Assembly: GCA_023300545.1 (NCBI GenBank)
Contig: JALZVT010000098.1
Span: 1-64,000, forward strand
Source of the DNA: Pseudomonadales bacterium
GTDB lineage: Bacteria; Pseudomonadota; Gammaproteobacteria; Pseudomonadales; Azotimanducaceae
DNA: 64,000 nucleotides
Reading direction: 5' to 3'
A program made the translations under genes and the position numbers. Positions 1-64,000 of the stretch are shown here, one piece after another. The notes under the pieces are model-generated. The model had not been told where the DNA came from. It ran no database searches and saw nothing but the letters and a program-made list of their open reading frames with translations. The stretch's first letter is position 1. The number at the start of each line of letters is the position of its first letter.

Positions 1-73
1 ATTGCAAATATGATGTGTAGTTCCGTAGCTTTTTGTCACTTTAGGTAACAAATCGGTTGACCATGACAATGCA

Positions 74-619
74 ATGACTGACCATCAAGGCTTAGATTTT
101 GCGCACACACTCATCGGATCGAGGCCGTGCGGTAATCCGGTTCATCCCTCAGACGACCTAGGGGAGCTACCCGGCGCTATCAGAACATACGAGGCAAACT
201 GGCAATATGCGAGCGTTCCGATGAGACTGATACTGATCGCGATCACACTGATATTTGTGGGCTTTGCCTTGCTCCAGATCGATGATCCTGATTCAGGCGT
301 CTGGCTGTCAATTTACCTCGCTGGCGCCTTTGTCAGTGGAGCGGCGCTGATAGACGGTATTCCTCGCACGCTTAATCGCGTGATTGCGGTCTGCACCATG
401 TTGATGATGTTCTTCTACTTCTTTGGCTTTTTCGAACTCGCACCGACGCTGCACGGCAACTGGTGGCAAAACGAGAGCTCGCGCCATGCGCTTGGTCTGT
501 TGTTTAGCGCCTTCGCCATGATTCCAGTGCTGTCGAGTTACAGTTGCCAATTGAAAGCAACAAGAGCTGACAAAGATCGCCGTTCACCCGCGGTGTTCTC
601 CGCTCCGCCTGCGTCCTAG
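74..619 (+). CDS. Unknown four-helix membrane protein
   Basis: I do not recognise this 181-residue protein. Four hydrophobic stretches are visible at about residues 50-69, 76-96, 103-122 and 138-158, so it is probably an inner-membrane protein with a roughly 48-residue soluble N-terminus. No signal peptide or catalytic motif stands out. The ATG at 74 lacks a clear Shine-Dalgarno sequence, so the start is uncertain. It lies 32 bases before the CitE-like gene on the same strand and could share its transcript. Confidence 0.6.
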   Translation: MTDHQGLDFAHTLIGSRPCGNPVHPSDDLGELPGAIRTYEANWQYASVPMRLILIAITLIFVGFALLQIDDPDSGVWLSIYLAGAFVSGAALIDGIPRTLNRVIAVCTMLMMFFYFFGFFELAPTLHGNWWQNESSRHALGLLFSAFAMIPVLSSYSCQLKATRADKDRRSPAVFSAPPAS

Positions 620-651
620 GTGGGATCGTCATAGGTGGAGTAACAGCCGGA

Positions 652-1578
652 ATGCGTCCAAGACGCTCCGTTCTCTATATGCCTGGCGCTAACGCCCGGG
701 CCCAACAAAAAGCGACGCAACTCGACTGCGATGGACTGATCTTTGATCTTGAAGATGCAGTTGCACCAGCAGCGAAGGCCAGCGCCCGAACAAATATTGT
801 CCATTCGCTAACCACCACCGATTACGGCCGACGCGAGCGTATTGTGCGAGTGAACGGACTCGATACCCCCTGGGGTGCAGCCGACGTTGCTGCACTTGAT
901 GGAGTTGCGCTCGACGCTGTTTTGTTTCCAAAAATAGAATCAGCCGCCATGGTTGATGCTGCGGCTGCAGCTCTTGCCGGCTTGCAGCCGGGTAAAACAG
1001 CCGACGCTAAAGGGCAGCAAGTGCGCCCCCAACTGTGGCTCATGATCGAGTCGCCCCGCAGTATCCTAGCTCTCGAGGCGATAGCCGAGGCGTTGCTGCG
1101 AGCAAATGCTAGCTGCGAGGTTTCTGGAGCGCTTGTGATGGGCACCAGCGATCTGGTGCAAGAGTTACGAGCGCAACACGTTACCAACCGTGAACCGCTG
1201 CTTTTTGCGTTATCAAGAGCCGTAACTGTCGCTCGAGCGCATGGGCTGGATATTCTCGATGGTGTGCATCTCGACTTTCGTAATCTCGATACCTTTCGAA
1301 CCAGTTGTGAGCAGGGGCGGGCACTGGGCTTTGATGGCCGTTCACTGATTCATCCCGGTCAGGTTGAGCTCGCCAACGCAATCTATGGCTTTTCTGACGC
1401 GGTTGTTGAACACGCAAAAGCCGTGTTACGCGTGTGGAATGAGGCCAAGGCCCAAGGGCTGGGTGTTGTTGAGCTGGACGGTCAATTGATCGAAAACCTG
1501 CATGCTCTAGAGGCGCAACGCGTCCTGGCTATGTCGGTAGCCATTGGCTCTCAAGCCATTGAATCCGACCGCGACTAG
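652..1578 (+). CDS. CitE-like CoA ester lyase (HpcH/HpaI aldolase family)
   Basis: A 308-residue TIM-barrel lyase of the HpcH/HpaI-CitE superfamily. These enzymes cleave or form citryl-, malyl- or methylmalyl-CoA type esters with Mg2+. Visible signatures are RSVLYMPG near residues 5-12, the DGLIFDLEDAVAP block at 27-39, the metal-binding Glu of MIESPRS near 131, the Asp of GTSDLV near 164, and GRSLIHPGQV near 227. Length is close to stand-alone CitE homologues. No citrate lyase alpha (CitF) or gamma (CitD) subunit gene is nearby, so a citrate lyase complex is unlikely. Malyl-CoA or a related thioesterase/lyase activity is more plausible, but the substrate cannot be read from sequence. Confidence 0.85.
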   Translation: MRPRRSVLYMPGANARAQQKATQLDCDGLIFDLEDAVAPAAKASARTNIVHSLTTTDYGRRERIVRVNGLDTPWGAADVAALDGVALDAVLFPKIESAAMVDAAAAALAGLQPGKTADAKGQQVRPQLWLMIESPRSILALEAIAEALLRANASCEVSGALVMGTSDLVQELRAQHVTNREPLLFALSRAVTVARAHGLDILDGVHLDFRNLDTFRTSCEQGRALGFDGRSLIHPGQVELANAIYGFSDAVVEHAKAVLRVWNEAKAQGLGVVELDGQLIENLHALEAQRVLAMSVAIGSQAIESDRD

Positions 1579-1748
1579 CTCCCATCTAACCGCTGGCATT
1601 ACCTCGTCGAGATAGGCTTCCAAAGCGTCTAAATAAATACCGACACCGGAAAGGGGTGTTGGCTGTCGTTGTCGCGCCGGACAGCTGGCAGGGTGAAAAT
1701 ACTCTGCTATACCTTAAGTATAAGTCTGACTATGAATCTTTGGTTAGC

Positions 1749-1806
1749 ACCCCGGCGGTAACCCCTTCCCCCTCCCCAGTCCCTTTACCGTCGGGGTCTT
1801 TTCTTC
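1749..1806 (+). terminator. Putative terminator between convergent genes
   Basis: Left arm ACCCCGGCGGTAA (1749-1761) and right arm TTACCGTCGGGGT (1785-1797) pair over 13 bp with one mismatch around a 23-base pyrimidine-rich loop, followed by CTTTTCTT. It sits between the CitE-like gene (plus) and the dikinase-like gene (minus). The long loop is atypical for an intrinsic terminator. Confidence 0.45.
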
Positions 1807-1821
1807 TCGAAGCTGGGAACT

Positions 1822-4347
1822 TTAGGCGAGAATTTCTACCCTGCCGCTTAGGGCGTCCACGTTGACGCGTTCGCCAGTGGCTATTGCCCGGGTGCAATTT
1901 TTGGCCCCCACGACAAAAGGTACGCCCCACTCACGAGCCAGTGTGCTCAGGTGCGACATGTAGCTGCCGCGTTCACACACAACCGCACGCGCGGCGTGAA
2001 CCGCGGCCGCCATGGTGGGGTTGGCAAAAGCCAGCACGAGCACTTCGCCCGGCTGGAAATTAGCGAGATCAGCATCGTTTAATACAACCCGTGCAATGCC
2101 GGTGCTAGTACCTGGCCCAGCGCAACGACCGGTGACTAGATTTGCCGAGGTATCGGGGTTTTCTGTTGGCGGTGTTGCGGGGTCTGTTCTGTCTGGGTTA
2201 TAGCCCAGAGTCCAAATCGCCTTGCTACTACTGCGATCAGCGTGCTGTTCGCGGGCGGCCAGAATGAGAGTGGCTGCATCTGCCGGTGACAGCTGACCGC
2301 TGTCGAGATAGCTTAGATCACTCCAGCTAAGAAAGAACAAATCGCCACGTTGCTGCAATTTACGCTCACTCAACAGGCGGTCTTCAAAGTCGAGCAGTCG
2401 TTTACGCACGAGGAAGAGGGCACGTGCGCTGTAGTGTCGGGCGTCTTCACGCAGACTCAGGTAGTAGCGTATGCGTCGCAACAGGTGATCGATTATGCGT
2501 CGTTGCCAGGGTTTTCGAATGGCCTGATGCAGATCGTCCCGGGCGAGTAACTGCAGGCTGTAGCCATCAACCGTTTCCTGTGTCTTTTCCTGTTTCTTTT
2601 CCTGTTTCTTGGCTTGAATGGAAATCATGGCAAGCAAGGCATTGGGTTGTTCTGTCCAGCGGGGGCTGGCGAGCTCCATTTCGCGTGGCCCGCGATGACC
2701 AAACCGCTGCACAAACTCGCTGAACTGGTTGACGAAGCTGTGATCAGCATGAGTATTGAGCAGTTGATGCAAAGCGAGACCATCCATGGGTTGCGCAAAT
2801 GCCTGACTGAGTTCGGGGGTTTGCGCGACACGGCGACCCAGGGCTGCAATGTCTGCAACCATGGTGTTGCTGAGAGTGTCTGCATTGCCGGTGTACAGCT
2901 GCTGGAGCGTCCCGCTTTCGAGTTCGCGTTTGGCCCAGCGCTTGGTAAGCCGCTGCAGCAAGGCCATCGCCATCAGATAGCGCGCGCTCGACGCGTGCAG
3001 TAGAAACGGTGTACGCCAGGGCGCGCTGAATGCTGAACGGCCACGTGCAAACAGCAGCAGCAGTTCTTTTGCGTTTAAGGCTTTGTTGTCTGCAAGCTTT
3101 TGAGCGTAGTCCCAGAAACCTTCGCGACGCGATTTGGCTAAATTTCTGGAGCCTAACCAAAATGGCAACGCCCAGGGAATATTGGCAAGCCACAGCGGTG
3201 TTTGGCGCAGGAACTTTCCCAGCGAAAAGGGCTGCGTTGCCAGATCTTGTTCGAACAGCAGGCCGCCGGTCAGCTCTGCCGTATCTACTTTGAGTGGCAG
3301 GCGTTTGCTCAGTTTGTCGAAGTCTAGGTACACCCGGCCGTGAATCGTGCGGGCAAAATCTGGTAAAACGGCACTGAGTAAGTCCTCGGTGAGGGGGGTT
3401 AGCGGCTCAGAGAAATTCTCGAGCTGCGGTAGATAGATAACCCATCTGCCAGGTGGCACGCTTTCCGGCTGAAGCTTGGCAGCCGTTACCGGCGTGCTCT
3501 GCAGCAGTACAAGCTCTTCCTGTGCGCTGTTTGGTGCAACAATCGAGAATTCGATGTCTTGCACCCCGCCAAGGATCGATTCGCAGCGCTTCGCCAAGGC
3601 GCCAATTTTTCTGAGCTGTTCCTTGTTAAGGGTCCAGGCCAGTCGTTCGCTTTCACTGACCGTCACGAGCGTGCCAGCGAGGGCGGGATCTAGCTTGTGT
3701 TGCTTACGGCCGCGCTGTTGCTCTTGCACTTTGAAGCCTGGGTCGAGCTTATAGCGGTCGGGATCGGCATTGCCGTCGACCAGAGCGCGCCCGAGACCCC
3801 AGCAGGACTCCACCAGATAGTCGCTCGGCCCACCGCTGTTGATGCCGCCGGTGAAGGCGGCGCCTGAAATGTCAGCGTTGAACATCGGGTGTATCAGCAC
3901 CGCTGCTTCGGGGTTGTTTGCATGCCCGTCGGTCACCTCAAGAGCGGCATTCGCACAGGCAATGATGGCAATAGGCAGGGCATCGCGAGGAACGTAGTAC
4001 TCGCAACTGGGTTGACCCAGCGCGAGTTGGCCTTGGGCAAGCGGCGTCTGGCGGGTACCGGGTCGGGCAACAATTGACGATCGAACTGCAAAAGCCGTGG
4101 TGTCTGGCAGAACCTGATCCAGCCTCTCGTCGAGTTGTGCGAGCAGGGCGGGAGAGAATTCGCGAGTAGCACGTAGGCCCGCGCAGCTCTGCGCACAAAC
4201 AACCAAGCCCTTAATGGCGGGTAGTTGCGCCTTAAGTAGCTCGCCGAGCAGTGCCGCCTTGTTGCCGACCTGATTAACATCGGCTCGGCTGACCTCAGAC
4301 AGGTCAACAACTCCGCGGCATTCGTCAGGTTTGTGTAGCGAATTCAC
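1822..4347 (-). CDS. PEP-synthase/rifampin-phosphotransferase-like dikinase
   Basis: An 841-residue protein with an N-terminal PPDK-type ATP-grasp domain and a C-terminal phosphohistidine swivel domain. N-domain landmarks are KAALLGEL (about 30-37), VRSS (88-91), GLGRALVDG (184-192), QDIEF (263-267) and LQSTPVT (282-288). The swivel domain carries the candidate phospho-acceptor His799 in GSYMSHLSTLARE. The C-terminal PEP/pyruvate-binding barrel of true PEP synthase and PPDK is missing. ATP-grasp, a central roughly 450-residue segment, then a His domain is the known layout of rifampin phosphotransferase (about 870 residues). Transfer of phosphate to an unknown small molecule is inferred. The start overlaps the stop of the NTF2-like gene by 4 bases, so they are co-transcribed. 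A charged KKQE-rich insert lies near residues 579-592. Confidence 0.7.
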   Translation of the reverse strand: MNSLHKPDECRGVVDLSEVSRADVNQVGNKAALLGELLKAQLPAIKGLVVCAQSCAGLRATREFSPALLAQLDERLDQVLPDTTAFAVRSSIVARPGTRQTPLAQGQLALGQPSCEYYVPRDALPIAIIACANAALEVTDGHANNPEAAVLIHPMFNADISGAAFTGGINSGGPSDYLVESCWGLGRALVDGNADPDRYKLDPGFKVQEQQRGRKQHKLDPALAGTLVTVSESERLAWTLNKEQLRKIGALAKRCESILGGVQDIEFSIVAPNSAQEELVLLQSTPVTAAKLQPESVPPGRWVIYLPQLENFSEPLTPLTEDLLSAVLPDFARTIHGRVYLDFDKLSKRLPLKVDTAELTGGLLFEQDLATQPFSLGKFLRQTPLWLANIPWALPFWLGSRNLAKSRREGFWDYAQKLADNKALNAKELLLLFARGRSAFSAPWRTPFLLHASSARYLMAMALLQRLTKRWAKRELESGTLQQLYTGNADTLSNTMVADIAALGRRVAQTPELSQAFAQPMDGLALHQLLNTHADHSFVNQFSEFVQRFGHRGPREMELASPRWTEQPNALLAMISIQAKKQEKKQEKTQETVDGYSLQLLARDDLHQAIRKPWQRRIIDHLLRRIRYYLSLREDARHYSARALFLVRKRLLDFEDRLLSERKLQQRGDLFFLSWSDLSYLDSGQLSPADAATLILAAREQHADRSSSKAIWTLGYNPDRTDPATPPTENPDTSANLVTGRCAGPGTSTGIARVVLNDADLANFQPGEVLVLAFANPTMAAAVHAARAVVCERGSYMSHLSTLAREWGVPFVVGAKNCTRAIATGERVNVDALSGRVEILA
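2573..2608. repeat. Three-copy 12-bp minisatellite inside the dikinase-like gene
   Basis: Two perfect tandem copies of TTTTCCTGTTTC (2585-2596 and 2597-2608) follow one degenerate copy (2573-2584). On the coding strand the unit encodes an in-frame charged tetrapeptide (KKQE/EKKQ register), so copy-number change would not break the frame. Confidence 0.85.
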
Positions 4348-4802
4348 AGGGTAAACTGCGCCCGCCAGATAATAGTTGGTGCGTGCTCAGCGCTGATTTG
4401 AGTCAGGGTGTAGACGTCCATTCCTTGTTCAGTCTGCAGCATCGTTTCGGGTGCTGTGTTGGGTGTAGTAGTTTCGCCAGAAGACGCAGATTGCGAAAAT
4501 CGGTAGTCGATTGCAAACCGCATATGCACCATTGTTGTTATTGCTTCGCCTGTCGTCTGTGGCGAGCTGAAAGGCCAACTCGACTGTTCAGTCACGGTGA
4601 AGCGCTCAACGTAGCAGGCAGCATGGAAATCTTCATAGGTGGCAAGCACAGCTTCCCGTCCCAGCAGGGGTGAGCCCGCATCGGGCGGTAGCAGCACGAC
4701 ATCTTGATGGTACAACTGCCCAAGCGTCGTGTAATCACGGCTCAGCCAGGCGTCGTTTAGATGTTGTAGAAACTGTTCAACCTGAGTTGAGGTCATAGGC
4801 AC
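4344..4802 (-). CDS. NTF2-like / SnoaL-fold protein
   Basis: A 152-residue protein whose layout fits the DUF4440/SnoaL NTF2-like fold: N-terminal helices (VEQFLQHLNDAWLSRDY), then YHQDVVLLPPDAGSPLLG, a typical strand-turn of this family, and a C-terminal WRAQFTL strand. No signal peptide is visible. Members are small cone-shaped proteins acting as enzymes or binding partners, and activity cannot be predicted. Its stop codon overlaps the ATG of the downstream dikinase-like gene (ATGA), which indicates translational coupling and a joint role. The gap to the RND pump gene upstream is 83 bases, so all four minus-strand genes might be one transcript. Confidence 0.65.
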   Translation of the reverse strand: MPMTSTQVEQFLQHLNDAWLSRDYTTLGQLYHQDVVLLPPDAGSPLLGREAVLATYEDFHAACYVERFTVTEQSSWPFSSPQTTGEAITTMVHMRFAIDYRFSQSASSGETTTPNTAPETMLQTEQGMDVYTLTQISAEHAPTIIWRAQFTL

Positions 4803-4885
4803 AGCGGCTCGGCGGGAAGCGGCCGGAGTCTAACATGTGTTTAGTAGCTTGCGCAGTAGGGAGATCAGCCGCGCACGCTGGGCCA

Positions 4886-7800
4886 TTAAACCGCGTCTGC
4901 GAGCTGTGCTCTGCGCGTCTGCCAGTTTCGGTAGCGACGCCGAACACCGCGGTATACCTGGTGCAACTGGTGGGGCAGGGCGAGCATCGCTGGAGTTGCT
5001 ACCAGGGTGAGCAAGGTAGCGAAGGTGAGCCCTGAGACAATGGCTTGTGACAGCGGTACCCAGAACGACGACAGCTGGCCGCCATAGACGATAGAACGGT
5101 TGATGAAGTCGATGCTGTAGTTGCTGGCAAGAGGTAATAGGCCAAACACGGTTGTCACTGTCGTGAGCATGACGGGGCGAAGGCGTTGGGCGCCGGTTCG
5201 AACAATCAACGCCACGTAGTCGAGCTCGGGGTGCTCTCGTTTCAGGTGGTTGTAGGTGTCGATCAAAACAATATTGTTGTTGACGACAATACCCGCCAGC
5301 GCCACAACACCCACGCCGGTAAGAATGGCACTGAAGGTGCTGTCGGTTATGAGCAGACCAAGCAACACACCGGCAGTAGACAGGACCACCGCAAACAGAA
5401 TGAGAACAGATTGGTAAATGTTGTTGAACTGGGTGACCAGCAAAATGAACATGAGCAACAAGCTCATACCAAAAGCGAAGAAGACAAACGCGAACACTTC
5501 GGCCTGCTCTTCGTTTTCGCCGCGGAAGGCGATCGTCATGCTTGGGTCCCAGTCTTGTTTCTGGATCCAAGCTTCGATCACGGGGACCATATCTGACGCT
5601 AGAATATCGGGGGCAAGATTGGCGCGTAGCGTCTCAACCGGTGTTCCGTCTATGCGTTCGTTGGTATCGACGTTGGGCATGGCCTTGCGGCTGACAAAGT
5701 TGGTGATCGGCACCAACCCTTGTGGCGTCGAGATGCGCAGGGTATCCAGAGCGCCCACTCCGCGATCTGCGTAGGGGAAGCGAACTCTAATGTCGACAGG
5801 TTCTTCTGCGTCGTCAGGGCGATACTCGCCGACTTTCACCCCGTTGGTGAGCATTTGTACAGCCACACCAACCTGCAGAACGTCTGCTCCGTACAGGGAC
5901 GCCTGGGCTCGGTCGACTGACAGTTCCCACTCAATGCCGGGTAACGATCGAGAATCGGAGATCTCGCGCAGCTCAGGGAGCGTGTCGACAAAAGCACGGA
6001 CACGCGCTACGGCGGGTTCGAGCAGGTCGCGGTTTTTGGCAGAAAACTGAATGCTGATGGGCTTGCCGGCCGGTGGCCCTTGCTCCATTTCTTGAATTTC
6101 GACGCCAATTCCTGGGATGCCGGCGGTGCGTTGCCGAATTTCTTCCAGAACGGCATCGCCACCCCGTTCGCGCTCGCTTTCCGGTTGCATTTCAATGAAG
6201 GCGCCGCCGATGCGATCAAGATCTCGGGTGTTGGAGCCTGGTGTTACCGCGTAGGTATTGATCGACTTGATGTCAGCAACTTGCAAGATGCGCTCTTCGA
6301 CATCTAACACCATGGTATTGGTTTCTTCGATCGACAGGTTGCCGCGGGATTTGATGAACACCTGCGCGTATTGGGGCTCGGCGTCAGAAAAGAACACAGT
6401 GCCTTTACCGTACTCGCCATAAGCCGTGAAGCACGCAAATACGATGCCCAAGGTAAGAATCATCGTAACGCTGGCGTAGCGCGTGGCGTACTGCAGCACT
6501 TTTGCGTACAGGCCGGTCAGATTGCGCAGGCGAGTTGGATCGCCGTTTTCCAGTTCAGCCAGGTTGGCCATGTGTTTCTTGTCTTTGATTTCGGCTTTGC
6601 CAAACAGGGCGCCAAGTGTGGGGCAAAATACGAGAGCGAAGAGCAATGACCCCATGAGTACGGTGAACACGGTGATAGGCAAGAAGCTCATGAACTTGCC
6701 CGCAACACCTGGCATAAACATAAGGGGTAGAAATGCAGCCAGTGTTGTTGCTATTGAGGCCGTCACTGGCCAAAACATGCGCTTTGCCGCCAGGGTGTAG
6801 GCGGCGCGTGAATCGAAGCCTTCCATCATTTTTCGGTCAGCGTATTCGGTGACCACAATCGCGCCATCGATTAGCATGCCCAGGCCGAGCAACATGCCAA
6901 ACATCACCATGAAGTTGAAAGTGAAGCCGAGTAGATAGATGAAAATCAACGAGAACAGAAAAGACACCGGAATAGACGCGCCCACGATGAGTCCGCTGCG
7001 CAGGCCCATGGCCGCCACGACCAGCACCATAACTAGTGCAAGTGCCGTGATGATGTTGCCTTCTAGCTCGGTGACTTGGGCGATGGCAAACGGGCCCTGG
7101 TCTGAGGTGTAAAACACATTCACGCTACTAGGAATGTCTTTCTTTATACGTTCAATAACCGCCTTGGCTGCGTTGATTGTGCTAATGGTGTTGGCTTTGC
7201 CGCGTTTCGACAACTCTAATGAGATGCCACGCTTGCCGTTGATTCGGGAGTAGGTGGTTCGGTCTTTGAAGGTGCGGCGAATAGTGGCAACGTCGCGCAA
7301 GGTGACCACGGTCTCGCCCGAGTTTTTTACCGGCAGATCAAAAATGTCGGTGGCGGTTTCGATAACGCTGGGCACTTTAACCGAGAAACGGCCTTCGCCT
7401 TTGTCGATGGCGCCAGCGGGAATCAGGCGGTTGTTGCGCAGCACGGTGTTGATGAGCTGCTCGTTGGAGATGTTGTATGACTCGAGTTTAGCCGGGTCAA
7501 TTATCGCTTCTAGCAGTTCTTCGCGCGCGCCCCTGAGGTTTGCTTCCAGAATGCCAGGTAGGGTTTCGATCTCTTCTTTAGCACGCTGAGCAACGTTGTA
7601 CAGCACCCTCTCCGGGACGTTGTCGCCTGTGAAATTAATTTGCAGTACGGGAAAATCAGCGGTGGTTGCTTCGGTGATCACAGGCTCTTCAGCCGTATCA
7701 GGCATCTCGGGGCGGGCGCGATCGATGGCTTCGCGCACATCGATAGAAGCTTGATCGAGGTCCATGTCGACGTCGAACTCCACGAACATAGTGGCGAGCC

Positions 7801-8062
7801 CTTCGCTGGCGTAACCCTTTATTTCTTCGACGCCGTCGAGCGAGCGCAATTCCAACTCCATCGGCATGACCATCAGACGCTCAGCGTCTTCTGGTGAAAT
7901 GCCTTCGTGGAAGACATTGACGATGTAGAAGGGGACCTGGATATATGGGTCAGATTCCACCGGGATGACCTGGCGCGCAGCGATGCCGGTTATCACTACC
8001 ATGAACATGATGAGTAGGGTGGTGCGGTAGCGGCTGACCGCGGCGTCGATCAGTGAGTTCAT
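4886..8062 (-). CDS. RND efflux transporter, inner-membrane pump
   Basis: A 1,058-residue resistance-nodulation-division transporter, the proton-driven pump of a tripartite efflux system. It shows the N-terminal helix followed by a large periplasmic loop, the helix cluster around GMLLGLGMLIDGAIVVTEY with a single Asp (AcrB has an Asp pair there), a second periplasmic loop, and the C-terminal helix set with ALAGIVVNNNIVLID in place of the AcrB Lys940 region. These variants are common in RND branches outside the AcrB group. The ATG overlaps the adaptor stop by 4 bases (ATGA). No TolC-type outer-membrane channel gene is present in the window. Substrate is unknown. Confidence 0.93.
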   Translation of the reverse strand: MNSLIDAAVSRYRTTLLIMFMVVITGIAARQVIPVESDPYIQVPFYIVNVFHEGISPEDAERLMVMPMELELRSLDGVEEIKGYASEGLATMFVEFDVDMDLDQASIDVREAIDRARPEMPDTAEEPVITEATTADFPVLQINFTGDNVPERVLYNVAQRAKEEIETLPGILEANLRGAREELLEAIIDPAKLESYNISNEQLINTVLRNNRLIPAGAIDKGEGRFSVKVPSVIETATDIFDLPVKNSGETVVTLRDVATIRRTFKDRTTYSRINGKRGISLELSKRGKANTISTINAAKAVIERIKKDIPSSVNVFYTSDQGPFAIAQVTELEGNIITALALVMVLVVAAMGLRSGLIVGASIPVSFLFSLIFIYLLGFTFNFMVMFGMLLGLGMLIDGAIVVTEYADRKMMEGFDSRAAYTLAAKRMFWPVTASIATTLAAFLPLMFMPGVAGKFMSFLPITVFTVLMGSLLFALVFCPTLGALFGKAEIKDKKHMANLAELENGDPTRLRNLTGLYAKVLQYATRYASVTMILTLGIVFACFTAYGEYGKGTVFFSDAEPQYAQVFIKSRGNLSIEETNTMVLDVEERILQVADIKSINTYAVTPGSNTRDLDRIGGAFIEMQPESERERGGDAVLEEIRQRTAGIPGIGVEIQEMEQGPPAGKPISIQFSAKNRDLLEPAVARVRAFVDTLPELREISDSRSLPGIEWELSVDRAQASLYGADVLQVGVAVQMLTNGVKVGEYRPDDAEEPVDIRVRFPYADRGVGALDTLRISTPQGLVPITNFVSRKAMPNVDTNERIDGTPVETLRANLAPDILASDMVPVIEAWIQKQDWDPSMTIAFRGENEEQAEVFAFVFFAFGMSLLLMFILLVTQFNNIYQSVLILFAVVLSTAGVLLGLLITDSTFSAILTGVGVVALAGIVVNNNIVLIDTYNHLKREHPELDYVALIVRTGAQRLRPVMLTTVTTVFGLLPLASNYSIDFINRSIVYGGQLSSFWVPLSQAIVSGLTFATLLTLVATPAMLALPHQLHQVYRGVRRRYRNWQTRRAQLADAV

Positions 8063-9258
8063 GAGGCAGCTACGGTGTTGGCGCCCAGTTGAGTTGCGTT
8101 GCTGGTATTTGCCGCCTCGCTATCCGGGGTGTTGTTGTCTTTGGCTGGAGTGCTAGAGGCGGGCATGGTTGGGGCCGATTCGAAGACTGCCTCAACCTGC
8201 TCGTCCGGTACCACTAGCTCTTGACCCACTGTGATGATCCGTGCGACGTCCGGCAGACCGGTTACCCAAGCGCCAGAGCCAGCATCATCAATGATCGTAA
8301 TGTTGTTCCAGATGACGTGGTTGTCTTCTGACAGGGTGCGTACGCCGATGTTGCCAGCCGTGTCGAGCGCCAACAGGGCTGGAGAAATTATGTGGGCACG
8401 CACGTCGCCAATCGGCAGCTTAATCTGGGCGGTTAGACCACTGCGAATATTGTAGTCGTCATTGGGTACTGCAACTTCCATCAGGTAGGTGCGGGTGTCT
8501 GAGTCGCTTTGGCGACCAATAAAGCTCACGGTGCCTGCAAGCGTTGTGTTGTCGCCCAGGGCAGCTGTGGCGACTCCACCAACGGTTAAGCTTGCAACAT
8601 CGCGTTCGGAAACTCGACCAACTATCAACATGGGGTCAAGGTCGATAACGGTCGCGCAGGGAGCGCCAGGTTGTAGGTAGTCGCCGATTTCAGCGTGGGT
8701 GTTTTCGATGATGCCGTCGAAAGGCGCGCGGATGTAGGTGCGTGCGATCGCGAGTTTTGCACGTTCGACGCTGGCTTGGGTGGTGGCTAAGCGGGCACGG
8801 ATGCGGGCGATATCAGATTCAGCCTGGAAACCTTTTGCCTTCATACGCTGTGCGCCGTCGTAATCGATGCTGGCCTGGTTGAACCCCTCACGTGCTTCGG
8901 TGAGTGAGGCATTGCGGTCTTCTACGGCCAAGCGACACAGCAGAGCCCCCGCTTCAACGCGCTGACCTTTTTCGGCGGGGCGGGATTCGACGCGCCCTTG
9001 GGTTTCTGCTTTGACGTCGACGCTGCGCTTGTTTTCAGTGCGACCGCGAACAACAACCGAGGCCGTGTAGGTCTGTGCTTGGGATATGCGGGCGCGAACC
9101 TTTGTGGGGGCGCGGTCCTCGGCGGCGGCGTCTGACTCGGTGTTCAACTCGGCGAGCGTGGCGTGCTTAACGGGATCGCCCTTGTCCAGCTGGCCAGAAA
9201 ACAACCACAGGCCAATGGCCAAGGCAATCAGGGTTGCGATGATATAGGTCTTGCGCAT
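8059..9258 (-). CDS. RND periplasmic adaptor (membrane fusion protein)
   Basis: A 399-residue HlyD/MFP-family adaptor linking the RND pump to an outer-membrane channel. Residues about 4-24 form a membrane anchor. Next come the split lipoyl half-motif RVESRPAEKGQRVEAGALL, an alpha-hairpin, the second half FDGIIENTHAEIGDYLQPGAP, and beta-barrel domains. The last 45 or so residues are low-complexity, rich in Ser, Thr, Ala and Asn, which is unusual for the family and probably disordered. It is first in the operon, directly upstream of and overlapping the pump gene. Confidence 0.92.
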   Translation of the reverse strand: MRKTYIIATLIALAIGLWLFSGQLDKGDPVKHATLAELNTESDAAAEDRAPTKVRARISQAQTYTASVVVRGRTENKRSVDVKAETQGRVESRPAEKGQRVEAGALLCRLAVEDRNASLTEAREGFNQASIDYDGAQRMKAKGFQAESDIARIRARLATTQASVERAKLAIARTYIRAPFDGIIENTHAEIGDYLQPGAPCATVIDLDPMLIVGRVSERDVASLTVGGVATAALGDNTTLAGTVSFIGRQSDSDTRTYLMEVAVPNDDYNIRSGLTAQIKLPIGDVRAHIISPALLALDTAGNIGVRTLSEDNHVIWNNITIIDDAGSGAWVTGLPDVARIITVGQELVVPDEQVEAVFESAPTMPASSTPAKDNNTPDSEAANTSNATQLGANTVAAS

Positions 9259-9393
9259 GCTGGATTTCCGCTGTCGTCGGATAGGGTCGGTGTTGGTAGA
9301 AAAAGCGAGTGCGATTTTTCCACTCGTTCACGGCCAAAAACGTTAATCGGTTCGCGATCAAGTGGATGTGAACCGCTCACTCACGATCACGAG

Positions 9394-9471
9394 CTAGTCA
9401 AACAAGCTAACTAGATCGACTAGTGATACCAAAAGTAACACTGACTGCCGTTAAGGTAACACAAAGGCAGT
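9394..9471. promoter_or_regulatory. Repeat-rich region upstream of the RND operon
   Basis: The 335-bp gap 9259-9593 holds no convincing gene. It contains three CTAG tetranucleotides within 30 bp (9394, 9411, 9420) and a direct repeat GTAACAC at 9435-9441 and 9456-9462, 21 bp apart (two helical turns). An inverted pair ACTGCC (9444-9449) / GGCAGT (9466-9471) flanks the second GTAACAC. These could be regulator sites for the pump operon that starts at 9258. No regulator gene is adjacent. Confidence 0.35.
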
Positions 9472-9554
9472 GGTCAGACCAGAATGGGAGCCTGGGTTTG
9501 TGCGCTAGGTTTGGAGGCAGTGACAGCGGGGTAGGGATCGCGTTAGCGCGGGAA

Positions 9555-9586
9555 GTAGGCGGGGGTCAGATTAATTCTGACCCCCG
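9555..9586 (+). repeat. REP-like palindrome, copy 1
   Basis: GTAG (9555-9558) precedes an 11-bp perfect stem: CGGGGGTCAGA (9560-9570) and TCTGACCCCCG (9576-9586) around TTAAT. A second copy with the same GTAG head lies at 61558-61584. A GTAG tetranucleotide followed by a palindrome is the hallmark of REP elements. It lies just after the GST stop, but no T-run follows on either strand, so it is a poor intrinsic terminator. Confidence 0.7.
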
Positions 9587-9593
9587 TTGGCAG

Positions 9594-10217
9594 TTAAGCT
9601 GAGGCGCTCGGGCGCGCTTTCATGCGCTCAAGCCAGGCGCCGATGTTCTTGTTTTCTGGGTTGATGGGCTGACCCACACTTTCGCCAAAAATCATGAAGC
9701 AGTACAGCAGAACATCAGCCAGCGACAGTTTGTCCCCGCCAACAAATTCACGACCTTCCATCAGGCCGTCGAGCCAGCTGATCTTTTCCTGAGCGATGCC
9801 CTTAAGCTTGTCTGCGGCTTCAGGAATCATTGTCATACGCGACTCAAAGAGTGGCTTGCCTTCCGAATAACGAAAGCCATTGGCTAGCGGTTCACAGACG
9901 TTGAGGTCAACGCGTCGAGCCCACATTCGGTTGCTAGCGCGCTCTTCTGGCGTGTCGCCCATCAGTGATTGACCCGGGAATTTCTCGTCGATGAACTCAC
10001 ATAACGCTGTAATTTCGGCAATATGTTGGCCGTCGTCGGTTTCGATGCAGGGAGACTGGCCGCCCGGATTCTTTGCAAGGTACGCAGGCTGACGGTTCTC
10101 ACCGGCCATAATATCGACCGTGTTGATTTCCATATCTTTTTCGAGATCGACGCCGCGTTCGGCGGCAAACATACGCACAACCTGTGGGTTTGGTCCTACG
10201 GAATTGTAGAATTTCAT
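9594..10217 (-). CDS. Glutathione S-transferase family protein
   Basis: A 207-residue cytosolic GST. The N-terminal thioredoxin-like domain begins MKFYNSVGPNPQ and includes NPGGQSPCIETDDG, where the cis-Pro glutathione-binding loop sits, then AEITALCEFI. The all-helical C-terminal domain carries the N-capping box SLADVLLY. A GGGAG Shine-Dalgarno precedes the ATG by about 6 bases. It lies 45 bases downstream of the glyoxalase-fold gene on the same strand, so the two probably form a glutathione-linked detoxification operon. Substrate is unknown. Confidence 0.9.
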   Translation of the reverse strand: MKFYNSVGPNPQVVRMFAAERGVDLEKDMEINTVDIMAGENRQPAYLAKNPGGQSPCIETDDGQHIAEITALCEFIDEKFPGQSLMGDTPEERASNRMWARRVDLNVCEPLANGFRYSEGKPLFESRMTMIPEAADKLKGIAQEKISWLDGLMEGREFVGGDKLSLADVLLYCFMIFGESVGQPINPENKNIGAWLERMKARPSASA

Positions 10218-10262
10218 GGGTTACTCCCTTTGTTTAAAATTTGGGTTTTGGAACCAGTGAGC

Positions 10263-10688
10263 TTACCACTCGCCGGTGTTGGGCATGGAGGCCCATGGTT
10301 CCGCAGGCGCGAGACGTTCGCCTCTTTGCAGTAACTCGACTGAGACATTGTCCGGCGATCGCACAAAAGCCATATGACCATCGCGGGGTGGCCGGTTTAT
10401 GGTGATGCCGGCCGCTTGCAGGGAACTACAGAGCGCATAGATATCATCTACTGCGTAGGCCAGATGACCAAAGTTTCGCCCGCCGCTCAACTCCTCTGGG
10501 TCCCAGTTGTAGGTCAATTCGACCTGGGCATCGCTGTCGCCGGGTGCGGCAAAGAAGATTAGTGTGAAGCGGCCTGCTTCGACCTCGACTCGTCGGACTT
10601 CTTCCAGTCCAAGGGCGGTATAGAACGCGCAGGAGGCGTCGAGGTCGGTTACCCGGACCATGGTGTGGAGATATTTCAAAGCGGTCAT
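10263..10688 (-). CDS. Glyoxalase I-like VOC family metalloenzyme
   Basis: A 141-residue vicinal-oxygen-chelate protein with two beta-alpha-beta-beta-beta modules. Likely metal ligands as in lactoylglutathione lyase are His8 (LHTMVRV), a Glu in QVELTYNW, His in FGHLAYAV and Glu in VSVELLQ. Resemblance to GloA, together with the GST gene downstream, supports methylglyoxal-glutathione or a similar adduct as substrate. An AAAGG directly abuts the ATG, unusually close for a Shine-Dalgarno, but His8 is needed, so this start is preferred. A 7-bp dyad lies just upstream in its promoter region. Confidence 0.85.
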   Translation of the reverse strand: MTALKYLHTMVRVTDLDASCAFYTALGLEEVRRVEVEAGRFTLIFFAAPGDSDAQVELTYNWDPEELSGGRNFGHLAYAVDDIYALCSSLQAAGITINRPPRDGHMAFVRSPDNVSVELLQRGERLAPAEPWASMPNTGEW

Positions 10689-10703
10689 CCTTTAATTGCT
10701 AAA

Positions 10704-10730
10704 TCTAGAATGGCTAAATTCAGTTCTAGA
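10704..10730. promoter_or_regulatory. Inverted repeat in GST/VOC-bkd divergent promoter
   Basis: Perfect arms TCTAGAA (10704-10710) and TTCTAGA (10724-10730) are separated by 13 bases. The dyad lies 16 bases upstream of the glyoxalase start and about 200 bases before bkdA1. The size and symmetry suit a dimeric repressor operator. No regulator gene is next to it. Confidence 0.4.
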
Positions 10731-10877
10731 GTGATTATGACCTGATGGCTTTAGGTTTGCGCATGAAACATCCAAACGCAGCCTTCTTTGTGGTTCTTTG
10801 CGCTAGTCTGGTGGTGTTCTGCCAGCGTATTTGGTGTTCCGCACCCCGTGGAAAAAGGCAGAATATTAGGGCCTTAG

Positions 10878-12275
<1,398 letters not shown>

Positions 12276-12277
12276 TT

Positions 12278-13366
12278 GTGACTGAAGAGACAACAAAACC
12301 TGTGGTACGCATGACCATGATTGAAGCGATTCGCGATGCCATCGATACGATGATGGCGCGCGACCAGCGGGTGGTGGTGTTTGGCGAGGACGTTGGTTAC
12401 TTCGGTGGCGTGTTTCGCTGCACCGACGGGCTGCAGGAAAAGTATGGCGCCTCCCGTGTATTTGACACACCCATTAATGAAAGTGGAATCATTGGTGTTG
12501 CGGTTGGCATGGCCAGTTATGGCCTTAGGCCCATTGCCGAAATTCAGTTTGCCGATTACGTGTACCCCGGTTACGACCAGATTGTCTCTGAAGCGGCACG
12601 ACTTCGGCACCGTTCGGCTGGCGATTTTACGGCGCCGATGGTGGTGCGCATGCCGTGTGGCGGGGGTATTTTTGGCGGTCAAACTCACAGCCAATCGCCG
12701 GAGGCGTTGTTTACCCATGTGGCGGGTTTGAAAACGGTGATGCCCTCAAATCCTTATGACGCCAAAGGTTTACTGATTGCGGCAATTGAAGACCCTGACC
12801 CCGTGATCTTTTTTGAGCCCAAGCGTCTGTACAACGGGCCGTTTGATGGTTATCACGACCGACCGCTGACAGCCTGGAAGCAACACCCCAAAGGTGCAGT
12901 GCCCGAAGACTACTACTCGATCGAACTCGGTAAAGCCGAACTGGTTAGCGAAGGCGATGACGTGACCATCATTGCCTACGGGACGCTGGTGCATGTGGCG
13001 CTCGCAGCCCTTGAGGGCACAAATATCAGTGCTGACGTTATTGATTTACGCACGTTGGTGCCACTTGATCTCGCCGCCATAGAGGCGTCAGTGCAGAAAA
13101 CCGGACGCTGCGTTATCGCCCACGAGGCAACCTATACCAATGGTTATGGTGCCGAGCTGGCAGCGCTCGTGCAGGAAACCTGTTTTTACCATCTCGAAGC
13201 GCCTATTGAACGCGTGACCGGTTGGGATACGCCTTATCCGCACGCTCAAGAATGGGATTATTTTCCGGGTCCGGCGCGTTTGGAGAAAGCAATCTGCCGC
13301 GTACTTGAGGGGACCGCACTGGCTGAAGGGGCAGCCGCCCAGGCAAATGGAGGTGCAAACCAATGA
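12278..13366 (+). CDS. bkdA2: Branched-chain 2-oxoacid dehydrogenase E1 beta
   Basis: A 362-residue transketolase-like beta subunit pairing with BkdA1 in the E1 heterotetramer. Conserved blocks are FGEDVGYFGGVFRCTDGL, ESGIIGVAVGMA, AEIQFADYVYPGYDQ, GGGIFGGQTHSQSPEAL and TVMPSNPYDAKGLL. The GTG start follows the bkdA1 stop after two bases, with GGGGG upstream. An ATG at 12311 is an alternative start. The stop overlaps bkdB by 4 bases. Confidence 0.93.
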   Translation: MTEETTKPVVRMTMIEAIRDAIDTMMARDQRVVVFGEDVGYFGGVFRCTDGLQEKYGASRVFDTPINESGIIGVAVGMASYGLRPIAEIQFADYVYPGYDQIVSEAARLRHRSAGDFTAPMVVRMPCGGGIFGGQTHSQSPEALFTHVAGLKTVMPSNPYDAKGLLIAAIEDPDPVIFFEPKRLYNGPFDGYHDRPLTAWKQHPKGAVPEDYYSIELGKAELVSEGDDVTIIAYGTLVHVALAALEGTNISADVIDLRTLVPLDLAAIEASVQKTGRCVIAHEATYTNGYGAELAALVQETCFYHLEAPIERVTGWDTPYPHAQEWDYFPGPARLEKAICRVLEGTALAEGAAAQANGGANQ

Positions 13367-14613
13367 GTGAGCACACCATAACAATGCCCGATGTGGGCGA
13401 AGGTATTACCGAAGCTGAAGTTGTGGAATGGCATGTGGCTGTCGGCGATACGGTCGCAGAAGACGAGTTGCTGGGTGCAGTGATGACTGACAAAGCCGCT
13501 GTCGATATTCCGTCGCCGGTTGCAGGTATTGTGGTTGCGCTGGGTGGCGACGTTGGTGACGTGCTGGCGGTTGGCGCGGAATACGTTCGATTGAGTGTGG
13601 GAGCGGCCAGCGACGTTGGCTCGAACGCCAAAACTGGCTCGGCGAGTGAAGTTCCGTCAGCGCCGCCAGCAATTGCTCAGCCAGCATCACCAGCCGAGTC
13701 AAAACCCGAAACAGCCTTGCCATTGCCAGTCACGCTGCCGCGCCGTCGCGCGCTGGCGTCGCCAGCCGTACGCCGGCGGGCCCATGAACATGGTGTTTCG
13801 TTGAATTACGTCCGCGGCACCGGGCCTGCTGGACGTATTTCCCACGCAGACCTCGATACCTTTCTTGCTGGCGGGCAAGGTGCTGGAGCCGCAGCACCCG
13901 AACTGCCAGGAGACCGCGTTGAGGAAATCAAAGTGGTGGGGATGCGACGCCAGATCGCTGAAAAGATGCAGTTGGCCAAACAGCGAATTCCTCACTTCAG
14001 TTACGTCGAAGAGACGGATGTCACCACACTTGAAGACTTGCGGGCGCAACTTAATAGCACGCGCAAGGAAGACCAACCCAAGCTGACGCTGCTGCCGTTT
14101 ATGGTTATGGCATTGGTCCGGGCGTTGGAAGAATTCCCACAAATGAACGCCCGCTATGACGATGATGCCGGGGTGATTCGACGTCACAGCGGTGTTCACC
14201 TCGGCATTGCGGTGCAGACAGATCGAGGTTTGATGGTTCCGGTTTTACGTAATGCGCAGCGACTCGATGTGTGGGGCATTGCGCGAAAAATTTCGGAATT
14301 GGCTGGGGGGTCGCGCAGCGGACGTATTCGGCGAGATGATCTTACTGGTGCAACGATAACCTTGACCAGTCTTGGTGCTTTGGGCGGCATTGTGACTACG
14401 CCCGTAATAAACTATCCAGAAGTTGCGATTGTGGGTATTAACCGCATCGTTACCCGGCCAGTGTTTGTCGAAGAACGAGTCGTGCCGCGTAAGCTAATGA
14501 ACCTGAGTTCTTCGTTTGATCATCGGGTTGTGGACGGCTTTGAAGCTGCAGAATTTGTGCAGCGCATTCGGTCTTATATTGAGTTTCCCAGCACGATCTT
14601 TATTCCGTCGTAA
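13363..14613 (+). CDS. bkdB: Dihydrolipoyl acyltransferase E2 of branched-chain complex
   Basis: The 416-residue core acyltransferase. It has one lipoyl domain (lipoylated Lys44 in MTDKAAV), an Ala/Pro-rich linker, a peripheral subunit-binding domain near residues 130-170 (SPAVRRRAHEHGV then GTGPAGRI), and a catalytic CAT domain with DHRVVDG at 386-392, where His387 and Asp391 are active-site residues. A single lipoyl domain is usual for BCKDH E2. The ATG overlaps the bkdA2 stop (ATGA). Confidence 0.93.
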   Translation: MSEHTITMPDVGEGITEAEVVEWHVAVGDTVAEDELLGAVMTDKAAVDIPSPVAGIVVALGGDVGDVLAVGAEYVRLSVGAASDVGSNAKTGSASEVPSAPPAIAQPASPAESKPETALPLPVTLPRRRALASPAVRRRAHEHGVSLNYVRGTGPAGRISHADLDTFLAGGQGAGAAAPELPGDRVEEIKVVGMRRQIAEKMQLAKQRIPHFSYVEETDVTTLEDLRAQLNSTRKEDQPKLTLLPFMVMALVRALEEFPQMNARYDDDAGVIRRHSGVHLGIAVQTDRGLMVPVLRNAQRLDVWGIARKISELAGGSRSGRIRRDDLTGATITLTSLGALGGIVTTPVINYPEVAIVGINRIVTRPVFVEERVVPRKLMNLSSSFDHRVVDGFEAAEFVQRIRSYIEFPSTIFIPS

Positions 14614-14657
14614 GTGTTGTTACGAGGGGTGGTTGCACAGTTGAAGGATTGCAGTTG

Positions 14658-16091
14658 ATGAAACAGTTGAGTGCCCAGGTTTTGATTTTGGGTGGAGGTC
14701 CGGGTGGTTACTCTTGTGCGATAAGGGCGGGTCAACTCGGTCTTGATGTGTTGCTGGTTGAGCCAGCAAGAGCGGGTGGCACTTGCTTGCACGCGGGTTG
14801 TATCCCATCAAAGGCTTTTATTCATGCGGCTGAAACGTTTCGCGATAGTTCTGGAGCCGGTGATCTTGCGGCTATGGGCATTCTAAACGCCCGGGCTGAA
14901 CTCGACTGGCCAACCACACTCGGCTGGAAAGATTCGGTTGTTGACCAGCTGGCTGCGGGTGTCGATGCCTTGCTTGCAAAAGCGGGGGTTAACAGGCTGG
15001 CCGGTTTTGGGGTTATGCAGGACGGCAAGCGATGTCATGTGTTCTCGAGCGAGGCGGAGTTGCTTGTCGAAGTGCAGGCCGATTTTGTCGTACTTGCTAT
15101 GGGCGCCACAGAGGTAGAGCTGCCGAGCCTCCCGGCTGGCTCGAGTGTGCTTTACGCTCGCCAGGCACTGTCGCTGGCAGAGTTACCCGTGACAATGGCG
15201 GTAGTAGGTGGTGGCTACATTGGTCTTGAGTTGGGGCAGGCCTTTGCGCGGCTTGGTGTGCAGGTGACGGTCGTGGAAGCTCAGGATCGTTTGTTGCCGG
15301 CGTACCCCGCAACGCTGACTAGCAGCATCGTGAAGTCGATACTGGCCGACGGCGTTGTTGCCCATACGAGTGCGCGGGCAACACACTGGCAAGACGATGC
15401 GTTGCACATCACGTTAGCTAATGGCGAGTTACACAGTGTGGCTGCAGAAAAGGTGTTAGTTGCCGTTGGTCGTTGCCCCAATCTTCAGGGCTGGGGGCGC
15501 GACAACCTGGCTCTGGATTTGAGTGCTGCTGAACATCCAGGTAGCGCGTTAGCGGCCATCGCGGTGAATACACGAGGTGAGACGTCGATGTCAGGAGTTT
15601 ATGCGATTGGTGATCTTACTGGTGAGCCAATGCTTGCGCATCGGGCAATGGCACAGGGACAGGTTGCCGCAGAATGCATCGCCGGTCGGCGGCGAGAGTT
15701 CTCTCCAGTTGCTATCCCAGCGGTGTGTTTCACAACGCCAGAGCTCGTCAGTGTGGGCGAGACCGCTGGCAGCGCAAAAGCCGCGGGCCTGTCAGTGATT
15801 GTTCAGCGCTATCCGCTGGCGGCTAATGCCCGTGCGTTAACACTTAGCGGGCGCGCTGAGGGTGGGGTGAGTGGTTTTGTCGAGGTCGTAGCCGACGCGG
15901 ACGACCATGTTTTGCTTGGGGTGCAGGCAGTAGGGGAGCACGTTGCTGAACTGGTGCACAGCTTCACGTTAGCGCTGGAGATGGGCGCACGCTTGGAAGA
16001 CGTAGCGGACACGATACATGCACATCCCACACTCGGTGAGACCTTTGCCGAAGCCAGTCTCGCAGCGCTTGGGCTGCCGTTACACAGTTAG
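14658..16091 (+). CDS. lpdV: Dihydrolipoyl dehydrogenase E3
   Basis: A 477-residue FAD-dependent disulfide oxidoreductase that reoxidises lipoyl groups with NAD+. It has the FAD-binding GGGPGGYSCA fold, the redox pair Cys43/Cys48 in GGTCLHAGCIPSK, the NAD-binding VVGGGYIGLELGQ, the FAD motif YAIGDLTGEPMLAHRAM, and the C-terminal active-site HAHPTLGET. I prefer the ATG at 14658, with AGGA nine bases upstream, to the TTG at 14649. Its place as last gene of the bkd operon suggests a dedicated E3, hence the LpdV-type symbol. Confidence 0.92.
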   Translation: MKQLSAQVLILGGGPGGYSCAIRAGQLGLDVLLVEPARAGGTCLHAGCIPSKAFIHAAETFRDSSGAGDLAAMGILNARAELDWPTTLGWKDSVVDQLAAGVDALLAKAGVNRLAGFGVMQDGKRCHVFSSEAELLVEVQADFVVLAMGATEVELPSLPAGSSVLYARQALSLAELPVTMAVVGGGYIGLELGQAFARLGVQVTVVEAQDRLLPAYPATLTSSIVKSILADGVVAHTSARATHWQDDALHITLANGELHSVAAEKVLVAVGRCPNLQGWGRDNLALDLSAAEHPGSALAAIAVNTRGETSMSGVYAIGDLTGEPMLAHRAMAQGQVAAECIAGRRREFSPVAIPAVCFTTPELVSVGETAGSAKAAGLSVIVQRYPLAANARALTLSGRAEGGVSGFVEVVADADDHVLLGVQAVGEHVAELVHSFTLALEMGARLEDVADTIHAHPTLGETFAEASLAALGLPLHS

Positions 16092-16127
16092 TATTAGCGT
16101 ACCGGATGACGTACCAGAAGAACGGGC

Positions 16128-16162
16128 AAAAAAAATGCCTTGGTACCAGTGGTAGCAAGGCA
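16128..16162 (-). terminator. Strong intrinsic terminator (minus strand)
   Basis: Read on the minus strand, TGCCTTG (complement of 16156-16162) pairs with CAAGGCA (complement of 16136-16142). An inner TACC/GGTA extends the stem past one mismatch to an ACT triloop, and eight T residues follow. It ends minus-strand transcription coming from the small gene at 16203-16391, which supports that gene being real. Confidence 0.85.
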
Positions 16163-16173
16163 AGACCAGGAGT

Positions 16174-16187
16174 TCTCTCGCGAGAGA
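16174..16187. repeat. 14-bp perfect palindrome
   Basis: TCTCTCGCGAGAGA is self-complementary over all 14 bases. It lies between the stop of the small minus-strand gene and its terminator, so it would be in the 3' untranslated region of that transcript. Function unknown. Confidence 0.6.
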
Positions 16188-16202
16188 GTTAGTGAGTTTC
16201 GG

Positions 16203-16391
16203 TTAGGGCACAATCACATTAAGCAGCATGCTGCATAGCAGCGTCGCGAGGGCTGCGAACAGTAATCCGGTTTCTGCAAAGCTCAGGCGGTCATCGCCGC
16301 GATGCGACACAGCAGCTTTAGTTTGGGCGGCTTGCTGCTGTTTTGAGGCGGCAAGGTTTCGCAGTAGGTCTTGGCTAGTAGATGATTGCAC
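16203..16391 (-). CDS. Small single-pass membrane protein, unknown
   Basis: A 62-residue protein with a polar, Gln/Ala-rich N-terminal half and one C-terminal hydrophobic segment at about residues 42-61, so a tail-anchored or single-pass membrane peptide is likely. The start is GTG with a weak GAAG upstream. Main support for its being a gene is the intrinsic terminator 41 bases downstream on the same strand. No homologue family is recognised. Confidence 0.5.
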   Translation of the reverse strand: MQSSTSQDLLRNLAASKQQQAAQTKAAVSHRGDDRLSFAETGLLFAALATLLCSMLLNVIVP

Positions 16392-16574
16392 GGGTACTTC
16401 AACTCAAAAGTCAGTGATGACAGGAGTAAAGGTACGCCGTAACAATGGAGTCATGGCTCAGCAACTATGGAAGTATTGTGGAGCGCCGGTGCACTGCCGG
16501 TCTCGGCAAGGGAGGATAGTACTAGCGCGTCACTTAGGTTGCCTAAATTTCCACCGGGCGCTATTTGTAAAGGG

Positions 16575-16832
16575 TTAACTGCTTGAAATTTCTACGCTTT
16601 GTTGTTCTTTGGCCGCTAGTGCGCACAGGTGCCGGTCGATTAGCGTCTGGTAAGCGCGCATGACCGAGCTCGGCATGGGGCGGGCCTCAGCCTCGCGCTC
16701 TGCCAGCTCGCTTTGCAAGCGCTTGATGCTGGCTCGTAACCCCTCGCAGACCGAATTGCGCTCGCGATGCGGATCTGATTCGCTCGCGGGTCGCCCGGTT
16801 GGTGCTTGCTGATCGGTGTTTGAGTTCGACAT
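16575..16832 (-). CDS. Small coiled-coil protein, unknown
   Basis: An 85-residue hydrophilic protein. The ATG at 16832 is preferred over 16871 because AAGG lies eight bases upstream of it. Residues about 25-55 (ERNSVCEGLRASIKRLQSEL onward) look like a coiled coil, followed by a second helix. There is no signal peptide or membrane segment. It is divergent from the Zn-protease gene and upstream of the small membrane protein gene on the same strand, with 183 bases between them. No family recognised. Confidence 0.5.
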   Translation of the reverse strand: MSNSNTDQQAPTGRPASESDPHRERNSVCEGLRASIKRLQSELAEREAEARPMPSSVMRAYQTLIDRHLCALAAKEQQSVEISSS

Positions 16833-17032
16833 AGGCTGGACCTTACAAAAGTTCCAAGGCGTTGTCCTCACCAGCTACCCATAACCTGCTGGCGATCACC
16901 GTCATTGAGTGAGGTACTATGCAGGTTGATCGCTTTTTACGTTCTGCTCCGTGTTTGGTGAACTGGCGCCGGTTTAGCTGGAGGCCGATGGGTCGACCGC
17001 AAAACGATCTAATAACTAAGAGCTAAATAATA

Positions 17033-17060
17033 TTAAAGTGTTAAATAACAATGCTATATA
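17033..17060 (+). promoter_or_regulatory. Candidate promoter for the M48 protease gene
   Basis: TTAAAG (17033-17038), a 16-base spacer, and an extended -10 TGCTATATA (17052-17060) lie in an AT-rich stretch. The predicted start would fall almost on the GTG at 17074, leaving little leader, so either the promoter or the start codon is misplaced. Confidence 0.25.
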
Positions 17061-17073
17061 AGGTTTTATTGCG

Positions 17074-18720
17074 GTGAATTATAGGTTGTGCCGAACTCAA
17101 AATGAGCAACAATCTATTTCGCGGTCTACTGCGCGGTCTACTGCGCGACGGGCCGCCTGGAAGAGCGCGGTCGGGCTGCTGCTGTTGCTCGCGCTGGGCG
17201 GCTGTGTGACCAACCCGGTGACTGGGCGTAGCGAACTGGCTCTGGTGACGCCGGCAAGAGAATTGGCTATTGGCCAGCAAAACTACATTCCCGCCCAGCA
17301 ATCTCAGGGTGGTCAGCTTTCTGTCGACCCCGATCTGAGCAAATACGTCCGTGGGGTGGGGCAACGCATGGCTGATGCCAGTGGTGTCGAGTTGCCCTAT
17401 GAATTTGTGGTTTTGAATAATCCGGTACCCAACGCCTGGGCGATGCCGGGAGGCAAAATTGCCATCAATCGTGGACTGTTAACTGAGCTTGGTAGCGAGG
17501 CGGAGTTGGCGGCGGTGCTCGGTCACGAGGTCACCCACGCAGCGGCTCGACACGGTGCCAAAAGCATGCAGCGTGGCATGTTCATGCAAGGCGCACTGGT
17601 TGCGACTGCGATTATCAGCTCCCAGCGTACTGAGTACGCCAACCAGCTGGTGGGTGCTGCGCAGGTCGCGGCCCAGCTGATTTCGACCAAATACGGCCGG
17701 GATGCGGAGCGAGAATCTGATCTGTACGGCACGCGTTGGCTGGCTGACGCAGGCTATGACCCTAGCGCTGCCGTGGATTTACAGAAAACGTTTGTTCGGT
17801 TGTCTGAGGGACGCCAGTCAGACTGGCTGTCCGGGATGTTTTCATCGCATCCACCATCGACTGAGCGAGTAGCGAACAACGAGAAGCTGCTCGTTAAGTT
17901 ACGCGAGGAAGGCGCCATTCGCCCCGACGCTGAACGCGGTACCGAGCGATACGCGCGTGCGATGGGGTTTATCAATGCACGCAAAGACGCCTATGCCGCT
18001 CAGGACGCTGCCCGCAAAGCGCTTGCTGACGATGATTTTGCCACCGCCCTGGCGAAGATTAATGTGGCCATTAGCTCGGAGCCGCGCGAAGCCAGTTTTC
18101 ACGGTACTCGCGGCGATATTCGTTATAAGCAAAAACGTTTCGATGATGCGATTACCAACTACGCCCGTGCCATTGATCGCGACGCCGGTTACTACCATTA
18201 CTATCTCGGGCGGGGAATGGCGATCACCAAACAGCGCGACACTCTTGGGGCCAAAGGTGATCTGGAGTCGAGCCTGAAACTGCTACCGACAGCAACGGCA
18301 TACCACGAGCTGGGCAAGATTGCCGAACAGGAAGGTAACCAGGATCTGGCGTTGAAATATTACGCCGCGGCCGGTGGCTCCCAGTCTAATGAAGGGGCTG
18401 CTGCCCGCGCCCGATATGCTTCGTTGGATGTTCCTCGGCGTCCGGCGCAATATGTGAAAACACGAGTGGTTGCCAATAAGCAGGGCGCTCCCGTATTGCT
18501 GGTCGCCAATAGCACCCAGATGGCGCTGACAAATGTGGAAGTGCTGGTTGAGCTTGGCTGGGCAAATGGTCAGTCTGAACGGGTGCGCCGGGTCATTCGC
18601 CAGTTGCCTGCAGGGCGACAGGTTACGGTCGCGCTGCCTAACCGGAAAATGCAGTTGGTCCGCCAAGCCAGTGCGGCAACCGCAGCCCAGCCGGCGGGCA
18701 ACGACAAGCGTATCTATTGA
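17074..18720 (+). CDS. M48-family Zn-metalloprotease lipoprotein with TPRs (BepA-like)
   Basis: A 548-residue periplasmic metalloprotease. A lipobox LALGGC places the lipidated Cys at 44, after an unusually long, Arg/Ser-rich N-terminus. The zinc site is HEVTH at 151-155 with the third ligand probably Glu212 in ERESD. The C-terminal half (about 320-450) carries TPR-like helices, as in BepA/YfgC, which degrades misassembled LptD and BAM clients. A further roughly 90 residues form a beta-rich tail. The GTG start has AAGG upstream. The gene is alone between the divergent small gene and the carotenoid oxygenase 57 bases downstream. Confidence 0.85.
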   Translation: MNYRLCRTQNEQQSISRSTARSTARRAAWKSAVGLLLLLALGGCVTNPVTGRSELALVTPARELAIGQQNYIPAQQSQGGQLSVDPDLSKYVRGVGQRMADASGVELPYEFVVLNNPVPNAWAMPGGKIAINRGLLTELGSEAELAAVLGHEVTHAAARHGAKSMQRGMFMQGALVATAIISSQRTEYANQLVGAAQVAAQLISTKYGRDAERESDLYGTRWLADAGYDPSAAVDLQKTFVRLSEGRQSDWLSGMFSSHPPSTERVANNEKLLVKLREEGAIRPDAERGTERYARAMGFINARKDAYAAQDAARKALADDDFATALAKINVAISSEPREASFHGTRGDIRYKQKRFDDAITNYARAIDRDAGYYHYYLGRGMAITKQRDTLGAKGDLESSLKLLPTATAYHELGKIAEQEGNQDLALKYYAAAGGSQSNEGAAARARYASLDVPRRPAQYVKTRVVANKQGAPVLLVANSTQMALTNVEVLVELGWANGQSERVRRVIRQLPAGRQVTVALPNRKMQLVRQASAATAAQPAGNDKRIY

Positions 18721-18777
18721 GTTAATTCGAGCGCACTTTTTTAGCACTAGTTTCACTGAGTTTACGAGGCAGTTTTT

Positions 18778-20190
18778 GTGACACAACCCTATCCCGATCA
18801 TCCGAATCTACGCGGCAACTTTGCGCCACTGCGCATGGAGTGCGACTTGCAAGAAGTCATCGTCAGTGGCGAAATTCCCGCTGACCTGGACATCAGTTAT
18901 TACCGCAATGGCCCTGATCCTCAGTTCCCACCGCGCGGTGGCTACCACTGGTTCGGTGGCGACGGCATGCTGCACATGTTCAATATCCAAAATGGCAAAG
19001 TGGGGTACAAAAATCGCTGGGTACGCACTACCAAATGGGAGATGGAGCGTGAAGCGGGTGAGGCGCTGTTCAGCCCGATGAATCCGTTAGACAGCGACCC
19101 GCGCACGCACGGTGTCGAAACCAACGGTCTGGCCAATACCAATATTGTATTTCATGGCGACAAGCTGCTGGCGTTAGAAGAAGGGCACGCACCTTTCGAG
19201 CTCGATCCGGTCACATTGGAATCGATAGGTCCCCACACCTTTGATGGCAAATACTCGGGGCCGATGACGGCGCACCCAAAGATGGACCCCGAGACCGGCG
19301 AGATGCTGTTCTTTGGTTACATGGCCGCAGGTCCGTTTACGCCAGAGATTTCCTTTCAGGTGGTCAACGCCGCCGGCGAGCTGACAACAGCAGAAATGAT
19401 CACAGCCCCGTTTCCGGCAATGGTGCATGACTTCATGGTGACCAAAGACCATGTGCTGTTTCCTATTTTTCCACTGACGGGTTCGCTCGATCGGGCAATG
19501 AAAGGGCAGCCACCTTTTGCCTGGGAGCCTGATAAGGGCACTCACATTGGCGTGATGCCGCGCAACGGTTGTGCTGCTGATGTGCGCTGGTTTGAAACGG
19601 ATGCGTGCTTTGTCTTTCACCCCATGAACGCCTACACCGACCGCGGCAGCAATGTGATCCGCGCACACGTGATGCAGTTCGAAGAGGCGCCTCTGTTTCC
19701 GCACCTTGACGGCAGTAAGCCTGATCGCGAGAAAGCCAATGCACGTCTATGTGAATGGGAGATTGATCTCCGTGCCAACAGCCGGGGTATCAAGCGAACT
19801 TACATGGATGACATCACCGGCGAGTTTCCGCGCCTTGACGATCGTCAAACCGGATTGGATTATCGTCACGGTTACTACGCCGCATCTACGACTAAAAATG
19901 GCGGCGCGGGCTTCAACAGTATTGTGCACCAGGATTTGCAGAAGGGTTCGGCGGTGCGCTTCGATTTGCCAGACGGTGATTTCACGGGTGAGCCCGTGTT
20001 TGTACCTAAGTCAGCCGAGGCAGCAGAAGGGGATGGCTATGTGCTTAGCTTGCTGTACCGAGGAGCTGACAACCGCAGTGATCTGGGCATCTTCGATGCC
20101 CAGAACCTGAGTGATGGGCCGCTGGCGTTAGCGCAACTGCCTCACCGAGTGCCGTTTGGGTTTCACGGCAATTGGCGAGCGAACCCCTAG
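18778..20190 (+). CDS. Carotenoid cleavage oxygenase family protein
   Basis: A 470-residue seven-bladed beta-propeller non-haem iron dioxygenase of the RPE65/lignostilbene dioxygenase family. The four iron-binding His residues are probably in MTAHPKMDPETGE, MVHDFMVTKDH, FHPMNAY and the C-terminal FGFHGNW. N-terminal DGDGMLHMF-like sequence (GGDGMLHMF) and YRNGPDP are also typical. It may cleave carotenoids, apocarotenoids or stilbenoids such as lignin fragments. No carotenoid synthesis gene is in the window, so the substrate is open. GTG start. The stop shares the CTAG at 20187-20190 with the convergent DUF1223 gene. Confidence 0.9.
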   Translation: MTQPYPDHPNLRGNFAPLRMECDLQEVIVSGEIPADLDISYYRNGPDPQFPPRGGYHWFGGDGMLHMFNIQNGKVGYKNRWVRTTKWEMEREAGEALFSPMNPLDSDPRTHGVETNGLANTNIVFHGDKLLALEEGHAPFELDPVTLESIGPHTFDGKYSGPMTAHPKMDPETGEMLFFGYMAAGPFTPEISFQVVNAAGELTTAEMITAPFPAMVHDFMVTKDHVLFPIFPLTGSLDRAMKGQPPFAWEPDKGTHIGVMPRNGCAADVRWFETDACFVFHPMNAYTDRGSNVIRAHVMQFEEAPLFPHLDGSKPDREKANARLCEWEIDLRANSRGIKRTYMDDITGEFPRLDDRQTGLDYRHGYYAASTTKNGGAGFNSIVHQDLQKGSAVRFDLPDGDFTGEPVFVPKSAEAAEGDGYVLSLLYRGADNRSDLGIFDAQNLSDGPLALAQLPHRVPFGFHGNWRANP

Positions 20191-21113
20191 AGCGCGCCAC
20201 CGACTGCCTGTAATGGCGCGCCGTTTGTTCCGGTTATCCAGGCGGCAATAGCGGGCTTAGCCGTGCTGTTCGTATCAAGCGTGAAGGTCGCTTGGAGCGT
20301 CGCCCCAGGGGTCAGTTTGGCCTGCTCCAGCTGCAGCACAACAAAGTCATGGTCGAGTTGTTTGCCGGCATTTTCGCCGCGGCCTATTGAATTGCTTAGA
20401 TTGTTGCCAAGAACGGCGGCAAACACCTGAGCAGGTGGGTTTGCTGAGTAGCCCGCGTCGCTGGCAATCGCTTGATCGTAGGTAACTTGCCATTGATTGC
20501 CCGTAACGTGGCTTATTGACAGTTCGCCGGCGTCAGACTGAGCTGCTGCGGTTGTTGATTGTCTTTGGGTATCTGACGCGCTGATAGCCTGTGGGGGTGT
20601 CCGGCGCCAGCTGCGAAACTCTAGGCCGTCTTTGAACAGTCCTGGGGTGTATACCCCAGAGTCGACTCTGGCTGCCAGAGTGCGTTGCCGGGTATCAAAT
20701 TTGGGCTGGGCGAAGCGATCAGGCCAACCTAACCGATCCCAGTAGCTAACATGGAAGGCCACGGGCACCACATTCTCCCACAGCGCGGCGCCGTCGCCGA
20801 CCGCACTAAGCCAGCGATCAGCCGGTGGGCAGCTGCTGCAGCCTTCGGAGGTGTAAAGTTCGATCAGACTGACCTTTTGTCGGCCACTGGTGAACACGAT
20901 ACCGTTGTTGTCCCTCGTTGCGCTCTGAGTGCTGTGCGCCTCGGTCTCTGCGACTGTTGCATTGGCAGCTGTTGAAACGGTGGTTTGTTGGGTGCTGGCG
21001 CTAACTAGGAATGCGGTCATTAACGCCGTCCCGGTCACAATGGCCAAGCCGAGAATTTGCATCGGCTGTATGGGTCGCTTATTGCGCCGGGTCTGTTTGG
21101 TGGTAGTGGTCAT
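20187..21113 (-). CDS. DUF1223 family thioredoxin-fold protein
   Basis: A 308-residue exported or membrane-anchored protein. A hydrophobic helix at about residues 19-40 follows an Arg/Lys-rich start. The conserved DUF1223 block LIELYTSEGCSSCPPADRWL contains a CxxC pair in a thioredoxin-like context. PVAFHVSYWDRLGWPDRF and the C-terminal QVFAAVLGNNLSNSIGRGEN region are also family-typical. The role of the family is not established; a redox or secreted function is inferred. The gene is convergent with the carotenoid oxygenase and divergent from the two-component genes. Confidence 0.85.
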   Translation of the reverse strand: MTTTTKQTRRNKRPIQPMQILGLAIVTGTALMTAFLVSASTQQTTVSTAANATVAETEAHSTQSATRDNNGIVFTSGRQKVSLIELYTSEGCSSCPPADRWLSAVGDGAALWENVVPVAFHVSYWDRLGWPDRFAQPKFDTRQRTLAARVDSGVYTPGLFKDGLEFRSWRRTPPQAISASDTQRQSTTAAAQSDAGELSISHVTGNQWQVTYDQAIASDAGYSANPPAQVFAAVLGNNLSNSIGRGENAGKQLDHDFVVLQLEQAKLTPGATLQATFTLDTNSTAKPAIAAWITGTNGAPLQAVGGAL

Positions 21114-21295
21114 GGGGCAAACCTGCTCTGCTGGTGATGAAATTGTGACCCGCTGGCGAGACTTATGTTCGATGGAATTGCTGTGATAGTTTTGTGAGGA
21201 ATTGGTGACACTCCCGCACGCAGACTGTGGTGAATCCTTCCGGGTGATGCATGTCTAACGACAGTAGCTTAATCCTTCTCTGTGGAGATGCCGGC

Positions 21296-22030
21296 ATGAG
21301 CCTGAGCGATAAGAACATTCTGGTTATCGAGGACGATCCCGGCATTGCCGATTTGTTGCGATTGCATCTTGAAAGCGAAGTGGGCCAGCTTGGTTTTGAG
21401 TCAAATGGTACCGATGGCTTAGCCGCGGCCCAAACAGGGGTCTGGGACTTGTTGTTGCTCGACCTGCGTCTGCCCGGAATCTCAGGGTTAGACGTTTGCC
21501 GCACACTGCGGGCAGAAGGGCATACACTGCCGGTACTTATGATGACGGCCAAAACCGGCGAGCTCGACCGCGTTCTTGGGCTGGAGATTGGCGCTGACGA
21601 CTACATAACCAAGCCCTTTTCAGTCATCGAGTTACTCGCTCGCGTGCGAGCCCATTTGCGCCGTGCTGATCTTGTCAGCAGTGCTGCTGAGCGGTCGGTT
21701 GAAGGTGGACCGGCGATTAACCTGGGGGAAGTGGAGATTGACCCGCGAACCCGAGTCGTCCGTGTTCGGGGTGAATCGGTTGATCTTACGGCTCGTGAGT
21801 TTGACTTGCTCCTGCACTTTGCGGCACACCCGCAACAGGTGTTTCGTCGTTCGCAGCTGTTAGATGATGTCTGGGGCTACGGCCATGAAGGTTACGAGCA
21901 TACCGTCAATGCCCACATTAACCGGCTGCGGGCCAAAATTGAGAAGAACCCGCGTAAGCCTGAGCTCATTTCTACGGTCTGGGGTGTAGGGTACCGATTT
22001 ACGCCACAATCAACGGTAGAGGTGGTCTGA
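21296..22030 (+). CDS. OmpR-family response regulator
   Basis: A 244-residue two-domain regulator. The receiver domain has the acidic pair in VIEDDPG, the phospho-acceptor Asp56 in LLLDLRLPG, and the conserved Lys in ITKPFSV. The winged-helix DNA-binding domain covers about 145-240 (TAREFDLLLHFAAHPQQVF, DDVWGYGHEGYEHTVNAHI, ISTVWGVGYRF). I chose ATG 21296 because GGAG lies eight bases upstream; a longer in-frame start at 21251 lacks one. The stop overlaps the kinase ATG (TGATG), so the pair is coupled. Confidence 0.93.
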   Translation: MSLSDKNILVIEDDPGIADLLRLHLESEVGQLGFESNGTDGLAAAQTGVWDLLLLDLRLPGISGLDVCRTLRAEGHTLPVLMMTAKTGELDRVLGLEIGADDYITKPFSVIELLARVRAHLRRADLVSSAAERSVEGGPAINLGEVEIDPRTRVVRVRGESVDLTAREFDLLLHFAAHPQQVFRRSQLLDDVWGYGHEGYEHTVNAHINRLRAKIEKNPRKPELISTVWGVGYRFTPQSTVEVV

Positions 22031-23517
22031 TGCCAAAGACCGTACGAACGGGCGGCCTGGTTGCGCGCTTATCGATAACCACTGCCGTGCTCCTCGTGAT
22101 CAGTTTTGTCTTGACGCTTACTGCGGGTGTGTACTTCTTTGACCGCTATATGCTCGAAACTTCGCAGCGTTTGTCGCGTGATATTGCGCCGCATATCGTT
22201 GCTGATTTGCAATTGCTTCGTGACGGTGCGGTGAACAAAGGTCAGCTCAAAGAGTTGGCGCACGACGCGATGATCATCAACCCCAATATAGAAGTGTATG
22301 TACTTGATGCGAGTGGTGATGTGCTGGGCCATGCATTGCCGGAAGCCTCCGTCGAAGAGGCCAGTGTCGCTCTTGCACCGGTTCGCGAATTTCTTTCCGG
22401 CTCCCACGCCTACCCATTGCTTGGTGATGATCCACGCTCGGCGGCGCAGAAAATATTCAGTGTGGCTCCCATAGTTAATGGCGATGACATGGTCGGCTAT
22501 GTGTACGTCGTGCTGCGAGGGCAATTGTTTGGGGGCATGGCTGATCGGTTGCGCAGCAGTTACGTTTGGCCGGTTGCGGCAATTGCTTTGCTGGCATTGG
22601 TGGTCACTGTCGCCTTTCTGTCGTTTTTGTTCACTCGGTATACGGTGGCGCCGTTGCAGCGTCTGACCCGAACTGTAGAGCAAACCGATATTACTAACGC
22701 GCAAGACCTTCGGTTGCTGAGCGCTGACAGCACAGAGACTTTGAGCGAGGTGCATACGCTGCGTTCGACTCTGGGCTCTATGGCTGAGCGTCTGGTGGCC
22801 CAATACACAGAACTTGATCGTGCAGATCAGCTTCGACGCGAGCTTGTGAGTAACGTCAGTCACGATCTGCGAACGCCGTTGACCACAGTTCAGGGTTATC
22901 TTGAAACCCTATTATTGCGCAGTGACACATTGACAGCAGAGGAGCGCAACGACTACCTGAAGCGAGCGTTCAAGGGCAGTGAACGTCTGGGTGATCTTGT
23001 GGCCAGCCTGTTTGAATTGGCCAAACTAGATGCCGGCCTGGACCTCACCAAAATGGAGGAGTGTTCGGTGGCGGAAGTGGCGCAGGATGTTGTGCACGAG
23101 TTGCAGCTGGAGGCGGATAAAAAATCACTGCAGTTGCACCTTGAAGTGGCGGCTCCATGCTATGTGATGGCTGATATCGGTTTATTGCAACGGGTGTTTG
23201 AAAACCTGGTAGGCAACGCGATTCGCTATACCCCTGATGGAGGCGAGGTGACGGTGTGCGTTGAGCACAACAATGGTCTGGTTAACGTCAGTGTGCGAGA
23301 CACCGGTGTGGGCATCTCTGAGGCTGACAGTGTTGATATCTTTGACCGGTATCGAACCGTTACTGAGGAAGCAGCGCCGATCGCAGAAGCTACCGGTCTT
23401 GGGTTGGCAATTGTTAAGCGCATCCTTGAACTGCACGACAGCGTGATCCATCTCACCAGCAGCCCTCGGAAAGGCTGTGTGTTCTGGTTTGATCTACCTG
23501 AAGTCCATGCGGCCTGA
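22030..23517 (+). CDS. Sensor histidine kinase
   Basis: A 495-residue membrane kinase. Helix one is at about 15-38 and helix two at about 178-200, enclosing a roughly 140-residue periplasmic sensor. HAMP follows, then HisKA with phospho-acceptor His278 in NVSHDLRTPL and an HATPase domain (NLVGNAIRYTPDGG, DTGVGIS, GLGLAIVKRI). It phosphorylates the regulator encoded just upstream. The stimulus is unknown; the adjacent DUF1223 and PNPOx-like genes are possible targets only by position. Confidence 0.92.
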   Translation: MPKTVRTGGLVARLSITTAVLLVISFVLTLTAGVYFFDRYMLETSQRLSRDIAPHIVADLQLLRDGAVNKGQLKELAHDAMIINPNIEVYVLDASGDVLGHALPEASVEEASVALAPVREFLSGSHAYPLLGDDPRSAAQKIFSVAPIVNGDDMVGYVYVVLRGQLFGGMADRLRSSYVWPVAAIALLALVVTVAFLSFLFTRYTVAPLQRLTRTVEQTDITNAQDLRLLSADSTETLSEVHTLRSTLGSMAERLVAQYTELDRADQLRRELVSNVSHDLRTPLTTVQGYLETLLLRSDTLTAEERNDYLKRAFKGSERLGDLVASLFELAKLDAGLDLTKMEECSVAEVAQDVVHELQLEADKKSLQLHLEVAAPCYVMADIGLLQRVFENLVGNAIRYTPDGGEVTVCVEHNNGLVNVSVRDTGVGISEADSVDIFDRYRTVTEEAAPIAEATGLGLAIVKRILELHDSVIHLTSSPRKGCVFWFDLPEVHAA

Positions 23518-23630
23518 ATAAAACCTATTCCGGTCGAGCCATTAAGGCCCACTGTTGAGAATTCTGGGCTTGGGTTAGTATCTTGGTTCAGACGCGATTC
23601 ATGCGCTCGCCAAACTAAGGTAGTACAACG

Positions 23631-24185
23631 ATGACACAACAGCAGTCCACTAATTACGATGACGTAAAGCAATATCGGCTTGACCCTGAGCGTGAGCAAG
23701 AACTGGTGAATTGCGCTGGGGAATGCGTTTTCATCTGGGCCAACAAAGCCGGTCATCCAATCGGTGTGATCACGGCCTATGTGCCGGTGGACGGCAAAAT
23801 CTGGATGACCGCTACCAAAGAACGCGTGCGGATCAAGGCTATCGCCCGTGACGGTCGTTCATCGGTTGTTATGACCAGCAAGGGTACACATATGGGTGGC
23901 GGTAAAACGGTAACCTACAAAGGCCATACAGTGATTCATGATGATCAGGAAACAAAGTCTTGGTTCTACAAGTTGCTGGCCAAAGGCATGGGGGCGAGAA
24001 AAGACGACGGCAACGAGTTCTCCAAGAACTTGAAGCCCGAACTGTTTGAGAAGTTTCTCGACACACCCGAACGCATCGTTTTGGAGTTCACCTCCGAGCT
24101 GTCAATTCCGTTTGATGGGGACAAGATGGCCGCGGGCACGGCCGCGGCCTATGCCCAGTTTGCGGCCGATGACGATGGCAGTTAA
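23631..24185 (+). CDS. Pyridoxamine 5'-phosphate oxidase-like flavin-binding protein
   Basis: A 184-residue split-barrel protein. The N-terminal strands NCAGECVFIWANKAGHPIGV, KIWMTATKERVRIKAIARDG and SSVVMTSKG fit the PNPOx-like FMN- or F420-binding fold. Proteins of this type are oxidoreductases or haem/flavin binders, and PdxH itself is excluded by lack of its C-terminal motif. AAGG lies upstream of the ATG. The stop is nine bases from that of the convergent AbgT gene. Confidence 0.75.
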   Translation: MTQQQSTNYDDVKQYRLDPEREQELVNCAGECVFIWANKAGHPIGVITAYVPVDGKIWMTATKERVRIKAIARDGRSSVVMTSKGTHMGGGKTVTYKGHTVIHDDQETKSWFYKLLAKGMGARKDDGNEFSKNLKPELFEKFLDTPERIVLEFTSELSIPFDGDKMAAGTAAAYAQFAADDDGS

Positions 24186-24194
24186 CGCAGCCCT

Positions 24195-25787
24195 TTAGTC
24201 GCTGCTTAACTCAAACCCCACCGGCGCCCCTGGGCCTAGATCGAGGCCGAGGAAAATCCACAGCATCATCAGCAACACGCCTGAAACAAGCATGAAAACC
24301 GAGTAGGGGATCATCATCGCGGTCAAGCTGCCCAGCCCAAAGTTGGTCTGCCAACGCTGTGCAAAAATCAGAATGAGTGGGAAATACACCATGAGCGGAG
24401 TAATGATGTTGGTTGCGCCGTCGCCCACCCGATAGGCCGCTGTCGCGCCTTCCGGACTGATGCCCAGCAGCATGAGCATAGGTACAAGAACGGGTGCCAA
24501 CAGCGCCCATTTTGCGCTGGCAGAGCCAACAAACAGGTTCAGTAGAGCCGCAAATAAAACGATCATGCCCAGCACTATAGGCAGCGGTAGCCCGCTGTTT
24601 TTGATCGCGTCAGCACCGTGCACCGCGCTGATCAAGCCGAGATTTGACCAGTTGAACATGGCAACAAAATGCGCCGCGGCAAACGCCAGCACCAGGTAGT
24701 AACCCATGTCTTTCATTGACTCGGTCATCATATCGATTAGGTCTTGCTGGTTCTTTATCGTTCCGGCGGCTTTGCCGTAGGCCCAGCCTGCGAGCAAAAA
24801 CAAAATCATGAAGGCGGCGACCAGAGAGCGAAAAAACGGATTGGCTTTCTGGTACCAGGCCATATCCTGGGTTCCAGGACCGTCAAGCAATAGCGGTGTG
24901 CCGGGTCCCAGTGTCATGACTGCCCAGGCGATACAAACACCCAGCATGGCAAGGCCTGCACGGCGCAAGCCGCTGCGTTGGCCGCTGGTAAGATCAGCGG
25001 CTTCCTCGCCGTAGTCGTGCGCTTGCTCTGCATTGGGTTGCCAAACCCCCAGCCGAGGTTCGATAATTTTGTCGGTGACGTACCAAATGATGGGCAAGTA
25101 GAGAAACATGAGTGCAACGATGAAGGTCCAGTTGCCAGCGATGTTCATGCTCCAAGCGCTGTCGAGTCCGGAGCCATCTGCAGCAGCCTCGGTAATGCCA
25201 AATAGCAGAGCGTCGAGTTGGCCCGGTGCAATATTGGCAGAAAACCCACCCGATACGCCCGCGAAAGCGGCCGCGATGCCAGCCAAGGGGTGCCGCCCGG
25301 CAGAGGCAAACAAAATAGCTGCGAGCGGAATCAGCACAACGTAACCCGCATCTGCTGCATGGTTCGATAGCATGGCGACGAGGGCAACAACTGGCGTCAG
25401 CAAAACCTTAGGGGCCCCTCTAACCGCTGCGCGAATGCCGGCAGCAAACAATCCGGAGCGTTCCGCGACGCCGGCACCCAGCATGACCACCAGAACGTAG
25501 CCAAGGGGATGAAAGTGCGTAAACGTTTTGGGCATGTCGACCCACAGGCGAGCAATGTTGTCCGGCGCTAGCAGGCTCACTGAGGTTAGGAGTAGGGGCG
25601 AGCCATCTGCTGCGAGCTTTGTGGGGTGAAAGGCAGATACACCAAGCAGTGAGCAGACCACCGAGATGATGATGAGCAGCGCGATCAGATAAAGAAACAG
25701 AAAGACCGGGTCGGGGAGGCGGTTGCCGGTACGTTCAACAAAACCGAGGAAACCGCCAGAGCTTGCGGTTGCTGGGAGCTGTGTCAT
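24195..25787 (-). CDS. AbgT family transporter
   Basis: A 530-residue membrane protein of the AbgT family (p-aminobenzoyl-glutamate import, or sulfonamide/antimetabolite export in MtrF-like members). Roughly 12 hydrophobic segments are visible, with family blocks GFLGFVERTGNRLPDPVFLF, MLSNHAADAGYVVLIPLAA and GDGATNIITPLMVYFPLIL. ATG 25787 has AGGAA seven bases upstream and starts at the canonical N-terminus, so it is preferred over 25853. No aminobenzoyl-glutamate hydrolase genes (abgA/abgB) are adjacent, which leaves the direction and substrate open. Confidence 0.92.
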   Translation of the reverse strand: MTQLPATASSGGFLGFVERTGNRLPDPVFLFLYLIALLIIISVVCSLLGVSAFHPTKLAADGSPLLLTSVSLLAPDNIARLWVDMPKTFTHFHPLGYVLVVMLGAGVAERSGLFAAGIRAAVRGAPKVLLTPVVALVAMLSNHAADAGYVVLIPLAAILFASAGRHPLAGIAAAFAGVSGGFSANIAPGQLDALLFGITEAAADGSGLDSAWSMNIAGNWTFIVALMFLYLPIIWYVTDKIIEPRLGVWQPNAEQAHDYGEEAADLTSGQRSGLRRAGLAMLGVCIAWAVMTLGPGTPLLLDGPGTQDMAWYQKANPFFRSLVAAFMILFLLAGWAYGKAAGTIKNQQDLIDMMTESMKDMGYYLVLAFAAAHFVAMFNWSNLGLISAVHGADAIKNSGLPLPIVLGMIVLFAALLNLFVGSASAKWALLAPVLVPMLMLLGISPEGATAAYRVGDGATNIITPLMVYFPLILIFAQRWQTNFGLGSLTAMMIPYSVFMLVSGVLLMMLWIFLGLDLGPGAPVGFELSSD

Positions 25788-25897
25788 TGGAATTCCTATT
25801 AATAAGATATGCGTTGTGGTGCCCAGTGTAGCTGGGGGACCTTTTAATCCCAAAAAAAGTACAATAGAGCTTAGGAGATTTTACTGAGGAAATAGCA

Positions 25898-25915
25898 ATG
25901 GTTGCATCTACTTGA
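25898..25915 (+). other. Five-codon mini-ORF overlapping the TPR gene start
   Basis: A good Shine-Dalgarno (GAGGAA) seven bases before ATG 25898 initiates Met-Val-Ala-Ser-Thr-stop. The TGA (25913-25915) shares its last base with the ATG of the TPR gene at 25915, which has no Shine-Dalgarno of its own at normal distance. Translational coupling through this minigene is the simplest reading. A sequencing frameshift that hides the true start is the alternative. Confidence 0.5.
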
Positions 25916-26559
25916 TGACCGATAAAACCACGCAGATAGATCCTGCAGAGGCGGATTTACGCGCGCGTATTCTCGGGCTGATGGAGCAACAGGCCGTTTC
26001 GTCACTGCTGGAGGCGACGCTTGAATACCTAAGAAATTATCCGCGATCGGGATGGGGGTGGCTGGTCAGTGTGCCAACGTTGATAGATCTGGGGCGTTAC
26101 GATGATGCCGAGCTAGCGCTTGCCAACGCCCGGAGTTATAACTCAAAGGCAGCCAAATCGAGTATTTATTACTGGCATTGCATACTGAACAAAGAGCGCG
26201 GTAATTTAAAAAAAGCCCAACGCTGGGTTAACAAGGCGATAGAGGCCGACCCAGATAACGGTTCATTTCGCGTCACTCTTGGTGACATACAGGCGCGTCG
26301 GGGCAAGCTCAAGGCTGCGTCAAAAACGCTGCTCTCGGCGATTGCTCTGGCTGACTCTCAGGCAGATTCTGGCTCTGATGCTGATTTGGATGAAGCGCAC
26401 TTCAACCTGGCGCTTGTGCGGCGATCCCAGCGACGCTATGCCGATGCACTGGCAGAAACGCAAAAAGCGTTAGTGATAGACCCCAGTTACGCGGAAGCGG
26501 TGGCATTGAGGCACGATCTGGAAGCGGTGCTGCAAGGGGGTTGGCAGGGCGTTGGTTAG
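25915..26559 (+). CDS. TPR-repeat protein
   Basis: A 214-residue soluble protein made of tetratricopeptide-like helical pairs, for example IYYWHCILNKERGNLKKAQR, WVNKAIEADPDNGSFRVTLG, then AHFNLALVRRSQRRYADALA followed by KALVIDPSYAEAV. No signal peptide is present, so it is probably cytoplasmic and mediates protein-protein contacts. The partner is unknown. The start has no direct Shine-Dalgarno and overlaps the stop of an upstream five-codon ORF. It is convergent with the ABC permease gene. Confidence 0.8.
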   Translation: MTDKTTQIDPAEADLRARILGLMEQQAVSSLLEATLEYLRNYPRSGWGWLVSVPTLIDLGRYDDAELALANARSYNSKAAKSSIYYWHCILNKERGNLKKAQRWVNKAIEADPDNGSFRVTLGDIQARRGKLKAASKTLLSAIALADSQADSGSDADLDEAHFNLALVRRSQRRYADALAETQKALVIDPSYAEAVALRHDLEAVLQGGWQGVG

Positions 26560-26600
26560 ATAGCTTCGCTAGAGTGGTCGCTTCGGCTTACGTCAGCAGA

Positions 26601-27785
26601 TCAGACAAGCAGGCGTTCGCTGCGGTAAAGCCGTGTGGCGAGCTGGAAAAAAACCCAAGCCAATAACAATGTAGTCACCGCGCTCAACAGCGGCCACAGC
26701 GGTTCGATCGGACCATCACTAATAATCTCACTCACGAGCAGCGATTGGCTGAGACTGGGGATAAGCATGAGTGGGGTAGTCGGATTAACACCCAGTATGC
26801 CCGTCACGATCAGCGGCAAAGTCGGTATAAAGATGACGGCCGACAGATAGGTCTGCGCCTCTTTGAAGCTTTTTGCAAAGCTTGCAACTACGGTTAGCAA
26901 CGCGGCCGCCAGTAGAATTAGCGGCAGGCACAGCGCGATGATCATGATTAGTTTGCCAGGGCCAAACGTCAGCGACATGCCAATGCGATGAAACGGTACA
27001 AACGGCAGAGCAAGCGCAAAGATCACTAAAAAGACAATCAGCGCGAGCAAGCTGAAGGCGCTGGTGGCACCAAGTTTGCCCAGCACCAGTGCCGGCCGTT
27101 CTACCGGTTGGGTGAGCAGCGGTTCCAGCGAGCCGTGATCGCGTTCGCCTGCGGTGGTGTCTATGGCGAGATAAAACCCGCCCATAAAGATCACGAGTAC
27201 CAGCAAGTACGGAAAGCTCGCCAGTATCGACAGTGCCCGGGCGGCGGGTGATGCGGTGTCGAGGGTCTGAACGCTAATCGGATTAATAATTTCTGTGGAG
27301 ATGCCGCGTACTTGCAGGCGCATGCGGCCAATGAGGCCGCTGTAGCCGCGGAGCATGGCGCTCAGCTGGGCGTAGTGTCGGCTAGCATCGCCGAATTGCG
27401 AGCTGTCATGAATCAGCTGAACGTAACCGGCGCCAGCATTGAACGATTCGGCGTAGGTCTCGGGAATGACCAGGATCAGATCGGCCTCGTCGTTTTCTAC
27501 GGCCTTACGCGGATCGGGCATCTCGGTATCGGTAACTTCTTCGAACTGCGTACCCTGTGCGCGTAGCCAATCCACTAGGGCCGGGGCGTGTTGGGCACCT
27601 AACAGGTGGGCTTCGGGGGTGCTGTCACTTTTGCCGACGGCCTGATCGAGAATGAACACCATCAAGCCAACAAAAAGAATTGGGCTGAGTACGCTGAGTC
27701 CGAACGATGACAGCAATGTGCGTCGATCGCGCAGATTATCCAGCGTTTCTTTATTGAATATTGTGGCGACCTGTTGCCAGTTCAC
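26601..27785 (-). CDS. ABC-2 type transporter permease (NatB-like)
   Basis: A 394-residue ABC-2 permease. One N-terminal helix (about 25-50) precedes a large extracytoplasmic domain of about 120 residues, then five or so helices at the C-terminus (FPYLLVLVIFMGGFYLAID onward) and the ERDHGSLEPLLTQPV motif typical of NatB-type Na+ exporters. It overlaps the ATPase gene by 4 bases. Export of Na+ or another small cation or drug is inferred only from the family. Confidence 0.88.
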   Translation of the reverse strand: MNWQQVATIFNKETLDNLRDRRTLLSSFGLSVLSPILFVGLMVFILDQAVGKSDSTPEAHLLGAQHAPALVDWLRAQGTQFEEVTDTEMPDPRKAVENDEADLILVIPETYAESFNAGAGYVQLIHDSSQFGDASRHYAQLSAMLRGYSGLIGRMRLQVRGISTEIINPISVQTLDTASPAARALSILASFPYLLVLVIFMGGFYLAIDTTAGERDHGSLEPLLTQPVERPALVLGKLGATSAFSLLALIVFLVIFALALPFVPFHRIGMSLTFGPGKLIMIIALCLPLILLAAALLTVVASFAKSFKEAQTYLSAVIFIPTLPLIVTGILGVNPTTPLMLIPSLSQSLLVSEIISDGPIEPLWPLLSAVTTLLLAWVFFQLATRLYRSERLLV

Positions 27786-28594
27786 AGTGTCGCTCCGTCG
27801 TCGGGGAATGGCGCTTGCGCGGTGCGGACTTGTTGATTGGCCACATCGAGCGAGTCATCGTCGTCGGTGAGGCCGAGTGCCGCAACAAACGCATCCTCAA
27901 GATCATCGCAGCCAGTTTGCTCGCGAATTTCGTCAGCGCTGCCCCGGGCGCGTACCTGGCCGCCCGCAATAATGACAAGGTCGTCACACAGACTCGCCAC
28001 TTCTTGCATGATGTGGCTAGAAAACAGCACACATTTGCCGGCGTCTTTGAGGCCATTGATTATGTCGCGCAATGCGCGTGTGGCCATCACGTCGAGACCG
28101 TTAGTGGGTTCGTCGAGTACCACGTTTTTGGGTTCGTGAATCAGTGCGCGAGCCAAGGCCGTTTTCATTTTTTGGCCCTGCGAATAACCTTTTGCCTGGC
28201 GGTCGATAAACTTCTGCATGTCGAGCTGCTGCACGAGCGCCTCGATGCGATCTTCGAGTTCAGCACCTTTAAGGCCATTCAGGCGACCAAAATAGCGAAC
28301 GTTTTCGCGTGCGCTTAGTCGTTCGTAAATGCCGGCGTTGTGAGGTAACGCGCCCAGTCGCTCACGGACACCCAGGGGGTCGAGGGCGGTGTCTATGCCG
28401 TCGATCAGCGCTCGTCCTTGAGTGGGTATGATCACGGTGTACAGCACGCGCAGGGTGGTGGATTTGCCGGCACCGTTAGGGCCGAGCAGCGCGGTGATCT
28501 TGCCATCAGGCGCGCTAAAAGAAACATCGTCCACAGCGGTGACCAACTGCTTTGAGTTGCCGAAGGTTTTACGGAGGTTGTGAACTTCGATCAT
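27782..28594 (-). CDS. ABC transporter ATP-binding protein (NatA-like)
   Basis: A 270-residue ATPase with Walker A GPNGAGKST, a YSQGQKMKTALA signature in place of LSGGQ (usual in NatA relatives), Walker B VVLDEPTNGLD and the H-loop SSHIMQE. The last 40 residues form a variable tail. It partners the permease downstream. Both junctions in this three-gene set are 4-base overlaps, which indicates one coupled operon with the hydrolase upstream. Confidence 0.92.
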   Translation of the reverse strand: MIEVHNLRKTFGNSKQLVTAVDDVSFSAPDGKITALLGPNGAGKSTTLRVLYTVIIPTQGRALIDGIDTALDPLGVRERLGALPHNAGIYERLSARENVRYFGRLNGLKGAELEDRIEALVQQLDMQKFIDRQAKGYSQGQKMKTALARALIHEPKNVVLDEPTNGLDVMATRALRDIINGLKDAGKCVLFSSHIMQEVASLCDDLVIIAGGQVRARGSADEIREQTGCDDLEDAFVAALGLTDDDDSLDVANQQVRTAQAPFPDDGATL

Positions 28595-30114
28595 TGTGCG
28601 ACTGGGCCCATGGAGTTCACAAAGAAAGGCATGGCGCGTTGGCGGTCGATACAGCCCTTTTCAGCCTCGACCACAGCGGCGACGTCAGCATCAGCAAAGA
28701 ACGCAGAAACCAGCCCAGGAATACAGCCTCGGGCAACGACGCCGTGTCCCTGTCCGGGTGCGACAAAGTGATGGGAGTTGCTTAGTCCGGCGCGGACTTC
28801 CTCGGCGTAGCGGGGTGGTGTAATGGGGTCAAACTCTCCAGACAACAACAGTACCGGTGCGTCGCTGACCAGTGGCGACTTGATGTCGTCATCGATGACA
28901 CCTTTTGGCCATAGCTCGCAGATAGCCACGATCGCTTCGGTTTGGTTTGCCCCGAGATAGGTCTGGTTCAGCGCAGCTGTGTCGATGGCGCCGATAAAGG
29001 GGGCATCTTCGGTGCACATCACCGCGTTGTGCATGCCATAGCTGAGGGTGCTCGATAAGCTTTGGAGAATGTTCACGGCCTGACTTGTGAGGCTTGCGTA
29101 GTTGCCGTTGGCGGCCTGTTGCAACGTATAGGGGATCAGTGAGGCGGTCTCTGGGGCATAGGACAGCAGGCGCGTGACAACCGCTAAGGTGCCGTACTGA
29201 AGTTTTAGCTCGTCAGGTTCGCCAGTTGTTGGATGGGCGTAGGGGACGATTGGAGGTTTGGTACGCAGCCGCTCACCCAAAGCGCTGAAGTCTGCTGCGA
29301 GCGTTGGAAAGGCAGTGGCGCAGCTTTTGCTGCTGGCGCAGCGCTCGAAAATGCTGTCTAAGGTGGTCTGCGCGTTGTGTGCAATGCCGGGTCCAAGCGC
29401 AAGGGTTGGCGGTACAACGCCGTCGAGTACGAGCGTGCGGGTGCGCTCGGGATAACGGCGCAGATAATGCTGGGCTACTCGAGTGCCGTAAGAGACGCCA
29501 TACAGGTTCAGCTGCGCGTAACCGGTTGCTATGCGCAGTGCTTCGAGATCTTGGACGGCAACGCTGGTCGTGTAAAAACGCGGGTCGCCGTCAAGTTCAA
29601 CCAGACACTCTTGGGCGGCTTGGCGGGACTCGTCGATAGAAGCCTCGTCTTCCAAGCTGCTTAGGTCTGAAGAGCAGCTCAGAGGGTGTGAGCGCCCGGT
29701 GCCGCGCTGATCAACGAGCAGTATGTCGCGCTCGTCGAGCACGCTTGCAAAGGCGCGCGAGTAGTTCAGATACATCTCTACTGACGAGCCGCCCGGGCCA
29801 CCTGCAATGAGTACGACGGGGTCGGGTGCAGGGGCGGGGCTGAGGGATTTTATGCGTGCGACGTACAGGTCGATCTTGCGGCCTTGTTGCTCTTGTGGGT
29901 TTTCCGCCACGCTGAAGGTGGCGCATTCTGCGCTGCGTCGGGTAGGGCCGTCGAGGCTCTTCAATTGGCACCGCTTGAATTCGCTGAGGCCGCTGCCGCT
30001 CGCTGCGTAAGTGCTCGTAACCGCATTCGCGCCGGCGCCGGCAAGGGCGCAGGTCATGAGGGCTACCCGCAGCGCATTACCGGGTGCGAGCCCGTTGAGC
30101 GTTGGCTTGTGCAT
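28591..30114 (-). CDS. Secreted alpha/beta hydrolase (TAP-like peptidase)
   Basis: A 507-residue alpha/beta hydrolase. An Ala-rich signal peptide (about 15-35) precedes the oxyanion region GGPGGSSVEMYLNY, the nucleophile elbow GVSYGTRVA (catalytic Ser) and the TAP-like C-terminal domain with Asp in LSGEFDPITPP and His in GQGHGVV. This arrangement fits tripeptidyl aminopeptidase / proline iminopeptidase relatives, acting outside the cytoplasm. It is first in an operon with the NatAB-like exporter; why a peptidase is coupled to this exporter is unclear. Confidence 0.87.
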   Translation of the reverse strand: MHKPTLNGLAPGNALRVALMTCALAGAGANAVTSTYAASGSGLSEFKRCQLKSLDGPTRRSAECATFSVAENPQEQQGRKIDLYVARIKSLSPAPAPDPVVLIAGGPGGSSVEMYLNYSRAFASVLDERDILLVDQRGTGRSHPLSCSSDLSSLEDEASIDESRQAAQECLVELDGDPRFYTTSVAVQDLEALRIATGYAQLNLYGVSYGTRVAQHYLRRYPERTRTLVLDGVVPPTLALGPGIAHNAQTTLDSIFERCASSKSCATAFPTLAADFSALGERLRTKPPIVPYAHPTTGEPDELKLQYGTLAVVTRLLSYAPETASLIPYTLQQAANGNYASLTSQAVNILQSLSSTLSYGMHNAVMCTEDAPFIGAIDTAALNQTYLGANQTEAIVAICELWPKGVIDDDIKSPLVSDAPVLLLSGEFDPITPPRYAEEVRAGLSNSHHFVAPGQGHGVVARGCIPGLVSAFFADADVAAVVEAEKGCIDRQRAMPFFVNSMGPVAQ

Positions 30115-30129
30115 GTGTGCTTTTGAACC

Positions 30130-31239
30130 TTAGCTGATGCGCGCGACCGCAGCGTGGACGAGATCTTCCAGCGCATCGCGGTATTCGTTAGCGGGCATGC
30201 CAAGGAGTGCCTCAAGGGCGCGCTCGCTTGATGCCTGGGCCTGCTCGCGGGTGTAGTTAAGTGCGCCGCTGCGTTTCACTGCGGCGCACACGGCGTCAAG
30301 TTGATCAGCGGACTTGCTTTGGAGTGCTTCGCGGATAAGTGCTGCGTCAGCCGGATCACCGGTGTTGATGGTGTGTATCAGCGGCAGGGTGGCTTTGCCT
30401 TCGGCGAGATCATCGCCGACGTTTTTGCCCATGACTTCGGCGTCGCCGGCATAGTCGAGCCAGTCGTCCACAAGTTGGTAGGCGGTGCCGAAGTGCAGCC
30501 CATAGTCGCGGAGCCGTTCAATCATGTCGGTATCGGTTTGATTGGCGTCGTCGGCGCTGGCCAGTATCGCGCTGGAATGCGCCGCGGCCTGAAACAGCAT
30601 CGCTGTTTTGCAGCGGATCACCTCGCGGTATTTTTCTTCGCTTAAATCTGCGTTGCCAATGTTCGCGAGTTGCATGACTTCGCCTTCGGCGATGACATTG
30701 GTGGCGTCTGCGAGAATGGCCATGATGTCGAGGCTTTCGAGCTCGACCATGAGCTGGAAGGCGCGGGAGTAGAGGAAGTCGCCTACCAGTACGCTCGGTG
30801 CGTTACCCCAGAGCGCATTTGCGGTGGCGCGGCCACGACGCAGGCCGGAGCGGTCTACGACGTCGTCATGCAACAGGGTAGCGGTGTGAAGGAATTCGAT
30901 GATGGCGGCCAAGCGCACGTGATTGTTGCCGGTGTAACCGCACAGGCGCGCACCGAGTAAAACGATCAGTGGTCGCAGGCGCTTGCCGCCCGACTCGACA
31001 ATGTAGTGTCCAATCGATTCAACCAGGTCGACGTCTGAGGTTAACTGACGCGGAATCAGAGTGTTGACCGCTGTAAAGTCGTCGCTGACCAGGTCAAACA
31101 GCCGCTGCAGCTCAGCGTCTTTTGCGCCATTGGCTGTTGGTTGGGCGCGGGTCGCAGCCCCGTCGCGCGGGCTTTGGTTGCCGGCGTCGTTTGGCAGGGA
31201 CTCCGGTGCAGAGTCTTTAATGGCTGAGGTCAGTGGCAT
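30130..31239 (-). CDS. ispB: Octaprenyl (polyprenyl) diphosphate synthase
   Basis: A 369-residue trans-prenyltransferase that makes the side chain of ubiquinone/menaquinone. The first Asp-rich motif is DDVVD at 125-129 and the second DDWLDY at about 256-261, with GGKRLRP at 84-90. The N-terminal 40 or so residues are a low-complexity extension beyond the usual roughly 320. It is divergent from rplU, which is the standard gammaproteobacterial arrangement. Confidence 0.94.
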   Translation of the reverse strand: MPLTSAIKDSAPESLPNDAGNQSPRDGAATRAQPTANGAKDAELQRLFDLVSDDFTAVNTLIPRQLTSDVDLVESIGHYIVESGGKRLRPLIVLLGARLCGYTGNNHVRLAAIIEFLHTATLLHDDVVDRSGLRRGRATANALWGNAPSVLVGDFLYSRAFQLMVELESLDIMAILADATNVIAEGEVMQLANIGNADLSEEKYREVIRCKTAMLFQAAAHSSAILASADDANQTDTDMIERLRDYGLHFGTAYQLVDDWLDYAGDAEVMGKNVGDDLAEGKATLPLIHTINTGDPADAALIREALQSKSADQLDAVCAAVKRSGALNYTREQAQASSERALEALLGMPANEYRDALEDLVHAAVARIS

Positions 31240-31483
31240 GGGCCTTCCGGTCTACTTCGATATCGCTGTTTGGCGTGTTGTATTAAGATTTTTCAACCCG
31301 TAGAATTACGCGCCTTTTTCGGCACTACCCAAGGGTATCGTCTGGGTCACTTCAAGTGGCTCAGAATGGTGTTCCCGGACTAAGTGGACTGAGGCAAGAC
31401 GACTATCTGTCAGGCCCCCTCCAAATACATCTGGGGTGCTGACCATTGTAATACAGGTTGCTACGCAGCAGGAGCGATAAGAC

Positions 31484-31798
31484 ATGTTTGCGGTATTTGA
31501 GAGCGGCGGTAAACAGCACCGCATAAGTGAAGGCGAAGTGCTGAAGCTGGAGAAACTGGGCGTTGCTCCTGGTGAGAGCGTCGTGTTTGACAAGGTGCTC
31601 ATGGTTGCCGACGGCGACAACGTCAATGTAGGCAAGCCCTATGTTGCCGGTGGCACCGTTACGGCTCAGGTGATGTCCGAAGGGCGCCACAAGAAAGTTA
31701 AAATTCTGAAGTTCAAACGCCGCCAGGATTACCTGCGCAAGCAGGGGCATCGGCAGTGGTTTACCGAAGTGAAAATCACCGGTATCAGTGGCTCTTAA
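31484..31798 (+). CDS. rplU: 50S ribosomal protein L21
   Basis: A 104-residue L21, recognisable from [20 protein letters not shown] to the basic [20 protein letters not shown] region and the C-terminal [16 protein letters not shown] precedes the ATG. It is followed 39 bases on by rpmA, the usual L21-L27 operon. Confidence 0.98.
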
Positions 31799-31837
31799 GC
31801 CGACTGATCCCGTTTAGCAAGTTTAGGAGAATCACAG

Positions 31838-32098
31838 ATGGCGCATAAAAAAGCAGGCGGTAGTACCCGCAACGGTCGCGACTCGAACCCGAAGTACCTT
31901 GGCGTTAAGCGCTACGGTGGTGAGGCGGTTGCTCCAGGTAACATTCTGGTACGCCAGCGTGGCACCAAGTTTCACCCGGGCGAAAACGTCAAGATGGGGC
32001 GCGATCACACGTTGTTTGCAACCTCAGCGGGCAAAGTGGAATTTACGGTTAAAGGTCCTCACAAGCGCAGCTATATTTCTGTAGCTGCTCAAGGCTGA
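31838..32098 (+). CDS. rpmA: 50S ribosomal protein L27
   Basis: An 86-residue L27 with the unprocessed N-terminus [16 protein letters not shown], which reaches the peptidyl-transferase centre, and the [18 protein letters not shown] core. TTAGGAGA precedes the ATG. There is no cleavable leader of the Firmicutes type. An intrinsic terminator lies 69 bases after the stop. Confidence 0.98.
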
Positions 32099-32121
32099 TT
32101 TCTGTAGCCGCTCGAGCTGGC
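32076..32121 (+). repeat. 23-bp imperfect tandem duplication at the rpmA 3' end
   Basis: TTTCTGTAGCTGCTCAAGG... (32076-32098) is repeated as TTTCTGTAGCCGCTCGAGC... (32099-32121), with a few mismatches. The second copy starts immediately after the rpmA stop codon, so the end of the gene seems to have been duplicated into the untranslated region. Confidence 0.6.
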
Positions 32122-32166
32122 TATTTGCTGGCTTGTTGAATCGGTCGACATCGAATCCGATTCTAG

Positions 32167-32197
32167 AAAACCCCGCCTTTGCGGGGTTTTTTGTTTT
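32167..32197 (+). terminator. Intrinsic terminator after rplU-rpmA
   Basis: AAAACCCCGC (32167-32176), loop CTTT, GCGGGGTTTT (32181-32190), then further T residues (TTGTTTT). It is a textbook intrinsic terminator. A weaker 7-bp hairpin (GAATCGG 32138-32144 / CCGATTC 32157-32163) precedes it. Confidence 0.93.
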
Positions 32198-32209
32198 ACT
32201 ATCAGGTGC

Positions 32210-32239
32210 TTGCAGCACTTTCCAAGAAAACACTCTATT
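32210..32239 (+). promoter_or_regulatory. Candidate promoter for obg-proB
   Basis: TTGCAG (32210-32215), 18-base spacer, TCTATT (32234-32239), located just after the rpmA terminator and 55 bases before the obg start. Four of six bases match in each hexamer. Confidence 0.4.
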
Positions 32240-32276
32240 CTCGGCTCGATCCAGTATTGAGCGCATCTAGAACTAA

Positions 32277-34633
<2,357 letters not shown>

Positions 34634-34635
<2 letters not shown>

Positions 34636-34655
34636 GAGCGCAGGTGCAGGCTCTC
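34634..34655. terminator. Weak hairpin between convergent proB and rpsT
   Basis: GAGAGC (34634-34639) and GCTCTC (34650-34655) pair around a 10-base loop immediately after the proB stop. On the minus strand it is followed by AACTTTT. It might end rpsT transcription, but the stem is only six bp. Confidence 0.3.
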
Positions 34656-34730
34656 TGGGGCCACCTCTGGGCGGTAACAGGCAGCGTAGCTGCATCTGTC
34701 ACCACACAGTGGCTTGGTGTCGAGCGTTGG

Positions 34731-35000
34731 CTATGCCGCGTTGACGGCCTTCACACGAGCAGTGAGGCGCGACTTGTGCCGGGCCGCCTTGTTCTTGTGG
34801 ATGATGCCTTTCACGGCCATCCTGTCGATCACAGGGATTGCCTTGGTCAACGCGTCTTTAGCATCGGCTTGATTACCACTTTCAATGGCCGCTTCGACCC
34901 TTTTCAGGAAGGTTCGAAACATAGAACGATGCGATGCGTTACGGGTGCGACGGGTAACATTCTGTCGGGCGCGCTTGCGTGCCTGAGGGCTATTTGCCAC
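34731..35000 (-). CDS. rpsT: 30S ribosomal protein S20
   Basis: An 89-residue, very basic S20 (MANSPQARKRARQN, then HKNKAARHKSRLTARV). GTG start with AGGAA six bases upstream. A non-ATG start is known for S20 in enterobacteria (UUG), where it allows autogenous control. The gene is divergent from murJ with about 60 bases between them, the usual gammaproteobacterial arrangement. Confidence 0.97.
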   Translation of the reverse strand: MANSPQARKRARQNVTRRTRNASHRSMFRTFLKRVEAAIESGNQADAKDALTKAIPVIDRMAVKGIIHKNKAARHKSRLTARVKAVNAA

Positions 35001-35063
35001 GCGAAATTCCTCGCTTTAGTGTGGGGAAAAAAGAGCGGCGTAATATGCCGATGAGTAGCTAAA

Positions 35064-36641
35064 GTGTCAACCAAGCCAAACTCAGGTGACGACTCTAGGG
35101 GCTCTACGGCGACCAGTCTGGTTCGGCAGGGTACCGTTGTATCGTCCATGACCTTGCTCTCCCGTATCAGCGGATTTGGCCGCGATATTGTGTTGTCGCA
35201 CTTTTTTGGGGCCACTGCGGCGGCGGATGCATTCTTTGTAGCCTTCCGTATTCCCAACTTTTTCCGACGCTTGTTTGCGGAGGGTGCCTTTGCTCAGGCG
35301 TTTATTCCGGTACTGGCCGATTACAACCGTGGCCCCCATGCTGCGCTGCGCCGTTTTTGTCAGGTCATGGTTGGCAATCTTGGGTTTGTGGTCGCTTTGG
35401 TCACCTTGCTGGGGGTGGTAGGGGCGCCAGCGCTGGTCGCTGTGTTTGCGCCTGGCTTTCGCGGGGCTGGCGAGCAGTTTGAGCTCACGGTCGAACTGGT
35501 GCGCATTACCTTCCCTTATCTGTTATTTATCTCGCTGACGGCCTTTGCGGGGGCCATACTCAATTCACGGGGGCAGTTTGCAGTGCCCGCGTTTACGCCG
35601 GTGTTGCTGAATTTTTGCCTCATTGGCGCGGCCCTGGCGGTAGCGCCGCAGTTTGCCAATCCGGTGTTTGGTCTCGCTTGGGGGGTCTTTGCGGCTGGCC
35701 TTGTGCAGCTGTTGTTTCAGTTCCCTGCGCTGCGCCGACTCGAGCTGCTCGCCCGCCCCCGGGTTGATTTCAAAGACCCAGGGGCTGCTCAGGTTGGGCG
35801 CTTGCTGCTGCCGGCCATCATTGGGGCCTCGGCCAGTCAGATCAACACACTGATCGATATGATGCTCGCCTCGACACTGATGACGGGCAGTATTTCCTGG
35901 TTGTATTACGCCGATCGATTGCTCGAACTTCCGGTGGGCTTGGTGGCGGTCGCGCTGGGTACGGTGTTGTTGCCTAATTTGTCGCGCTTGCATGCCGCCA
36001 GTGATAAAGCCGCGTTCGCCAATAGCCTCGACTGGGGGCTGCGCATGGCGATCGTACTCGGTTTACCGGCGGCCGCTGCACTCTATATGCTTGCGTTGCC
36101 ATTGGTTAGCGCGATCTTTCTGCACGGCGAGCTGTCCGGGAGTGATGCGCAGATGAGTGCGTTGGCGTTACAAGCATTTGCCCCAGGCCTGGTTGGAATG
36201 CTGGCGGTGAAAGTGCTGGCGCCTGGATATTTTGCTCGCAAAGACACGCGCACCCCATTGAATTTTGCGTTTATAGCCGTGGGTTTGAACATTGTGCTGA
36301 ACCTCAGTCTGTACAAAATCATGGGCCATGTTGGGTTGGCTCTGGCGACCAGTGCAGCGGCGTTGGTTAACGGCTCTCTGCTGTTGCGCGGGCTTGGTCG
36401 AGCCGACGTTTATTCACCCGGCGCTCTAGCGGGCAAGACGCTGCTACAGACGCTAGCCGGGGTTGTGGCGATGGCGGTAGTGTTGTTGCTGCTGGTTCCT
36501 GACGAGAGTTTCTGGTTGAGCGCGTCGATGCTCGATCGCTGGCTCTGGGTGGCGGGGTTGTGTTTTGCCGGAGGTCTCGGCTACACAGGAGTCGCACTCC
36601 TTTGCGGGTTGCGACCGGCAAGCCTGCGGCATTCTGTTTGA
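35064..36641 (+). CDS. murJ: Lipid II flippase MurJ
   Basis: A 525-residue MOP-superfamily flippase that moves lipid II across the inner membrane for peptidoglycan synthesis. About 14 hydrophobic helices are visible. Family blocks include TLLSRISGFGRDIVLSHFFG, AFFVAFRIPNFFRRLFAEGA, AFAQAFIPVLADY and LLPNLSRLHA. GTG start with a weak Shine-Dalgarno. ribF begins 37 bases after its stop. Confidence 0.96.
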   Translation: MSTKPNSGDDSRGSTATSLVRQGTVVSSMTLLSRISGFGRDIVLSHFFGATAAADAFFVAFRIPNFFRRLFAEGAFAQAFIPVLADYNRGPHAALRRFCQVMVGNLGFVVALVTLLGVVGAPALVAVFAPGFRGAGEQFELTVELVRITFPYLLFISLTAFAGAILNSRGQFAVPAFTPVLLNFCLIGAALAVAPQFANPVFGLAWGVFAAGLVQLLFQFPALRRLELLARPRVDFKDPGAAQVGRLLLPAIIGASASQINTLIDMMLASTLMTGSISWLYYADRLLELPVGLVAVALGTVLLPNLSRLHAASDKAAFANSLDWGLRMAIVLGLPAAAALYMLALPLVSAIFLHGELSGSDAQMSALALQAFAPGLVGMLAVKVLAPGYFARKDTRTPLNFAFIAVGLNIVLNLSLYKIMGHVGLALATSAAALVNGSLLLRGLGRADVYSPGALAGKTLLQTLAGVVAMAVVLLLLVPDESFWLSASMLDRWLWVAGLCFAGGLGYTGVALLCGLRPASLRHSV

Positions 36642-36678
36642 TGCCCCCATACACCGCCGATATGTGGATAATGCGTGT

Positions 36679-37632
36679 ATGGAAATAATTCGCGGCGCAC
36701 ATAACATTGGCGCGCAACACAAAGGTTGTGTTGCCACTATTGGTAACTTCGATGGGGTGCATCACGGGCATCAGATGATGTTGTCGCACGTGATCGCCAA
36801 GGCGGAAGAGCTGGGGGTGCCGAGTTTGCTGATCACCTTCGAGCCATTACCCCGCGAGTATTTTCAGCGTGGCGAATTGCCTCCGCGACTCACACGCTTT
36901 CGCGAGAAAATTACTCTGCTGAAACGCACAAAACTCGATCGGGTGTTATGCATTCCGTTTAACGAAGTCTTATCAAAAATGTCTGCTGAAGACGTGGTTG
37001 ATGATTTTCTGATCGACCGGCTGGGCGTGCAGTACTTTGTGGTTGGTGATGACTTTCGCTTCGGCAATGGAGCGGCAGGGGATTACGCATTGCTGCACCG
37101 TAAAGGTCAGGAGCATGGCTTTGGCGTGAGTGCGATGGGCACGCTGACCTTTGCCGACGACCGAGTCAGCAGCTCACGCATTCGGGAGGTGCTCGCTGCA
37201 GGTGATTTTCCGCTGGCAGAGCAGTTGTTGGGCTACCCCTATTTTATAATGGGCCGGGTTGTCTATGGCCGCCAGCTTGGGCGGCAGCTGGGTGTGCCAA
37301 CTGCAAACATTCGCTTGCAACGTTACCGGGCGGCTCTTGAGGGTGTTTATGCGGTGCGGGTGAGTGGTCTTGAACGCGAGTATACGGGCATTGCGAATAT
37401 CGGAATTCGGCCAACAGTAGAAGGCAAAGAGCCCTTGCTTGAGGTGCATCTGTTCGATTTCAGCGGTGATGTGTACGGGCAATTGTTGACGGTGACGTTC
37501 TGTTTCAAGCTGCGAGAAGAGCAAAAATTTGATGGGCTTGAGGCATTGAAAACGCAAATTCATTCTGACCTTTTAGAGGCGCGGGCCTGGTTTACGGATA
37601 ACCCGGCGGAACAGATTCGAGGTGGCGAGTGA
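36679..37632 (+). CDS. ribF: Bifunctional riboflavin kinase / FAD synthetase
   Basis: A 317-residue enzyme converting riboflavin to FMN and FAD. The FAD synthetase domain has GNFDGVHHGH at 22-31, and the kinase domain begins around 185 with GRQLGRQLGVPTANIRL. ATG 36679 gives the usual family length; a longer in-frame start at 36565 overlaps murJ and adds non-conserved residues. Its stop overlaps the lspA GTG by 4 bases. In most gammaproteobacteria ileS stands at this junction. Confidence 0.95.
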   Translation: MEIIRGAHNIGAQHKGCVATIGNFDGVHHGHQMMLSHVIAKAEELGVPSLLITFEPLPREYFQRGELPPRLTRFREKITLLKRTKLDRVLCIPFNEVLSKMSAEDVVDDFLIDRLGVQYFVVGDDFRFGNGAAGDYALLHRKGQEHGFGVSAMGTLTFADDRVSSSRIREVLAAGDFPLAEQLLGYPYFIMGRVVYGRQLGRQLGVPTANIRLQRYRAALEGVYAVRVSGLEREYTGIANIGIRPTVEGKEPLLEVHLFDFSGDVYGQLLTVTFCFKLREEQKFDGLEALKTQIHSDLLEARAWFTDNPAEQIRGGE

Positions 37633-38186
37633 ACGCTAAGCAAACCCCCGGTGATTCCCCCATAGCGAACGATGCGCACGAGGCAAATGCAGAGATGCCG
37701 GCGCCCTGGTCCTCCACGCTGTGGTGGTTGAGCCTCGGCGGCATCATTGTCGCGCTTGATCAGTACAGCAAGAAAATCGTCACCGACAATTTGCCGTATC
37801 GGGCTGAAGTGGAAGTGCTGCCGTTTTTCTCCTGGGTGCACTGGCAAAATGCGGGGGCGGCTTTTTCGTTTCTCGATGATGCGGGCGGCTGGCAGCGTTG
37901 GGCGTTTGTTGTGCTGGCTCTGGGCTTTAGTGCTTTTTTGCTGTTCGAGCTGCGTCGCTTACGGCGCGGTGACTGGGTTCAGGCGCTGGCGTTTGCGCTG
38001 ATACTTGGTGGCGCACTTGGCAATATGATCGATCGGGCCCTGCTGGGGTATGTGATCGACTTTCTGAAATTTCACTGGGGCACCGGCTACTTTCCGGCGT
38101 TTAACCTGGCAGATTCAGCCATCTTTCTGGGAGCTGCATTGTGGTTCACGCAGATTTGGCGCGAGATGCGGCAGGATGGTGAGTAG
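37629..38186 (+). CDS. lspA: Lipoprotein signal peptidase II
   Basis: A 185-residue inner-membrane aspartyl peptidase that cleaves prolipoproteins. Four helices are visible. The catalytic Asp residues lie in NMIDRALLGYVIDF and FNLADSAIFLG, with the family block HWQNAGAAFSF. An N-terminal polar stretch of about 25 residues precedes helix one. GTG start, coupled to ribF by GTGA. Confidence 0.95.
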   Translation: MNAKQTPGDSPIANDAHEANAEMPAPWSSTLWWLSLGGIIVALDQYSKKIVTDNLPYRAEVEVLPFFSWVHWQNAGAAFSFLDDAGGWQRWAFVVLALGFSAFLLFELRRLRRGDWVQALAFALILGGALGNMIDRALLGYVIDFLKFHWGTGYFPAFNLADSAIFLGAALWFTQIWREMRQDGE

Positions 38187-38225
38187 TACGATTAACCCCT
38201 GCGACCGGTTGGGTTGCGCTAAAGA

Positions 38226-38699
38226 GTGGTTCCTTTGAGTGAATTGATCAGCAGTTCTGAGTCTCTGAAAATTGCGGACGGCCTAGCCGTTACCCTGCAT
38301 TTTTCAATTTTGCTGGCTGACGGTGATGAGGTGGATTCCACCCGGCGCGGCAAGCCTGCAACCTTTGTGATGGGGGATGGCAATCTATTGCCTGGTTTTG
38401 AGGCGGCGCTGCTTGGGCTCGCGGCTGGCGCAGATGAGCAACTGTCTATTCCGGCGGCCGAAGCATTTGGCGAACGTGTTCCAGGCAATGTGCAGCGTCT
38501 ACCGCTTGCGCGGTTCCCGAATGCCGACGAGCTAGAAGTAGGACTTATTGTGTCGTTTGCTGCCCCTGATGGTGAGTTACCCGGGGTGGTTATGCAGCTC
38601 TGGGATGAAACGGTTGAGGTCGACTTCAACCATCCGCTTGCCGGGCGCGACCTGGTGTTTGATGTGTCTATTCTCAAAGTTGAGCCGGCCAGTTCCTAA
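38226..38699 (+). CDS. fkpB: FKBP-type peptidyl-prolyl isomerase (FkpB/SlpA)
   Basis: A 157-residue SlpA-type FKBP. It has VTLHFSILLADGDEVDSTR, PATFVMGDGNLLPGFEAALLG and an inserted flap domain (about 80-130), ending NHPLAGRDLVFDVSILKV. It is a folding helper. The start is taken as GTG 38226; a TTG nine bases on is possible. ispH, which usually follows fkpB, is replaced here by the pilin cluster. Confidence 0.92.
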   Translation: MVPLSELISSSESLKIADGLAVTLHFSILLADGDEVDSTRRGKPATFVMGDGNLLPGFEAALLGLAAGADEQLSIPAAEAFGERVPGNVQRLPLARFPNADELEVGLIVSFAAPDGELPGVVMQLWDETVEVDFNHPLAGRDLVFDVSILKVEPASS

Positions 38700-38817
38700 A
38701 GCATAGCTCGGTCACATGGCAGTCTGTCGGTAAAAACCTACCGTTGAGTCGGGTCGTCACTTTGTTTGCTTGTCAGAAGTCGCATACTGGTATTAACGAA
38801 CTTTGGTTAATATCACC

Positions 38818-39300
38818 ATGCGCATGCCAACATTTAGATCCTCTGCTAGCTGCAAGACCAGCACGGCGATCTCTCATACAGATCTCAAATCGAAGCGTGG
38901 CGGTTTCACGCTGATCGAATTGCTGATCGCAATGGCCATTCTTGCGGTGTTGTCAGCGGTGGCGGTGCCGATTTATACGTCTTACAGCCAATCCACCTAT
39001 CGCGGCGAGGCCATGTCTGATTTGCTGTTGTGCGCGCAAGGACTTGAGCGCTTTGCCAGTGAGAATTTTACCTATGTCGGTGGCGATGACGGGTCTGGCG
39101 GTGTGGGCGCTAACGTTTGCAATCCACTCTCAACCGATCGCTACGACCTCTCAGTGGTGACTGCTCGAGATTCTTTCACGCTGACGGCAACACCTAGAGT
39201 TGGTGTTATGGATGGTGATGGCGAGCTGGAGTTTGGCTCGAACGGCCAGCGCCGCTGGAACAGGGACGGCACCACCTGGCAGGATCACTGGAGAAGTTAA
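38818..39300 (+). CDS. pilE: Type IV pilin-like protein (PilE family)
   Basis: A 160-residue prepilin. The PilD cleavage site GG/FTLIELLIAMAILAVL has Glu at +5, and a globular domain with two Cys (LLLCAQG and NVCNPL) follows. The leader is about 29 residues, much longer than the usual 5-15. Position between fkpB and the pilVWXY1 genes and the sequence style suggest the minor pilin PilE. It could be a pseudopilin of another class. There is no obvious Shine-Dalgarno, so the start is uncertain (TTG 38803, ATG 38818 or 38824). Confidence 0.82.
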   Translation: MRMPTFRSSASCKTSTAISHTDLKSKRGGFTLIELLIAMAILAVLSAVAVPIYTSYSQSTYRGEAMSDLLLCAQGLERFASENFTYVGGDDGSGGVGANVCNPLSTDRYDLSVVTARDSFTLTATPRVGVMDGDGELEFGSNGQRRWNRDGTTWQDHWRS

Positions 39301-39552
39301 TTCGGGCCTGAAATGGGTCGAGTATTGCCAACAAAATTGCTCTATTAGTCCGGTTTGCGTTCTGCGAGCCGGTTCGAAATGTAACCTCAAAATTTACATC
39401 TTTCGCGACTCTGCGACGGATGTTATGCCACAACAGACCCGTCGCACCCCGTGGTGACCATCTGTCCGGTGGTTCTTTACCGCTGGTCGGCTAGCGCGAT
39501 CAATAGGCTGCGCCTTTCTCTAGACTTTCACTCGTCAAAAACTCGATTTCAG

Positions 39553-39564
39553 GTCACATGTGAC
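39553..39564. promoter_or_regulatory. 12-bp palindrome at the fimU start
   Basis: GTCACATGTGAC is fully self-complementary and covers the proposed GTG start (39560). It might be an operator or hide the initiation region in an mRNA hairpin. The rest of the 259-bp gap 39301-39559 shows no gene and no clear promoter or sigma-54 site. Confidence 0.35.
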
Positions 39565-40183
39565 TATGCAAACACAAGCTCAGCAGGCATCAGGGGACCG
39601 ATGCTTCACAGGGCGGAGACAGGATCACTCTCAAACCACTCTCGATTCCGGGCAGCTCACTGGTGATATCAGTCGGGCGGCTCGCAAGAGAGCAGGCGGC
39701 TTTACCATTATTGAGCTTGTTGTCTCCATGGCTATCGCAGCCGTTCTCATTGGCGTGGGTTTGCCCGCATTTAATGGCTTCATTGTGCAGCAGCGACTCA
39801 CGGCAGATGCCAACTCGTTTGCCGGCGCCATAGCTTACGCGCGCAGTGAATCTACGCGGCGGGGTTCTACGGTGAGCTTGCAAGCCATGGGGAATGACGG
39901 CGACAACGAATGGGGCAACGGCTTCTGCATCGTGGTTGGAACACCAGGCGACTGTGATGCACCGCTGCGAATCTATGATCCAGCGACGCTTGCGACCGTG
40001 AACGGGCAGGGCAATCTGGACGGCATCAGCACTCTCAGCTTTAACGGTCGGGGCCTGTTTACCCTCGGTATTAATGGCCAGCTCGATTTGTGCAGCAACG
40101 ACACTCTCGAAGATCCAGGCCGACAACTTGATATTAGCGTGATTGGCCGATTAAACATCGGCAGTCTCGATTGTCCGGATTAG
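39560..40183 (+). CDS. fimU: Minor pilin, FimT/GspH family (FimU position)
   Basis: A 207-residue prepilin. GG/FTIIELVVSMAIAAVLIGVG gives the cleavage site and Glu at +5, followed by QQRLTADANSFAGAIAYARS, the typical GspH/FimT helix, and a beta-rich domain with paired Cys near the C-terminus. The leader is about 47 residues, exceptionally long. Start is GTG 39560 (AGG six bases upstream) or ATG 39566. Gene order upstream of pilV matches FimU of Pseudomonas, which primes pilus assembly with PilVWX. Confidence 0.82.
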   Translation: MTMQTQAQQASGDRCFTGRRQDHSQTTLDSGQLTGDISRAARKRAGGFTIIELVVSMAIAAVLIGVGLPAFNGFIVQQRLTADANSFAGAIAYARSESTRRGSTVSLQAMGNDGDNEWGNGFCIVVGTPGDCDAPLRIYDPATLATVNGQGNLDGISTLSFNGRGLFTLGINGQLDLCSNDTLEDPGRQLDISVIGRLNIGSLDCPD

Positions 40184-40196
40184 GGGCGTTATACCA

Positions 40197-40739
40197 ATGA
40201 AAAATAGACAACTTAAATCCCAACATCTACTGCGCGGATTCTCGATGATCGAGTTACTCGTAGCGGTATTGGTTATGGGTATTGGTGTGCTAGGCATCAC
40301 GGGCTTGCAAATGGTCAGTCTGCAGAACAACCGAGGTGCGCTGTTGCGCAGTGAGGCGGTGATGCTCGCTTACGACATGATGGACCGCATACGTGCCAAC
40401 CCAACGGGCCTTGTCCCCGGGCTGCTCTACTCAGGCGTTGGCATCGGCAGCGGGCCTCCGGCGGCAAATGATTGCAACGCGAACAATTGCAGTTCGGCAC
40501 AGATGATCTCCTTTGATCAGGCGGTGTGGAAATGCGCACTGGGCAGTTACATCGAAGATGGTGCTTGTATCGCCTTCCAAGGCAGCGGCGTGTTGCCAGA
40601 TCCTGGTGATCAACCCGGTCTGCCCAACGGTGATGGCAGTATTTCGGTGAATGGCGGCACCGGCATTGTCACCATTACCGTGCAATGGGATGACCCCAAT
40701 TTTGGTCAGCGTTCTATTGCCATCGACAGCCAGACTTAG
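40197..40739 (+). CDS. pilV: Minor pilin PilV
   Basis: A 180-residue prepilin with a 14-residue leader, cleavage at RG/FSMIELLVAVLVMGIGVLGI and the PilV-type block LQNNRGALLRSEAVMLAYDM followed by MDRIRAN. This spacing is distinctive of PilV. It is 13 bases after fimU and 42 bases before pilW, so part of the same operon. It forms part of the minor-pilin tip complex. Confidence 0.9.
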   Translation: MKNRQLKSQHLLRGFSMIELLVAVLVMGIGVLGITGLQMVSLQNNRGALLRSEAVMLAYDMMDRIRANPTGLVPGLLYSGVGIGSGPPAANDCNANNCSSAQMISFDQAVWKCALGSYIEDGACIAFQGSGVLPDPGDQPGLPNGDGSISVNGGTGIVTITVQWDDPNFGQRSIAIDSQT

Positions 40740-40781
40740 TTAAAAGCAATAACGATTAAACGAATTTACTAAACAATTGAC

Positions 40782-41951
40782 ATGAAGTTACTTATGCAAC
40801 TCAGTTCCCGGACACACAGCTCTCAGCCTCGGATTTCAGAGCATCATTCTGCGCCTTCACGTCGTCCATTACTTCGTCGGCGCGCTAAGGGTTTCTCACT
40901 GATTGAGCTCATGCTCGCATTGACCCTCGGATTGGTGGTGACCGCGGGCATCGTGCAGCTGTTTGTAGGTAATAACCGAACCAATCAGTTGATTACAGGG
41001 CAATCACGGTTGCAGGAAAGTGCACGATACGCGCTCGACTTTATTTCACGCTCAACGCGTAGCGGTGGTTTCTATGGCTGCGATCCTGAATCTGACAAGC
41101 TGTACAACTCGTTAAATGCCGATTGGCCTCAGCTGTTTGAGCTGAATCTGCAAATTCCTGTCCAGGGCTTTGACGGGACCAACGACGGTAATACCCTCGG
41201 CGACTGGACGCCGTCCCTCACCACCTTACCGCGCAATTCTGGCGGCAGTTCGGTGAACACGATTGTTCCGGGTAACGGCATCGATATCTCAACGCTAGTG
41301 CCTTTGAGTGACATTCTGGTGGTGCGCTATCAGGTCGCTCCGGGTCATCGCATTTCGGAGCAGATTGACGCTAACGAAGACCCGGTTATCGAAAACAATG
41401 GTTCTGTTGATTTTGAAGCCGGCGACTACGCCGTCATCAGTAACTGTGAGCAGGCAGCGGTATTCAACATCACGGCGGTCGGTGGGGGTGGCAACATCAC
41501 GCTGACCCGTGGCGTTGGTGTTGGTGTGTTCGCTAACTCGGCTAGCAAATCCCTCTCTGAACAGGGCGTGAGCTATGGCGATGACTCTGCCAGCAACAAC
41601 CAAGGCAGCGTGGTATCAGAAATTCTTACCGACATCTACTTTGTCGCCGAAAGTACCAACCTCAACAATCGCGGTGACAACATTACGGCTTTGTGGCGCA
41701 AGAGCGGTACCGACGCGCCGGTAGAGATGGTCGAAGGAATCTCCGACTTACAGGTGCTGTTTGGCATTGATTCCACCCCCAATGACTCCGAGTTTGGTGC
41801 CAACCGCTACGTACCCTTTGCGGGTGTGGGAAGCAACACGGTTCGTAGCGTGCGTGTTTCGATTGAGGCCAATACCGTTGATGTGGTCTCTGAGTCAGCA
41901 GAGCCCATCACGCGCACCTTTACCCAAACTATCAGCTTGCGTAATAGCTAG
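40782..41951 (+). CDS. pilW: Minor pilin PilW
   Basis: A 389-residue prepilin, the largest minor pilin as expected for PilW. Cleavage is at KG/FSLIELMLALTLGLVVTAGI, followed by GNNRTNQLITGQSRLQESARY and SRSTRSGGFYGCD, the PilW block. The C-terminal region ends in the usual RSVRVSIEAN-type strand. The leader is about 37 residues and Arg-rich, longer than usual. Downstream pilX begins after 11 bases. Confidence 0.9.
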   Translation: MKLLMQLSSRTHSSQPRISEHHSAPSRRPLLRRRAKGFSLIELMLALTLGLVVTAGIVQLFVGNNRTNQLITGQSRLQESARYALDFISRSTRSGGFYGCDPESDKLYNSLNADWPQLFELNLQIPVQGFDGTNDGNTLGDWTPSLTTLPRNSGGSSVNTIVPGNGIDISTLVPLSDILVVRYQVAPGHRISEQIDANEDPVIENNGSVDFEAGDYAVISNCEQAAVFNITAVGGGGNITLTRGVGVGVFANSASKSLSEQGVSYGDDSASNNQGSVVSEILTDIYFVAESTNLNNRGDNITALWRKSGTDAPVEMVEGISDLQVLFGIDSTPNDSEFGANRYVPFAGVGSNTVRSVRVSIEANTVDVVSESAEPITRTFTQTISLRNS

Positions 41952-41962
41952 GGAGATTACAG

Positions 41963-42556
41963 ATGGCAATCGTTCGACCTTCAAATTTCGCATCAGCATT
42001 GCACGCAGGAGCGCGCCTCCAGGCGCTTAGCACTGCACAAAAGGGCATTGCTCTGTTTATTAGCCTGGTGCTGTTACTGGTGCTAACCATCATCGGCGTG
42101 TCGTCCGTCCAAACGACCAGTCTGGAAGAGCGCATGGCACGCAACGCACACGATAGCGTGCTCGCGTTTCAGGCCGCAGAAATGGCGCTTCGGCAGGCGG
42201 AGGAGTGGCTCATTGCTAACCCTCCGGAGACCACAGATTTTTCTAACAATGGTACCGGTGGTTTATGGACGGCTGCTCCTTTTGGCGTAACGCCGCGCTG
42301 GGAAACCGGTGGTGTATGGGGAGCGGCAACAACTGTTGAAGTCCCTGTGACGGTTGCCAACGTCGACTCACAGCCGCGCTACATGGTTGAGTTTCTTGCC
42401 ACCATTGACCAGACCGCAGACCGTTACGAAGTAGGTCGGGGTTACCCGATTTTGAATGAAACGATCAACATTTTTCGTGTTACCGCCCGTGGAGTGGGTG
42501 GTAGTGACACAGCTCAAGTGCTCTTACAGAGCAGCTTTGGGCTGATAGAGAATTGA
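41963..42556 (+). CDS. pilX: Minor pilin PilX
   Basis: A 197-residue PilX-type protein. The N-terminal helix follows KG/IALFISLVLLLVLTIIG without Glu at +5, and then the PilX block SVQTTSLEERMARNAHDSV, ALRQAE. The lack of Glu5 is like GspK-type initiators that cap the pilus. A good AGGGAG precedes the ATG. Its leader is about 28 residues. The pilY1 start follows after 35 bases. Confidence 0.9.
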   Translation: MAIVRPSNFASALHAGARLQALSTAQKGIALFISLVLLLVLTIIGVSSVQTTSLEERMARNAHDSVLAFQAAEMALRQAEEWLIANPPETTDFSNNGTGGLWTAAPFGVTPRWETGGVWGAATTVEVPVTVANVDSQPRYMVEFLATIDQTADRYEVGRGYPILNETINIFRVTARGVGGSDTAQVLLQSSFGLIEN

Positions 42557-42591
42557 TTCTCTGTGTTGCTAACCCCCAGGAGTATTCACTA

Positions 42592-45500
42592 ATGAACAGT
42601 CTTTTAAAACGCAGGGCCTTCTGCATCGTGGCGATGCTGATTGTAGCGCTTAGTACGCCAGTTAGCGCGACGGTACCGGTTTACAATGGCGCCATTCCGT
42701 CTATCGAATTCCCGGAAGACACGGGGGTTAATTTTAACGTGAGCCCCGCGTTCTCAGGTCCTTCTCTTATCCGTTACCGTTTCTCTGCCGTTAGTGGGCC
42801 CATAACCGTTAGTCAAAACGGAGGCCCTTTTGGTCCGTTCACCGTGTTCGGTGTTACGGACGGTTTTGGCCCCTTTTCGTTTGTTATCAGGGCAGAAGAC
42901 TTTTTTAACGGAGGTGACTTTATTGACGTTACCGTTACCGGTGAAGTTCAGGCGGTACTTGACGCCCCGCAGCTGGATGCCTCACTGATTGATGCCTCCA
43001 TCATTGAAGACTCGGGCTTTCTACCTGATGTGGATCTAAATAATCATTTCTCAGATGTTGATGGCGACGTTCTGGCTTTTACGATTGACTCTCAGAGCAA
43101 TTCCGGGTTAGTGAACGCGAGTATTGTGGGTGATCTGTTACGGATTACTACGCTGCCAAACGAAACCGGCAATAACACGATTGGCATCTGTGCTGACGAC
43201 GGTACCGGTACCGAACCAGCTTGTGATGATCTGGTGATCACTGTTATTGAAGTAAACGATCCGCCAATCTTGATCGGTTCGCTTGGCAGCATTACGGTCG
43301 AAGAAGACGCTCCCGGGCTTGTTACTGTTGATCTGGCAGCGGTGTTCTCAGATGCTGATGACACGCTTAACTACACACTTCTGCCAACGCCAACCGGCAT
43401 TGTTGATGCGGTTACCTCAGGTGATGAACTGCAGTTGACGCTTGTTCCCAATGCGAGCGGCACGGTGACAATTCTGGTAACGGCAGCTGACAGCAGTTTT
43501 GCTGAAATTTCTGACACGCTGACGGTTAACGTGACTCCGGTCGCGGATGCACCCCAGGTTGATGTTGAGCTGGGTAGCCGTGTGGTGGCAGAGGATCAAC
43601 AGGCGATCCCCAGTGTTGAATTGAACGACCACTTCTCTGATGTTGATGGCGATGTACTTACCTACACTCTGACCGCAACGCCGCCTGGCGTTATTAACGC
43701 CACTATTGGTGGATCGACTCTTTCTTTTTCAACCATTGCCGACGTGGTTGGTACTACATCGATTGAGGTGATTGCGAGCGACGGTACAGGTAGCGTAAGT
43801 TCTATTCTGTCCCTCGAGGTTCAGGAGGCTAACGACCCTCCGGTAAAGGTAGGCTCAGTTGGCACCATTACCATCGATGAAGACCAGACTTCTGTGTTGC
43901 CCACTTTCGATCTCAGTACTATCTATACAGACGTGGACGGACCGTCTCTGGTCTTCACAGTAGTGTCTGTATCGCCCAGTGGCGTTGTTAATGCCAGCAT
44001 TACGGGCACGTCCATTCTTAGTTTTAGCAATATTCAGGATCAGTTCGGTCTTGCCACAGTTAACATTGCGGTGAGTGACGGCTTTTCGAGCGGACCCGCA
44101 GAGACAGTGAATGTTGTGGTCAATCCGACCAATGACGCACCGGTCGCTCTTGGCCCAGTGGCTCCTGTCTTTTTGGTAGAAGACTCCGGGACGACCACCG
44201 CCATTTCGCTTGAGCCTGCGTTCGAAGATGTTGATGGCGATACCCTCTCATACTCAATCGTCTCGGTTAGCCCAGCTAATATTATTTCAGCGGGCATCAC
44301 CGGTTCCAGCCTGCAACTGACGACTCAGCAAGACCAGTTTGGCGTCGCTACCATTGTTATTGAGGCAATAGACGGTGGCGTGATTTCAGCCTCAACGACA
44401 CTGACTGTCACTATTACGGCCCAGGAAGACGCACCCGTGGTTGTGTTGCCAATTCCTGACGAGACCATTCTGGAAGATGGCACCATCGCGTTTCGAGATC
44501 TCAATACTGTGTTTCTTGACCCTGACGGTGACGCACTGACGTATACCATTACGTCGATAGTACCAGCAGATATTGTGTCGGCTGACGTAAATTCTGGCGA
44601 GTTGCGTTTGCTGCCCATTGCGGATGCCAATGGCGTCGTCACTGTTACTGTTGTTGCACAAGATCCAGTGGGTAACGCGGCATCAGATACCTTTGTAATA
44701 TCCATTACACCCGTCAATGATGCCCCAATAGTTATCGAACCCGCCCCAGTGACTCTCGAGGAGGACACCGGGGGTACGCAAACTGCAGACGCAACAGACT
44801 GGTTTGAGGATGTTGACCTGCCGGATGATACGCTGGGCTTTACCATTGTAAGCATTACGGGTGACCCCGTGTTTGCCGCAGGTAGTGTTGCTATCACGGG
44901 TGCCGGGTTACTCAGCTATACCCTTGAACCGAACCAATCCGGTTTTTCTGACATTACCGTTGAGGTCACAGACACGGGTGGTGAGACTGCACAAACAACC
45001 TTCCGCGTCATTGTCAATCCGGTGAACGATCCGCCGTTTGAAATTGCACCTTTGCCGACCCAAATTGCACCGGAAGATTCTGGCGCTCCCACATTTTCGT
45101 TGTCGGGCGTATTTGGTGATGACGATATCGGTTTTACCGGTGACATACTCACCTTCACGGTGACTGGTGGTGCATCAAGCCCGTTGGGTGAGTTCTCGAT
45201 CAGTGGCGATAACCTGGTGTTGTCCCAGTTGGTGCATGAAAATGGAACGGCAATTGTCGAGGTCACAGCAACTGATAGCGCAGGTGCTACAGCAACCAGT
45301 CTGGTGACCGTCGAAATAACGCCGGTTAACGATGCCCCCTTTGCTAACTCATTACCTCCTGGACTTCTCCAGATTGATGAAGATGCGCCTTCTGCTGGTT
45401 ACCCCGTTGGTGGTCTCGAAGCGTACTTCGATGATGTCGATTTGCTGCGTGAGGGCGATTCTTTCAGCTTTAGCTTAGCCGGAGGGGCAAGCAGTCCGTT

Positions 45501-48500
45501 GTTTGATTCGATTTCGATCGCCGGTAATCAATTGATTTTGGAGCCAGCGAATAACGCGGTGGGTTTGCACAGTGTTCAGGTTGTAGCCACTGATGCGAGT
45601 GGGCTCAGCTCGCCACCAGTCAATGTTCCTCTTGAAGTTTTGCTGGTGATAGCCATCGCCGTCGATGACGTCTTTACCATTGAAGAGGGCGAGACCGACC
45701 CCGACTTGCAGCTGATCGATGTGCTCGCGAATGACACCCTCGGTGACAATCCCACCTTGATTACCGTTGCCGGTATCGATCTTGATCTCGGTGCCAGCGG
45801 TAATTTTGAAGGTGCTTCAGAATCGACTCCCACCTCAATTCGCAACAGCTTTGGTATCGACATTGTCGAGCCAAACGGAGTTATTTCGATCGAAGCGGGC
45901 GGCACAATATTGCGCTATACCCCGAAGGACAACTATAACGGTAGCGACTTTTTCACCTACACCATTCGAGACGGCGATGGTGATGTCTCAACGGGTCGGG
46001 TGAATGTCACGATTACTTCGGATAACGATGCGCCGGAGAGTTCGGTCGTGCCCGTGTTCAATATGGTGCAAGCTGGCACCTTAGAGGTTCTCGCTGAAGG
46101 CGGTTTGCTTGATTCGGCCTTTGATCCGGAAAATGATCAATTAGAGGTGATTTATCTGACCACACCGGATGCGCTCTCAACGGCGTCCTTTACCCCCAAT
46201 GCGGATGGTTCGTTTCAATTCACACCGATCCCTGGATTTAATGGCGACCTTAGCTTTACCATCAAGTATCGCGAAAGTGCGACGGCTCTAAACCTTGAAT
46301 CGCCGGAAGTCACGGTGACGATTCGAGTCTCTCCAATACCGCCGCCGCCCGGCGCACCACCAGCAGACGAAGTCGAATTTGATCTGAATCTGTCTAATGT
46401 GCCGCTCGAAGATGCGATCTCTACCGAGGCCAACGTCCTGATTGTGATGGACGATTCTGGTTCGATGGATTGGGACATGATGACAACCCAGAGCGGCGGA
46501 GTGATTCTGCTACAGAACTCCGATGGCGTTCGTACGGTTCGCTACCGCAGTCAACGCTATTACTACATCTACGATCTGCCGACGCATATATTCAACGGTT
46601 TAGTTGCGCCGGTACAGGCCTCCATTGACGCTCTTGCTGGCCCTGGTGGAGACTTTTTTGGCGAGGAACATGGTGTTTGGCGGTTGCGCAACGCGCAGTT
46701 CAGTACCACTTACTACGACCCGACAATCGAGTACCTGCCTTGGCGTGGTCTGGACAGAAACAATGTTGATTTTGCGAATGTTAATCCGGCCGCAGCGCCA
46801 TTGGATCCTTTCGATAACACCAATCAAACGATTGACCTGACAGCGACACACAGTTGGAACTCGTTCAACGTGCCATTGTTTCGCAATAATGGTAACGGTC
46901 GCAGAACGGTAGCCAATAACAATATCTATCTGCCGTATTACTGGACCACAACTGCGACAGGCCGCCCCCTTGCGACGTCACAGAAGACCAAGATCACGAT
47001 TCGGGATCCAGGTACTTACCCGGGTGGTATTGCACGACTCGATTGCGCCCAGTCAGATGGTAATCCGCTGGATTGCTCGCTGACAGAAGAGCTACAGAAC
47101 TTTGCCAACTGGTTTAGCTACTATCGAACCCGTGAGTACTCGGCGAAGGCGGCGTTAGGGCGAGCGGTTGCTGATACCTCGAATTTACGTATGGGCTATG
47201 CTGTGCTCAATGATTCGAACGATCGGCTCGCGATCAGGTCGCTTAATTCTTCTTTTCGCAATGGCCACAAGTCGGATCTGTTGACCCAGATATACACCAC
47301 AACTTCTGGTGGCGGCACTCCGTTGCGCCGAGCCTTAGCTCGTGCAGGACGACACTTTGAATGTCTTTCTGGCGACTCCTTTGGTAGTACGAGCAGCAGC
47401 GTGCCCGGTTCGCCAGCTTGTCCGGTGTTGCCATTACCCGAGGGGCAGTGCCAAAACAACTTTACATTGCTGTTTTCTGATGGGGGCTGGAATGGCAGCA
47501 CCTCTGATATTGATGTGAGTGCACGCCAGAATACAGACTCCACGGCATCAGGGTCCGGGGCGCAAAATACCATTTTCGACGGTGGTGTGTTTGCCGATAA
47601 CGTCACGGGTACGCTCGCTGATGTGGCGATGCACTTCTACGAACGCGACTTGCACCCCAGCCTTACTGACGGTGTTCCAACTAATGCACGCGACGTTTCC
47701 CTGGCTCCTGCAGGGTCTTTCTTGAGTGACGATGAGTTGATGCATCAGCACATGAAGACCTACACCGTTGGTTTTGGTGTATTTGGTAACTTTGATATCG
47801 CAGACCTGCCTAATACGGGCGTCAATCCGGATACCGGTGAGCCGGTGATTAATTTCACCCAAGCATTTAACTGGGGTAACCCGTTTAGCAGCACTGCGGC
47901 TAAGATCGACGACATGTTGCATGCCGCTTTGAATGGCCGTGGTCAGTTCTTACAAGCCACTAACCCAGTGTTGCTTGCGCAGGCATTTCAGCAGGCTTTC
48001 GACGAGTTCTCTGGCGGTTCTGTATCAGTGAGTGCGGTGGCGTTCGGTTCCACACGGCTGCGTGAAGGTACTGTTGAATACCGTGGGTTCTTCAATCTGA
48101 AGTTTAATTCGGGTGACCTCGAGGCTATTGAGTTGTTGGACCCCGCGACGGGTCAAACACCATTGAACCCGCTGGTTTGGTCTGCAGCGACGCAAATCGA
48201 TGGCATCGACCCGAATACGCGGAACATCTTTACCTTTGATCGCACCATACAGAGCGGTATTCCGTTTCGTCATGGTGCACTCAACGCGGATCAGCAGACG
48301 ATGTTGTCAGCTCTCGAAGTCAATTATCTGCGTGGAGACCAGTCGTTTGAAGAGCCGACCGGACCCTTCCGCTCACGAGAAACTATACTTGGCGATATCG
48401 TGAACTCGGGTCCCAGAGCCGTTGGACGTCCCCAGGGCATTCGGCGCGACCGAGCGCCTTTTCCACTGGATCAACTGTATTCAGATTTCCGCGCGAGCTA

Positions 48501-50256
48501 CGAGAATCGTCGACGTGTGGTCTATGTAGGTTCCAACGACGGCATGCTGCACGCGTTTGACGCCGGCTTCGAGGAACAGACTCCAATCGATAACGGGACC
48601 GGTAACGAACTGTTTGCCTTTGTGCCCAACAAGCTCATCGATTCCAGTCAACGCTTTAGCAATGACCTGGATCAGCTGACGTCGTTGGTCTACAGCCACA
48701 GATTCTTCGTGGATTTAACGCCTACCGTCGACGATGCGTTTATTAAGCCGAACGGTGCTGGCGCCCAAACGTGGCGAACGCTGCTCGTGGGAGGATTGCG
48801 AGGTGGTGGTAAAGGCTACTTTGCCATGGATATCACTGATCCAGATGTCATTGCGACCAGCGAAGCTAACGGGGCGCGATCGGTACTTTGGGAATTCACC
48901 GACGCTGACGATACCTATCCGGTTGATCTCTCAGGTGCTCCTGAAGGCGGCTCGGTTGGGGCAATCACTGACGCGGATGGCTTGCCGATTACAGATCTGG
49001 GCTACAGCTATTCTGAAGCGCGTATCGCCATGACCAACGTGGATGGTACTGGTAGCCCGAGTAACAAGAAATGGGCTGTTATATTTGGCAATGGCTACAA
49101 CTCGACGTCGGGTATTGCCAAGCTATTTGTACTGTTTGTTGATGACGGTACGAACGGCTGGCAAAGCGGTGATTTTGTGAAGGTGAATACGGGGCGTGGC
49201 GTTATTTCAACGAACCCTAGCAATCCGGCACTTCAGGATCCTGCAGCGGGCATTCCAAACGGTCTTGGTCAGCCCACGTTGATTGATACGAACCTTGATG
49301 GTGTTGTTGATGTTGCCTATGCGGGCGACTTGCAAGGCAATCTGTATCGCTTTGAGATTGGCGATGCGGATCCAAGTAACTGGCAGGCAGTCAAGCTGTT
49401 TACCGCGACCTTTGATGGCACAACAGCGACTCGACAGCGTATTACAACCGCGCCTACAGTAACCAAGCACCCAACAGCCGAAGGTTTTATCGTTACCTTT
49501 GGTACTGGCAGCTTCATTACTGAAGAAGATGGAGTGTCGACTGATATTCAATCTGTATATGGCATCTGGGATCGGTTTGAATCGAGCCCAGTGACGAGTG
49601 ACCCTTCGACCAAGAATACTTTGCTGGTAGAGCAGAGCATTACCAATCTGGCTGATGAGAATGGTCTTAACTCACAGCTACGTATCATGAGCCGGCACGA
49701 GGTGGGTTATGTGCCTGGTAATACGGCGACGTCTAACTATGGTTGGTTTATTGATCTCGATCCGGTTCGCCCGACTGATACTATTCAAGGCAACGCGAAT
49801 ACGGATACCGGAGGTCTTGCGCCACCCAACGCTCAATACCCTGGCGAGCGTGCGATTCGCCGAATTGTGAGACGTGGTTCTGCGTTGGTGCTTACCACCG
49901 TGATTCCACGTGACGCCAATAGCTGTTTCCGGGCACCCCCCGGTGCCCTCTGGTTTGTTGACACCTTAACCGGTGGTGACCCTGGTCGGCCGATCATCGA
50001 TTTGGACAATGACGGAGTTATTGATAGCAACGACCTCATCACTATTGATGGTGAGCAATACGCTGCGGGTATTCTCTTTGATGCAGGGGTTGGTGAAGGT
50101 TCTCTGGTAGATCCATCGGTACTGCTTGGTGATGGCAACAACGATTTTCTAATTATCAACAAATCACATGGTGAAGATCCACAGATCATACGCATCATCA
50201 AAGACGGCAATAATAAAACCGGACGATTGTCCTGGTGGGAGTTAACCAATGAGTAA
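42592..50256 (+). CDS. pilY1: Giant PilY1 tip adhesin with Ig/cadherin-like repeats
   Basis: A 2,554-residue protein, about twice the usual PilY1 length. Signal peptide about 1-27. Residues 28-1248 form roughly twelve Ig/cadherin-like modules. A Pro-rich hinge follows (1249-1262). The von Willebrand A domain begins near 1280 with a MIDAS DxSxS at 1287-1291. The C-terminal PilY1 beta-propeller starts near 1975 (VVYVGSNDGMLHAFDAG). It holds calcium loops DTNLDGVVD (2232-2240) and DLDNDGVIDSND (2470-2481). RGD occurs at 1914-1916 inside a conserved PilY1 block. PilY1 is carried at the pilus tip with the minor pilins and acts in adhesion, surface sensing and control of retraction. ATG 42592 has AGGAG nine bases upstream; an upstream in-frame ATG lacks one. 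Confidence 0.93.
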   Translation: MNSLLKRRAFCIVAMLIVALSTPVSATVPVYNGAIPSIEFPEDTGVNFNVSPAFSGPSLIRYRFSAVSGPITVSQNGGPFGPFTVFGVTDGFGPFSFVIRAEDFFNGGDFIDVTVTGEVQAVLDAPQLDASLIDASIIEDSGFLPDVDLNNHFSDVDGDVLAFTIDSQSNSGLVNASIVGDLLRITTLPNETGNNTIGICADDGTGTEPACDDLVITVIEVNDPPILIGSLGSITVEEDAPGLVTVDLAAVFSDADDTLNYTLLPTPTGIVDAVTSGDELQLTLVPNASGTVTILVTAADSSFAEISDTLTVNVTPVADAPQVDVELGSRVVAEDQQAIPSVELNDHFSDVDGDVLTYTLTATPPGVINATIGGSTLSFSTIADVVGTTSIEVIASDGTGSVSSILSLEVQEANDPPVKVGSVGTITIDEDQTSVLPTFDLSTIYTDVDGPSLVFTVVSVSPSGVVNASITGTSILSFSNIQDQFGLATVNIAVSDGFSSGPAETVNVVVNPTNDAPVALGPVAPVFLVEDSGTTTAISLEPAFEDVDGDTLSYSIVSVSPANIISAGITGSSLQLTTQQDQFGVATIVIEAIDGGVISASTTLTVTITAQEDAPVVVLPIPDETILEDGTIAFRDLNTVFLDPDGDALTYTITSIVPADIVSADVNSGELRLLPIADANGVVTVTVVAQDPVGNAASDTFVISITPVNDAPIVIEPAPVTLEEDTGGTQTADATDWFEDVDLPDDTLGFTIVSITGDPVFAAGSVAITGAGLLSYTLEPNQSGFSDITVEVTDTGGETAQTTFRVIVNPVNDPPFEIAPLPTQIAPEDSGAPTFSLSGVFGDDDIGFTGDILTFTVTGGASSPLGEFSISGDNLVLSQLVHENGTAIVEVTATDSAGATATSLVTVEITPVNDAPFANSLPPGLLQIDEDAPSAGYPVGGLEAYFDDVDLLREGDSFSFSLAGGASSPLFDSISIAGNQLILEPANNAVGLHSVQVVATDASGLSSPPVNVPLEVLLVIAIAVDDVFTIEEGETDPDLQLIDVLANDTLGDNPTLITVAGIDLDLGASGNFEGASESTPTSIRNSFGIDIVEPNGVISIEAGGTILRYTPKDNYNGSDFFTYTIRDGDGDVSTGRVNVTITSDNDAPESSVVPVFNMVQAGTLEVLAEGGLLDSAFDPENDQLEVIYLTTPDALSTASFTPNADGSFQFTPIPGFNGDLSFTIKYRESATALNLESPEVTVTIRVSPIPPPPGAPPADEVEFDLNLSNVPLEDAISTEANVLIVMDDSGSMDWDMMTTQSGGVILLQNSDGVRTVRYRSQRYYYIYDLPTHIFNGLVAPVQASIDALAGPGGDFFGEEHGVWRLRNAQFSTTYYDPTIEYLPWRGLDRNNVDFANVNPAAAPLDPFDNTNQTIDLTATHSWNSFNVPLFRNNGNGRRTVANNNIYLPYYWTTTATGRPLATSQKTKITIRDPGTYPGGIARLDCAQSDGNPLDCSLTEELQNFANWFSYYRTREYSAKAALGRAVADTSNLRMGYAVLNDSNDRLAIRSLNSSFRNGHKSDLLTQIYTTTSGGGTPLRRALARAGRHFECLSGDSFGSTSSSVPGSPACPVLPLPEGQCQNNFTLLFSDGGWNGSTSDIDVSARQNTDSTASGSGAQNTIFDGGVFADNVTGTLADVAMHFYERDLHPSLTDGVPTNARDVSLAPAGSFLSDDELMHQHMKTYTVGFGVFGNFDIADLPNTGVNPDTGEPVINFTQAFNWGNPFSSTAAKIDDMLHAALNGRGQFLQATNPVLLAQAFQQAFDEFSGGSVSVSAVAFGSTRLREGTVEYRGFFNLKFNSGDLEAIELLDPATGQTPLNPLVWSAATQIDGIDPNTRNIFTFDRTIQSGIPFRHGALNADQQTMLSALEVNYLRGDQSFEEPTGPFRSRETILGDIVNSGPRAVGRPQGIRRDRAPFPLDQLYSDFRASYENRRRVVYVGSNDGMLHAFDAGFEEQTPIDNGTGNELFAFVPNKLIDSSQRFSNDLDQLTSLVYSHRFFVDLTPTVDDAFIKPNGAGAQTWRTLLVGGLRGGGKGYFAMDITDPDVIATSEANGARSVLWEFTDADDTYPVDLSGAPEGGSVGAITDADGLPITDLGYSYSEARIAMTNVDGTGSPSNKKWAVIFGNGYNSTSGIAKLFVLFVDDGTNGWQSGDFVKVNTGRGVISTNPSNPALQDPAAGIPNGLGQPTLIDTNLDGVVDVAYAGDLQGNLYRFEIGDADPSNWQAVKLFTATFDGTTATRQRITTAPTVTKHPTAEGFIVTFGTGSFITEEDGVSTDIQSVYGIWDRFESSPVTSDPSTKNTLLVEQSITNLADENGLNSQLRIMSRHEVGYVPGNTATSNYGWFIDLDPVRPTDTIQGNANTDTGGLAPPNAQYPGERAIRRIVRRGSALVLTTVIPRDANSCFRAPPGALWFVDTLTGGDPGRPIIDLDNDGVIDSNDLITIDGEQYAAGILFDAGVGEGSLVDPSVLLGDGNNDFLIINKSHGEDPQIIRIIKDGNNKTGRLSWWELTNE
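42673..46335 (+). repeat. About twelve tandem Ig/cadherin-like modules in PilY1
   Basis: Module boundaries carry N/E-D-x-P signatures at residues 124, 222, 318, 414, 514, 612, 709, 812 and 913, then 1025 and 1144. Spacing is 96-103 residues for eight consecutive modules, rising to 112-120 for the last ones. Most modules contain an acidic loop such as FSDVDGDVL, FEDVDGDTL or FLDPDGDAL, which resembles the calcium-binding turn of cadherin and RTX-adhesin modules. The module at 1025-1144 (VLANDTLGDN, YTPKDNYNGSDFFTYTIRDG) belongs to the tandem-95/VCBS type. Confidence 0.85.
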
Positions 50257-50641
50257 CTACTCTAAGAACCTGTTACAGGCGTGCGAGCGGGCGTTTAGCC
50301 TGGCTAAAGGTTTGCTTGTGTTGGCATGTGCTCTGAGTGCGCCGTTTGCGCTGGCAAACAACGAGCTTGAACTGATCCCCGATGAGGGTGTTATTCAAGA
50401 AATCTCGCTTGCAGAAAGCAAGGTGATTATCAGCGGCTATGAATATCGAGTGGTGCCCCATGCTGATGTGAAGGTCAGAGGCAACGCGTCATCGATTGCG
50501 GGATTGGTAGTGGGCATGAAAGTCAGCTTTCAGTATGAGGAATTTGTAGGCTTTAAGGCTGAACTATCAGCCGTTAGTGAAGGCTTTGTGATTCATCAGC
50601 TGGAACAGATGCCGGATAACGTTGAACTACTCCTGCACTAG
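50249..50641 (+). CDS. Small exported protein after pilY1 (PilY2 position)
   Basis: A 130-residue protein with a signal peptide ending near residue 36 (ACALSAPFALA) and a beta-rich mature part (GVIQEISLAESKVIISGYEY, GLVVGMKVSFQYEE). It overlaps the pilY1 end by 8 bases, so it is coupled to it. Its place matches PilY2 of Pseudomonas, whose role in pilus biogenesis is poorly defined. Homology to PilY2 cannot be proven by eye. Confidence 0.7.
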   Translation: MSNYSKNLLQACERAFSLAKGLLVLACALSAPFALANNELELIPDEGVIQEISLAESKVIISGYEYRVVPHADVKVRGNASSIAGLVVGMKVSFQYEEFVGFKAELSAVSEGFVIHQLEQMPDNVELLLH

Positions 50642-50669
50642 ACTTTTCATTAAGGCATAGCGCTAAGGC

Positions 50670-50691
50670 CTAGCCGCCGTCCGGCGGCTAG
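50670..50691. terminator. Perfect hairpin between convergent pilus genes
   Basis: CTAGCCGCCG (50670-50679) and CGGCGGCTAG (50682-50691) form a perfect 10-bp inverted repeat around TC, and it includes the fimT stop codon. No T-run follows on either strand, so termination would be weak or Rho-assisted. It separates the plus-strand pilin operon from the minus-strand fimT-pilR-pilS genes. Confidence 0.45.
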
Positions 50692-51242
50692 TTACAACGA
50701 ATGGCCTGGCCTTGGGCATCCTCTCGCACGCCGTCGCCGTCGCGATCTCGTGCATAGCGCACGCGACCTTGCGCGTTCAAAATAGCTTGCCGGGCATAGC
50801 GTTCATCGCCGTTAGTCGGGCAATACAGAAAGCTGCCGTTTTGCCAGTTAGTCAGCCCACTGGCATTAATCGACAGCGATTTTTTGTTTCGAAACGAGCG
50901 CCATGTGAATTTACCCCCTTCAGCGGCCGGGCCAAATTCTTTGACTATCTGGTCGGGTCCGTCCATTCGGCCGTTTTTGTTTTGGTCAGTAAAGGCAAAA
51001 CTTCCGAGGTGCCAGGTATCGCGCTTGCCGCAAGCAGGCGCCCGACCAGGGCATAGCGTTACAGGCCGGCGAGTGGTGATCGCGGCGCTACGGGTGAATT
51101 GAACTTGGCCGACGATTGAGTTGATGGCAGCCGTTGCACGAGAATCACGCACCAATCCGATAAGAGAGGGTAGTGCGAGAGTTGTCATGAGTGTTGCGAT
51201 TACCAGCGTAATCAGCAGTTCCAGCAGCGTCATTCCTTGCAT
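50688..51242 (-). CDS. fimT: Prepilin-like protein FimT
   Basis: A GspH/FimT family protein of about 184 residues. Cleavage is probably at MQG/MTLLELLITLVIATLMT (Glu at +5). It continues GLVRDSRATAAINSIVGQVQ and the family block FTDQNKNGRMDGPDQ, an acidic calcium-loop-like turn. A second DRDGDGVRED is near the C-terminus. ATG 51242 gives a very short leader; an in-frame TTG at 51323 adds 27 residues and overlaps pilR. There is no clear Shine-Dalgarno for either. It is the second FimT/GspH-type protein of the window. FimT has been linked to DNA binding in natural transformation. Confidence 0.85.
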   Translation of the reverse strand: MQGMTLLELLITLVIATLMTTLALPSLIGLVRDSRATAAINSIVGQVQFTRSAAITTRRPVTLCPGRAPACGKRDTWHLGSFAFTDQNKNGRMDGPDQIVKEFGPAAEGGKFTWRSFRNKKSLSINASGLTNWQNGSFLYCPTNGDERYARQAILNAQGRVRYARDRDGDGVREDAQGQAIRCN

Positions 51243-51309
51243 GAAATGACTGTGGAGTAGAAGAGCCAAGAAGGTTAGCGACAATGGCGGGGGTGGGCGT
51301 AGTTTTTGG

Positions 51310-52707
51310 CTATTCCATCTCAAGCTTTTTCAGTCGATAGCGTAACGCTCGGAACGTTATGCCAAGGTCTTTGGCTGCGGCCGTTTTGTTCCAACGATTA
51401 TTTTCCAGCGCCTGAGTGATGAGCGTGCGCTCGACATTCTCCAAAAAATCTTCTAACGATTCGTTTGGGCCAAGCCCCGCGGGCAGCGCCGTGGCTGTGC
51501 TTTTGACGGGTGTATCGTCCGGTTCCGGTTCGGTGGTGGTATTTCTAGCCCCTACGTCATTGGTTGTCGCTGCTGACAAATTTAAATCAGTGGGCGTTAT
51601 TTGATTGTCTTCGCACAGCGTAAAGGCGCGTTCGAGCAAATTTTCTAGCTCTCGAACGTTACCCGGAAAGTCGTAGTTGCTGAGGGCTTGTAGGGCGGCC
51701 TGACTCAGGCGTGGCTTCGGGGCGTCGTAGTCTTTCGCAAGTCGATTCAAAATTAGGTCTGCGAGTTCGGCAACGTCACCGTTGCGTTCGCGCAGCGGGG
51801 GCATATCAAGATTGATGACGTTCAGTCGGTAGTAAAGATCTTGGCGGAAATTGCCGTCATCTACCTCATGGCTCAGGTCTTTGTGAGTCGCAGACAAAAT
51901 ACGCACGTTGATATCTGTTTCAGTTTGGGCGCCAACCGGTCGCACGGCCTTTTCTTGAATGGCCCGCAACAGTTTTACCTGCATCGACAGCGGCAAGTCA
52001 GCGACCTCATCCAGAAACAGCGTGCCGCCCGCAGCCGCTTCGAACAGGCCTTGCTTGTCAGCAACAGCTCCGGTAAAGCTGCCTTTCATGTGACCAAAAA
52101 ACTCGCTTTCCATGAGTTCGGACGGAATAGCGCCGCAGTTAACCGGGATAAAAGGACCTTCAACGCGCGGCCCTTGTTCATGAATCAAGCGTGCGGCCAC
52201 TTCTTTGCCTGAGCCGGATTCGCCACTGATATAAATGGGCGCCTGACTTCGGGCCAGCTTGGCAATCTGCAGGCGGAGGGTTTCCATGACCGGTGATTCG
52301 CCGATGAGCCGTGTCGCACCAGGGGCGGCAGGCAGGCCGCTATCGAGGCGCAATGCGGTGTCAACAAGGCCGCGTAACTGGGCGATGTCGATCGGCTTTT
52401 GGAGAAAATCGAAGGCACCGTACTTGAGTGCAGAGATTGCGGTTTCCATTGACCCAAACGCGGTGATCATAGCCACGGGCACATTCGGGTAGTGTTCGCC
52501 AATCAGTTCAACCAGTTCCAGACCGTTGCCATCAGGCAAATTCATGTCCGTCAAACACAGATCAAAGGCGTGCTCGGCAAGCTTGGCCTTTGCAGTAGTG
52601 ACGTCTGGTGCTGCCACCGTTTCCAGTCCCATGCGACCTAGCGTGATTTCCAGCAGTTCGCGGATATCAGGTTCGTCATCGACGATTAGGGCAAGTTTTT
52701 GGGTCAT
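51310..52707 (-). CDS. pilR: Sigma-54 response regulator PilR
   Basis: A 465-residue NtrC-type activator. Receiver domain with Asp54, AAA+ domain with Walker A GESGSGKE (162-169), the sigma-54-contacting loop as GSFTGA (209-214, a Ser for Ala variant of GAFTGA), Walker B GGTLFLDEVADLP, and a Fis-type helix-turn-helix (NKTAAAKDLGITFRALRYRL). PilR activates pilin transcription with RpoN. It lies 14 bases after pilS. I see no convincing -24/-12 site near the pilin genes here, so the target pilA promoter is probably elsewhere. Confidence 0.94.
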   Translation of the reverse strand: MTQKLALIVDDEPDIRELLEITLGRMGLETVAAPDVTTAKAKLAEHAFDLCLTDMNLPDGNGLELVELIGEHYPNVPVAMITAFGSMETAISALKYGAFDFLQKPIDIAQLRGLVDTALRLDSGLPAAPGATRLIGESPVMETLRLQIAKLARSQAPIYISGESGSGKEVAARLIHEQGPRVEGPFIPVNCGAIPSELMESEFFGHMKGSFTGAVADKQGLFEAAAGGTLFLDEVADLPLSMQVKLLRAIQEKAVRPVGAQTETDINVRILSATHKDLSHEVDDGNFRQDLYYRLNVINLDMPPLRERNGDVAELADLILNRLAKDYDAPKPRLSQAALQALSNYDFPGNVRELENLLERAFTLCEDNQITPTDLNLSAATTNDVGARNTTTEPEPDDTPVKSTATALPAGLGPNESLEDFLENVERTLITQALENNRWNKTAAAKDLGITFRALRYRLKKLEME

Positions 52708-52721
52708 GGGTTGTCCAGTCC

Positions 52722-54386
52722 TCAGACGGTAATGCGATCAGGGTGGGCGAAGGTAATTCGGAAGCAGGCACCTGCGTCTGGCACAGCAACATAGCTTAGT
52801 CTGGCCTGGTTGGCTTCGCACATTTCACGAGCAATATAGAGCCCGAGTCCAGTACCTGTGTGTTCGGTCGTGAAAAAAGGTTCAAACAGGGTAGCGCGAT
52901 CTTTTTCCGGAACGCCCGGCCCATGATCTAGCACGTTCAGGTAAGGGCGGTCTGTGGTGGCATCAATGCCACCCTGCAAAATCAGTTCTAGTTTGTCAGT
53001 GTGTGCCAGTGAGTACCGCAGACCGTTTTGTGCAAGGTTGGTAAGCACCTGCAACAGCTGCGACCGATCCATACGTACTGTAGCGTCAGTTGGGCGCATG
53101 CTGATGGTGATTTTTGCATGCTCCAGCTCGGCAACACAGAACTGCGTCACAAAGTCGTCAAGCAGAGTAGTGAGCTGCAGGCGAGTAGGGTTGGGCGCTT
53201 TACGGCGAGACAGCTCGAGAATGTTCTCGATGACGTTGTTCATTCGTTTGCTGTGATTGTTAATGATGTCGATCAATCGCGTGTCACCATGATCGATATG
53301 CTCGGATTCATTCAACAGCTGTGCTGCGTGCGCGATAGCTCCTAACGGATTGCGAATTTCATGGGCGATGCTGGCAGATAAGCGTCCAAGAGCGGCCAGT
53401 TTTAACTGCTGCGCTTGCTGTTGAATCTCGCCGGTATCCTCGATGAATACAATCACATCGCCATCCGGTTCTTTAGCGCGTACGGCTGAAAAGTTGGTGC
53501 GAATTTCGAGAGTCTCGCCAGTGACCTGGAAGGGGCGAGCGCGGTAGTTGGTGTTATCGCGCCATTCATTTATGTGTTTAATGACGGACGCTGGCAGCTG
53601 TTGTTTTACCACTGGCCTCTGTGCGTCGTTGTCTTCCTCTGCGCTGGCACTCCCACCCATACCCAGCAGGGAATAAGCCGACTGGTTTCCCATACGCACG
53701 GCGTTGTCGTCGCCCACAACCAAAATGCCGGTCCGCATCCGCTGGATGATACGTCGGTTTACCCGCTCCAGATCGGCAAGCTCGGCTGCCTGAGTAAGAG
53801 AGACTAGTTCGGACTCCCTTAGCCGGCGAGAGATCGAATGAATGGCGATGGCGACAGTGAAAAACAGAACACCAAACACACCGGCCTGAAACACGCCGTC
53901 GAAAGAAGCGTTGCGTTCAAAGGCGAGGAAGCTCTCTTCGTAAAGTAGTACAAGACTTGCGAGCGCTGCCAAGAAAATACTAACGCGTGACGCAGCCAAA
54001 ATGGCGCCGGATGCCACTGCAACAAGAATGAGAGGAGCGAGTCCACTGTCGATGCCGCCGCTTAGATAGGTTAGCCAGGAGATAACCAGGCAGTCGAAGC
54101 CGACGATCAGAGCGCTCACCCGGCTGCTGGCGAGCAGCTTGCGTGGCAGAAAGTTAACCGCGATAAGGATTAACAGGTTTGTTAAGGCATAGATTTGGAC
54201 CGCGATGGAAAAGGTTTCGGGGGCGGCCTGGCCGAGGCGAGTTAACTCGCCACCTTGACTGAACAGTAACAGCAGGGTGGCAGAAATCAGGAGTCGGTAG
54301 AGCGCAAAAATGCGCAGCAGCCCAACGGTTTGACGGTCGCTGCTTTGGCGTACTTCTTCTCCGAAGGCGGGAACAGGGCGAGTCAC
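52722..54386 (-). CDS. pilS: Sensor histidine kinase PilS
   Basis: A 554-residue kinase with six hydrophobic helices in residues about 22-185 (little periplasmic loop, as in PilS), a PAS-like domain (about 205-325), HisKA with His342 in SIAHEIRNP and an HATPase domain (NLAQNGLRYS, DHGPGVPEKDR, GTGLGLYIARE). PilS senses pilin within the membrane and phosphorylates PilR. GTG start, six bases after the bamD stop, so the genes are tightly linked. Confidence 0.93.
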   Translation of the reverse strand: MTRPVPAFGEEVRQSSDRQTVGLLRIFALYRLLISATLLLLFSQGGELTRLGQAAPETFSIAVQIYALTNLLILIAVNFLPRKLLASSRVSALIVGFDCLVISWLTYLSGGIDSGLAPLILVAVASGAILAASRVSIFLAALASLVLLYEESFLAFERNASFDGVFQAGVFGVLFFTVAIAIHSISRRLRESELVSLTQAAELADLERVNRRIIQRMRTGILVVGDDNAVRMGNQSAYSLLGMGGSASAEEDNDAQRPVVKQQLPASVIKHINEWRDNTNYRARPFQVTGETLEIRTNFSAVRAKEPDGDVIVFIEDTGEIQQQAQQLKLAALGRLSASIAHEIRNPLGAIAHAAQLLNESEHIDHGDTRLIDIINNHSKRMNNVIENILELSRRKAPNPTRLQLTTLLDDFVTQFCVAELEHAKITISMRPTDATVRMDRSQLLQVLTNLAQNGLRYSLAHTDKLELILQGGIDATTDRPYLNVLDHGPGVPEKDRATLFEPFFTTEHTGTGLGLYIAREMCEANQARLSYVAVPDAGACFRITFAHPDRITV

Positions 54387-54392
54387 TGCCGG

Positions 54393-55412
54393 TTAATTGC
54401 CGCCTGCAGTGCCTGCAGCCTGAACGTCTGCGCCCACGTTCTTAATTTGGAGCGGTGGAGGAACTGCCGGTCGGTCGAGTAAGCCGTAGCTGATCAGGTT
54501 GACCCAAGAGCGTTCGCGGTTGCTGACGCTCTTGGCAAACACCAGATTGCCGTTTTTATCGAAGCCGTCGTAGTCGGGGAAGTTCAGGCGCAGTACCCGA
54601 GCCATGTCGTTTGCCGACTCTTTCAAACCCAGTTGGTAGCTTGACTCGATACCAATGGCGAGGGCGTCTGAGACGGCTGCGCAGGTTGGGAAGTTTTCAA
54701 CAACGTAGCGCGCACGATTAGCCGCCGCAACATAGGCCCCGCGAGTCATGTAATAGGCCGCAATGTTGACCTCACTTTTTGCCAGAATCTCGCGCAAATA
54801 AATCATACGCTGACGGGCATCGGGCGCGTAGGTGCTGTTGGGGTAGCGCTTGAGCATGTCGTTGAACACATTGAACGCTTCGCGCGCTCCTGAAATATCG
54901 CGCTTTGATTGGTCGGTGCCGACAAATCGGTCGAGGAAACCGGCATTGCGTTTGTAGGCAGCAAGACCGTTCATGTAGTAGGCGTAATCAACGTCTTGGT
55001 GTTGGGGATGGAGGCGAATAAAGCGCCGAGCGGCTGATTGGGTTGCCTCTAGCTCATAGGCTTGGAAGCGCGCATAGATAAGCTCGAGCTGGGCTTGTTC
55101 TGCATAACGACCAAAAGGAAAGCGGGCCTCCAGCGTTTCTAGGTGAGCAATGGCGTTGGTGTAGTTGCTGGCCCGCAGGCTCTTTTGGGCATTGTTGTAG
55201 ACGATGCTTTCATTGGAGAGCTCGTCCCGTTCGGGCGCGCTGTTGCCGCCGCCAGACAGGCATCCGCTTAGCAATAATGCCGTACCAAGCACCGAAACAA
55301 GCCCAATAACTCGCTTGCTCAAAGAGCGCGGCAAGCAGGTCTGTACTGACGCTTGAGCGGCGGCATTAAGCCCTTGGATCTGTCTGCGCATCTCGATATG
55401 AGTTTTCGCCAT
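54393..55412 (-). CDS. bamD: Outer-membrane assembly lipoprotein BamD
   Basis: An essential BAM-complex lipoprotein with TPR repeats. The lipobox LLLSGC precedes the mature protein, then YNNAQKSLRASNYTNAIAHL, FPFGRYAEQAQLELIYARFQ, and YYMNGLAAYKRN, FLDRFVGTDQSKRD: the five-TPR BamD/ComL pattern. Start is uncertain. ATG 55412 gives 339 residues with Cys at 51. A longer ATG at 55490 and a shorter ATG at 55391 are possible. Any of these gives an unusually long n-region. It is divergent from rluD, the standard arrangement. Confidence 0.92.
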   Translation of the reverse strand: MAKTHIEMRRQIQGLNAAAQASVQTCLPRSLSKRVIGLVSVLGTALLLSGCLSGGGNSAPERDELSNESIVYNNAQKSLRASNYTNAIAHLETLEARFPFGRYAEQAQLELIYARFQAYELEATQSAARRFIRLHPQHQDVDYAYYMNGLAAYKRNAGFLDRFVGTDQSKRDISGAREAFNVFNDMLKRYPNSTYAPDARQRMIYLREILAKSEVNIAAYYMTRGAYVAAANRARYVVENFPTCAAVSDALAIGIESSYQLGLKESANDMARVLRLNFPDYDGFDKNGNLVFAKSVSNRERSWVNLISYGLLDRPAVPPPLQIKNVGADVQAAGTAGGN

Positions 55413-55541
55413 GGCAATGTGTTTCTCCGTGTATCCTGCCGGTAGCAGGGAGAGTAGTGGTGGAGTTGGGCGCATCTTAGCACCGAGCACCGGCCACCTC
55501 TATTGCAGGTTTTCGACCTAACAATTGCCTAGAGACACTCA

Positions 55542-56600
55542 GTGACCACAAACTCCGCAGATCCTTCGGCAACAGACGATTCTTTGGATTCCTCTGATTT
55601 ATCAGAGGGCCGCATTCTGGCGTCTGCCAATGTGCCCGACTCACTGGCCGGTATGCGGTTTGACCGCATTGCGGCCGATATGTTCGGCGAACATTCCAGA
55701 GCTGAGCTGTCCCGCTGGATCCGTTCCGGAGAGCTGTCTGTGGACGGCGAGCTTGCGCCCCCCAAGCGGCGGCTGAACGGCGGCGAGTTGCTTGAGCTTG
55801 ACGGCACACCTCGAGATCTGCCCGATTGGCAGGCGGCCCAGCCCGTCGTGTTTGACGTTGTGCACCTCGATGACCACTGTGCGGTGATCAACAAGCCCAC
55901 GGGCCTAGTTGTCCACCCCGGTGCGGGGCAACCTGATGGCACATTGGTGAATGGTCTGCTGCATAGGTTTGCGGCCTCTGATGGAGCAAGAGATGGAGCA
56001 AGAGGTGATGACCCCCGGACGCTGCCACGGGCAGGCATCGTCCACCGGCTCGACAAAGACACTAGCGGGCTCATGGTGGTCGCCCGCAATACAGCGGCCT
56101 TTGTGCGGTTAACGGATGCCATTGCGGCGCGCACAGTGCACCGCGAATACCTCGCCATTGTCGAGGGTGTACCAACGGGGGGCTTTGACGTGGAAGCGCC
56201 CATCGGCCGCGATCCTCGGCACCGCACTCGGCAAGCGGTGGTCGACGGCGGCAAATACGCCTTCACGTCTGTGCGAGTTGTCGAACGCTTTGCCACCCAT
56301 GCACTCGTCAGTGCCCGGCTCGAAACCGGTCGCACCCATCAGATTCGAGTCCACATGGCTCATAAAGGGTTTCCGCTGGTTGGGGATATTCGTTACGGCG
56401 CGCGTCGGCGGCTGCCCACGCAGGCTGATGCCGAGCTGCTGACCTGTCTGCAGCAATTTTCTCGCCAAGCGCTGCATGCCTGCAGATTGGGCTTTGATCA
56501 CCCGGGCTCAGACGAGCCGCTGAGCTTTGAAGCAGCGCTGCCGGCGGATATGCAGGGACTAGTCGAACTGCTACGCGCTCATGCAGCCGCCACCCTGTGA
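55542..56600 (+). CDS. rluD: 23S rRNA pseudouridine synthase RluD
   Basis: A 352-residue pseudouridine synthase (positions 1911/1915/1917 of 23S rRNA in E. coli). An S4 domain (about 38-85, FDRIAADMFGEHSRAELSRW) precedes the catalytic domain with Asp171 in HRLDKDTSG and RTHQIRVHMAHKGFP. GTG start. An acidic, Ser/Asp-rich N-terminus of about 25 residues is extra. A 12-bp tandem duplication gives DGARDGAR near 148-155. It overlaps pgeF by 20 bases. Confidence 0.94.
   Translation: MTTNSADPSATDDSLDSSDLSEGRILASANVPDSLAGMRFDRIAADMFGEHSRAELSRWIRSGELSVDGELAPPKRRLNGGELLELDGTPRDLPDWQAAQPVVFDVVHLDDHCAVINKPTGLVVHPGAGQPDGTLVNGLLHRFAASDGARDGARGDDPRTLPRAGIVHRLDKDTSGLMVVARNTAAFVRLTDAIAARTVHREYLAIVEGVPTGGFDVEAPIGRDPRHRTRQAVVDGGKYAFTSVRVVERFATHALVSARLETGRTHQIRVHMAHKGFPLVGDIRYGARRRLPTQADAELLTCLQQFSRQALHACRLGFDHPGSDEPLSFEAALPADMQGLVELLRAHAAATL
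55980..56003 (+). repeat. Perfect 12-bp tandem duplication in rluD
   Basis: GATGGAGCAAGA occurs twice in tandem (55980-55991, 55992-56003), adding four residues in frame within a variable loop before the catalytic motif. Confidence 0.9.
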
Positions 56601-57399
56601 CAGCCGCCTCTCTGTGACAGCAGCCCCTCCAACAGAACCAGAAAGCGCATTGCCGGCGGGGGAACTCGATTGGTTGGCACCGGCCAGGGTGTATTGCAGC
56701 GACCGCCATGGCGGAGTGAGTGGCGGCGCCTGGGCATCTAATAATCTCGGGCATCATGTCAACGACGCACCGGACGCGGTCACCCGAAATCGTAGCAAAT
56801 TACTCGACCTACCTGACTTGACTGCGGTGCAGTGGCTCAACCAGATTCACTCTACAGAGGTATTGCAAGTGCGTGCTCCCGGCAGCGCTATGCCCAGTGT
56901 AGACGCGGTCTGGACGGATCAACCCGGCGTTGGCTTGGCCATTCTCACCGCCGACTGTCTGCCTGTGGTGTTGGCCGATGTGGACGGTCAGGTGGTCGGT
57001 GCCGCACATGCCGGCTGGCGTGGTCTGTGTGCTGGCGTGCTGCCAGCACTCATTGCGGCAATGCCTGTGCCGCGCGAGCGATTGCGGGCATTTATCGGGC
57101 CTGCGATCGGCCCCGGGGCGTTTGAAGTAGGTGAGGAGGTGGTTGCGGCTTTGGCAGCGGCTAAGCTCGAAGGCTGTGCCGTGGAGACACCCGGTAAAAC
57201 AGGCAAGTGGCAGGTCGATTTGGTCAGCGCCTGCCGCAGTCAGCTGACCGCTATTGGCCTTGGGCGGGCGGTAGGCGGTGACTGGTGCACCTATGCTGAT
57301 CAGCGTTTTTACTCATGGCGACGTGCAACCCATGTTGCCCAGCAAGCTGGAAGGTCGCCGGTCACCGGGCGACAAGCCACGCTTATATGGTTGCCTTGA
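56581..57399 (+). CDS. pgeF: Laccase-domain protein PgeF (YfiH family)
   Basis: A 272-residue YfiH/PgeF protein. Conserved metal/active-site motifs are NQIHSTEVLQV, the Cys of LTADCLPVVL and the His of AHAGWRGLCAG, plus FIGPAIGPGAFEVG and the C-terminal FYSWRR. The family was once called polyphenol oxidase. In E. coli it removes wrongly placed L-serine from UDP-MurNAc peptidoglycan precursors. The start at 56581 overlaps rluD; a GTG at 56614 is an alternative. Confidence 0.92.
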   Translation: MQPPPCDSRLSVTAAPPTEPESALPAGELDWLAPARVYCSDRHGGVSGGAWASNNLGHHVNDAPDAVTRNRSKLLDLPDLTAVQWLNQIHSTEVLQVRAPGSAMPSVDAVWTDQPGVGLAILTADCLPVVLADVDGQVVGAAHAGWRGLCAGVLPALIAAMPVPRERLRAFIGPAIGPGAFEVGEEVVAALAAAKLEGCAVETPGKTGKWQVDLVSACRSQLTAIGLGRAVGGDWCTYADQRFYSWRRATHVAQQAGRSPVTGRQATLIWLP

Positions 57400-57434
57400 G
57401 AAACTGATTACGGGGCGCTATTTGCAGCCGCAAC

Positions 57435-57974
57435 CTAGCTAAGAGAGTCACAGTTCGCCACGATGCTATTCTGTGCTTGGCTGATACGTTCGGCGCGGTC
57501 TTCGTCGGTCATGGCCGATTCTTCTCCGGCGTCATTGCGTACTCGAATTCGACCATTGGTTTGCAGGTTAGATAGCGTTTTTTGGGACGAAGCACAGTTT
57601 GCTTTGCGAACTTTGTTAACCGCCGCGACACGGGCAGATTCTGCAGCCTGAATTTCGCTGAGCATTGCGCGTTGTTGCTCTGACAGGTTGTCGTCGTCGG
57701 GTAAGGGGTTGCCGCCAGCGGTTCGCGGCGCGGCGTTTGGGGTGGCCTCGTAGTTGCGGTCGATGATTCGGCTACCGGCTTTCGCGGGCGCGCTGCGACT
57801 GATAATGGTGAACTCTTGGTTCTTGGGAACGCGTTCGCCGAAGTTGACGGTGCCGTCAGATTCAACCCAACGGTAAACGTCCGCGCTCACAGGAGCGCTT
57901 AGTGCCGTGCTCAACAGTACAATGGCGGTCATTCGGGGGATTAATGCATTAAAATTGACGTAATAAGCGATCAT
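57435..57974 (-). CDS. DUF4124 domain exported protein
   Basis: A 179-residue protein. A signal peptide of about 33 residues ends at TALSAPVSA. The DUF4124 block DVYRWVESDGTVNFGERVPK follows, then a helical region (SEQQRAMLSEIQAAESARVA) and a C-terminal helix with two Cys-containing segments. The family has no assigned role. ATG 57974 has AGGAA seven bases upstream, so it is preferred over the in-frame ATG at 58052. It is divergent from ilvI across a dyad-rich interval. Confidence 0.85.
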   Translation of the reverse strand: MIAYYVNFNALIPRMTAIVLLSTALSAPVSADVYRWVESDGTVNFGERVPKNQEFTIISRSAPAKAGSRIIDRNYEATPNAAPRTAGGNPLPDDDNLSEQQRAMLSEIQAAESARVAAVNKVRKANCASSQKTLSNLQTNGRIRVRNDAGEESAMTDEDRAERISQAQNSIVANCDSLS

Positions 57975-57988
57975 GACTGAATTCCTTT

Positions 57989-58077
57989 GGTGCCTGCCTG
58001 GCACCTGAGGTTTGTACTGAGTGTTTTCAAATGACAGATTACCACAGGGCACCGGGGGTACCGTCGTGCGTGGTGCC
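57989..58077. promoter_or_regulatory. Four GGTGCC half-sites between DUF4124 gene and ilvI
   Basis: Two inverted pairs occur: GGTGCC (57989) / GGCACC (58000) with a 5-base centre, and GGCACC (58048) / GGTGCC (58072) with an 18-base centre. The second pair sits just upstream of the ilvI promoter. They may be operator half-sites or, for the first pair, a hairpin in the 5' leader of the DUF4124 mRNA. Confidence 0.4.
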
Positions 58078-58083
58078 TCAAAA

Positions 58084-58112
58084 TTGACATGGTTTGGCCT
58101 AACCCCAAGAAT
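58084..58112 (+). promoter_or_regulatory. Candidate sigma-70 promoter of ilvIHC
   Basis: Perfect -35 TTGACA (58084-58089), 17-base spacer, -10 AAGAAT (58107-58112; four of six). It would start the transcript near 58119, about 70 bases before the ilvI ATG. It overlaps an in-frame upstream ATG (58089), which argues that the true ilvI start is 58191. Confidence 0.6.
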
Positions 58113-58130
58113 ACCCGGCTATTTTTTACT

Positions 58131-58157
58131 CTGGATTGGGCACATCACTCAATCCAG
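58131..58157 (+). promoter_or_regulatory. Leader hairpin upstream of ilvI
   Basis: CTGGATTG (58131-58138) and CAATCCAG (58150-58157) form a perfect 8-bp stem with an 11-base loop inside the predicted ilvI leader, 33 bases before the ATG. There is no T-run after it and no obvious Leu/Val/Ile-rich leader peptide, so classical attenuation is not supported. Confidence 0.4.
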
Positions 58158-58190
58158 CCAGTTCCAACCTATTCCAAGCGGTGCAAACAG

Positions 58191-59968
58191 ATGACCGAGA
58201 TGCTGTCAGGCGGTGAAATGCTAATTCGAGCTCTTCAAGACGAAGGGGTCGATGTGGTGTTTGGCTATCCGGGTGGCGCCGCACTGCATATTTATGACGC
58301 CATGTTTCGCCAGCAGAAGGTTGAACACATGTTGGTGCGCCACGAACAGGCCGCGACCCACATGGCTGACGGCTACGCACGCGCCACCGGTCGAGCGGGG
58401 GTAGTGCTTGTCACGTCAGGCCCTGGAGCCACCAACGCGATAACCGGCATCGCCACGGCGTACATGGATTCCATCCCCATGGTGGTTATTTCGGGGCAGG
58501 TTCAGAGCTCGCTGATCGGTACCGATGCGTTCCAGGAAACGGACATGGTGGGTGTGTCACGCCCCGTCGTGAAGCACAGTTTTATTGTTCGTCGGGCAGA
58601 AGAGATTCCCGAAATCGTCAAGAAGGCGTTTTACATCGCCAACACGGGTCGACCAGGCCCCGTGGTCATCGATGTACCCAAGGACACCGTAGACCCTGCT
58701 GACGCGTTTCCTTACAGCTACCCCGAGACTGTCCGCATGCGCTCTTACACGCCTTCACAGCGTGGTCATAGCGGACAGATTCGCAAAGCGGTTACTGCAT
58801 TGCTGGTTGCCAAGCGGCCGGTGATTTATGCCGGTGGCGGTGTTATCCAGGGCGAGGCTAGCGAGCAACTGACCCAGATCGCCCGGCGGTTAAATTTTCC
58901 GGTCACCAACACGTTGATGGGGCTGGGGGCATTTCCTGCACCCGATCGGCAGTTTCTTGGCATGCTGGGTATGCACGGCACCTATGAAGCCAATATGGCG
59001 ATGCACAATGCCGACTGCATCTTTGCCTTGGGGGCGCGCTTTGACGATCGGGTAACTAATAATCCTGAGAAGTTTTCGCCAGACGCAACCATCGTTCATC
59101 TCGATGTTGATCCGGCCTCAATATCTAAAATTATTGCGGCTGATGTGCCCATTGTTAGCCCCGTCGGGCCTGCGCTCGATATGATGATTGAGACGCTCGA
59201 CAAGGAACTCGAAAAAGCACCCGAGGTGTTGGATGCCGCGGCCCACTCGCAGTGGTGGACGCGTATTGATGAGTGGCGTGCCGAAGGCGGTCTGGACCAC
59301 CATATGGCCTTGGATAGCGTTCGACGCATTCGTCCTCAGCAAGTGATTCAGTCGCTCTACGCGGTGACCGGTGGTGAGGCGTTTGTTACCAGCGACGTTG
59401 GCCAGCACCAGATGTTTGCCGCCCAGTATTACCACTTCAACAAGCCGCGTCGCTGGATCAACTCTGGTGGTCTGGGCACTATGGGTTTTGGTTTGCCTTC
59501 CGCCATGGGCGTGCAAGTTGCGCATCGCGATGCGGTGGTTGCCTGTGTTACGGGTGAAGGCAGCTTCATGATGAATATGCAGGAGATGAGTACCTGTAAA
59601 CAGTACGGCCTGCCGATCAAGGTGATTAACCTGAATAACTCGGCGCTTGGCATGGTTAAGCAATGGCAAGACATGCAATACGGCGGTCGCCATTCTTCGT
59701 CCACGTACGCTGATTCGCTGCCCGATTTTGTGGCACTGGCTGAGTCTTTTGGTCACGTCGGTATTCGTATTTCCGAGCCCTCAGATCTCCCCGATGCCAT
59801 GCAGGAAGTGTTTTCTGCAGCCAATCGCAATCGACTGGTGTTTCTTGATGTGGTGGTTGATCCCAACGAACACGTTTACCCGATGGCGATTAAGGGCGGC
59901 GCTATGAACGACATGATTCTTTCGCGTACCGATGATGCCAAACGAATTGGTGAAGAAGAGGGCGCCCG

Positions 59969-59972
<4 letters not shown>
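58191..59972 (+). CDS. ilvI: Acetolactate synthase large subunit
   Basis: A 593-residue ThDP/FAD enzyme for the first common step of valine, leucine and isoleucine synthesis. It shows [15 protein letters not shown], the catalytic Glu in [33 protein letters not shown], and the ThDP/Mg motif [12 protein letters not shown]...[15 protein letters not shown] 58191 ([11 protein letters not shown]) is the family-typical start; an in-frame ATG at 58089 falls on the promoter. The stop overlaps ilvH (ATGA). Confidence 0.96.
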
Positions 59973-61527
<1,555 letters not shown>

Positions 61528-61557
61528 GTTCAGGTTGTTGGCTTATAGCTAGAGAAG

Positions 61558-61584
61558 GTAGGGGTCAGAATAAATTCTGACTCC
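61558..61584 (+). repeat. REP-like palindrome, copy 2
   Basis: GTAG (61558-61561) overlaps the start of arm GGGGTCAGAA (61561-61570), which pairs with TTCTGACTCC (61575-61584) around TAAA, with one G-T wobble. It shares the GTAG head and the GGGGTCAGA / TCTGAC core with 9555-9586. It lies between ilvC and pssA, in a non-coding gap as expected of REPs. Confidence 0.7.
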
Positions 61585-61640
61585 GCGTTGTCTGTCTATT
61601 TGCTAGCTCTCACTGGGCACCTAATCTGCAGGAGATTCCA

Positions 61641-62453
61641 ATGACAAAGAACTCAGACAGAGACCCTAAGCCCAGCGTGCATCTCATTGATGATGGTCTG
61701 ACGCCGGCAGACGAACGGGACGCGGTACGTTCGCCGCGTAAAGGCATTTACTTGCTGCCCAATCTCATTACCAGTGGCGCCCTGTTTGCGGGTTTTTACG
61801 CCATGGTCGCCAGTATGAATGGGCATTACATACCAGCTTGTCTGGCGGTTATTGCGGCTCTGTTACTTGATACCGCTGACGGTCGTGTCGCGCGGTTCAC
61901 CGGTACTGAATCCGAATTTGGGGCCCAATACGACAGCCTGTCGGATATGGCAGCCTTTGGTGTCGCCCCGGCGTTGCTCATATTCTCCTTTTCGCTCTCC
62001 GGCCTTGGACGGCTTGGCTGGATCGCCACCTTTATTTACATGGCCTGTGCTGCGTTGCGCCTTGCGCGGTTTAACACCGATAGCGATCTGAAGTCGTTCA
62101 CTGGCCTTGCCAGCCCTGCCGCGGCCGTTATTGTGGCCAGCCTGGTGTGGCTATTGGTTGATGAGGGGTATCCGGACGCCTTTGCCCAGCTTTGGCTGCC
62201 CTACGCCTTGGCTGCCGTGACGGTAGCTCTCGGCCTGCTTATGGTTTCGCCCATTAGGTATTTCTCCCCAAAGGTCATCGATTCTGGCCATCGTGTGCAA
62301 TTTATCACTCTGGTAGGGGTTGTTCTGGCCTTTGCCATCGTAATTGCGGAACCACCGCGGGTCTTGCTGGTCTCGTTTAGTGTGTACGCGCTATCTGGCC
62401 CGGTATTTTACCTGGTCGGCATGCTGCGGAAACGCTCTTCTGTATCTGACTGA
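61641..62453 (+). CDS. pssA: CDP-diacylglycerol-serine O-phosphatidyltransferase
   Basis: A 270-residue membrane enzyme of the CDP-alcohol phosphatidyltransferase family making phosphatidylserine. Its signature DGRVARFTGTESEFGAQYDSLSD fits DG-x2-AR-x8-G-x3-D-x3-D; the catalytic Asp residues are in helix 2-3. About eight helices are visible. This is the integral-membrane (Bacillus/Pseudomonas) type, unlike the phospholipase-D-like PssA of E. coli. CAGGAG precedes the ATG. Position after ilvC and before msrP is as in pseudomonads. Confidence 0.92.
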   Translation: MTKNSDRDPKPSVHLIDDGLTPADERDAVRSPRKGIYLLPNLITSGALFAGFYAMVASMNGHYIPACLAVIAALLLDTADGRVARFTGTESEFGAQYDSLSDMAAFGVAPALLIFSFSLSGLGRLGWIATFIYMACAALRLARFNTDSDLKSFTGLASPAAAVIVASLVWLLVDEGYPDAFAQLWLPYALAAVTVALGLLMVSPIRYFSPKVIDSGHRVQFITLVGVVLAFAIVIAEPPRVLLVSFSVYALSGPVFYLVGMLRKRSSVSD

Positions 62454-62465
62454 AAGTTGAAAAAA

Positions 62466-63479
62466 ATGTCTCGTAACCAATTTATCGAACCGAACAGCTC
62501 TGAAATCACGCCTGAGGCGGTCTATGCCGATCGTCGTCGCTGGCTCCAAAAAGCGGGTGCTGGATTGGCGGTGGGCGCTGGTCTTGCCTTAACCGGAGGC
62601 TGTAGCGCTGAAGACGCAGAGGCGGGTACGGGTCTGGCTGCGCCAGAAAATACCGGTTCGGTGGACGAGAATGGCGTTGATTGGGAGCAGAAAACCTCTG
62701 AGCTTGATGAGGCCGTTACCCCGAGTAGCTATGCAACGGCATACAATAATTTTTACGAGTTTGGTACGAGTAAGAGTGACCCGGCTGAGAATGCCCACGT
62801 GCTCACCACCAGTCCCTGGACCGTAGAAATCGCTGGCGAGGCAAACAAGACGGGTACATTTGATCTCGACGAGGTGCTGCGTGGTGTTGCTGAAGAAGAT
62901 CGCATCTATCGGCTGCGTTGCGTCGAAGCCTGGTCCATGGTTATTCCGTGGCGGGGTGTGCCGCTCGGCGAAGTGTTGAAGAAATTTGAACCGAACAGCA
63001 AAGCGAAGTTTGTGAAATTCACCACACTTTATCGTCCTGAAGAAATGTCGGGGCAGGCATCACTGTTTAACAGCATCGACTATCCTTATGTTGAAGGGCT
63101 GCGTATCGACGAGGCGATGAATGATCTCGCCTTGCTAGGTACGGGAATGTACGGCAAACCTTTGCCCAATCAGAACGGCGCTCCACTGCGATTGGTTGTA
63201 CCTTGGAAATATGGTTTTAAAAGCATCAAGTCAATTGTGAAGATCGAGTTCACTGAGAGTCAGCCACGCAACAGTTGGAACGTTTTACAGGCCAGCGAAT
63301 ATGGCTTTTACGCCAATGTGAACCCCGCTGTCAGTCACCCGCGCTGGAGTCAGGCCAGTGAGCGACGCTTGCCGGGCAATCTGTTGAGCCGCAAGCGCAT
63401 CGATACCCTGCCGTTTAATGGTTATGGCGAGCAGGTTGCGTCGCTGTACGCTGGTATGGATCTGAGTAAATATTTTTAG
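62466..63479 (+). CDS. msrP: Protein-methionine-sulfoxide reductase, molybdenum subunit
   Basis: A 337-residue MsrP/YedY. It has a twin-arginine leader (DRRRWLQK at 22-29, then a hydrophobic stretch), the sulfite-oxidase-type molybdopterin fold, and the Mo-ligating Cys152 in [56 protein letters not shown] are family blocks. It repairs oxidised periplasmic proteins. The leader ends LTGGCSAED with Cys46, so a Tat lipoprotein is possible, though the -3 residue is Thr. The TTG at 62457 is an alternative start. The membrane haem partner msrQ does not follow directly. Confidence 0.93.
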
Positions 63480-63524
63480 GCCGGGTAACGTCTGGCAATC
63501 TTTAGTAGTAGTGAGGAAGATATA

Positions 63525-64000
63525 ATGCCAAGGACTTGGTCATTAGTTTATAAGGTACTTTTGCTGGGGCTGTCCGGCCTTGTCACAACGACAGCCGTGT
63601 TTGCCGATTTTCGCGTTGAGCTCGATGGCAGTTATTCCGAAATACGCGAAGGCGAGGGGAGCCCCGATGAGGTGGACGTCGCAGCAACGGTTTATCTGCA
63701 ACCGGTAAAAGACACAACGGGCCCGTTGGGTGAAGCGGCTTTTCTGGCGCGCGCCAGTTCTCTTCAGTATTCCTACTCGCGCGACAAGTTTGATTCTGCT
63801 GATGTGCCGCGCGGACCTGCTGGTGAGGCATTGTTTGATCGCACGCCAACCTCTCACGGCCTGAGCGCGCGTTACGTGGTGCCCGACAGCGGTTGGATTT
63901 TCAGTCTTGCTGGAGCTCGGCCGGAGACATTTGACACAGACACTGTTGATATCGATGGTTGGTCTACCAGCATTGGCGTTGGACGCTACCTGTCTGCGAC
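63525..64000 (+). CDS. Secreted, probable outer-membrane beta-barrel protein (partial)
   Basis: The reading frame starts at ATG 63525 (GAGG ten bases upstream) and stays open to the window edge: 158 codons. A signal peptide of about 27 residues ends TTTAVFA/DFRVELDG. The mature part has alternating hydrophobic and polar strands (DVDVAATVYLQP-like, EAAFLARASSLQYSY, GLSARYVVP, WIFSLAGA), as in outer-membrane barrels or porin-like proteins. The C-terminus is not seen, so the family is not assigned. It follows msrP after 45 bases and may be its co-transcript. Confidence 0.7.
   Translation, partial: MPRTWSLVYKVLLLGLSGLVTTTAVFADFRVELDGSYSEIREGEGSPDEVDVAATVYLQPVKDTTGPLGEAAFLARASSLQYSYSRDKFDSADVPRGPAGEALFDRTPTSHGLSARYVVPDSGWIFSLAGARPETFDTDTVDIDGWSTSIGVGRYLSA

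Follow-up and report, generated by a model that had tools for sequence, protein, structure and literature searches.

A REP-like, RAYT-associated palindrome family with an AGGCA head in a draft genome of Azotimanducaceae

Two palindromes in the window and their genome-wide family

The stretch of DNA analysed here, called the window throughout, comprises 64,000 nt (JALZVT010000098.1, positions 1-64,000) of a Pseudomonadales bacterium (Azotimanducaceae; assembly GCA_023300545.1). Two palindromes were found in it, both intergenic, one beside the end of a GST-like gene and the other between ilvC and a pssA-like gene. The features are as follows.

9557..9561, + strand: tag AGGCG of copy 1, one-sided, directly at the palindrome foot (family consensus AGGCA)
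9560..9586, no strand assigned: palindrome of copy 1, core GGGGTCAGATTAATTCTGACCCC at 9562-9584 plus one further CG/CG step
9594..10217, - strand: GST-like gene, its stop 9 nt from copy 1
60508..61527, + strand: ilvC (ketol-acid reductoisomerase); copy 2 starts 33 nt behind its stop
61556..61560, + strand: tag AGGTA of copy 2, one-sided (family consensus AGGCA)
61561..61584, no strand assigned: palindrome of copy 2, GGGGTCAGAATAAATTCTGACTCC, with a G-T pair left by a single substitution in one arm
61641..62453, + strand: pssA-like gene, downstream of copy 2 and in tandem with ilvC

The letters, the folding and the gene positions at both places confirmed the original prediction of two intergenic palindromes preceded by GTAG. 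Whether copies 1 and 2 were folded as RNA or as single-stranded DNA, 0/200 dinucleotide shuffles were as good in each case. Copy 1 falls one base short of the family consensus of 24 bp. The nonamer GGGGTCAGA occurs three times in the window, compared with 0.31 expected from 100 shuffles, and an ungapped scan of the window with the 24-bp consensus, allowing up to 6 mismatches, gave no third copy. No Rfam family reached its gathering score in the window or in the locus of the genome's own RAYT (L032). Because the stop of the GST-like gene is only 9 nt away, copy 1 would form a 3′ hairpin of that transcript, if it is transcribed that far.

Copies 1 and 2 are members of a family found throughout the genome, GGGGTCAGAATNAATTCTGACCCC. 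The assembly is a 4.78-Mb draft in 177 contigs, with 3.22% contamination. The pattern GGGGTCAGAN{0,20}TCTGAC gave 84 forward matches in it and the reversed control gave 0. Among the matches listed for a covariance model built from 31 oriented copies, and containing the tag, 102 distinct places, spread over 51 contigs, remained after removal of opposite-strand doubles. When up to 4 mismatches were allowed across the 18 arm positions, 114 distinct copies were counted in the sequence fetched from this genome; 79 of them were flawless, and the 8 that had 3 or 4 mismatches may partly reflect chance. Covariation within the family was thin, one pair having changed on both sides in 2/31 sequences. The prediction of a REP-like family thus held, with about 100 copies in the genome, and the copies are REP-like in the wide sense of a short, mostly intergenic palindrome in many copies: of 104 copies only 3 lay inside ORFs, with 18 unclassifiable.

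The strict form of the pattern was counted 80 times in this genome and 0-2 times in each of 57 relatives, only 5 of which had any. In a sample of the class (369 genomes, this one included) 22 had at least one strict palindrome and the next highest count was 16. The family is lineage-specific. No printed mention of the palindrome was recognised among the literature matches listed, from a search that lay mostly outside subscription journals. As side observations, a family copy 2 kb from the RAYT gene (L032:2581-2611) has a longer GC-rich inner part, GGGGTCAGAAGCGCCTGCGCATTCTGACCCC, the letters of which resemble a stretch at the RAYT 3′ end, and two genomes of the class (G209 and G461) carry another double hairpin, distinct from this family and of low copy number, GGGGTCAGACCCC ... 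GGGGTCTGACCCC.

The AGGCA head and the position behind genes

A GTAG shared by both copies had been taken as the signature of the family. The four letters are indeed present before both palindromes, but their registers differ. The GTAG of copy 1 (9555-9558) overlaps the AGGCG tag and ends 3 nt before GGGG; that of copy 2 (61558-61561) shares its final letter with the start of GGGG. The constant register in the two window copies is that of AGGCG and AGGTA, each one letter off AGGCA. The GTAGs, composed of GT plus AGGCG and of AGGTA plus G, are most likely there by chance.

The head was counted in 104 copies (208 half-sites), of which 55 came from loci of the first pattern, 45 from loci chosen off the covariance list and 4 from loci of the GTAG search alone. 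The family tag was AGGCA, directly at the stem foot. At least four of its five letters stood at the foot in 61/208 half-sites, compared with 1-9/208 at six other offsets, and the exact tag letters there were AGGCA in 26 cases, AAGCA in 10 and AGGCG in 10. Counted per copy at the same threshold, the tag was on one side in 55, on both sides in 3 and on neither in 46; if the sides were independent, 8.8 copies with both would be expected, and only 7/2000 shuffles gave a number as low. Of the 52 copies that were found without the GTAG search or the model, 21 had GCA on one side only, 31 had it on neither and 0 on both. Orienting the copies by their best tag match inflates the logo letters from -4 to -1; position -5, the only letter free of orientation bias in the 52-copy subset, was A at a frequency of 0.73 versus 0.35. 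An unpaired and one-sided tag, as in REP-like elements, is therefore present.

GTAG placed 0-2 nt before the foot was found in 0/208 half-sites, although 77/104 copies have flawless arms. GTA followed by a G overlapping the foot occurred in 3/208 half-sites, GTAG ending 3 nt before the foot in 4/208, and GTGG in 1/104 half-sites. In the whole genome GTAGN{0,4}GGGTCAGA gave 8 matches, compared with 6 for the reversed control. GTAG as the family head was rejected on these counts, and that part of the prediction is not supported.

Gene context was assigned with a home-made codon-usage ORF caller. Of the 104 copies, 48 were between convergent, 28 between tandem and 7 between divergent genes, and the 18 unclassifiable ones were at edges. 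Convergent placement thus accounted for 48/83 classified intergenic copies, compared with 6/41 gene pairs of the window. An adjoining gene 3′ end lay within 60 nt in 111/124 cases, with a median distance of 21 nt. In only 5/111 cases was the hairpin followed by a T-run such as an intrinsic terminator would have, defined as 6 or more T among the next 8 nt.

Nine close pairs of copies were present. Their tags pointed clearly outward in L056, L062 and L227, weakly outward in L276, clearly inward in L065 and weakly inward in L274, and were unclear in L012, L044 and L067. The pairs with outward tags are suggestive of a REPIN arrangement, which is not firm because only 3/9 were clearly outward and one was clearly inward.

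The region behind ilvC was compared in 17 relatives (160 nt each, 61 nt in one), the presence of pssA not being confirmed in every one. The palindrome was found in 0/17, and the stretches were too diverged for an empty site to be read base by base. The genomes searched included none of the same genus, and no movement of a copy was observed. Behind ilvC, L237 has a lone CTGACCCC, and L250 (G004:C1) has a classical GTAG-headed inverted pair, GTAGGAGCGGCTTTAGCCGCGA with nearly its reverse complement further on.

The RAYT-type gene and its relatives

As predicted, a RAYT-type gene was found outside the window. No Y1 transposase was found within the window, and the sole match of the genome to Pfam Y1_Tnp was at C74:63-389, within an ORF of 200 aa (C74:24-626); a second, much weaker relative was seen at C52 (E 2.2e-4). 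A family copy with the head ATAAGGCA starts 9 nt behind the RAYT stop (636-659). C74 begins 23 nt before the RAYT ATG, and neither an overlapping contig nor the RAYT 5′ end on another contig was found. Of the predicted flanking by the same palindrome, the downstream copy is thus in place and the upstream side is missing from the assembly, so that flanking on both sides is demonstrable only in relatives. The outcome that had been named as fatal to the prediction, only two copies and no RAYT gene, did not occur, and the designation REP-like and RAYT-associated holds because there is a genome-wide family and a RAYT-type gene with an adjoining copy.

The C74 protein scored 63.1 bits against NCBIfam NF047646 (REP_Tyr_transpos), below the cut-off of 80. 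Besides Y1_Tnp no Pfam match was found in it at E 0.1, a threshold at which a weak domain may be missed. An AlphaFold2 model (mean pLDDT 90) had as its best solved match TnpAREP 4ER8, which is bound to a REP hairpin (Foldseek E 1.7e-7). VIA-align 2 gave Z 16.9 for 4ER8, with an rmsd of 2.8 over 154 aligned residues; the second-ranked entry reached Z 10.5. The two histidines of the HUH motif (H60-V-H62), Y120 and N124 were invariant across 47 aligned sequences, and the protein thus has the HUH motif, the catalytic Tyr and the TnpAREP fold of RAYTs. In Escherichia coli TnpAREP, W94, Q95, E100, H101 and R104 concern the GTAG region, the role of W94 being described as unclear (PMC6006769). In our reading of one alignment the corresponding places are F99, E100, S105, T106 and C109 of the C74 protein, with 0/5 kept.

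At the RAYT 3′ end (L032:580-720) two copies of GCGGCCCCTCATAA were seen, followed directly by a longer related stretch that ends in TTCTGACTCC. No other exact match to the 14-mer GCGGCCCCTCATAA was found in the genome, and a search allowing as many as 2 mismatches gave 36 matches, compared with 68 for a control. A longer composite repeat as the family unit was rejected, as it has only these two exact places, both at the RAYT 3′ end.

The ends of related RAYT units were informative about the palindrome arm. Around four RAYTs of 46-50% identity (L071, L072, L073, L076) the units measured 785-832 bp and were bounded by inverted repeats beginning GGGGTCAG; in three of the four they began GGGGTCAGAG and also carried AGAGTA or GGAGTA as a second motif. 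Other relatives in this comparison did not show the exact tip at both ends. In a wider set of 80 named relative loci, 78 of which had enough flank, GGG[T/A]CAG facing outward was found upstream of the RAYT in 61, downstream in 53 and on both sides in 49. Controls gave 4 and 9/78 for the wrong orientation and 3 and 4/54 at 900-1200 nt away. The tip was absent on at least one side in 29/78. TIRYT genes are bounded by inverted GGGGWSAS repeats; of such bounds the relatives showed outward GGG[T/A]CAG on both sides in 49/78, and for the C74 gene only the downstream side could be read.

In L132, L146, L149, L174, L191, L196 and others, (G)GGGTCAGA lies in a hairpin loop, and the stem letters vary with complementarity kept. 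A hairpin with GGG[T/A]CAG in the loop and a stem of at least 5 was found at 20/115 tips of relatives, compared with 43/1150 shuffled ones. It does not describe the palindromes of this genome, in which the motif is in the stem.

The strict palindrome was also counted in genomes of 46 of the 80 relative loci, chosen by eye for GGG-type ends; two of the 46 (L168 and L183) appear to be genomes also seen as G015 and G213. It was found in 13/46, and 44/46 had 0-3. Only two exceeded this, Marinobacter pelagius (G084) with 141 and Marinobacter sp. Bin_10 (G101) with 64, and both have near-complete palindromes at both RAYT ends (L163, L194). The ends of L175 are self-complementary too, with other letters outside the counted pattern. 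In 71 Marinobacter copies from fetched stretches, the palindrome, GGGGTCAGATGAAAGCTTTCATCTGACCCC and variants, was 30 bp long in nearly all, and a TGAA-like tag stood on both sides, 3 nt outside the foot; GT[AG]G 0-2 nt from the foot was found in 0/142 half-sites. The G084 palindromes often stand in close series, mostly 37-81 nt apart (L326-L345). The counts, the arm motif and the TGAA-like tag of Marinobacter argue for a parallel expansion: palindromes armed with the end motif have multiplied, under different heads, in two lineages that appear to be separate.

The association between palindrome and RAYT was compared in 80 genomes of the class, namely all 21 others with the palindrome and 59 of the 347 without it, the latter taken down the list with small or incomplete ones passed over by eye. 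A RAYT relative at E <=1e-30 was present in 15/21 genomes with the palindrome and in 12/59 without (Fisher p 7e-5, the groups not being matched for size or kinship). At E 1e-3 the numbers were 19/21 and 26/59 (p 2e-4, likewise unmatched), and no RAYT relative was found at this threshold in G434 and G313, which have 1 and 3 palindromes.

Probable spread of the palindromes and comparison with known systems

We consider it likely that the palindromes are a REP-like, non-autonomous repeat spread by the C74 RAYT-type enzyme by way of tag and hairpin. The unit would be the 5-nt tag (consensus AGGCA) on one side together with the 24-bp self-complementary hairpin formed in single-stranded DNA. The HUH-tyrosine enzyme most likely recognises tag and hairpin on the single strand, and it would cut beside the repeat with Y120 and join elsewhere, like TnpAREP and IS200-type enzymes. 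By analogy AGGCA would replace GTAG as the guide; PMC8266576 gives GTAG a role in binding and in cut-site choice by TnpAREP. As copies multiply, the survivors would be mainly those a few nt behind stops, above all between convergent genes, and they would be kept behind stop codons because they do little harm there. RNA hairpins could then form at 3′ ends on either strand, with a possible role in RNA. The palindrome itself is probably two terminal inverted repeat tips of the GGGGTCAGA type, from this enzyme's own RAYT group, joined head to head, and tip joining is the route that PMC6006769 suggests for double-foot REPs. Counting against spread by the C74 enzyme are the 46/104 copies with no recognisable tag on either side and the 44/46 RAYT-bearing relatives in which this palindrome did not expand.

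The crowding of copies behind gene 3′ ends, the excess of convergent neighbours and the very stable RNA hairpins would also be expected if these were gene-end hairpins, that is bidirectional terminators or 3′ stabilisers multiplied by selection without any transposase. This we regard as unlikely: T-runs are rare, selection for hairpins needs neither an identical run of 24 letters nor a one-sided AGGCA, relatives have few or no copies of the palindrome, with none seen behind ilvC in the 17 compared, and a copy adjoins the only Y1_Tnp gene found. A hairpin role may possibly have been gained after spreading. With its perfect 24-bp dyad symmetry and its roughly 100 copies, the palindrome would suit a dimeric DNA-binding protein, and sites for a regulator, a nucleoid protein or a segregation protein could have been spread by selection. 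The copies lie behind genes and not before them, with only 7/83 between divergent genes, the tag is one-sided, and the RAYT link would be left unexplained, which makes binding sites very improbable.

In Neisseria, inverted pairs of uptake sequences are used as terminators, and the inverted arms behind genes might be taken for such pairs. Uptake sequences are mostly single. Here GGGGTCAGA without a partner arm accounted for only 4/187 distinct contexts in fetched sequence of this genome, a figure that favours pairs because the sequence was fetched around palindromes, and no single copy stood in the 64-kb window; a DNA uptake sequence is hardly to be expected. Equally hard to credit is a canonical GTAG REP most of whose copies have lost GTAG by decay. 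In the two window copies GTAG lies no more than 3 nt from the foot, and a few half-sites of the family have GTA at the foot or GTAG 3 nt away, but the absence of GTAG at 0-2 nt from arms that are mostly flawless, the head ATAAGGCA of the copy at the RAYT itself and the lack of all five GTAG-region residues (residue list from PMC6006769) speak against it.

Beyond spread by the C74 enzyme, it is conceivable, although we hold it only tentatively and on balance doubt it, that the REP head is a re-writable guide, and that tip joining in the RAYT group with GGGG ends yields a spreadable palindrome to which each lineage gives its own head. The heads would be AGGCA here, a TGAA-like one in Marinobacter and GTAG in the classical group. 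If true, this would show how RAYT units with terminal repeats at their ends give rise to REPs, and the head code could be read from the enzyme sequence. The origin of REPs and the choice of REPs by RAYTs are open questions on which this group bears, as it occurs in two states, as single-gene units with ends in many genomes and, in two apparently separate lineages, with about 100 copies of a palindrome that has the same outer letters. Because of these two states and the heads other than GTAG, the guide role could be tested by swapping heads and enzymes in vitro.

Compared with GTAG REPs and REPINs and their RAYTs, the family resembles them in its short hairpin with a one-sided 5′ tag, its roughly 100 copies behind genes, its few inverted pairs with outward tags (3/9), its one RAYT and the 4ER8 fold. 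It differs in its tag (AGGCA and not GT[AG]G), in the GTAG-region residues that are not kept and in a palindrome arm that is the end motif of related RAYT units. With IS200/IS605 elements, in which a guide tetranucleotide lies 5′ of the hairpin (PMC6006769), it shares the HUH-Y1 catalytic core; unlike in these, no other Y1_Tnp gene was found in the genome, and the related RAYT units end in inverted repeats.

The Marinobacter palindromes share the outer nonamer, go with RAYTs from the same group, at 44 and 42% identity, and stand on both sides of the L163 RAYT. They differ in being 30 bp long with a two-sided TGAA-like tag, as against 24 bp and a one-sided AGGCA.

The inverted ends around relatives of the C74 transposase match the published TIRtron/TIRYT kind. 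TIRtrons with TIRYT transposases and the motif GGGGWSAS were described by Di Nocera et al. 2013 (PMC3733652), and that paper includes moderately abundant families of terminal inverted repeats, some of them self-complementary and occurring as dimers or in clusters (S. maltophilia ORF 1152). The likeness lies in GGGGTCAG, which fits GGGGWSAS, in the RAYT-like gene and in the inverted ends. The matching kind is probably in part TnpAY1 subclass 2.1, equal to RAYT group 1: in PMC6006769, 20 of the 26 of Di Nocera et al. are placed in subclass 2.1, the members have a C-terminal extension resembling helix-turn-helix domains, and no REP-like sequences were found near the gene there. By comparison, the C74 enzyme has 200 aa and no Pfam match besides Y1_Tnp, and the repeat, in contrast to those of TIRtrons, combines a palindrome of 24 bp with an AGGCA tag on one side. 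The REP-like, RAYT-associated kind is already known; new here are a REP-like family with an AGGCA head and its Marinobacter parallel.
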